Shown piece by piece: positions 1 through 29,793 of a DNA stretch of 29,793 bases. The notes beneath the pieces are model-generated. The model saw nothing but the letters and a program-made list of their open reading frames with translations. It made no database searches and had not been told where the DNA came from. Position numbers and translations under genes: made by a program. The DNA lies in the IMG/VR virus record IMGVR_UViG_3300030104_004584, positions 1 through 29,793 of that record; one strand, given 5' to 3'. Each line of letters begins with the position of its first letter. Position 1 is the stretch's first letter. The DNA is from a virus.

Positions 1-29
1 CGTTTTGAGCCGTTTTGACCCCGTTTTAA
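1..29 (+). repeat. Three phased CGTTTTGA repeats at window edge
   Basis: CGTTTTGA occurs at 1-8 and 11-18, and CGTTTTAA at 22-29, spaced 10 and 11 bp. This equals one helical turn, so a protein could bind all copies on one DNA face. The array begins at base 1 and may extend upstream of the window. It lies just before the octamer promoter at 49. Function is inferred only. Confidence 0.5.
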
Positions 30-48
30 GCACATTTAGAGCAAATTT

Positions 49-56
49 GATAAATA
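49..56 (+). promoter_or_regulatory. NATAAATA promoter-like octamer for the 113-775 unit
   Basis: The octamer GATAAATA is followed by CTATT, matching the T4 late promoter form TATAAATACTATT in all but its first base. It lies 56 bp before the first gene of the unit. The predicted start, about 6 nt past the octamer, falls at the edge of the inverted repeat at 61-83. Confidence 0.6.
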
Positions 57-60
57 CTAT

Positions 61-83
61 TATATACAACGCAATTGTATATA
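61..83. promoter_or_regulatory. Operator-like inverted repeat
   Basis: TATATACAA (61-69) and TTGTATATA (75-83) form a perfect 9-bp inverted repeat with a 5-nt spacer. It covers the predicted transcription start of the octamer at 49. Its core half-site ATACAA/TTGTAT is shared with the palindrome at 2286-2305, so one repressor or activator could read both. No such regulator was identified in the window. Confidence 0.45.
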
Positions 84-112
84 CAAACATAACGCAATAT
101 AGGAGAAAAACA

Positions 113-352
113 ATGCAAAAAAATATGTTTAATACAACAATGATAGACATCAGCATAGATAAATTGCTGGATCGTTTATACAAAATACAAACACACTTGG
201 AACACATCAAGCACAGCAACGGGGCGGATGTTATAGCTGTGGATGAATCAATATTGGAAGCAATATATGATTGTGACTTTGAGGATCACTATGATTCAAC
301 AGCACCCTCAATAAGCAAACAACTTAAAATTGTAGAAGGAGGGGCTCAATAA
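113..352 (+). CDS. Hypothetical small protein, 79 aa
   Basis: Not recognised. The reading frame is open from base 5, but the start at 113 is preferred because AGGAG lies just upstream and the octamer promoter at 49 would leave any earlier start outside the transcript. The product is mildly acidic, with an amphipathic segment (ISIDKLLDRLYKIQTHLEHI, about residues 13-32) that should be helical; no signal peptide or membrane segment is seen. It is the first gene of a tightly packed unit and its stop overlaps the start of the next gene (TAATG), suggesting translational coupling. Its position in a small-gene control region suggests an early or host-takeover role, which is inference only. Confidence 0.75.
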   Translation: MQKNMFNTTMIDISIDKLLDRLYKIQTHLEHIKHSNGADVIAVDESILEAIYDCDFEDHYDSTAPSISKQLKIVEGGAQ

Positions 353-603
353 TGACAAAACAAAACAAGTATCAATTTGAAATATGGGCAACGCAGACAC
401 TTAAACTGCCTTATATAATAGAAGCAGAGTCACTTGAAGGAGCAAAGCAGGATATGATTGACTTATACAAGCGGGACTATTGCGAACTTGAAGCAGATGT
501 AATAACAGATGGCAAGCAAAAACAGTTTGAGCTTGACATATATGACGAGAATGATGAGAAGCTTGTATCAGATGGGAGGATCAACAGTGACTTACAGGCG
601 TAA
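352..603 (+). CDS. Hypothetical acidic protein, 83 aa
   Basis: Not recognised. The start overlaps the stop of the previous gene (TAATG) and follows a GGAGGGG-type site in AAGGAGGGG. The protein is acidic, with alternating beta-like and helical segments: a strand-like KYQFEIWATQTLKLPYIIEA, a helix around EGAKQDMIDLYKRDY and a strand-like FELDIYDENDEKL. Small acidic phage proteins of this shape often bind host factors, but no family match is claimed. It overlaps the GTG start of the next gene by 17 nt. Confidence 0.75.
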   Translation: MTKQNKYQFEIWATQTLKLPYIIEAESLEGAKQDMIDLYKRDYCELEADVITDGKQKQFELDIYDENDEKLVSDGRINSDLQA

Positions 604-775
604 AATAATAGCACATATGGGCAACAATCAGAACAATGAATACAGGGGTATTGACTTTATAGTGCCAGGTCCAGGCAAGATATCTATAAGTTGGACAGAG
701 AAACGCAAGAAACAAAAGGAGGAACACACGCAAACTTGCGACAAAAATAACACAACACAACAACAACAAGCATAA
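587..775 (+). CDS. Hypothetical basic protein, 62 aa, GTG start
   Basis: Not recognised. A GTG at 587 lies 7 nt after GGGAGG (574-579) and overlaps the end of the previous gene; this pairing of ribosome binding site and start is better than the ATG at 617, which has none. The protein starts with a basic TYRRKII segment, has a central IDFIVPGPGKISISW segment and a Lys/Glu-rich charged region, and ends in a low-complexity Thr/Gln tail. It is the third member of the 113-775 unit. The low-complexity end, running into the next octamer at 771, makes it a somewhat less certain gene. Confidence 0.5.
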   Translation: MTYRRKIIAHMGNNQNNEYRGIDFIVPGPGKISISWTEKRKKQKEEHTQTCDKNNTTQQQQA

Positions 776-778
776 ATA
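771..778 (+). promoter_or_regulatory. NATAAATA promoter-like octamer
   Basis: CATAAATA followed by TT overlaps the stop codon region of the 587-775 gene. A transcript from here would start near 784, run through the hairpin at 799-836 and reach the gene at 965. An ATAC-N4-GTAT inverted repeat (781-792) lies at the predicted start. Confidence 0.5.
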
Positions 779-798
779 TTATACTATTGTATGCTAAA

Positions 799-836
799 GT
801 AGTAGCAATTGTAACACGCAAAGCAGTTGCTACTAC
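799..836 (+). other. 12-bp imperfect inverted repeat in leader
   Basis: GTAGTAGCAATT (799-810) pairs with AGTTGCTACTAC (825-836) at 11 of 12 positions, with a 14-nt loop. No T-run follows, so it is not an ordinary terminator. It would be a 5' leader hairpin of a transcript from the octamer at 771. Confidence 0.4.
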
Positions 837-840
837 AACA

Positions 841-872
841 AAACACACACACAAACACACACACATATACAA
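841..872 (+). repeat. AC-rich simple-sequence tract
   Basis: A run of nearly pure AC dinucleotides lies between the leader hairpin and the promoter at 916. The reverse frame would encode a low-complexity Cys/Val protein, which is not credible as a gene. The tract may be unstable or may act as an unstructured leader. Confidence 0.5.
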
Positions 873-915
873 GCACAGCAAAAAAACAGTCAATATCAGG
901 CTATATTTTGCAGTT

Positions 916-944
916 TTGACAACAATTTGCTAAATATATATAAA
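916..944 (+). promoter_or_regulatory. Sigma-70-type promoter with embedded GCTAAATA
   Basis: TTGACA (916-921), a 17-bp spacer and TATAAA (939-944) form a near-consensus housekeeping promoter. The spacer contains GCTAAATA (929-936), a variant of the octamer also found at 10027 and, on the minus strand, at 27334. The site lies 20 bp before the 965 gene. It would allow host RNA polymerase to read this gene early. Confidence 0.6.
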
Positions 945-964
945 GCAAATAGGAGAAACACGCA

Positions 965-1267
965 ATGAATATAAACAAAAAAGATTTAGATTGGATATGC
1001 GACACATTGTTATTGTTGTTATCAGATGATTTCAGTGTAAAGCATTTTAATAAACTGCGTCAGTCAGATGGCTTGGACGTAGAAGTAGAAGAAGCAAAGC
1101 AATATATTTGGAAGAGGCTTGTAAAAGATTTAGCTGACGTGCAACAACAAGCACATAAAGAATCAAGCATACAAGCATTGAGAAACAAAGTAATGAACTT
1201 ACAAAAAGATATTGACAGCAACAACAAAGCAGTATTAGACAGTTATAAACAAGAAGACAACAACTAA
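965..1267 (+). CDS. Hypothetical helical protein, 100 aa
   Basis: Not recognised. The start is supported by AGGAG at a good distance and a near-consensus sigma-70 promoter 20 bp upstream, which suggests early expression by the host polymerase. The N-terminal third (DLDWICDTLLLLLSDDFSVK) is hydrophobic-helical but too charged to be a clear membrane segment. The C-terminal half is a probable coiled coil (DLADVQQQAHKESSIQALRN onward) rich in Gln, Lys and Asn. The gene stands alone and the phased repeats at 1265-1337 begin over its stop codon. Confidence 0.7.
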   Translation: MNINKKDLDWICDTLLLLLSDDFSVKHFNKLRQSDGLDVEVEEAKQYIWKRLVKDLADVQQQAHKESSIQALRNKVMNLQKDIDSNNKAVLDSYKQEDNN

Positions 1268-1337
1268 CATAGGCAAACATAGGCACGCAATAGGCAAACA
1301 TAGGCTATATAACACCCTCATAAGAACAAACATAGGC
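1265..1337 (+). repeat. Five phased iteron-like repeats, AAACATAGGC
   Basis: AAACATAGGC or a near copy occurs at 1265 (first base differs), 1275, 1286 (variant CGCAATAGGC), 1296 and 1328. Spacings are 10, 11, 10 and 32 bp, or one, one, one and three helical turns. This is the pattern of protein-loading iterons at plasmid and phage origins or of a cooperative regulator. No matching initiator gene is seen in the window. Confidence 0.55.
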
Positions 1338-1605
1338 GTTGATAACACCCGCACAATTGTTATAAATTAGGTGTCGTTGATGTTAGCGTTAGTAACATTA
1401 GATTAGAACTATTAGCACAGCAAGGCTGAGAGTGCTATTAAAAATCACGTATGTATGGTAAGCGGAACGAGCCAAGTTCATATAATCTATAAACACATCA
1501 GGGCGTAAGCCTTCCTATGGGTTCAGTATAAGCAACAAATTCAATAGCAGAAACTTAAAATAGACGCAAGTCTATTTTAATAACAAGTGCGTAGCACTTG
1601 ATTTT
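1338..1605 (+). ncRNA. Structured non-coding stretch, possible RNA
   Basis: No credible gene lies between 1268 and 1660. The stretch holds several stem-loops: TAGCAC/GTGCTA (1413-1437) with an inner AGC-AAG-GCT, a short stem capped by GTAA (1500-1513), an 11-bp perfect stem capped by GCAA (1555-1580) and CAAGTGC-GTA-GCACTTG (1584-1600). Two caps fit the stable GNRA tetraloop rule. A TATAAATT sequence (1361-1368, one base from the octamer) could start a transcript. Whether it is expressed RNA, an origin or a DNA-binding array is unknown. Confidence 0.35.
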
Positions 1606-1647
1606 GCTTCATAATTCACCCGTTTGATAGCAAAAAATCACGTTTTA

Positions 1648-1655
1648 GATAAATA
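1648..1655 (+). promoter_or_regulatory. NATAAATA octamer, predicted leaderless start
   Basis: GATAAATA is followed by TTAGT and then ATG. With T4-late geometry (initiation 6 nt after the last base of the octamer) the first transcribed base would be the A of the start codon at 1661. There is no Shine-Dalgarno. The same 5-nt spacing recurs at 10020-10014. Confidence 0.6.
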
Positions 1656-1660
1656 TTAGT

Positions 1661-1909
1661 ATGGATCATAATGAGTTTAATATAAAAGGTTTAGAACAAC
1701 ACACACCTTTAGTAACGCAAAAGATGGACGTTGGTATGAACATAATAAAGAATCAACACGCAAGATTGATTGGGGACTTTTTAGATTGTATAATGAAACA
1801 AAGACAATTGGAAAGACGCATAAGAGAAATAGAATATCACTTTCAATTCCTACCACCTTTTATATTTGAAATAGATGATGGAGATAACAACACGCAAACA
1901 AGGAGATAA
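1661..1909 (+). CDS. Hypothetical protein, 82 aa, probably leaderless
   Basis: Not recognised. The start at 1661 has no ribosome binding site but lies exactly 5 nt after an octamer, so translation from a leaderless mRNA is inferred; the in-frame ATG at 1724 also lacks a site and would remove 21 residues. The central part (HARLIGDFLDCIMKQRQLER, then RIREIEYHF) should form one long helix, ending in an FLPPFIFEIDD segment. It is followed one base after its stop by the 1911 gene, whose ribosome binding site lies inside this gene. Confidence 0.65.
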   Translation: MDHNEFNIKGLEQHTPLVTQKMDVGMNIIKNQHARLIGDFLDCIMKQRQLERRIREIEYHFQFLPPFIFEIDDGDNNTQTRR

Positions 1910-1910
1910 T

Positions 1911-2252
1911 ATGTCAAGCAAATACAAAAAGAAATATATGTTACCTATCAAGAGGCACGAAGTAATACTAACAGGCATTGGTGAAAAGCGAGTCAGCAAG
2001 TATGGCGGCACCTATAGATATATTTTTGCTTTAGGACCAGATGCTAATCAATTAGACCCAGCAAGTTTAAGTTCGCAAATGCAAAACAAAAGCAATTGGG
2101 ATCTTATAGTTAAGCTGTTGGAAGATAGAAAGAAATTGTTTTGTGATGATGCTGTAATAGTAACACGCAAAGGCAAACGTATGATTGATTGTGACTTCGT
2201 CCCAACTGTAATAGAGATGGGTGATGAGATAGATTTAGAAGCAATTAAATAA
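1911..2252 (+). CDS. Hypothetical basic protein, 113 aa
   Basis: Not recognised. The start at 1911 is chosen over an in-frame ATG at 1875 because AAGGAG lies 6-7 nt upstream and the earlier one has no site and overlaps the previous gene more. The N terminus is strongly basic (SSKYKKKYMLPIKRHE), followed by beta-rich segments (VILTGIGEKRVSKYGGTYRY; DAVIVTRKGKRMIDCDFVP) and an acidic C terminus. A compact beta fold binding nucleic acid is possible, but no family is claimed. It is the last gene of the control region and is followed by octamers at 2254 and 2317 and a strong terminator. Confidence 0.75.
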   Translation: MSSKYKKKYMLPIKRHEVILTGIGEKRVSKYGGTYRYIFALGPDANQLDPASLSSQMQNKSNWDLIVKLLEDRKKLFCDDAVIVTRKGKRMIDCDFVPTVIEMGDEIDLEAIK

Positions 2253-2253
2253 T

Positions 2254-2261
2254 CATAAATA
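2254..2261 (+). promoter_or_regulatory. NATAAATA promoter-like octamer
   Basis: CATAAATA followed by TT lies immediately after the stop of the 1911 gene. A transcript starting near 2267 would contain no gene before the terminator at 2356-2396, giving an RNA of about 130 nt. Confidence 0.45.
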
Positions 2262-2281
2262 TTTTAGAGAGGTTAGTTATT

Positions 2282-2324
2282 TTGACATACAAAATATTTT
2301 GTATGACTATTATAATGATAAATA
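2282..2324 (+). promoter_or_regulatory. Composite promoter: TTGACA, TATAAT and octamer
   Basis: TTGACA (2282-2287), TATAAT (2311-2316) and GATAAATA (2317-2324, followed by TT) are stacked, with the palindrome 2286-2305 between them. The TTGACA to TATAAT spacing is 23 bp, too long for an ordinary sigma-70 promoter, so a shifted hexamer or an activator may be needed. The only transcript possible before the terminator is about 65 nt. Confidence 0.4.
2286..2305. promoter_or_regulatory. Perfect 20-bp palindrome, operator-like
   Basis: CATACAAAAT is followed directly by its reverse complement ATTTTGTATG. The palindrome overlaps the TTGACA at 2282 and shares the half-site ATACAA/TTGTAT with the inverted repeat at 61-83. 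A dimeric regulator site is the simplest reading. Confidence 0.5.
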
Positions 2325-2329
2325 TTATT

Positions 2330-2396
2330 GTTATATAGCCAAAGTAATAACGCATAAAAGCTGTAGTAGATTAATTTTTACTACAGCTTTTTTTTT
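2330..2396 (+). ncRNA. Possible short RNA ending at a terminator
   Basis: From the composite promoter, transcription starting near 2330 would give an RNA of about 65 nt made of a 26-nt unpaired 5' segment and the terminator stem. It holds no credible open frame. It could be a small regulator or only the tail of the upstream unit. Confidence 0.3.
2356..2396 (+). terminator. Strong intrinsic terminator
   Basis: AAAAGCTGTAGTA (2356-2368) pairs perfectly with TACTACAGCTTTT (2379-2391), giving a 13-bp stem and 10-nt loop followed by a run of T to 2396. It ends plus-strand transcription of the control region. On the minus strand only TTTT follows the stem, so it could also act weakly on readthrough from the scaffold operon. 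Confidence 0.85.
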
Positions 2397-2415
2397 ATTT
2401 AAAGCGTATTTTGTG

Positions 2416-2431
2416 GGTATAGTAATATACC
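2416..2431 (+). other. Hairpin with GTAA tetraloop
   Basis: GGTATA (2416-2421), GTAA, TATACC (2426-2431) form a perfect 6-bp stem with a GNRA-type cap. It resembles the small hairpins at 1500, 1555 and, on the other strand, at 29078 and 29386. It lies in the gene-free gap between the terminator and the scaffold stop. Confidence 0.4.
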
Positions 2432-2549
2432 AGATGGGTGTTTAAACACGCTGTAAAGGCGTCTGTGTGCTTCTTTTTTTACAAATAAAACACTATTCCA
2501 CTAATAAACAACAAAGTATATACAAATACTATAGTCCAGTATATCATTA

Positions 2550-3338
2550 TTAACCAGATAATTTTTCGTATAGTTTGTATATTGCTTGTCTATGTGCGTC
2601 CCCAATTGGGTCACCTTGTCCTAATTTCATTTTAGGATCAGCTCTCATTTCAGCAATCTTTTCACGTAAAGAGAGTTGGTCAGTCATTGAACTTTCAGCA
2701 TTTACAATTGGATTGGGAGCTCTACCAGAGTCCATCAAGTTGTATAGTATTTCAAGTCCATCAGCCGTGTCAGCAATTGGTTGTGTTAAAACGTGTGCTG
2801 GTAATTTACTAGCAAATTGTTTAACAGCAGTTAGTCTGCCTTCATATTCAGCACCCCATTTTGATTTCAAGTTTGCATTCTCTTGTTCAAGATCTGCTTT
2901 GGGATATTGCTGTGCAACTTGTTGTGATATAGTGTCAAGTTGGTCTTTGTATAAACCCATAACACCTTCAACTTGTTTTTGTGTCATACCCAAGTGCTTA
3001 AACATATCTTCTGCTTCTGCTTTGATTGTAGTATCATCAGTCATTTGTAAGTCCAAGTCTTTGGTAAAGTCCCAAGTGTATTCTTTGGGTGCTTTAGGTA
3101 TGTCATTCATTTTAGTTTCAAGTTCAGTATAGCTTTTAGCTAAATCTTCAGGTGTTTTAAATTTTTCAGGAAGCCAAGCTGGTCTTGTTTCTTCACCTTC
3201 AGCTGGTGCTTCTTTAGTTTCAGCACTTGAGTCAGTTGTTAATAACCCAGTGTTAGTATCAGTTGTAGATACTGTTCTATTGTTATCCTCATTATCAGGG
3301 ATAGCTTGTTCTGTATTTGTATTAGTTTCTTCGCTCAT
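2550..3338 (-). CDS. Scaffolding protein (T7 gp9-like), 262 aa
   Basis: The protein is predicted to guide capsid assembly inside the procapsid and then leave it. It has the usual hallmarks: a disordered acidic N terminus rich in Glu, Thr and Asn (residues 1-55), a PAWLPEKFKTPEDLAKSYTELE motif region near residues 55-75 that is typical of podovirus scaffolds, a helical middle part and a short basic C terminus (HRQAIYKLYEKLSG), which in such proteins contacts the capsid. The ATG at 3338 is preferred over 3344 because AAGGA lies 8 nt from it but only 2 nt from the upstream one. It is the last gene of the terminase-portal operon. It is separated from the capsid gene by the control region if the molecule is circular, whereas in T7 the two are adjacent. 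Confidence 0.8.
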   Translation of the reverse strand: MSEETNTNTEQAIPDNEDNNRTVSTTDTNTGLLTTDSSAETKEAPAEGEETRPAWLPEKFKTPEDLAKSYTELETKMNDIPKAPKEYTWDFTKDLDLQMTDDTTIKAEAEDMFKHLGMTQKQVEGVMGLYKDQLDTISQQVAQQYPKADLEQENANLKSKWGAEYEGRLTAVKQFASKLPAHVLTQPIADTADGLEILYNLMDSGRAPNPIVNAESSMTDQLSLREKIAEMRADPKMKLGQGDPIGDAHRQAIYKLYEKLSG

Positions 3339-3576
3339 TGTCATTATCCTTTATAATCATATTTGCTTTAGTTTCATTTAGATCCATCATATTTTGTATT
3401 CTTGATATCATCTGTCTTTGTGCTTCTTTATATAATGCACTCAATTGATTTGGATTATCAGCACTAATCCTTGTTTGATTAGCTATCCTTTCCAAGTCTT
3501 CAAGCACAACAGCACCTTCGCGAGATGTAAATACACGATGGTAAGTTTCTTTCATTTGTTTCATATTAAGTTTCAT
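3322..3576 (-). CDS. Bbp19-like phage protein, 84 aa
   Basis: The protein resembles small phage proteins of the Bbp19 type: an N-terminal YHRVFTSREGAVVLEDLERI segment (about residues 12-31) and a later ALYKEAQRQMISRIQNMMDL helix (about 46-65) replace the family's usual VF-T-GK-VL-DL and EG-R-L-I motifs. Such genes lie beside portal and scaffold genes in many podoviruses and their molecular role is not settled. The start overlaps the stop of the GNAT-like gene and the stop overlaps the scaffold start, so the three are probably translationally coupled. AAGAG is a weak ribosome binding site. Family assignment is moderately sure. Confidence 0.65.
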   Translation of the reverse strand: MKLNMKQMKETYHRVFTSREGAVVLEDLERIANQTRISADNPNQLSALYKEAQRQMISRIQNMMDLNETKANMIIKDNDNERRN

Positions 3577-4042
3577 AATGTATTTCTCTTATGTAGTTTT
3601 TGCTTAAGGTTTTAAATCCAATACGATTCATAACCCTATCCATTGCTGGACTATCACGCCAAGCATTTAACACAATAGCTTTTGCTTCACGCTCAATACC
3701 CCATTGTTCAAGTGTATTAAACAAAGTTCTAATATGTGTTGGTGTGCATTTTTTATTAGTAAGTAGGCCAAGTATAGCAACGTCACAGCGATTATACCAT
3801 CTGTTTTCTTGCAATTGTGCTACTAACACGCAATGGATATATCCATCGTTGGCCTCAACTGAACGAGCAAAACCATAACCTGGATACAAAGTTTCTGTAT
3901 TGATTAGTTCATTTAGAAATCTATCACAGTATTCATCTTTAGCATAGTTGTTTTTAGGATCTTCAACAAATGATTTAACCATTTGTTTTAATGCTTCGCG
4001 TCTCTCTGGAGACCTGTAATAGGCGCCTGGCTTAATATTCAT
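3566..4042 (-). CDS. GNAT-like acetyltransferase fold protein, 158 aa
   Basis: The C-terminal part has the layout of the GNAT fold: a strand (CDVAILGLLTNKKC), a helix (HIRTLFNTLEQWGIEREAKA), a strand (IVLNAWRDS) and the typical AMDRVMNRIGFKTLSKNYIR end, where the family places its last helix and GF turn. The glycine-rich acetyl-CoA loop (Q/R-x-x-G-x-G/A) is not evident, so catalytic activity is uncertain. Phage GNAT-like genes near portal genes are common, with unknown substrates. It has its own exact TATAAATA octamer 28 nt upstream, overlapping the portal stop codon. The leader contains tandem ACGAA copies and no Shine-Dalgarno, which is odd among these genes. Confidence 0.65.
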   Translation of the reverse strand: MNIKPGAYYRSPERREALKQMVKSFVEDPKNNYAKDEYCDRFLNELINTETLYPGYGFARSVEANDGYIHCVLVAQLQENRWYNRCDVAILGLLTNKKCTPTHIRTLFNTLEQWGIEREAKAIVLNAWRDSPAMDRVMNRIGFKTLSKNYIREIHYET

Positions 4043-4070
4043 AGTTCGTTTCGTTTCGTTTAGTTAGTAA

Positions 4071-4078
4071 TATTTATA
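4071..4078 (-). promoter_or_regulatory. Exact TATAAATA octamer upstream of GNAT-like gene
   Basis: On the minus strand TATAAATA is followed by TTACTAACT, overlapping the portal stop codon. It lies 28 nt before the ATG at 4042. It would start a transcript for the GNAT-like, Bbp19-like and scaffold genes. Confidence 0.6.
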
Positions 4079-5603
4079 CAATAGGACCTGTTGGTGGAAC
4101 CGTTTGTCCCGCAGGTTGTTCTTGTATAGATTCTGTAGCTTGTTGAAGTAATTGACTTTGTTGTTGAGCTTGTAATTTTTCTTGAACTTGTTGCTCATCC
4201 AATATTACTTCAGGGCTCATATCACCATCACGTAATATCTTACGTGCTAATGCTGATACGTTTATTTGTGCAATAGCTTCTGGTCCTAACTGTGATACAA
4301 TTTGTAGTATTTGTAAATCTCTTTGTATCTCTGCCATACTAATACCTTTTTTAACAGCAGAATTTACAACGATTTCAAACCTTGTGCCATCGTTAATAAA
4401 GTCAGGAAGTTCGCCTCTTGCTTGTAGTCTTTTAATTAGATTCTTTATCATAGGACGTAATAGTTCTTGTTCTAAACGTAATCCACTTGGTCCTATCTTT
4501 CTATAAAATTCAGCCTGTCTAACTTGCACTTCAAAAGCTGTCATTTGCTGACTGCTTTCTGGTGGAACTATATGATCATTGTAAAGAATTTTATTAATCT
4601 TTCTTCTTTGATCTTCAACAGTTTGGAATGTTATTTGAAAGTTCCCTGGGAAAGGAACAGGTTGTAATAAACTATCAACTGTGATACAATCACCTGGAGA
4701 TAGTTTTATATTATTGGTATTGACTGTGCTTTCACTGCCGTCAATCTGCCAACAACCTAAACCAGCAAATGCATTTTGTTGCATTATAAGTTGCGTGGCC
4801 TCGTTAGCTACACGTATATGAGGTAGCGCCTGTCTCACAGGGCTATCACCTAATGTGCTTCCCAAAGTCTTGGAGAATCTAAACACCGTAAATAATTGTG
4901 ATGGTGTTTTCTTTTCTTCTAATAGTTTTAATCCTTCTTGCATAAACACTCTATACATCATACTTTTATCTGATGGAAGTTTTAAACAAGCTTCAAGTAT
5001 TTTAACTTTTGCATTTGGATTTGTGTCTGCTAATGTTTTTACTTTATCTGGAACTGTTGATGGATACTTGTCAATTAAGTATTGTGCTGGTAAAGAGTGT
5101 GATCTAAACACAGTATCAACTTCACCTTTATAGTTGTCAAGGAAAAATAGTTGATGTATAGGAACTGCAACAAAGTCAATACCTTCATCATTTTCTATCA
5201 TTGTAATTGCACCTGTGCCTGATATAACTGAATCAAGTAATGCTTCACTTATAGCAACATAGAATCCACTATCTCTAATAGTTTTAAATACAACCTTGTT
5301 GGCCATATCTAACATTTTTCTAATGTCTGGAGCCACAGTTGCTTTTAGTTCATCACGCACATCAACGTGTGCCCATTGTTGATTTTGTGGAATCAACATT
5401 GTTAAGATAGTAGAAACTAAATTGGATACAGCATCTGGGGCTGTCCCATCAAACAATTTCTTTCTATCTGTCTCACCTTCATCAGCACGATTTATATCTC
5501 TGTTTGGAAATGTAAATTTATATGCTTCTGATATTTCGTCTTCGTGCGGATCCTTTACAGCTTTCGCTTGGTTCCATATTTTCTTAATTACGTTTGTGTC
5601 CAT
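4074..5603 (-). CDS. Portal (head-tail connector, T7 gp8-like), 509 aa
   Basis: This forms the dodecameric ring at the head vertex through which DNA is packaged and ejected. The length (509 aa against 536 in T7) and the sequence fit podovirus head-tail connectors: an N-terminal DEISEAYKFTFPNRDIN segment, an LFDGTAPDAVSNLVSTILTM segment (about 49-68), NQQWAHVDVRD, and a C-terminal stem region (MTAFEVQVRQAEFYRKIGPS) followed by a Gln-rich tail (EQQVQEKLQAQQQSQLLQQA) typical of the crown/barrel part. It lies 3 nt downstream of the 94-aa gene in the terminase operon. The ribosome binding site (GGAT) is weak. Confidence 0.92.
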   Translation of the reverse strand: MDTNVIKKIWNQAKAVKDPHEDEISEAYKFTFPNRDINRADEGETDRKKLFDGTAPDAVSNLVSTILTMLIPQNQQWAHVDVRDELKATVAPDIRKMLDMANKVVFKTIRDSGFYVAISEALLDSVISGTGAITMIENDEGIDFVAVPIHQLFFLDNYKGEVDTVFRSHSLPAQYLIDKYPSTVPDKVKTLADTNPNAKVKILEACLKLPSDKSMMYRVFMQEGLKLLEEKKTPSQLFTVFRFSKTLGSTLGDSPVRQALPHIRVANEATQLIMQQNAFAGLGCWQIDGSESTVNTNNIKLSPGDCITVDSLLQPVPFPGNFQITFQTVEDQRRKINKILYNDHIVPPESSQQMTAFEVQVRQAEFYRKIGPSGLRLEQELLRPMIKNLIKRLQARGELPDFINDGTRFEIVVNSAVKKGISMAEIQRDLQILQIVSQLGPEAIAQINVSALARKILRDGDMSPEVILDEQQVQEKLQAQQQSQLLQQATESIQEQPAGQTVPPTGPIV

Positions 5604-5606
5604 AGT

Positions 5607-5891
5607 TTAGTATCCACTGCCGACGTTACCTAAAAGTGTTCTGGATGTTCTTGGACCTAATGCATCGTCCGTAATACCCATATAACTTGCGCCGCCTCGT
5701 CTTGTAATCAATGTTCCTCTGCCTCTTTTCTTTTTAAGAGCTTTAGTTAAATTATTAGCGGCATCATTTTGTTTCATACGTTGCTCAACTAATAACTCTT
5801 TAGATTCTCTTTCAGCTCTGATCTTATCTTGAGCCGCGGCAATATCTTGTGGGCTTGGTGCAGGTGGAATTTTTGGCATTAAAAAACTCAT
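5607..5891 (-). CDS. Small phage protein with RGRG-LG motif, 94 aa
   Basis: The function is unknown. It begins with a Pro-rich segment (PKIPPAPSPQDIAAAQDKIR), has a charged helix, and ends in a basic Gly-rich segment KKKRGRGTLITRRGG followed by ALGPRTSRTLLGN. The same pattern, RGRGSLVTKRG, ALG and LLG, ends the preceding 120-aa protein, so the two are probably paralogues. Short proteins with this RGR and LG-LLG ending often precede portal genes in podoviruses and may be virion parts, which is recalled from general experience. It is read 1 nt after the previous stop with GGGAG as ribosome binding site. Confidence 0.75.
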   Translation of the reverse strand: MSFLMPKIPPAPSPQDIAAAQDKIRAERESKELLVEQRMKQNDAANNLTKALKKKRGRGTLITRRGGASYMGITDDALGPRTSRTLLGNVGSGY

Positions 5892-5892
5892 A

Positions 5893-6255
5893 TTACTGCA
5901 CTCCCAATTTGTTTGATAATTGATTAATTAAACCTAATAGGCCTCTTCTTTGACCTAATGCGGCTGTTTCAACACCCAATGGTGTTCCTCTTTTAGTAAC
6001 CAACGACCCACGTCCTCTTGTTAATCTGCCTCTTCTTGCAACACCCAAGTCTTGCACTTTAGTAGTCATACCTTGTGCGCCGCCTGATATTACTGGAGGT
6101 GGTGGAGGTGGTGGTGGTGGTGGTGGTGGAGGTGGCGGAGGGGGTCTAAAAAACCCGCCCATAGTTTGTGCTATGGGGCCGTTATATTCAAAAGAATCTT
6201 CTTCAATAACGTTGCCATCTTTATCCCACACTATTTTGTTGTAAATCTTTGTCAT
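5893..6255 (-). CDS. Polyproline protein with RGRG-LG motif, 120 aa
   Basis: The function is unknown. Residues 38-54 are 17 consecutive prolines, mostly CCA codons, flanked by FFR and VISGGAQG. The C-terminal part (RGRLTRGRGSLVTKRGTPLG, then AALGQRRGLLG) matches the end of the next protein. The polyproline helix is expected to be a stiff rod or spacer; such long runs stall ribosomes unless EF-P helps. A ribosome binding site (AAAGGAT) precedes the ATG and an octamer overlapping the terminase stop lies about 45 nt upstream. The proline repeat is likely to vary in length among relatives. The two paralogues suggest duplication with later insertion of the proline run. Confidence 0.8.
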   Translation of the reverse strand: MTKIYNKIVWDKDGNVIEEDSFEYNGPIAQTMGGFFRPPPPPPPPPPPPPPPPPVISGGAQGMTTKVQDLGVARRGRLTRGRGSLVTKRGTPLGVETAALGQRRGLLGLINQLSNKLGVQ

Positions 6256-6296
6256 AATTATGATCCTTTTATATGTGTGTTAGCGTCCTAACTTTG

Positions 6297-6308
6297 TATT
6301 TATTTATC
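6297..6308 (-). promoter_or_regulatory. Double NATAAATA octamer at the terminase stop
   Basis: On the minus strand GATAAATAAATAC contains GATAAATA (6308-6301) and a second overlapping AATAAATA (6304-6297). It covers the terminase stop codon, 42-46 nt before the ATG at 6255. It would start a transcript for the polyproline protein through the portal gene. Confidence 0.55.
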
Positions 6309-7766
6309 ATTTAATGTAGATATTTTGGAAACTGTGCCGTTATTCATCATAGTAGTTGATTGTATTGCAGGGATTCTTGTGATATCTACCATTGGTTCTG
6401 GTAAGTGAGATATAGCTTCAGCTACAGCATCTATGTGGTCATCGTGTTTATTATTTGGAAAGTCCTCAAGCTCTTCCATAAAGTCTTTTCTATCTAACAC
6501 ACGCTGATGTATATACAACCTACCTATTTTAATAATTGGTTCAAGTGTTTGTGCTATAAACACTTTCTTGTTTTTGCTTCTAAACTTATTAACAAATGTG
6601 ATTTTTCTTTTCATTTCTTTGCATATTCTACGTGCTTCATTTATTAGTGATGCACTAAAGTTTTCCTCAATAAACACAGTTCCTATTCCATATCTTGCAC
6701 ACGCATTTATGATTTGTTGTATCTGTCTAGTAAAGTCTTTAGTATCTTTATCAACAGCATCCAAACGTATAACATCGTGTATAAACACATTACCTTGTTC
6801 ATCACGCATTACTACAGCAAATACTGATCTATCACGTGCATACATTCCTGAAGCTGGATCCCAAGCACCTGCCATACGTCTTATGTTTGGAGCATCTTTT
6901 TTATCACCAAGTCTAACAACTGGTAAGTATCCACCAAAAGGTTGTGCTAAATGATGCACCATAATTTCTTCACTGTATTTGTGCAGTTGATCTAACTGCA
7001 TTAATGGTTCATATGTTTTACTTGGTATTAATAGCATCTGTGATTTAAAGTCACCTTCAGTAGATTCATTACGCATTCTTTCCAAAGCGTCCCAACTAAA
7101 GTGTCCATCAGGATGATCACCCCAAGCAAGTTCTTGTGTATCTGGATTATATACTGGTATCTTTTTAATAGCATATCCAACATTAATCAAATGATCATAT
7201 AGTGATTCACTGCTGTGTGGAGTTCCGCACATTAATATATTGGGTGCCATTTTACTAAATTCAGACACACGTTCTTTAATTCTATCACGTGCATCTTTAG
7301 TAATGCTGTTATCAGAAACTTCCAAGTCATCACCAATAATCAAGTCAGCGTGTAATCCAGTATATGACGCAACTAAACTAGTAACTGCAACACTTGGATT
7401 CAAACTGATTATATCACGTTCAACAGTAAAGTTTTGCACCTGCCATTGATTCAATTCTTTTTTCAAATGTGATGTAAGTGGATTGGATTCTATTATAGAA
7501 CGGATCATTAGTGAGTTCCGTAGTGCCACATTTCTTTTTGCACTAATAACAATGCAAGTAAAGTTTGGATTCATAAGCAAACGCCACACTACATACAAAC
7601 AAGTCAAGTGTGATTTACCTGCGTATCTAAATACTTGCAATATACGTCTTGGGTTTGATTGGGTTTGTTCTAACCAATCAGCCATTTCAATATGTATCTG
7701 TGGTGTGGTTCTACCGTCTAATAGATTTTGACAATCCACAAATTCGCGGAATGGTATATATTGCAT
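6300..7766 (-). CDS. terL: Terminase large subunit, 488 aa
   Basis: This is the DNA packaging motor with ATPase and nuclease domains. The ATPase has an A motif FRYAGKS (46-52), a B motif LIIGDD (142-147, second Asp replaces the usual Glu) and the coupling motif GTP (181-183). The RNase H-like nuclease shows the expected acidic residues: Asp303 in AWDPASG, Glu367 in FIEENF and Asp443/Asp446 in KHDDHIDAV. The DD instead of DE in the B motif occurs in some podovirus terminases and is worth noting. The length is close to that of marine podovirus homologues and shorter than T7 gp19 (586 aa). The start follows AAGGAT and lies 4 nt after the stop of the small-terminase candidate. Confidence 0.93.
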   Translation of the reverse strand: MQYIPFREFVDCQNLLDGRTTPQIHIEMADWLEQTQSNPRRILQVFRYAGKSHLTCLYVVWRLLMNPNFTCIVISAKRNVALRNSLMIRSIIESNPLTSHLKKELNQWQVQNFTVERDIISLNPSVAVTSLVASYTGLHADLIIGDDLEVSDNSITKDARDRIKERVSEFSKMAPNILMCGTPHSSESLYDHLINVGYAIKKIPVYNPDTQELAWGDHPDGHFSWDALERMRNESTEGDFKSQMLLIPSKTYEPLMQLDQLHKYSEEIMVHHLAQPFGGYLPVVRLGDKKDAPNIRRMAGAWDPASGMYARDRSVFAVVMRDEQGNVFIHDVIRLDAVDKDTKDFTRQIQQIINACARYGIGTVFIEENFSASLINEARRICKEMKRKITFVNKFRSKNKKVFIAQTLEPIIKIGRLYIHQRVLDRKDFMEELEDFPNNKHDDHIDAVAEAISHLPEPMVDITRIPAIQSTTMMNNGTVSKISTLNDK

Positions 7767-7770
7767 TAAA

Positions 7771-8133
7771 CTAATCCTTGTTAGTTTTTAGCTCTACGAT
7801 TTCTGCTTGTTGTTTAACCTGTTCAGTTATTCTTGCTTTTGCTTTTGCTAATAAATCGTCTGCTTCTTTTTTAGCCAATTTATTTTTTGCAGTTTGTGAT
7901 GATGGTATAACACCTGCAATATGTTGTGCTAAAGTTTTTAACAATGCTAAATGGGCCTTACGTGCATTTACAGTAAAAGTTGTTTTTTTAATGTAATGCG
8001 GGTCATCTGTTTTAGGCCAAGCCGCATCTGAAAATAGTTCGTGTGCGTGTGATACTTCACTGTCAAAGTATTGTTTAGCCAAATCTTTTAATATGTTTGT
8101 GTATTCTAGTGCTTCATCTTTTTTGTCTGTCAT
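7771..8133 (-). CDS. Probable terminase small subunit, 120 aa
   Basis: Its place directly upstream of the large subunit, 4 nt away, and its small helical character suggest the DNA-recognition subunit of packaging. The sequence is weak evidence on its own: a helical N terminus (EYTNILKDLAKQYFDSEVSH), a central ARKAHLALLKTLAQHIAGVI helix and a basic coiled-coil-like C terminus (LLAKAKARITEQVKQQAEIV) suited to oligomerisation. No helix-turn-helix can be assigned with certainty. The ribosome binding site is AAGGAAA. Upstream lies a long structured leader (8164-8241) and an exact TATAAATA octamer on the minus strand at 8302-8295. Confidence 0.65.
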   Translation of the reverse strand: MTDKKDEALEYTNILKDLAKQYFDSEVSHAHELFSDAAWPKTDDPHYIKKTTFTVNARKAHLALLKTLAQHIAGVIPSSQTAKNKLAKKEADDLLAKAKARITEQVKQQAEIVELKTNKD

Positions 8134-8163
8134 TTTAATTTCCTTTACTTTCGTTTAATGAAA

Positions 8164-8241
8164 GTGGGTGTTAGTTGCTTATGCCATTAGTTCTTATAGA
8201 TAATATACATAGTCCAAGGAGAACTACAACTAACATCCCAC
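8164..8241 (-). other. Long structured leader of the terminase operon
   Basis: GTGGGTGTTAGTTG (8164-8177) pairs with the 15-nt CAACTAACATCCCAC (8227-8241) with one bulged base. Inside, TAGTTCT (8188-8194) pairs with AGAACTA (8220-8226). The result is a two-part stem in the leader of a minus-strand transcript from the octamer at 8302. It may control translation or stability of the terminase message. Confidence 0.45.
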
Positions 8242-8288
8242 AATACACGCAATTTAGGAGCAAAATTAACTATGTCAAATTAACTTTG

Positions 8289-8303
8289 CATAAGTATTTA
8301 TAC
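8289..8303. promoter_or_regulatory. Divergent octamer pair, terminase and oxygenase
   Basis: The minus strand carries an exact TATAAATA (8302-8295) followed by CTTATG, facing the terminase operon. The plus strand carries CATAAGTA (8289-8296, one base from the consensus) facing the oxygenase gene at 8329. The two overlap by two bases, so both directions may compete for one bound complex. Confidence 0.5.
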
Positions 8304-8328
8304 ACAATAAATTAAGGAGTCAAAATTT

Positions 8329-8856
8329 ATGATGAAAGATTATATAAAGGTTTATCCAATATTAAACAAAAAACAATGCTTTGATTTAATTAACAAATAC
8401 GATTCACTATGTATTCAAGAGGCTACAAGTGCTACAAAAGATGGTAATGTTGTATTAAAAGACCATCGTGATTGTAGTGTTTTACCCGTTGATGATCCAG
8501 AAATAGATGCTATATTGTATGAAGCACTAGCAATATACAAGAAAGAATTTCCACTTTGTAATGTAACTAAACGTATAGATTCACAGTTTTTAAGATATGG
8601 TATAGGTGGTAAGTTCAATGCACACGTTGATAGCTATGGTGATGCTCCAAGAAGTATATCAATGAGCGTCATATTAAATGATAATTTTACTGGTGGTGAG
8701 TTTGCATTCTTTGATAAAACAGGATATAAAGAGTTATTCAACTATCCTGCTGTAGCTGGTGATGTTTTAATATTTCCATCCAACTATATGTATCCACACG
8801 CAGTTAAGCCTGTTAAGTTTGGTATAAGGTATGCTGTAGTAAATTGGCTTAATTAA
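8329..8856 (+). CDS. 2OG-Fe(II) oxygenase, 175 aa
   Basis: The protein belongs to the 2-oxoglutarate and iron dependent dioxygenases of the prolyl-4-hydroxylase type. The iron ligands are visible as His99 and Asp101 (FNAHVDSYG) and His157 (YPHAV), and the 2-oxoglutarate anchor as Arg167 (GIRYAVVNW). GGEF (122-125) is the usual turn of the double-stranded beta helix. The substrate is unknown; in phages such enzymes are proposed to modify nucleic acid, sugar or protein. It follows AAGGAGTC, the first of two adjacent ATGs (8329, 8332) being better spaced. It is read opposite to its neighbours, divergently from terminase, like a separately acquired accessory gene. Confidence 0.88.
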   Translation: MMKDYIKVYPILNKKQCFDLINKYDSLCIQEATSATKDGNVVLKDHRDCSVLPVDDPEIDAILYEALAIYKKEFPLCNVTKRIDSQFLRYGIGGKFNAHVDSYGDAPRSISMSVILNDNFTGGEFAFFDKTGYKELFNYPAVAGDVLIFPSNYMYPHAVKPVKFGIRYAVVNWLN

Positions 8857-8863
8857 GCTGTAA

Positions 8864-8892
8864 GGCACCTTAAAATAGGATTAAAGGGGTGT
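8864..8892. terminator. Weak hairpin between convergent genes
   Basis: CACCTT and AAAGGGGTG can pair imperfectly across an A/T-rich loop, with TTTT on one side. It lies between the convergent oxygenase and 84-aa genes where a bidirectional terminator is expected. Support is weak. Confidence 0.25.
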
Positions 8893-8897
8893 TTTAA

Positions 8898-9152
8898 CTA
8901 TACTTGTCGTATATCAAAATCAACAGAGTTAAACATCTTATTCATTTTTTTAGCAAGATTAATTGCACTTCCTTTTTGTGCAAAAGCAACACGTTCATAC
9001 TTACGTATTGGATCGTGTTCAGATGTTCTTCTTATAGTAACGGGTTTGAATTGATATGTTAATATCCACATTACTGTAGGTTCGCAAACTGTAAATGTAA
9101 AGCCCAAATCATTTGTAGTAGATAGTAGTGATTTAACTTCTGGTTTCGCCAT
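8898..9152 (-). CDS. Hypothetical protein, 84 aa
   Basis: Not recognised. The start has an excellent AAGGAG site inside the end of the glycosyltransferase gene and overlaps it by 20 nt, so it is probably co-translated with it. The sequence has beta-like segments (LGFTFTVCEPTVMWILTYQF; PVTIRRTSE) followed by an amphipathic helix (SAINLAKKMNKMF). The alternating pattern suggests a small alpha/beta fold with no membrane segment. A role linked to the glycosyltransferase is suggested only by the overlap. Confidence 0.7.
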   Translation of the reverse strand: MAKPEVKSLLSTTNDLGFTFTVCEPTVMWILTYQFKPVTIRRTSEHDPIRKYERVAFAQKGSAINLAKKMNKMFNSVDFDIRQV

Positions 9153-10014
9153 TTGTTTCTCCTTCTATTTTAAACATATTTGTTATATCTCCTGCATATA
9201 CATAACTTCCTTGATGTTGCAAATGTATTCTTGGATCCATCCAAATTTTTATATTTTGTTTTTGACATAGTCTTGCAAAAAAATAATCTTCAGATAGATA
9301 TCGTTTTGATTTTTTAATATGGCTTAATACACCTTGTCCTTCAATGCCTGTGTCAAACAATGCATATAGATGATCCGCCCATTTTGTATTAACAGCTTCA
9401 ACATCATTTTCATATTTCAATTGTGGATATGCTTTAATTAATTTTTCAATTGCTTTACGTGTTATCAACATAAATCCTGTTCCAGGATCCAACACTTCTA
9501 GTAATCCACGATTGTTCAATGTTAATGTTTGTTGTGCTAAATTGATTACAAAGTTATCATTGTGTAGTTCAATAGTTTTTGGATCAGTGTGTCCATCTTT
9601 TATTGCACGTATTATACTTGGCCACTTAATTGCTTTTTTAGGATATGCACCACATATAACATCAATGTCTTTATCCATTGTATCCCACAGCATTTTTATA
9701 ATATAGTCACCTCTAAATCCAATGTCTGAATCAATAAACATTAGATGAGTTGCTTTTGGGTTTGCTAAAAACATAGCAACGCAAATGTTTCTTGCTCTAG
9801 TAACCAAACTATCATTAGTAACTGTAGATGTGTGCATAGGTATCCCCGCACTTGATAGTGTTCCAATTGTAGCCATCATTGCTCTATGATATAAATCATT
9901 ATACAATCCACCAAATGCTGGTGTGGCTATTTGTATTTCATATTTTTGTTCTCGTAATTTTTCTAAATCAATCTGTATAGGTTGATCCATTAGTTCTTTA
10001 AATTTATTAACCAT
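9133..10014 (-). CDS. GT-A-type glycosyltransferase, 293 aa, probably leaderless
   Basis: The protein looks like a GT-A fold sugar transferase. The donor and metal site is D95-S-D97 in HLMFIDSDIGF, preceded by a DSLVTRARNICVAMFL helix (about 68-83) that matches phage glycosyltransferases using nucleotide sugars; a late SEDYFFARLCQKQNIKIWMD segment fits the acceptor-side part. The target could be phage DNA, virion or host surface sugar. The ATG at 10014 lies exactly 5 nt after an octamer on the minus strand and has no Shine-Dalgarno, so a leaderless mRNA is predicted; an in-frame GTG at 10041 would lie upstream of the predicted transcription start and also lacks a site. The next gene is coupled by overlap. 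Confidence 0.8.
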   Translation of the reverse strand: MVNKFKELMDQPIQIDLEKLREQKYEIQIATPAFGGLYNDLYHRAMMATIGTLSSAGIPMHTSTVTNDSLVTRARNICVAMFLANPKATHLMFIDSDIGFRGDYIIKMLWDTMDKDIDVICGAYPKKAIKWPSIIRAIKDGHTDPKTIELHNDNFVINLAQQTLTLNNRGLLEVLDPGTGFMLITRKAIEKLIKAYPQLKYENDVEAVNTKWADHLYALFDTGIEGQGVLSHIKKSKRYLSEDYFFARLCQKQNIKIWMDPRIHLQHQGSYVYAGDITNMFKIEGETNGETRS

Positions 10015-10019
10015 ACATT

Positions 10020-10034
10020 TATTTATGCTAAATA
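10020..10034. promoter_or_regulatory. Divergent octamers, glycosyltransferase and 10067 gene
   Basis: The minus strand carries CATAAATA (10027-10020) followed by AATGT and ATG. The plus strand carries the variant GCTAAATA (10027-10034), facing the gene at 10067. The two share one base, so this is a back-to-back control site. Confidence 0.55.
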
Positions 10035-10066
10035 TATACACTTAATAAAAAAGGAGAAAAATTTTA

Positions 10067-10618
10067 ATGGCAAAAATTACATATTACACATCTGCAAAAC
10101 AATTAGACGACTCGTGCAAGGCAGGGTTCGCTGGCAGAATGACTACATTTGAAACTTGCGGAATTGATAAAACACAAACAGAAAATAGACAACCTATTAA
10201 TGCTCAAGTTGTTGATTTACCTACAACTGATATCATATTAGCAGAAGCTATTGCAGTTCAAATGGCATTGGAACACGGACTAGATTTGGGTGCAAATGCT
10301 GGAACACGTATTAGTGTTTGGGTTGGACAAGAAAAAACTTTAGAAATTATTCAAAATGATTTAGCTGGTAGAGAGGATAACTTTGATGGTGTTACTAATG
10401 AAGTTATACAAACTATTAGAGGACATTTAACAAAGTTAGGTAGAAAAAAAACTTGGCCTATAGTGCAAATGAGAACTAATCAAAATTCTATATCAAGTGA
10501 GATAACTGAAGCAGTTGGAAACACAGCACAACAAGTTGAAACTCAAGAAGCAAAGCCAATTGAAAGTCCATTGACTATTGTTGCTAAATTAAGAGAGTCT
10601 AGAAAGAACAAGGTTTAG
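10067..10618 (+). CDS. Hypothetical protein, 183 aa
   Basis: Not recognised. A strong AAAGGAG lies upstream and the gene is read from the divergent octamer site at 10027. The middle part (DIILAEAIAVQMALEHGLDL, then RISVWVGQEKTLEIIQNDLA) recalls the helix-strand-helix of RNase H-like folds, but the catalytic Asp and Glu pattern is missing, so I do not assign it. The C terminus (after about residue 140) is Gln/Glu-rich and ends in a basic segment (LTIVAKLRESRKNKV). It converges on and overlaps the 196-aa gene by 20 nt. Confidence 0.75.
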   Translation: MAKITYYTSAKQLDDSCKAGFAGRMTTFETCGIDKTQTENRQPINAQVVDLPTTDIILAEAIAVQMALEHGLDLGANAGTRISVWVGQEKTLEIIQNDLAGREDNFDGVTNEVIQTIRGHLTKLGRKKTWPIVQMRTNQNSISSEITEAVGNTAQQVETQEAKPIESPLTIVAKLRESRKNKV

Positions 10619-11189
10619 TAATATAAGGACGTGGTTGCATATATGTTTGTGGATCTACGTATCCAGGAATTTTATTATATGTTTGATATTGTCCAACAAA
10701 GTTAGTAATATATCTATCTTGTTGTCCAACACAAATTGGTTGAAACTGATATTGTTTTAATATATTATCAGCATCGTTCCATTTATCAACTAAATGCACA
10801 TCACAATTAATTAATTTTAAATCATCAATACATTGTTCTATAGGTGCTGGGCCTTTATATAAATCTTTTTTGATAAAGGCACACCATCTAGTTAAACTAG
10901 TAAATTCTCTAACAAGTTTTAATTTAAAAGGTGTTTCACGCCAATTATCTATTCCAATAGCTATTACACCACGTTTATGTATATTGGCTAATTTAAAGTG
11001 TGTTAATTTTCTTTTATCATCATTGACTTTTACTGCACTACCATCATTGTTATATACTAAAAATTTTATCATAGGATAGTATGATGGACCCCATTTGTTT
11101 GTTATCATTTGTCGTATTGACATTGTTGCTTGATTTAAAAAAGCAATTGGATTTCCATTTACGTTTATTGCTTGAATGCTGAAAGACAT
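10599..11189 (-). CDS. Hypothetical protein, 196 aa
   Basis: Not recognised. It follows the holin-like gene directly: the ATG at 11189 shares a base with that gene's stop (TAATG). The sequence is mixed alpha/beta with several Trp residues (NKWGPSYYP, IDNWRETPF, LTRWCAF, VDKWNDADN), three well-conserved-looking Cys and an aromatic/Gln-rich C-terminal tail (GQYQTYNKIPGYVDPQTYMQ). Position after fibre and holin would suit a lysis or virion accessory protein, but no lysozyme, amidase or peptidase motif is visible. Its end overlaps a plus-strand gene, a boundary between oppositely read units. Confidence 0.75.
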   Translation of the reverse strand: MSFSIQAINVNGNPIAFLNQATMSIRQMITNKWGPSYYPMIKFLVYNNDGSAVKVNDDKRKLTHFKLANIHKRGVIAIGIDNWRETPFKLKLVREFTSLTRWCAFIKKDLYKGPAPIEQCIDDLKLINCDVHLVDKWNDADNILKQYQFQPICVGQQDRYITNFVGQYQTYNKIPGYVDPQTYMQPRPYITKPCSF

Positions 11190-11398
11190 TAAATTATTGA
11201 TTGTATTAAAATAAAAAGAAGACTTATAAGTGCGCCAGTTATACCACTAAACAACCACCAAAGTATTTTTTTAATTGAAGTTAAATCATCTTGCAAATGT
11301 TTTAAATGGTTGTTAGCAATAATATCTAATTTTGTTTCAAGTTTTGCAACGCTGACTTCTACTAATGTTAATCTATCTTGTTCGTTATTTTTTGTCAT
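11189..11398 (-). CDS. XhlA-like membrane protein, holin candidate, 69 aa
   Basis: The protein has an N-terminal amphipathic coiled coil (TLVEVSVAKLETKLDIIANN, then HLKHLQDDLTSIKKI) followed by one membrane segment (about residues 46-68, LWWLFSGITGALISLLFILI). This is the layout of the haemolysin XhlA family, whose phage members act with or as holins in lysis. It sits after the tail fibre gene, the place of the T7 holin (gp17.5). No endolysin was found next to it. The start overlaps the end of the 33-aa peptide gene. Confidence 0.75.
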   Translation of the reverse strand: MTKNNEQDRLTLVEVSVAKLETKLDIIANNHLKHLQDDLTSIKKILWWLFSGITGALISLLFILIQSII

Positions 11399-11486
11399 AG
11401 CTATTAGTAATCCACTTTCCTAATTTTCTAAAAGGTGAAGTAATAGCACACCATACACAAATACATTTACATACTTTATATTTCAT
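11385..11486 (-). CDS. Cys-rich micro-protein, 33 aa
   Basis: A short frame starts with ATG at 11486 after AGGA, which overlaps the fibre stop codon, and ends at 11385 inside the holin-like gene. The peptide MKYKVCKCICVWCAITSPF continues RKLGKWITNSYDKK. Its four Cys in C-K-C-I-C-V-W-C form a dense cluster that could bind metal or be acylated. The tight fit between fibre and holin, with overlaps on both sides, argues for a real gene. Function is unknown. Confidence 0.5.
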   Translation of the reverse strand: MKYKVCKCICVWCAITSPFRKLGKWITNSYDKK

Positions 11487-11496
11487 AATTTAATTC

Positions 11497-14334
11497 CTAA
11501 CTTTTATAAATTCTGGCTATATCAAATATACAAGAAGCATCAATACCAGTAGTAAATGTTCCACCTGTTGATTGTGATAATTGTATTTCCACATAATCAG
11601 TTGCAACCAAGTTTAACATCTTTGTAATTGCTAAAGATGTATTTGGATAATGTGCTGTTTGTGTAAAATTAATACTTCCATTTTTTAATATTTTTAAAGT
11701 CCATTGTTCGCCAGTTCCATATGCAGTATTACTTGCAATATTAATCATTGCATTAATCATATATACACCATTTTGTCCTGACGCCACAGTATATCTACCA
11801 ACGTTACTTGACGTGTCCATACCACTATGTGAGTCAGTTTGTGTGTTATTAAATGCAACGACAGTTGCAGTTGAGTTAGCAATTGTTTGTCCAGTTGTAG
11901 CAATTGTAGCCAAACATATTGGACCTGGTAATCCTTGATTGTAAGATTTTAAATCACTTACAGGAATTTGTTTTGTTGTAGTATTGTCAATAACAATAAT
12001 AGCATCATCATCAGCAAGTGTAATAGATGATGTTGATTTTGCTGATCCATCTAGTAAGTTTAGTTCTGCGGCAGTTGATCCAACTGTTGTTCCACCTAAT
12101 ATTAATCCACTATTTGGCGCTCTAACAGCCGTATCTGCATTAATAGTTCCAGCAACGTCAAGTGTGTAATCAGGTGTATCATCTAAAATTCCAACTCTTT
12201 CATTTGCGGCATCCACTCTTACTAAATTATTATTTGTGTCACCATCAATTCTAAAGTCCATATCTTTCTTACCACTATTAAAGTGTATGATATCACCTTT
12301 AAATTCTGCTACAGTATTATGACTTCTGTCACCATTTGGCACACACGTGATTCTAAAGTATCCACCAATATTACCAGCTGTTGCATTACCATAACCATCG
12401 TGACTTGAACCATTGTGATCACCATCAGCTACAAAATAACAAGCCGCACTTGTTTGATTATAAGCGGCTCCATTCCAACCTGATGCATAAAATCCACCTA
12501 AAAAGTCATCATCTTCTGATGCGGCATCACTTGAGTCTGAGTTTGATTTTACAAACCAAACGTTTGAAAATTGATTACCATCACTTTTTTGTTTAATGGC
12601 CAATGTTGCCCAGTTATCGTGTGTAGTTGTAATTTGTAATCCACCGTTGTATAATAAGGCGTGGTCAGCTGTATCTGTGTTTCCAATTGATACTGGGTTA
12701 TTAAAGTGATGGACTCCTCCACCCCAACTCCAGTTTCCTTCTGGTCCATAGTTACCTGTTGCACCTGTTTGTGCAGTTTTTAATAATATATCAGCGTTTG
12801 TTCCACCTCCAACTATACTTGTATTAATTGTTGGACTAGTAAGTGTTTTGTTTGTAAGTGTTTCACTTCCTGTTAAAGAAACAAAGCTATCACTTTGTAA
12901 TGCTGTGTTAAATTCTGCTAATGACCCAGTTAAACTGTTACCAGTTCCACCAAGGTCAAATGTTTTGTTTGTAAGGGTATCGGTCGTTGCTCTTCCAACA
13001 AGTGTGTCTGTTGAAGTTGGTAATGTAAGTGTTCCAGTGTTTGAAATACTTGCTATCACTGGTGTTGTAAGTGTTTTGTTTGTAAGTGTGTCTGTGCTTG
13101 ATTCTGTTACAACTGTATTATCAATGTTTAATGTGTATGTTCCTGAACCATCATCATATACTTTATCTAATCCTGTTCCAGCAACAACCAAAGCATTTAC
13201 TCTGTCATCAACTCTTTCATCTGTATAATACTTGTTTGATGATCCTTCTGGTAATTGATCTGTGTCTGTTGCATTTAAATTTGTTACAAAATTAACTGAT
13301 GTTAGTGCTGATGCTAGTTCAAATCTGCTACTAGAAGCATTCCAAGATAATATTTGTCCTGCTGTTGCTCCATTACTAACTACATCACTTAATGCATTAA
13401 TAGATGTTGTTGCTACTCTGGCATCAATGGCTGTGTTTGCTCTTGCAACTGTGTAGTATAAGTTTGTGCCTTCTGTAACGTGTGTAGTTATTTGTGTTTC
13501 ATTTCCAAATTTTCCACCTGCTGAATCATATTTTAATACTTGATTATCCTGCGGACTTGCTATTGTAACATCAGTTAGTCCATTTAATGCAGTTGCTATA
13601 ATGGCATTAACTTCTAAATCACCATTTGAATCAAAGTTTAATACTTTGTTTGCTCTGTCTGTTTTGTTTGGAATAGTTAATGATGCACTAACTTCGCCAT
13701 TAGCGTGGAAAGAAGCTGTGTCATAGTGTGATAATTTCAATGTTATATCATTGTCCATTTTATTATCTCTTGCAACAATGTTTAAATTATCAAAACTTGA
13801 GTTGAATGTTGCGGCACTAATAGCACCACCATTGCTAAAATCTGCAGTTCTGCTTGGTGTTCTATCTGAAAATATTGCAACTTTAACACCTGTTCCAGGT
13901 GCTGTTCTATATGAAACTGTGCCTGTTGAAGCTGTGTCATCAGTAGTATCATTTATTTCATATGCAGTTCCACCCGCTGAAAATGTTACAGTTGGTGAAG
14001 TTGTATATCCAGAACCTCCAGCTGTAACTGTTATTCCAGTTACTACGCCAGAACTAATAGTTGCTGTTGCTGTAGCACTTGATCCACCGCCACCAGATAT
14101 TGTAACTGTTGGTGCTACTGTATATCCAGTTCCACCTGAACCCACTGCTATGGCTGATACTGCTCCTGATGATATTGAAGCTGTTGCAACTGCTTTAGTT
14201 CCAAGTGTTTGCAAAGTTTCGTCATTATAAACTGTTATGTCATTAACAGACATTATTTCAAAATTAAAAGGATAATCTTTTGTTGAATTATTACCCGTGT
14301 AAAATATTCTAGATGTTGTGCTTGATACTGCCAT
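11497..14334 (-). CDS. Tail fibre protein, 945 aa
   Basis: This is the host-recognition fibre. The N terminus resembles the T7 gp17 virion-attachment domain ([20 protein letters not shown] at about 11-30, and a later [20 protein letters not shown] and [20 protein letters not shown]). It is interrupted by two Gly-rich repeats, [17 protein letters not shown] (68-84) and [16 protein letters not shown] (107-122). The shaft carries repeated [14 protein letters not shown]-like units, common in phage fibres. The C-terminal region is beta-rich ([33 protein letters not shown]) and resembles trimeric C1q/TNF-like heads, though this is tentative. An octamer (14362-14355) and AAGGAAAG precede the start. 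Confidence 0.88.
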
Positions 14335-14354
14335 TTACTCTTTCCTTACCATAA

Positions 14355-14362
14355 TATTTATC
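14355..14362 (-). promoter_or_regulatory. NATAAATA octamer upstream of tail fibre
   Basis: On the minus strand GATAAATA followed by TTATGG lies 20 nt before the ATG at 14334. It falls in the 38-bp gap after the 1071-aa gene. It would give the fibre and holin-like genes their own transcript. Confidence 0.65.
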
Positions 14363-14372
14363 TAATTGCATA

Positions 14373-17300
14373 CTAATCTAATAATTGTGTTACTGATGGC
14401 AACCATTTGTTTAGTTCTGCATCTTCTCCTGTTATATTTTTTGGACGATTAGTATCAATCAATATTCCATCATTACCAATAAACAATCCATCTTGTTCTG
14501 TTTCACCACGTTTAAGAGCTCGTTTGTTTCTACGTTTCCACCCATCGTGGTCAAGTGTATATTGTAACGTGTCAAAAAATTCTTCTTTAAATATGTTTAA
14601 AAATGGAATTGATGGTGCTAATGTTTTTAATGTTTGGCCACCAATTCTATTAATGTTAATTTTAGTTCCTTCAATAAATCCATTTTTATCATAAACACTA
14701 GGCGCACCAAATATATCACCTACTAAACTTCTTATAGCTGATACTGTCATACCACCCATATATCTGTCCATATCTTTTTCAAATTCAAATCCTGTGCTAT
14801 ATTTTTTATCTTTATCTTCATCAAGTGTTAAATTAAATCCACCTCTAATTAAATTTTGTGCTGATAATTCTATAAGTGGAACAATTGCAAATGTTCCTAA
14901 TATAGGCATACGTGTTAATGCTGTTTCATATAATTTAGAATCAGTCATACTGTATGGTTGCTTTCCACTTGATATTCTTCTTAACTGCACAACTACTAGT
15001 GCTGGAATAAATGTTGCAACAGCCATACGTGCCGCCAATCTTGCAACTTGACTCATACCACCTTTTTGAAATGCACGTCCATATTGTTTAGTTCCAATAA
15101 TCATTTGAAATGATTTAAACTGCATTATACTTTTATACACACCCATCATCCAATCTTTTTGTCCAGGTGTCTTATCCATAAATGTCATTAAGCTTCTTAT
15201 TTCTTCATCAGGTCTAGGTCTTCCTGCTTCATCAATATTGTTTTGGAAAAACTTGTGCCACATATCATAAGCATCAGAAGTTTCACCTAATACTTCTTTT
15301 GTTTTAATAGTGTTAAATCCAGTGATGTCAATTAGTTTATCTGTTGAATCAACTATACCTTCAATACCTTTTTCAGAGTTTAATCCTCTTTCCCAACCAT
15401 CAAGTGTTTGTTTAAATTCTTTAGTTGTAAATCCGTGTCTTTTTAATTCTGCAAAAAATTGTGGTTTATTAGTTTCTAACCAAGCCCAAGGACTAAATGC
15501 TCTTTGTCTAGACGTTGATAGTTTGCTTTTGGCCGCACTTACTTCATTCAATATTGAACTAACATAATGTCTTAACACACCCAACGCTCTGTCAGCCTGT
15601 CTATCAGATAGTTCTGCTATTCCTGTATGTTTCATAAATCCATTTGCAAATCTTTCAGACCAACCAAATACACCATTTGGATTACCTAATCTATCCAAAC
15701 TTTCCATATGTCTTACAGTCAAACTTCCAATTTCTTGTTCAATTGATATACCCATCATTTTGGCCATATCACGCATTTCTTCTTTTGTTTTGCCTCTTGC
15801 ATTTTTTACTTGATCATTAAATTGATTTACTGACTTAAACAATGGATGAAATTCAAATCCTTTTGCATTAAAGCCTTCCCAACCTTTTGAGTTTAACAAA
15901 GCCGCCGCTTGAAATGGTTCCATAATAGTTTGATCAAATAATATCATACCTAACTTACCCAAGTTAATGTTTCTAAATCCTGTTAAAAATTTACCTATTG
16001 TTGTTGTGTTTTCTTTGCTAGGTTGTGTTTTATCAACAATAATTTTTTCAAACCATTCCATTGCATCAGTATCTGCAAGTGCTCCAATATCATCATATTG
16101 ACGTAGTGCTTGTTTAAATGTTCCTAAAAAGCCTTGCACGTCTGCACCAAACATTTGTGTTAGTGCTTGTTCATTTGCAATTGATCTAGATTGATTATGT
16201 TCTTGTGCTAAAAATTTAGGTGCTTTTTTACCACCACCATATTTTGCTAGTATTTCATTTTTAACACGTCCATTTTTATATATTATAAATCTTCTATTTC
16301 TTTTTAGATCTTTGTTACCTTTCCAACCAAATGCATAATCATCTTTGTGATATATCATATCATTGTATAATTTTTCTATTAGTTTTTCTTTTTCAGCTTT
16401 AATGGCTAACACATTTGTATCTTCAAATGTTTTTCCAAAGTAATTTAATACTGTTTGATCATCTATAGCATTCATCATATCTTTTTTAAATGCTTCTATA
16501 CCAGCTTCTTCAACTGACTTTGCAATTAATTGTGGTTTTCCAACAAACTGAAACTTGCTCATTGAGCCACTTATACTTGCATTTTTATCTAGTATTTCAC
16601 TAAACTTTTTCCATTTTTGCAATACATATTCTTTTGCAAGTGGATGCACTTGAACTTTTTCAACGTCACCAGCTAAATTTGTTAGCTCAAGTTCTTTAAT
16701 ACTGTTTGATAATTTCCATTCACCATCAACTAGTTGCACAACTTTACCTTGTCCAAAATCAAATGCAACTTTGTTTTGTAGTTCATATATTTGTTCTGCA
16801 ATTGCATTATCATTCAATGCATCTAATGAATTTTTATATTTCTTTTTGAGATCATCAAATCCGTGAAAGTTTGGATCTCTCCACATTTGATCAATAACAA
16901 CTCTAGGTTGAAAGTATAGTTTAGACATATTAACATCAACTAATGTTTCCAATGGTGGCATATCAGCCCACTTTGAATTAACTAACATTGATCTTAATAC
17001 GTATGTCATTATTTCTTGATCATCCAATTTACCTTTGTTTTTTAACCATTTATTTTTTAAAAATTCTGGCATTGGTAATCCACTTGTCCATCTTCTAGAG
17101 CCTTCACTTTTCCATTTGTTAAGCATTGTATGAACGTGATTTGCAAGTGTATCTGATTTAACTTGTGTAGTATATTGTCCTTTAAAACGCACTAGTGCAT
17201 TTTTAGTCATCTTTACTGTAACTAATTCACCAGTTAATTGTTCTAATGTTTTATTTGCTAACACATCATCAGTTAAAAATTCTTTTTGAAATGCTTGAAA

Positions 17301-17588
17301 ACTTTGATTTTCATCAATAGCTTTACCAAACTTTCTATATAGAAATACTTGCAAGTCTAAATTTTGACCATTTTGAAATAATGCTTTTGCTGTTACAGTA
17401 TCAAATGAATCTATAATATCTGGATTAGTTTCTAAAAACTTTTTCTGTGTATCAACAAATTGTTGTTCTAGTTCTTCTCTAAATTGTTTAATTGTTTTAG
17501 ATGGCGTTGTTTCACCTTGATATGTTTTTTTATACATATCATCAATTAATTGTTTTCCAAATACTTTTATACTACATTTTTGCGCCAT
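14373..17588 (-). CDS. Large ejection protein (T7 gp16-type), 1071 aa
   Basis: The protein is predicted to be an internal virion protein that enters the cell with DNA. Size, place between gp15-like proteins and fibre, and a C-terminal part with hydrophobic segments (LAARMAVATFIPALVVVQLR, about 875-895; RMPILGTFAIVPLIELSAQN) fit ejection proteins of marine podoviruses, which end in a QLK-I-GK-P-M type segment; here this reads QLRRISSGKQPYSM. The N-terminal two thirds are charged and helical. No transglycosylase or other lytic motif is evident, unlike T7 gp16. Its start overlaps the preceding stop (TAATG) with AGAGGAAA as ribosome binding site. Confidence 0.75.
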   Translation of the reverse strand: MAQKCSIKVFGKQLIDDMYKKTYQGETTPSKTIKQFREELEQQFVDTQKKFLETNPDIIDSFDTVTAKALFQNGQNLDLQVFLYRKFGKAIDENQSFQAFQKEFLTDDVLANKTLEQLTGELVTVKMTKNALVRFKGQYTTQVKSDTLANHVHTMLNKWKSEGSRRWTSGLPMPEFLKNKWLKNKGKLDDQEIMTYVLRSMLVNSKWADMPPLETLVDVNMSKLYFQPRVVIDQMWRDPNFHGFDDLKKKYKNSLDALNDNAIAEQIYELQNKVAFDFGQGKVVQLVDGEWKLSNSIKELELTNLAGDVEKVQVHPLAKEYVLQKWKKFSEILDKNASISGSMSKFQFVGKPQLIAKSVEEAGIEAFKKDMMNAIDDQTVLNYFGKTFEDTNVLAIKAEKEKLIEKLYNDMIYHKDDYAFGWKGNKDLKRNRRFIIYKNGRVKNEILAKYGGGKKAPKFLAQEHNQSRSIANEQALTQMFGADVQGFLGTFKQALRQYDDIGALADTDAMEWFEKIIVDKTQPSKENTTTIGKFLTGFRNINLGKLGMILFDQTIMEPFQAAALLNSKGWEGFNAKGFEFHPLFKSVNQFNDQVKNARGKTKEEMRDMAKMMGISIEQEIGSLTVRHMESLDRLGNPNGVFGWSERFANGFMKHTGIAELSDRQADRALGVLRHYVSSILNEVSAAKSKLSTSRQRAFSPWAWLETNKPQFFAELKRHGFTTKEFKQTLDGWERGLNSEKGIEGIVDSTDKLIDITGFNTIKTKEVLGETSDAYDMWHKFFQNNIDEAGRPRPDEEIRSLMTFMDKTPGQKDWMMGVYKSIMQFKSFQMIIGTKQYGRAFQKGGMSQVARLAARMAVATFIPALVVVQLRRISSGKQPYSMTDSKLYETALTRMPILGTFAIVPLIELSAQNLIRGGFNLTLDEDKDKKYSTGFEFEKDMDRYMGGMTVSAIRSLVGDIFGAPSVYDKNGFIEGTKININRIGGQTLKTLAPSIPFLNIFKEEFFDTLQYTLDHDGWKRRNKRALKRGETEQDGLFIGNDGILIDTNRPKNITGEDAELNKWLPSVTQLLD

Positions 17589-19978
17589 TATACATTTCCT
17601 CTGTTAATCCATAAACACTTGTTAAATTCTTTTAACTTCATTTGCATTTTAGTAATTGTTGCAAGTTCATCTTTTAAATTAACATACTTGTTCCATTGTT
17701 CTGTTATGTCCAAATCATTTTTTGTTTTAATGATTTCAGTTCCTCTTTTAGTTATACTCATTTTAATTCTACCATTGTCAATGTATAATCTAATTGATCC
17801 TTCTTGAATCTCACCATCAACTACGTTAATATATTTTGTATTTTTTGCACCTGTGTCAAAGTTTTTGTATTTTGTAGATAACAACAATTCCCAATCATCT
17901 TCTTTGTTTCCAATTAGTTTCCAAAGTTCATCCCAACTTGATTTTACTTTTGCAGTTTTTTGTCCAGTTGTTAGTATTGATGTTAGTATTTCATCAACAC
18001 TTGTATCTAACTTCATTTCACCAGTTGTTGGATCTATTTTAAATTTAAATCTAGTAGTTGCAAATGTTTGATCCATTTGTCCTAGTTCATTCATTATTTT
18101 TTGATTTTGATATAACAACTCTGGCATTGTTTCTCTTGCATCTAAGTCTTGTGCATAGTTTTCAATGTCTGTAATTTTTTGCACATCTTCTGGTGCATAC
18201 TCTAATGGTGTTCCATCTTTGTTTTTTAAATGTCCATATCTTGCTTTCATAAAAGCCATTTTACCTTTTACAGACTTTAATCCAACTGGTAATGGTGTTT
18301 CACCTGATATGTCAAATACTCTTGCACCAATTTCTTTTGGCGACACTACATATTTTCTACCATCAATATCAACAACAATCCAATCATATGCTTTTAAATC
18401 TTTACTACCTGGCTTACGCTCTGTGCCTTTTGCAAAAGGTTCCTGTGATAGTTTCATTACCTCATTGTCACTTAATGACTCAACAGATTTAATTTGATCT
18501 TGAAATGTTCCATCTTTAAATGCTTTAGAGTTAAGTGTTATTTCAAATCCATCTTTTTGCATTGATGTTTTAGCCCATCTTGACTTTACATCAAATTCTG
18601 GTCTAGCAACATTTATTTTTATTGTATCAAAATTACCTGCAAAGTTTTTAATAAATTTGCTACCACGTCCTAACATAAACTTAAATATGTCCATATCACT
18701 TAACCAAATGTTAAGTTCAAATTGATCTCTTTTCATTGCACCTGGCGTTCTAGTAACTGTCAAATGTATTCCATCATCGTTGTATTTTCCTTTTGGAGAT
18801 ACAGGACCATCAGTTGCAATCCAGTTACCATCTCTATCAAATTTCATTCCTTGATTTTTTATTAAAGTGTTTGGTGTTATATCAACTTTTTCACCATTTG
18901 CTAAATGTCCGCCTTCAACGTGACTAACATCCATTTCATCTCTAACAATTTTTTCATTTCTTAATTCTGTTTCTGTTAATGTTTTTTTAACTTCATCACT
19001 ATTTTTTTGTGCTTCTTTAACATTTTTGTTAGCTTGATTTTGCCATTCATCAGCCATTTTAGCAAGTTTAATTGCATTTTTAGACTGTGTGTCTGCCATA
19101 AAATAAAACAATTTGTTACGTGCTTTGCTTATACCAGCAACACTTCCTACTAGTGTAGCAGGAATAACTGCACTACCAGCCGCAATTGCTAATAGTTCTA
19201 TATCACTAGCTTCGTCCATTCCTCTATATCTTCTAGCATTGTTTAAGTTTGCGGCATACAATCCACCATAACCTAAACCATAATATGTTCCAATGGCCAT
19301 AGCTCTTTTTACGGGATTATTTTTTCCAGGTAACAAATTGCTTGTTAGTTCATAACCTTGCATTTGTTTTTTTGCTTTTGCTTTAGCTAATGCTTTTCTA
19401 CCTTTTTTTAATTTTGTTGCAAAACTATCTGATTTTCCTAATAACTTTTGTCCGCCTTTGTATAATAGATTAACACCTTTAGCACCACCTTTCCATAATA
19501 GGCCAGCACCCAAAGTTGCATAGTTAGTTTCATCACCAAATATCATAGCACCAACTCTAGTTCCCCATCTAACTGTGTGTCCCCATTTGCTACTACGTGC
19601 GGCTATGTTATCCCAATATCCAATGTTATCAAAGTTATCAGCTGATACTTTTGCTTGTAGTTCTGTTAAACCTTCTTCCCATTCTATTAATGGAACAGTT
19701 TCACCTTTTTCATTTGTTGTTGTTCTGTAGTTAGTGTGGCTTTCATTCCAATCTTTTTCATTGATTAGTATTTCTTCACTATCACCACCAAAGTATTCAG
19801 GAAGCCAACTTACATTTTCAATATCAGTTGTTTCACGCAATGAATCTCTAACAATAGATATCACACGCTCTTGTTGTTCAGCATTTACAGCCGCAACAAT
19901 TTGTTGTTTAAATTTTGGATAGTTTGCTACTTGAACTTGATCTCTTGCAGTCCAACGTGATATAGAACTAACTGCCAT
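17588..19978 (-). CDS. Large internal virion protein, 796 aa
   Basis: Its position between the 959-aa and 1071-aa proteins suggests an ejection (internal core) protein. The N-terminal 120 residues are charged; residues of about 130-270 contain Ala/Gly-rich stretches (GYGGLYAANLNNARRYR; IELLAIAAGSAVIPATLVGS, plausible membrane-inserting helices). The rest is long, charged and rich in Lys, with helices and beta-like segments (SIRLYIDNGRIKMSITKRGT). No enzymatic motif was found. GGAGGATT precedes the ATG 3 nt after the previous gene. The exact T7 counterpart cannot be fixed from sequence; the region between gp14-like and fibre has three large genes where T7 has two. Confidence 0.7.
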   Translation of the reverse strand: MAVSSISRWTARDQVQVANYPKFKQQIVAAVNAEQQERVISIVRDSLRETTDIENVSWLPEYFGGDSEEILINEKDWNESHTNYRTTTNEKGETVPLIEWEEGLTELQAKVSADNFDNIGYWDNIAARSSKWGHTVRWGTRVGAMIFGDETNYATLGAGLLWKGGAKGVNLLYKGGQKLLGKSDSFATKLKKGRKALAKAKAKKQMQGYELTSNLLPGKNNPVKRAMAIGTYYGLGYGGLYAANLNNARRYRGMDEASDIELLAIAAGSAVIPATLVGSVAGISKARNKLFYFMADTQSKNAIKLAKMADEWQNQANKNVKEAQKNSDEVKKTLTETELRNEKIVRDEMDVSHVEGGHLANGEKVDITPNTLIKNQGMKFDRDGNWIATDGPVSPKGKYNDDGIHLTVTRTPGAMKRDQFELNIWLSDMDIFKFMLGRGSKFIKNFAGNFDTIKINVARPEFDVKSRWAKTSMQKDGFEITLNSKAFKDGTFQDQIKSVESLSDNEVMKLSQEPFAKGTERKPGSKDLKAYDWIVVDIDGRKYVVSPKEIGARVFDISGETPLPVGLKSVKGKMAFMKARYGHLKNKDGTPLEYAPEDVQKITDIENYAQDLDARETMPELLYQNQKIMNELGQMDQTFATTRFKFKIDPTTGEMKLDTSVDEILTSILTTGQKTAKVKSSWDELWKLIGNKEDDWELLLSTKYKNFDTGAKNTKYINVVDGEIQEGSIRLYIDNGRIKMSITKRGTEIIKTKNDLDITEQWNKYVNLKDELATITKMQMKLKEFNKCLWINRGNV

Positions 19979-19981
19979 ATG

Positions 19982-22861
19982 TTAATCCTCCATTTCACTG
20001 AGTGCATCTTTATATATTAAGTATAATGTCAAAGTTGGAGATAGTTTTTCACCATTGAATCTTCCAGTGTAACCACCTGACTCTTTCATTTCATTCCATT
20101 TTGCATTAACTAAATTTTGTAATTCTGTAGCTTCTTTCTTTTTAGCACCAGCACCAGCTCTTTCACCAGGTTTAAATGTGCCAGTTAATAGTTTATCAAA
20201 GTCTGCAAATTGACTTAACATTTTAAATTCATCATTTGTAAAGCCGCCATCTTGTTGCATAGCTCTTTGAACTATACCCATAATAGCTATAGCATTTTCA
20301 TTTTTATCACCAAAGCCTATTCCAAATGTATCACCTGTAAATATTTGTGTTTGTCCGCCTTCAGCAATAGCCATTGCTATATCATCAACACCACCATTTT
20401 GCACAATCAATTGTGATCCAATTTGAATGTATTCTTTTTTGTGTGCATAAAGATTTTGTCCATCTTTTCTAACAGTTATGCCTGATGGAATAGTAACTTC
20501 AGTTTTCCAATATGGATGTCCTGCGGCACTTTCATCAAAGCCTTTGTTTCTTTTGTTTTTATCTAGTTCAAATGTTAGTCCAGTTGTTAATTCACCGTTG
20601 CTTTGTCCGCCGTGTCCAACTAATATCATTGGACCATCTGTTCCAACTTTTGCATAATCTTTATCAACTTCTTGTATTAAATATCCAACACTACCTTCTA
20701 ATCTTGGTTCTGCATTGTTTCTAAATGAATCTTCACATTGTCCAAGTGTTAATCCAGCTTCACATTTTACTTGCCAAGCTAGTGTGTTTTCATCAAAGTC
20801 ATTTAAGAAATCTTGGAAATCACTTACAGCATCTTCTCTTAATACAACACTATTTGGAATACGTAATATTTTTTCATCACCACCTTTGTTAAATGTAACA
20901 ATTTGTAATCCTGTGTCATATAATTGTTTAGCTACGTCAAATGCTTCTTCAAAACTTTTGTTGTGTTCAACCATTTCATTTTTAATAACTAGTTCAAATG
21001 CATTTAAGGCTCTGTTCATTTCAGTAGTCCCCATATCCATATATCCAGTTTTTTTATCTTTGAAATCACTGTGTGACATAATTGCTGTTGTTAATGTTCC
21101 ATCTTTGTTAGCTTGTGCCCAAATACCTGGAAACGTTTTATCTATTGCTGGTTCATTAACAATTGACTGCAATATCTTTTGTTGTAACACATTATCAAAG
21201 CCTTCAAGTTCTAATGCAACAAATATAGGATCATCTGCTTCAATACCTAATTCATTTAACATTGATATACTCATATCAGCCTCAAATGCTTTAACTTGTT
21301 TAATACCTTCTAAAACTTTATTAACATCTTTGCTTTGTAAATTGTTTTTAACTACTGATGTATCAAATGGTAATGGAATCAAATCTAAATATTGTGCTCC
21401 ATATCTTTTAGCCAAACGTGCTTTATGTTCTTTTGCAATATCTAATGCTGATCCATATACTGCACCTGAATGATGTTTTTCAGTTCCTTCAAGTGACATA
21501 GCTATGGCCATAATATCTGCTACTTCAATATCATTTATTTTCCATATATCCATTTTAGTATTTTCATTTAAAGTTAGTTCTAGCTCACTTACTAATTTAA
21601 TTTTTTGTTTTTCTAATGTTAGTATTGCTTCATTTGTTCCTAAAAATTTTATATCATCTTCTAATGAAGCACCTTCATCATATAAGTCACGTTGTATTTC
21701 TAACAACTCTAGATCACTTTCAATTTTATCTAAGTTCCATTTTTTATAATTTTCTTCACCTAATAGCATATTAGTATGTTCATTAACTGCACTTTTGTTT
21801 TCAAAGTCTTGAACTACTTCACCATCAATACCAATGTCTTTCATTGATTGTATTTCAACTTCATCAAGTGTTTCACCATTATTGATTTTAGCATTGGCTT
21901 TATCTTTTTTCATATATTGTTGATCTTTTAGATCATTTTCAGCCAATGAGTATTTGCTATCTAACACACTTACTACATTAGCAAGATGTTGATTCTTCAT
22001 CATTTTTGGAACTTCAAGTTCTGGAATAACTGTTTTAATTTTTCCTTCTATAAGTTCTTTAGCATCTGCATAGTAAGTGTCCCAACCACCTGATGCAAGT
22101 TTTTCTATTAGTTCTTTTTTAGCACCAATAGTTTTTGCTTTTTCAAAGTCATTAAGTATATCACCTTTAACAAGTGCAAACGTAGTATTTTGCACCCAAT
22201 CAACTACATCTTTAGCATCATATATTTGTGTTGGGTTTTCATAGTTTGCTTTAACTGTTGCAACCATTTGATCAACAATTGTTAATATTTCTGCTTCTGA
22301 GTTTTCACCACCTAGTTCTGCTAGGTTTTCTATTTCTAAATAACCTTGTTCTAAAAATTGATCATTAACTTCTGCGTCAAGTTTAATTTTATTATTAACT
22401 ACGTTTTGTGCAACAGCAGTATTTTTACCTTGTGCATAGTTGTCATATCTAGTTAATATATCACTTTGCCATTCTGACGGTGTTGATTTAGAAATATTAT
22501 CTCTAATTGTTCTTGCTTCTTTATTAAAACTTTCAATACTATCTTGATTGTTTAAATATGCTTCATCAACTTGTTTTCTATAATTTAATATTGACTTATT
22601 AGTGTAAGCCACTCTAGCTGATTCTTTAAATGCATCGCCATATATTGTTCCAGGTGATTTAACTATTTCATTTGGATCTTTACCTTCTGCAATTGCTTTT
22701 TCACCTTCTTTAATACCAACTTCTTTGGCTTGTTTATCTAAATGATTGTTGGCCGCTTTATTAATTGTTTTTAATAACGAACCTGTTGCATCCGCTAGTA
22801 TAGGTGCCTTAAACGATTGTCTAGGTTGTTTTTGTGATTCAAATTTTGTAATTTTTACCAT
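19982..22861 (-). CDS. Large internal virion protein (gp15-like), 959 aa
   Basis: The first gene after the gp14-like one, it is predicted to be a gp15-like core protein. The N-terminal basic segment (ITKFESQKQPRQSFKAP) and long helical middle fit. From about residue 715 a different domain follows: CEAGLTLGQCEDSF, then PMILVGHGGQSNGELTTGLT, EVTIPSGITVRKDGQNLY and TQIFTGDTFGIGFGDKNENA, a beta-rich region of roughly 150 residues with many Gly. It could be an enzymatic or binding domain, but I see no known lysozyme or peptidase triad. The start overlaps the previous stop (TAATG) with GAGGAG 11 nt away. Confidence 0.72.
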   Translation of the reverse strand: MVKITKFESQKQPRQSFKAPILADATGSLLKTINKAANNHLDKQAKEVGIKEGEKAIAEGKDPNEIVKSPGTIYGDAFKESARVAYTNKSILNYRKQVDEAYLNNQDSIESFNKEARTIRDNISKSTPSEWQSDILTRYDNYAQGKNTAVAQNVVNNKIKLDAEVNDQFLEQGYLEIENLAELGGENSEAEILTIVDQMVATVKANYENPTQIYDAKDVVDWVQNTTFALVKGDILNDFEKAKTIGAKKELIEKLASGGWDTYYADAKELIEGKIKTVIPELEVPKMMKNQHLANVVSVLDSKYSLAENDLKDQQYMKKDKANAKINNGETLDEVEIQSMKDIGIDGEVVQDFENKSAVNEHTNMLLGEENYKKWNLDKIESDLELLEIQRDLYDEGASLEDDIKFLGTNEAILTLEKQKIKLVSELELTLNENTKMDIWKINDIEVADIMAIAMSLEGTEKHHSGAVYGSALDIAKEHKARLAKRYGAQYLDLIPLPFDTSVVKNNLQSKDVNKVLEGIKQVKAFEADMSISMLNELGIEADDPIFVALELEGFDNVLQQKILQSIVNEPAIDKTFPGIWAQANKDGTLTTAIMSHSDFKDKKTGYMDMGTTEMNRALNAFELVIKNEMVEHNKSFEEAFDVAKQLYDTGLQIVTFNKGGDEKILRIPNSVVLREDAVSDFQDFLNDFDENTLAWQVKCEAGLTLGQCEDSFRNNAEPRLEGSVGYLIQEVDKDYAKVGTDGPMILVGHGGQSNGELTTGLTFELDKNKRNKGFDESAAGHPYWKTEVTIPSGITVRKDGQNLYAHKKEYIQIGSQLIVQNGGVDDIAMAIAEGGQTQIFTGDTFGIGFGDKNENAIAIMGIVQRAMQQDGGFTNDEFKMLSQFADFDKLLTGTFKPGERAGAGAKKKEATELQNLVNAKWNEMKESGGYTGRFNGEKLSPTLTLYLIYKDALSEMED

Positions 22862-23454
22862 TAGTTAAATACTCCTCGCAAACTACTAAATGCACTTGAC
22901 AACTCACTGCCTTTTGGAAAATAACCACGTTGCATAGTTCTCATACCATAATCCAATAATGTTCCAGTAGCTTGTGTTCTTCCATAAGCTCTTTGGTTTG
23001 CCGCTCTAATAGTGTTTGCATAAACTTTGTTTTGTGTTTCCCAAGCGTCTGTAAAATCTTCATATGCAAATTCTTTTGCTGTTTCCGCCATAACATCAAC
23101 TGGTGTGCCTTGTGTAACATCAACTCCACTAACGCCAAATTGTGTTAATTGTGTTCCAACTGCTTTTCTAAATTGTTTTCTTCTTCTAGATGATCGTAGT
23201 GCCGCGGCATCTTCTATATTTTTTATTTCATATTCTGTTAGTGCGGCTTGTTGATTAGCAAGATTAACTTGTTGTGCCGCTAACGCTGACGTTGAAGCCA
23301 TTGCAATAAATGGGGATACAACGCTTACAACACTTCCAATTGTTGATAAAGTTCCCAACAATGATGATGTTGTTGCCGCAGTGGCTAAACTTGCTCCGCC
23401 TGCCGCTCCTGAGGCTAAAAATGCTGGCGCCGCCGCTGGTGCTAAAAATGGCAT
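22861..23454 (-). CDS. Internal virion protein (gp14-like), 197 aa
   Basis: The protein has an Ala/Ser-rich hydrophobic N terminus (AAPAFLASGAAGGASLATAA, then TLSTIGSVVSVVSPFIAMAS) followed by an Ala/Gln-rich helix (ALAAQQVNLANQQAALTEYE) and a basic segment (ALRSSRRRKQFRKAVGTQLT), as in podovirus gp14-like core proteins that insert in the outer membrane at infection. The length equals T7 gp14 (196 aa). It is coupled to tail tube B upstream by an ATG overlap and to the next gene. Confidence 0.82.
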   Translation of the reverse strand: MPFLAPAAAPAFLASGAAGGASLATAATTSSLLGTLSTIGSVVSVVSPFIAMASTSALAAQQVNLANQQAALTEYEIKNIEDAAALRSSRRRKQFRKAVGTQLTQFGVSGVDVTQGTPVDVMAETAKEFAYEDFTDAWETQNKVYANTIRAANQRAYGRTQATGTLLDYGMRTMQRGYFPKGSELSSAFSSLRGVFN

Positions 23455-25580
23455 TATGAATCTCCTCCAGTTGTTACAGGCACTTTATATTCAATTGTAG
23501 CACCCAATATTGTTGCTTTCAATGGTTCATTGACATTAGCAGTTATAGTAATGTCTGGACCACTTCCATTTAAATAAACAACTTTAGTTCCTGTGTATGT
23601 CGTTGGTGTTGCATTTATAGTTGTTGAATTAAATGTTTCAAACCCTACATCGTAAGTATCAAATACTAACGACTGTGTGTTATTTAATATCACATCAGCA
23701 CGTTTTTTAATAATTGACTCACCTCTTTGCGAGTATGTTTGTCCAACTATAACTGTTGCTGGTAATGTTTCAATTGCACTATCATAATGCAATCCTGCCG
23801 CAACATTAGTATATGTTGCTGATAAACTTCCTACACCACTTCCATTTAGTGCTATATTTGAATGCACACTTTGATCTGCCATAACTCTTACAGTTGTGCT
23901 TGGTAAGTGATCTAATGTTATTGATGTTTGACTAGATGATTCATCTGCCAAATAACTATCAACATAGAATTCTCTATTACTCATTTTTTCCAAATATATT
24001 CTATCTGAACTATTGATTGTTCTTTTTACTAGCACGTATAAAGTTTCATCAACTTCTACACACGCTTTAAATGTTCCTTCAGTTTCAATTCTGCTCCAAC
24101 CTAATACATCTTTTTCAACGTTGATTGACATACAGGCCAAATTACCTGTGCCATTTACTACAAATACATAGTTTGAGTTTGTGTCCGCAAATGATCTTAT
24201 ATAACATAAATCAAATGGATTACTTAAAATATGGTGACTTATAAGTGAGTAGTTTTTTGCTTGATATCCATCTGTGTTATAGTTGTAAGCAAACGCTCTT
24301 AATTCTGTGTTGTTTGATAAAAACATAGCTTCTGTATCAACTAACGCTGGCTTGTGTTGATTATTCATTATACCATAGTTTGTTTGTTTTGAAATTGATA
24401 CATTAATTGGTGTAACAGGATTTCCTTCCATTAACCATTCTCCACTTGATGCAAAAATGTATAATTGTTGCACACTCATTAAGTGATATATTATACTAAT
24501 TTCATCTGAAGCCATTGTAAAACTAAATCCAGCATCATCAGTTATTGCACCTTTAATATGTTCTTCAACTTCAATACTTGATGTTCCTGAACTTGATGTT
24601 GTAATTTTTTCTAATTCAACTGATTTTGTTGTTGGTTTAAAATTATAATATGAAGCACTTTGACTTCCAAATACTGTTGATGGTTTATCTCTACTACCAC
24701 CAAATATTAATCTGTTTTGATGGAATGTAACACTTCTAGGCCAACCCCCGCCATATGTTGAACTTAAATTACTAAATGCATCTATGTCCCATTCATCATT
24801 TAATACATTGTCAGCATTAACTAGTTCTTCTTCAATTGTGCAATATGCTACACTTGTTGAATCAACTTGATGTATTTTTGCTAATCCACCATTTAATTGG
24901 ATATGCATATTAACGTGTCCAGCTGGCCAACTTGAGTTAGTCCATTGATATGTTCCGCCTGATAGTTCTAGTTTAACATTTGCACCAAAAGCCACATTTG
25001 GCTCACCTGCCATACTGTGTCCTGTTGGATAGTTTGCTACTGCTGTTACAGTGATTCCACTATCAAAACTAAAATTAGCTAATGGAACATAATCAAAATC
25101 TAAATTTCTTGCAGTCCAAGCCGTGTGTGATGCACCTCTTACAATTTTAATAGGTCTAAAATCTTCGTGACATATAATCATTGTGTCCAATGATTGTGCA
25201 AATCTTAATGATGAAATAGTTGTTGCGTCCCAAGGACAAACATTTGAACTTGCACCATTAGTAACAGTTGCTTGATATAAATCATCTTTATATACGTGAA
25301 ATTTGTTTGGTTCAAACACTAATACATATTCTTGTTCATTACCAAAGTTAAATGATAATAATCTAGAACTTGTATGAAATCCTGCGTCTGGTCCTGTTGT
25401 TTCTGGATGATCATCAATAAATTCAAAACCTGGTCTTCTTTTTACTCCACCTTGTGGAAGTATTAACCAGTTTTTACAAGTTCTTAATCCAGCCTTATAG
25501 ATGTTTGTGTCAGCCCTTGCTTCCATATATGGACCAACTTCACCTTTTGTAAATAAAAATTGTGTTTGTTTTAATGTCAC
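23454..25580 (-). CDS. Tail tubular protein B (gp12-like), 708 aa
   Basis: This forms the nozzle of the short tail. The N terminus contains the signature of podovirus nozzle proteins: QFLFTKGEVGPYMEARADTN, then YKAGLRTCKNWLILPQGGVK (about 29-48) and RRPGFEFID. The rest is beta-rich, as expected for a propeller. The start is a GTG (25580) after AAGAGG, 4 nt downstream of tail tubular A. T7 gp12 is about 794 aa, so this is slightly short but complete. Confidence 0.9.
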   Translation of the reverse strand: MTLKQTQFLFTKGEVGPYMEARADTNIYKAGLRTCKNWLILPQGGVKRRPGFEFIDDHPETTGPDAGFHTSSRLLSFNFGNEQEYVLVFEPNKFHVYKDDLYQATVTNGASSNVCPWDATTISSLRFAQSLDTMIICHEDFRPIKIVRGASHTAWTARNLDFDYVPLANFSFDSGITVTAVANYPTGHSMAGEPNVAFGANVKLELSGGTYQWTNSSWPAGHVNMHIQLNGGLAKIHQVDSTSVAYCTIEEELVNADNVLNDEWDIDAFSNLSSTYGGGWPRSVTFHQNRLIFGGSRDKPSTVFGSQSASYYNFKPTTKSVELEKITTSSSGTSSIEVEEHIKGAITDDAGFSFTMASDEISIIYHLMSVQQLYIFASSGEWLMEGNPVTPINVSISKQTNYGIMNNQHKPALVDTEAMFLSNNTELRAFAYNYNTDGYQAKNYSLISHHILSNPFDLCYIRSFADTNSNYVFVVNGTGNLACMSINVEKDVLGWSRIETEGTFKACVEVDETLYVLVKRTINSSDRIYLEKMSNREFYVDSYLADESSSQTSITLDHLPSTTVRVMADQSVHSNIALNGSGVGSLSATYTNVAAGLHYDSAIETLPATVIVGQTYSQRGESIIKKRADVILNNTQSLVFDTYDVGFETFNSTTINATPTTYTGTKVVYLNGSGPDITITANVNEPLKATILGATIEYKVPVTTGGDS

Positions 25581-25584
25581 TTTT

Positions 25585-26181
25585 TTAGCCTCTTACTATG
25601 TATGCTCCTTGATGAGCTCTAATTAATGATCCTGGACCAACAATAGTTTTAGCTGGTTCTTCTTGACCATCACTAATTCTTGCTTGTCTTAATTTGTTTT
25701 GGAATTCATTATATAGACGCTCGTGTATTGAGCCTATACCAGTAAGTGCTTCAGACATTTCAAATGCCAATTTTGCGACTAAACATTCTGTAAAGTATGC
25801 AGGAAAGTCTGCTTCATCCTGTTCTTTAATATAAACTAAATTTGCTACAGCAAAATTTGTATATACTTTATCATCTTCAACGCTATAGTTTTCATCATAA
25901 TTTCCATTTGCATCAAATATTCCTAATACTTTTACAATGCTTGATGGAAGTTGATAAACATAGTCATAATTTTTATCTAAAATTGTTTGTGATAATTGTG
26001 CTAATGCAACTTTAGTAGTTGCAAAATTCCAGTTTGCATAACTAAACAAAGTCGTAGTTACCGTGTCATACATATTTGAAACTACTTGTGCCTCTCTAGT
26101 ATTTGCAGTAAAACTAGTTATTGGACCTGCACCAAGTCTAATTAACGCCATTGAAGCTATTTTTTCTTTAGTCATTGCCAT
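25585..26181 (-). CDS. Tail tubular protein A (gp11-like), 198 aa
   Basis: This adaptor joins portal and nozzle. The size (198 aa; T7 gp11 is 196) and the sequence fit: an N-terminal KIASMALIRLGAGPITSFTA segment, the RLGA turn typical of this family, YDTVTTTLFSYANWNFAT and the LYNEFQNKLRQARISDGQEE end. An exact TATAAATA octamer lies 28 nt upstream, so tail genes may be transcribed separately from the capsid. The start at 26181 follows GGAGAT. Confidence 0.9.
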   Translation of the reverse strand: MAMTKEKIASMALIRLGAGPITSFTANTREAQVVSNMYDTVTTTLFSYANWNFATTKVALAQLSQTILDKNYDYVYQLPSSIVKVLGIFDANGNYDENYSVEDDKVYTNFAVANLVYIKEQDEADFPAYFTECLVAKLAFEMSEALTGIGSIHERLYNEFQNKLRQARISDGQEEPAKTIVGPGSLIRAHQGAYIVRG

Positions 26182-26209
26182 CTTATATGATCTCCACTTA
26201 CTATATCTA

Positions 26210-26217
26210 TATTTATA
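26210..26217 (-). promoter_or_regulatory. Exact TATAAATA octamer upstream of tail genes
   Basis: On the minus strand TATAAATA followed by TAGATATAG lies 28 nt before the tail tubular A start. Its first three bases belong to the 3' arm of the hairpin at 26215-26241. It would separate transcription of tail genes from that of capsid. Confidence 0.65.
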
Positions 26218-26241
26218 TAGGGCGACAATGCCGCCCTATAT
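26215..26241 (-). other. GC-rich hairpin between capsid and tail genes
   Basis: ATATAGGGCG (26215-26224) pairs perfectly with CGCCCTATAT (26232-26241), with a 7-nt loop. On the minus strand no T-run follows, since the stem runs into the TATAAATA octamer. It could pause or process the capsid message, or act as a rho-type or attenuating site. Confidence 0.55.
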
Positions 26242-26253
26242 TTTAGTCAATTA

Positions 26254-27129
26254 TTATGCTTCAGTAACTTTAACTTCTACTAAACCACTTGCGTCAATTA
26301 CTGCACATCCTTGTGAGAATTCTGCAGTTACTAAATGAGCAACTTTTTGAGGGACATAATCAAATCTTGAAGTAATGTCCTTACCAATTGCACATCCAAT
26401 CGCGTCAGAGTGGAATGCGTAACAAGATCTTACGTTTGATGCAACTGTTAATAAGTTTGAAACAATTAGGTTAAAGCCCATTACATTTGGAATGAAACCT
26501 GTTTGCAAACCTTGAGTTGCAACGTAGTCACTTGATACTAAAGTTGTTACGTTTAACATATCAGTCAATGCTTTTGGTGATATTACCATAAATCTTTTAC
26601 CATCGTTTGGAATATCAGCAGAGTTCATTGTTTCAGCAGTTTCAACTAATTTAGCTAAAACTAAACCTGATGATGCTGTAACGGCTGTCGGTGACGCCGC
26701 GTCCATAACATCAATAAGTTCTTGGTCATAAGCTCTGTTTAGAGCAGATGCAATTGCTGATTGATATGATTGTCTGTAATCAATATTAGTTTTTAATTGG
26801 TCTATATCTTCGATATATTCACCTGCAACGAAATTATTAAGTGTTGCAGTCACAGTTGCGTGAGCCGCCGTCGAACCTGTGTATGATGCACCATCACCTG
26901 GTGCTGAGAATGAACCAGAATCAGACATTGCTCTTAAGTCTGCATTTCTAGTTTTGTTTTTAATGTAACCACCTTTACCTAGTGTGTGAAATTTATATGA
27001 ACTACCAACAACTCCTCTAACAGTTCTAACTGCACCTTGCAATTTAGAAGCCGTTTGTTGAGCTAATTGAGTCACATCATCTGACCACATAGTAGTAAAA
27101 GCATTTGTTACTGTTCCGCCTACTGCCAT
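26254..27129 (-). CDS. Major capsid protein, 291 aa
   Basis: The head shell protein. The sequence fits HK97-fold phage capsids of the non-T7 type: an N-terminal segment (VTNAFTTMWSDDVTQLAQQT), a GSFSAPGDGASYTGS segment, the E-loop/spine-like region (VAGEYIEDIDQLKTNIDYRQ, then SYQSAIASALNRAYDQELID, about 102-138), the P-domain strand FMVISPKALTDML and a C-terminal AHLVTAEFSQGCAVIDASGL segment (about 265-284). The first residues after Met (AVGGTVT) suggest little N-terminal processing. The start follows AAGGAG. The leader is unusually long (about 190 nt) and contains an inverted repeat. Being at the far end of the structural cluster, it is not next to portal and scaffold as in T7. Confidence 0.88.
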   Translation of the reverse strand: MAVGGTVTNAFTTMWSDDVTQLAQQTASKLQGAVRTVRGVVGSSYKFHTLGKGGYIKNKTRNADLRAMSDSGSFSAPGDGASYTGSTAAHATVTATLNNFVAGEYIEDIDQLKTNIDYRQSYQSAIASALNRAYDQELIDVMDAASPTAVTASSGLVLAKLVETAETMNSADIPNDGKRFMVISPKALTDMLNVTTLVSSDYVATQGLQTGFIPNVMGFNLIVSNLLTVASNVRSCYAFHSDAIGCAIGKDITSRFDYVPQKVAHLVTAEFSQGCAVIDASGLVEVKVTEA

Positions 27130-27151
27130 AGTAAGTGTCTCCTTATATATT

Positions 27152-27168
27152 GTTGTTATAATAACAAC
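27152..27168 (-). other. Inverted repeat in the capsid leader
   Basis: GTTGTTAT (27152-27159) and ATAACAAC (27161-27168) form an 8-bp perfect inverted repeat with one base between. It lies 14 nt upstream of the capsid AAGGAG on the minus strand. It may stabilise the abundant capsid message or bind a regulator. Confidence 0.4.
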
Positions 27169-27325
27169 TGATTAATATTAAATTAACTATTATTTTTGAG
27201 AATTGTTGATATGTGGGTTCAAGGCTTTAAAAAAGTTATCTCTACTGCACAATCAGTTCTAAACTTATAGTCTAAACCTGTTGCACCTGGGGCCCTACTA
27301 GTGGGTTATCCCGTCTTCAACATAC
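27169..27325 (-). other. Gene-free capsid leader
   Basis: This stretch, read on the minus strand, contains GGG-ATAA-CCC and AGGGCCCC-type pairing segments, but no gene, tRNA or good ribosome site. A transcript starting at the GCTAAATA variant (27334-27327) would carry it as a 5' leader of about 190 nt to the capsid gene. Confidence 0.3.
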
Positions 27326-27541
27326 TTATTTAGCACTTAATTCTGTAATTTCTGCTTTGACCCTATTTAAATTGTCCGTAAATATTTTGATATACCACTG
27401 TTGTTGTTCTTTGTCTGGATACGTATCCGCTTTAAATTTTTTAATCTTTGAAACAAGATAGTCCTGTTCCATTTTTAAATATTCTAATCTATCCTTTGGG
27501 TCAGCTTTTTTGCTATAGCCTGGTGTATTAGCTTCACTCAT
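27326..27541 (-). CDS. Hypothetical helical protein, 71 aa
   Basis: Not recognised. ATG at 27541 is chosen over 27547 because GGGAGG lies 9 nt away instead of 3. The protein is basic and helical (RLEYLKMEQDYLVSKIKKFK; WYIKIFTDNLNRVKAEITEL), probably coiled coil. It overlaps the upstream gene by 8 nt and is the last of a coupled block of five. Its stop codon overlaps a GCTAAATA motif that could start the capsid transcript. Confidence 0.7.
   Translation of the reverse strand: MSEANTPGYSKKADPKDRLEYLKMEQDYLVSKIKKFKADTYPDKEQQQWYIKIFTDNLNRVKAEITELSAK
27327..27334 (-). promoter_or_regulatory. GCTAAATA variant octamer upstream of capsid
   Basis: On the minus strand GCTAAATA lies at the end of the 71-aa gene, about 200 nt before the capsid start. 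The same variant occurs at 929 and 10027, both in front of genes. No exact NATAAATA was found nearer to capsid. Confidence 0.35.
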
Positions 27542-27719
27542 TATCATATTCCTCCCTGTATTTGCGATACATATTAAAGAGTGCGAGTAACCGTTGTTCA
27601 GGTTTCTTTATTATGTGCAACTGTTCTTTTAGTTCAGTGATTGTTTGATTCATATCCACTTCTAACCATTCTGAAAAGGTCATTGGATACTCATTTTCTA
27701 TAGGAATGTCGTCTTGCAC
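27534..27719 (-). CDS. Hypothetical acidic protein, 61 aa, GTG start
   Basis: Not recognised. The GTG at 27719 overlaps the preceding stop (TAGTG) after a GGATAGG stretch. Helical and acidic in its first half (PIENEYPMTFSEWLEVDMNQ), then a helix (TITELKEQLHIIKKPEQRLL) and a Tyr/Arg-rich end (ALFNMYRKYREEYDNE). Part of the coupled block, possibly virion or assembly related because of its closeness to capsid. Confidence 0.7.
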   Translation of the reverse strand: MQDDIPIENEYPMTFSEWLEVDMNQTITELKEQLHIIKKPEQRLLALFNMYRKYREEYDNE

Positions 27720-27904
27720 TAGTTTGCTAACCTATCCATATGTGCGTATATACGCCCAATAACTTTGTCCAAATTTAACATCTCTTGGGTCAGCATAGCC
27801 ACCATTGTTTGCAGTTCTATGATTGTTATTAACGCCCACGTTGATAGTCCCATTAATATTGTTCCTAATAGTGCTATCAACATAGTGTTTGTTTTACGTG
27901 ACAT
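27719..27904 (-). CDS. Small membrane protein with coiled coil, 61 aa
   Basis: One membrane segment is evident (TMLIALLGTILMGLSTWALI, about residues 7-26), followed by an amphipathic helix (MLTQEMLNLDKVIGRIYAHM). It could be a second holin-type, antiholin or spanin-like protein, or a membrane factor for other functions. The ATG overlaps the previous stop (TAATG) and its own stop overlaps the GTG of the next gene. Function uncertain. Confidence 0.65.
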   Translation of the reverse strand: MSRKTNTMLIALLGTILMGLSTWALITIIELQTMVAMLTQEMLNLDKVIGRIYAHMDRLAN

Positions 27905-28143
27905 TACCAGTTTTTACAACTCCAATAACGTGCAGTCAGCTTGTTCTTTGCTGTGCTACACTTGTGCCTTGCACGGAATGACTTACGCCTTGCTGGGTTT
28001 GACTTCTTGATGGTCATATTTGGATCACCAAAACGTATAGTCTTCACGTTGCCTGTCTTGGGATTACGGACATACACTTTGAACTTCTTGCTTTCGCCTG
28101 GAGTCCGTATTGGCTTGTTAAGTGGTTTCTTCTTGTCCGCCAT
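27904..28143 (-). CDS. Conserved basic phage protein, 79 aa
   Basis: The protein is strongly basic, with the pattern KKFKVYVRNPKTGNVKTIRF, GDPNMTIKKSNPARRKSFRA and RHKCSTAKNKLTARYWSCKN. I recall this as a recurring small protein of marine and other large-host phages whose function is not established; the two Cys and Arg/Lys richness suggest nucleic-acid binding or a head component, by inference. It is coupled by TAATG to the genes before and after it. Confidence 0.75.
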   Translation of the reverse strand: MADKKKPLNKPIRTPGESKKFKVYVRNPKTGNVKTIRFGDPNMTIKKSNPARRKSFRARHKCSTAKNKLTARYWSCKNW

Positions 28144-28241
28144 TAGTATTTCTTTTTAGATTTGTAAGACTTCTTCTTACCTTTACTTTTACTTTTAGTT
28201 GATTTACTTTTACTTTTATACATTTTCATTTTATACGCCAT
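28143..28241 (-). CDS. Lys/Ser-repeat micro-protein, 32 aa
   Basis: Starts with ATG at 28241 after CAGGAG and ends in TAATG overlapping the 79-aa gene. Almost half of the residues are Lys, in a Lys-Ser repeat (YKSKSKSTKSKSKGKKKSYK) with Tyr at both ends. This is the composition of DNA-condensing or internal peptides. The gene leads the minus-strand block and is driven by the palindromic octamer at 28408-28421 through a 165-nt leader. Too short for family assignment, but the ribosome site and coupling argue it is real. Confidence 0.65.
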   Translation of the reverse strand: MAYKMKMYKSKSKSTKSKSKGKKKSYKSKKKY

Positions 28242-28282
28242 TTGATATCTCCTGTTCTGACTTAACTGATCCTACTACACGG

Positions 28283-28299
28283 AACGTTGCTACAACGTT
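28283..28299. other. 7-bp perfect inverted repeat in small-gene leader
   Basis: AACGTTG (28283-28289) and CAACGTT (28293-28299) with a 3-nt loop. It lies in the 165-nt leader of the 28241 block, 42 nt before its start. Confidence 0.35.
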
Positions 28300-28407
28300 A
28301 TAATTGTGTCCGCTGACCGCAGTGACCAGTCTCGTCTAAAGTGTTGCAACAGCGTCAGTTAATATGGCTACAATGGCTCTCAAAATGAGGCTATGACACT
28401 GAAGCAA

Positions 28408-28421
28408 CATAAATATTTATG
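28408..28421. promoter_or_regulatory. Palindromic bidirectional octamer site
   Basis: CATAAATATTTATG is a perfect 14-bp palindrome and holds an exact NATAAATA on each strand. The plus strand faces the HNH gene at 28436 (14 nt after it) and the minus strand faces the small-gene block at 28241. Both directions can be served from one site. Confidence 0.6.
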
Positions 28422-28435
28422 CAGAGAGAGGCATT

Positions 28436-28783
28436 ATGGCAAAAAGAAAGAATCGTCCTACGATATCAAATTGGACACAAGCAATATTTAAAAGACAGAT
28501 ACGCAAAAACAAACGTGGTTGTTGGATATGGCAACGTTGCAGATCAACGGCAGGTTACGGCATATTGAGATACGACAATCGTAACTGGTTAGCCCACCGT
28601 TATGCTGTGTTGTTGTTCAAACTGGCTACGCCACGCAAACTAGAACGTAGTGTTGTATTGCACACCTGCGACAACGGACACGGTGGTTGCGTCAATCCCA
28701 AGCACTTACAGGTAGGCACACAGCAACAGAACGTAACGGATATGAAGCGTAAAGGTCGTATGCGACATCCCAAACAACAATAG
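28436..28783 (+). CDS. HNH endonuclease, 115 aa
   Basis: The protein is a small HNH nuclease of the homing/AP2-linked type often called HNH_3. Motifs are CWIW (29-32), YGILRY, the LAHR-Y segment, VLHTCDN (74-80; His76, Asp79), CVNPKHL (85-91; Asn87, His90) and GTQQQNVTDMKRKG with Asn99. The basic N terminus (AKRKNRPTIS) would bind DNA. A free-standing homing role is typical, but in phages related HNH proteins also assist packaging. It is read from the palindromic octamer and is isolated by an adjacent 1-kb gene-free stretch, so transfer is plausible. Confidence 0.9.
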   Translation: MAKRKNRPTISNWTQAIFKRQIRKNKRGCWIWQRCRSTAGYGILRYDNRNWLAHRYAVLLFKLATPRKLERSVVLHTCDNGHGGCVNPKHLQVGTQQQNVTDMKRKGRMRHPKQQ

Positions 28784-28808
28784 AACCAAGGTGGATCCAA
28801 GGTGATCA

Positions 28809-28828
28809 CACAGTTTGGGGCAACTGTG
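28809..28828 (+). other. Hairpin downstream of HNH gene
   Basis: CACAGTT (28809-28815) and AACTGTG (28822-28828) form a perfect 7-bp stem with a 6-nt loop. No T-run follows, so it is at best a weak terminator. It lies 25 nt after the HNH stop. Confidence 0.35.
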
Positions 28829-28977
28829 GCACCCGCTTTATAGAAAATTATGGCCGATTTTAATTGCTTTTAGTATGTATTATCATCTTGCAAAATAGTG
28901 GGGCCACCCTAAAAAAACAATTGCAAGTTGTTCTGATAAATTCATCTTTGCCATCTTGCTAGTATTTTTTTACAAAT

Positions 28978-29014
28978 CACTGTGCATCATATTATACCAC
29001 TGTGCCTCACTGTG
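28978..29014 (+). repeat. Three phased CACTGTG repeats
   Basis: CACTGTG occurs at 28978-28984, 28998-29004 and 29008-29014, spaced 20 and 10 bp, whole helical turns. ATTATACCAC precedes the second copy and recurs at 29641. An iteron or multimeric protein site is plausible. Confidence 0.5.
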
Positions 29015-29059
29015 ATCAATAAGCTAACGTTCGCTGTGACTTCTGCCCCACACTAATAC

Positions 29060-29100
29060 CACTATGGTTCTAGATCAATTTGCTTACGCAAATCATAGTG
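29060..29100 (-). other. Stem with GTAA-type loop (minus strand)
   Basis: ATTTGC (29078-29083), TTAC and GCAAAT (29088-29093) form a 6-bp stem whose loop reads GTAA on the minus strand. CACTATG (29060-29066) and CATAGTG (29094-29100) can pair outside it across an unpaired segment. Small stems of this type recur in the window. Confidence 0.4.
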
Positions 29101-29329
29101 ATCAAGCAAAGCTGGATCAATCTTGCAGATAGCGTCTCTGTAGTGCTCTTAGTCTGCGTCATTCATCACAGCTCTAACTATTACAACTTACAGTTAAGTT
29201 ACAGTATTATCAATATAATCACATTACCATAGCTCTAAAGCTGTCAATAGTAGTTACTGCGTAATGTCGCTCAAGTGTTCGCTCTAACTAGCTTTTAGCT
29301 ATCTACTATGCTTTAGGATACAACACGCA

Positions 29330-29378
29330 ACGCATAACTGCTACTATTACTACTACTTCTATTGTTGCAGTTATGCGT
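29330..29378. other. Perfect 12-bp inverted repeat
   Basis: ACGCATAACTGC (29330-29341) pairs with GCAGTTATGCGT (29367-29378) across 25 nt. It is the longest perfect stem of the gene-free region. It may be a cruciform, an RNA stem or a protein site. Confidence 0.5.
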
Positions 29379-29385
29379 CAGTCTA

Positions 29386-29407
29386 ATAGTATGCTTACGC
29401 ATACTAT
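29386..29407. other. 9-bp stem with TTAC/GTAA loop
   Basis: ATAGTATGC (29386-29394), TTAC, GCATACTAT (29399-29407) form a perfect stem. On the minus strand the loop is GTAA, as in the hairpin at 29078-29093. Confidence 0.5.
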
Positions 29408-29622
29408 AGTGTTTATAGAATATCTCGCTACGCTCGTAACTAGCTGATTGCTAACGCAACAGCTACGAGAGGAGGCGACAGACTCCGACAAAATACTGTG
29501 TTTCAGCTTGGGGGTTTTTTGTGGAGGATGCCGCAGAATTTTATTTTTTTTTGCTAGAGACTCTAAACAATCAGAGAGTTGTTGAAAGTCTGTGTGTAAT
29601 CAGTATAGGCAGACTTATGTGG

Positions 29623-29700
29623 ATACCACCGTGACCCAGCATTATACCACCGTTCTCCACTGTAGCAGGCAGGTGATTTCTACGGTGATACCACGGTGAT
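29623..29700. repeat. Phased ATACCACCGT / ACGGTGAT motifs
   Basis: ATACCACCGT occurs at 29623-29632 and 29644-29653 (21 bp apart). ACGGTGAT occurs at 29682-29689 and 29693-29700 (11 bp apart), and is the inverted form sharing the core CACCGT. Two inverted pairs in whole helical turns form a classic protein-binding array. Confidence 0.5.
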
Positions 29701-29786
29701 TTACTGTATGATACTGCTACGCTAACACTACTAACAGTTGTAGTATGCTTTTATAACGGTGCGTAAAAAACACAGCAGGAGGCTGT

Positions 29787-29793
29787 ATGATGA
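29787..29793 (+). CDS. Start of a gene cut by the window end
   Basis: AGGAGG (29777-29782) precedes ATG at 29787 and a second ATG at 29790 with good spacing. The frame runs off the window. If the window were closed as a circle it would reach a stop within a few codons, so either the gene continues elsewhere or the site is a decoy. Confidence 0.35.

Follow-up and report, generated by a model that had tools for sequence, protein, structure and literature searches.

A late-promoter box five bases before the start codon of a podovirus glycosyltransferase-like gene suggests leaderless late mRNAs in marine phages

The DNA analysed here, hereafter the window, is a stretch of 29,793 nucleotides that covers positions 1 to 29,793 of the IMG/VR virus record IMGVR_UViG_3300030104_004584. 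On its minus strand, positions 10027 to 10012 read CATAAATA-AATGT-ATG, so that an AT-rich box stands five nucleotides before the start codon of a glycosyltransferase-like gene. On the plus strand, positions 1648 to 1663 read GATAAATA-TTAGT-ATG, with the ATG at 1661. Both sites were read directly from the window, and the first is exactly as described in an earlier note on this DNA, which had also recognized that the two gaps are equal. Inspection of the upstream sequence revealed no Shine-Dalgarno-like stretch before the ATG at 10014 or 1661, in agreement with what the note had said of the former. The features of the two sites are as follows.

9133..10014, minus strand: glycosyltransferase-like gene, 293 aa (phrog_1574, 1.1e-43; phrog_34859, 1.2e-8; PF13506)
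10012..10014, minus strand: ATG start, with transcription predicted to begin on its A (+1); homologues align from Met 1, and a pyrimidine-purine step peaks at the same offset in 40/53 other clade sites
10015..10019, minus strand: gap AATGT, 5 nt, predicted -5 to -1; in relatives its sequence varies (TTTGC, ATTGT) and its length of 5 is kept
10020..10027, minus strand: putative late-promoter box CATAAATA, of the NATAAATA type, predicted -13 to -6; matches NATAAATA of S-PM2 (PMC2984593) and TATAAATA of T4 (PMC2988020)
10028..10034, plus strand: variant box CTAAATA in divergent orientation, abutting the minus-strand box and 32 nt before the ATG at 10067
10050..10056, plus strand: Shine-Dalgarno-like AAAGGAG of the divergent gene
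10067..10618, plus strand: divergent gene, 183 aa, predicted RNase H-like fold (AlphaFold pLDDT 70; Foldseek matches to RNase H1)
1648..1655, plus strand: second box, GATAAATA, with a 5-nt gap; geometry matched in contig G009 before a short, possibly related ORF
1661..1909, plus strand: small gene, 82 aa, predicted leaderless start, without a PHROG or Pfam match

The window is part of a podovirus genome and encodes a T7-type connector, a terminase, a major head protein, and tail proteins. It shares with podoviruses the connector between head and tail (PF12236), the T7-type domain of the terminase, and the tail families phrog_376 and phrog_394, and it is distantly related to pelagiphages and to methylophage MEP301. 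We rejected the idea that it belongs to a T4-like phage because the terminase, connector, capsid, and tail genes are all of the podovirus type. Contigs of the same clade were collected via the terminase and via the gene at 10067; among genome contigs, no terminase relatives were found.

The earlier note had called the minus-strand gene a glycosyltransferase. By profile it is glycosyltransferase-like, through a phrog_34859 match over residues 46-221 and a PF13506 match of 25.3 bits over a short stretch (cutoff, 21.7), and its activity is predicted. The note had also proposed that orthologues be compared for a conserved start at 10014, and this is borne out: five homologues, the window's included, align from the first methionine. 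One could still suppose that the box is a promoter and that translation truly begins at an internal ATG at 9990, the first codons serving as a short leader. There is indeed an in-frame ATG 24 nt downstream (29 nt from the box), with a weak AAAGA before it. Yet in homologues that have clear ribosome sites the first codon is the one that matches 10014 in the alignment, the stretch encoded between the two ATGs agrees with the N-terminal pattern of the homologues and has an invariant proline just after it, and the GenBank starts of phage HTVC008M agree with the 5-nt geometry. We therefore regard an internal start as very unlikely. Across the glycosyltransferase family, a box at 5 nt was found in only 2 of 80 relatives from viral contigs, and since both are of this clade, the 5-nt box is a trait of the clade rather than of the gene family. 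T4-like cyanophages carry relatives of both the 2OG-oxygenase gene and the glycosyltransferase gene.

On the other side of the minus-strand box, six relatives (G013, G014, G018, G019, G023, and G024) carry ATAAATA where the window has the variant CTAAATA. The divergent gene at 10067 was considered as a possible transcription factor, a candidate that we rejected because its structural model resembles RNase H. The first 40 codons of this gene (10067-10186) are nearly identical to those of four subclade relatives, with 112-116 of 120 nt the same; among the 38-40 codons that encode the same residue, 4-7 synonymous changes are seen. Over codons 61-100, identity is about 60%. Such near-identity could reflect recombination or constraint at the DNA level.

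The search with the gene at 10067 yielded 13 relative loci, one of which (L015) is nearly identical to the window and several others of which are near-duplicates. At eight of these 13 loci the box lies exactly 5 nt before an ATG, with gaps of AATGT, TTTGC, or ATTGT; five of the eight precede the glycosyltransferase gene (L015-L019), and three precede an unrelated 107-aa ORF (L024-L026). The remaining five have a longer leader of 17-20 nt with GGAG-type ribosome sites. Thus, leaderless-type relatives lack a Shine-Dalgarno site before the start, whereas leadered relatives have one. The conserved spacing that the earlier note anticipated was found in part, holding exactly in eight of 13 relatives and giving way to a leader in the other five; a ribosome site, present in these five only, is not a conserved feature of the orthologues, and the pattern that the note had named as refuting its reading, a start at 10041 or a conserved ribosome site, did not appear. 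One pair of contigs differs in a telling place. G021 reads GATAAATATTTGC-ATG and G010 reads GATAAATATTTGC-AGGAGAACTCAA-ATG, the two being identical from TTTAGCG through TTTGC, after which one has ATG and the other AGGAGAACTCAAATG, so that the 12-nt difference begins exactly at the predicted +1. In three contigs (G018, G019, and G024), the unrelated 107-aa ORF occupies the slot of the glycosyltransferase gene and the arrangement of box, 5 nt, and ATG is kept (L054 7282-7617, L033 2132-2467).

What would a box at this distance imply for transcription? The late promoter of T4 is described as an 8-bp box that lies roughly one helical turn ahead of the start and has no accompanying -35 element; the box begins at -13 and ends at -6, so that +1 falls six bases after it (PMC2988020). 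For S-PM2 the late promoter is given as NATAAATA, with a free first base (PMC2984593). The box of the window's clade is close to TATAAATA, reading NATAAATA with any base at -13. If it is used in the same manner as that of T4, then a 5-nt gap would place +1 on the A of the ATG.

Other features of the clade sites point in the same direction. Across 56 dereplicated sites there is no conservation in the -35 region, the information content nowhere exceeding 0.32 bit between -58 and -14. A pyrimidine-purine step, which is typical of transcription start sites, occurs at the predicted +1 in 40 of the 53 dereplicated sites of the clade that remain when the 5-nt class is left out, compared to 0-26 at the 15 other offsets. 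In HTVC008M the predicted +1 likewise has the highest count of the offsets listed (9/15). The margin is narrow in Mosig (12/26 versus 11 at another offset) and in T4 (13/34 versus 12 one offset earlier), and neither P-SSM2 nor Syn9 has a clear peak there. The likeness to the T4 late promoter (TATAAATA, which gp55 reads together with gp33 and gp45) thus consists of a single box, the lack of a -35 element, AT-rich sequence downstream, and a predicted +1 six bases after the box. T4 differs from the clade in that none of its 26 box-ATG pairs is at 5 nt, the closest being 12, while the clade lacks a detectable gp55 and accepts any base at -13. The cyanomyovirus late promoter of S-PM2 and Syn9 has the same box and free first base (PMC2984593), but none of the 13 pairs in Syn9 is at 5 nt.

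Within the window, the pattern ATAAATAN5ATG occurs twice against an expectation of 0.42. The earlier note had argued that two like-spaced cases make chance less likely. Taken by itself that argument is weak, because 11 of 100 shuffled windows contain at least two copies and the pair alone is not significant. Nor is the bare box over-abundant in the window (14 seen versus 18.65 expected). It is the placement of the boxes, unlike the two-site count, that excludes chance: 13 of 14 lie outside CDS bodies, where only 11.1% of positions are free (binomial 5e-12), while 20 permuted 7-mers, pooled as a control, fall there in 72 of 435 cases (17%). Furthermore, when 28 related or distant contigs were searched for the pattern, all 10 matches were ORF starts, and the reversed pattern had 0 matches in the same contigs. 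Throughout the analysis, ORFs were greedy calls that took the first ATG, the Shine-Dalgarno test was a list of 4-mers, and contigs were dereplicated by simple mismatch counts. Three other boxes of the window illustrate the contrasting class, in which the distance to the gene is longer.

14355..14362, minus strand: box with 20-nt spacing and a Shine-Dalgarno-like site, before the gene 11497-14334
26210..26217, minus strand: box with 28-nt spacing, before the tail-protein gene 25585-26181
28408..28415, plus strand: box with 20-nt spacing, before the HNH gene at 28436; overlaps an opposite-strand box (palindrome)

The last of these is part of the palindrome CATAAATATTTATG at 28408-28421, which yields two late-promoter boxes, one on each strand. 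A further box, TATAAATACTTATG, lies upstream of the terminase region on the minus strand (8200-8302) and has no nearby ORF start downstream. The stretch that follows it contains GCTCCTA and recurs in relatives; it is possibly a structured leader or a small RNA.

The 5-nt class is not confined to the clade of the window. When one rule for pairing boxes with ATGs was applied to all genomes compared, 8 of 16 full-box pairs in HTVC008M and 6 of 26 in Mosig were at exactly 5 nt, against averages of 0.05 and 0.15, respectively, for permuted motifs. Counts were 0/26 in T4, 0/13 in Syn9, 0/10 in P-HM1, 0/5 in phiM12, 1/30 in P-SSM2, and 1/14 in P-RSM6. Among podoviruses there were 2/8 in the window, 1/6 in G002, 1/5 in G006, 0/4 in HTVC010P, and 0/2 in Hodr. 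With the shorter hexamer TAAATA, the numbers at 5 nt were 11 for HTVC008M, 6 for Mosig, 0 for T4, 0 for Syn9, 1 for P-HM1, 4 for P-SSM2, 0 for phiM12, and 2 for P-RSM6. The four cases in P-SSM2 (L123-L135), each with an exact 5-nt gap to a candidate ATG, compare with a mean of 0.5 for permutations, and there may be a weaker form of the class in cyanophages. For pairs at 5 nt, a score of "no Shine-Dalgarno" follows almost by construction, as the region scored was limited to the few bases downstream of the box. As for the nearest named podoviruses (Hodr, MEP301, and HTVC010P), we rejected ATAAATA as a gene-border motif, given that most copies have no close downstream gene start.

The pelagimyophages HTVC008M and Mosig EXVC030M therefore share the 5-nt class with the window, although they are T4-like myophages, HTVC008M with its own gp55, and the window comes from a T7-fold podovirus. 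In HTVC008M the class stands before annotated late genes. All eight of its full-box 5-nt sites coincide with GenBank starts, those of a 2OG oxygenase, CsgF, the DNA end protector, the tail tube cap, the tape measure, a baseplate wedge subunit, the baseplate wedge initiator, and a transcriptional regulator. The leaderless late geometry of this SAR11 myophage thus includes CsgF, a gene of curli assembly (L091 1763-2239; HTVC008M 7562-8038). Between HTVC008M and Mosig, the geometry is kept in two orthologue pairs, is 8 nt in one, and is absent in one. Specifically, it is kept for the DNA end protector at 39% identity and for the tail tube, where HTVC008M has the variant CTAAATA and where the identity of the gene is our reading of the protein; in Mosig, the spacing before the baseplate wedge gene is 8 nt, and the regulator lacks a box.

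Conservation was then evaluated for the DNA end protector and the tail tube, which were picked since HTVC008M and Mosig showed the geometry there (exact or variant box), making these conservation tests rather than an unbiased sample of genes. Each orthologue set comprised the best 80 loci of a longer list of at least 600 stretches from viral contigs, and 2 of 80 in each were dropped for want of an ATG in reach, leaving 78. For the DNA end protector, the box was at 5 nt in 59 of these 78 loci, at 6-8 nt in 17 (predicted leaders of 1-3 nt), and absent in 2; after dereplication of the same best 80, 38 of 51 were at 5 nt. This count preferred a candidate ATG with a box at 5, but a recount from the nearest ATG also gave 59/78. 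No Shine-Dalgarno-like 4-mer was found at the 78 loci; in this set from the best 80, no permuted hexamer stood at 5 nt in more than 3 of 78, and the bases of the gap differ between loci. For the tail tube, 68 of 78 loci from the best 80 of the list were at 5 nt, 2 were at 7, and 8 had no box (3 of these 8 with a Shine-Dalgarno-like site); 40 of 47 were at 5 nt after dereplication. The orthologues of the two genes in T4, Syn9, P-HM1, P-SSM2, phiM12, and P-RSM6 had no 5-nt box where an ATG could be placed, three of the 12 phage-gene combinations being without a match and one without an ATG.

An argument can be made that a box beside an ATG is simply a chance event in an AT-rich genome, with transcription beginning at some upstream promoter and translation proceeding without a Shine-Dalgarno site. 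The base composition and the shuffled windows that reached two patterns (11/100) lend themselves to this view. Nevertheless, we consider it highly improbable: in relatives the spacing is exact while the gap sequence varies, the reversed control is empty in 28 contigs, permuted 7-mers average 0.05-0.15 in pelagimyophages, and 59/78 and 68/78 orthologous loci, from the best 80 of longer lists in each case, are at exactly 5. It is also most improbable that the AT-rich stretch is a translation enhancer, such as an S1 site, on an mRNA that begins elsewhere. Starts without a Shine-Dalgarno site do exist near boxes, since in P-SSM2 an SD-like site accompanies only 5 of the 29 pairs with a spacing of at least 12 nt. 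Yet permutations of ATAAATA do not give the signal, the same box is also found at distances of 15-45 nt from genes that have ribosome sites, and a pyrimidine-purine step resembling a start site follows it at a fixed offset.

Our preferred explanation is that the glycosyltransferase gene would be read from a T4-type late promoter with a single box, NATAAATA, at -13 to -6. With the box so near the gene, transcription would start on the A of the ATG and the mRNA would have no leader. A 70S ribosome would then start on the 5'-terminal AUG, as with other leaderless mRNAs, while promoters of a like type elsewhere in the genome would give ordinary leaders long enough for a Shine-Dalgarno site. Leader length would accordingly fall into two classes, near 0 or at least about 10 nt. 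The motif, its placement at gene borders, the conserved start, the two spacing classes, the pyrimidine-purine step, and the recurrence in marine phages are established by the sequences compared. From these, we infer that the promoter is active, that transcription starts at +1 as in T4, and that translation proceeds without a leader. Comparison with relatives thus favors the promoter role and the start at 10014 that the earlier note had predicted, and we consider the leaderless late-promoter explanation likely to be correct for this gene. By the same reasoning, the leaderless arrangement probably extends to essential genes of many T4-related ocean viruses.

Bacterial leaderless mRNAs are described as carrying their AUG at the 5' end or close to it, as lacking a Shine-Dalgarno site, and as being initiated by 70S ribosomes, which start on 5'-terminal AUGs (PMC9031893). 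The phage class resembles them in its lack of a Shine-Dalgarno site and would also have its AUG at the 5' end or close to it; unlike them, it is tied to a late promoter at a fixed geometry, as known here from sequence. Leaderless mRNAs and T4-type late promoters are each already known, and the new part is a leaderless late class of fixed geometry in marine phages. No report of leaderless T4-type late promoters was found in the literature searched, which covered few subscription journals.

What reads the box in the podovirus clade is a separate matter. Two contigs of about 32 kb, G002 and G006, look complete, having near-identical ends (138 nt at 98.6% and 124 nt at 99.2%, respectively, the overlap of G006 lying in a repetitive stretch). 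An integrase (phrog_1) is encoded by both and by eight further contigs of the clade, and tRNA-Thr(tgt) genes are present in 12 of 25 clade contigs. In both G002 (L045/L046) and G006 (L050/L051), a full tRNA-Thr(tgt) gene lies near the integrase. This is a small podovirus that looks temperate. Searching for its host via the tRNA-Thr attachment site gave 0 exact matches. Among the scanned proteins of the apparently complete genomes, no RNA polymerase or replication gene was recognized, and no polymerase or sigma family was found among those of the window and G002, a scan that left some small ORFs outside. Similarly, neither the T4 gp55 query nor a three-member profile found a gp55 in the clade (best E, 0.1), a search over 25 contigs that included the two apparently complete ones, while the T4 query finds the HTVC008M homologue at 5e-22. 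A podovirus without gp55 or an RNA polymerase of its own could depend for late expression on the late transcription machinery of a T4-like phage infecting the same cell, a form of promoter piracy. The two contigs of about 32 kb are compatible with this reading, as they encode an integrase and a tRNA-Thr gene besides genes for head and tail and give no gp55 match. We think it unlikely; a divergent factor of the phage's own or a host sigma factor reading the box is more likely.

If our explanation is true, then the T4-like phages of SAR11 and their relatives, viruses that are very abundant in the ocean, would express essential virion genes from leaderless mRNAs, and one rule would set them: box, five bases, ATG. 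Such a rule would fix start codons in gene calling. In a survey of pelagimyophages, the prediction of late promoters was reported as unsuccessful (PMC7029224), and looking for the box against the start codon offers a direct test where that prediction failed. More generally, the leaderless late class would raise the question of how a podovirus without a recognizable gp55 uses promoters of the T4 type.
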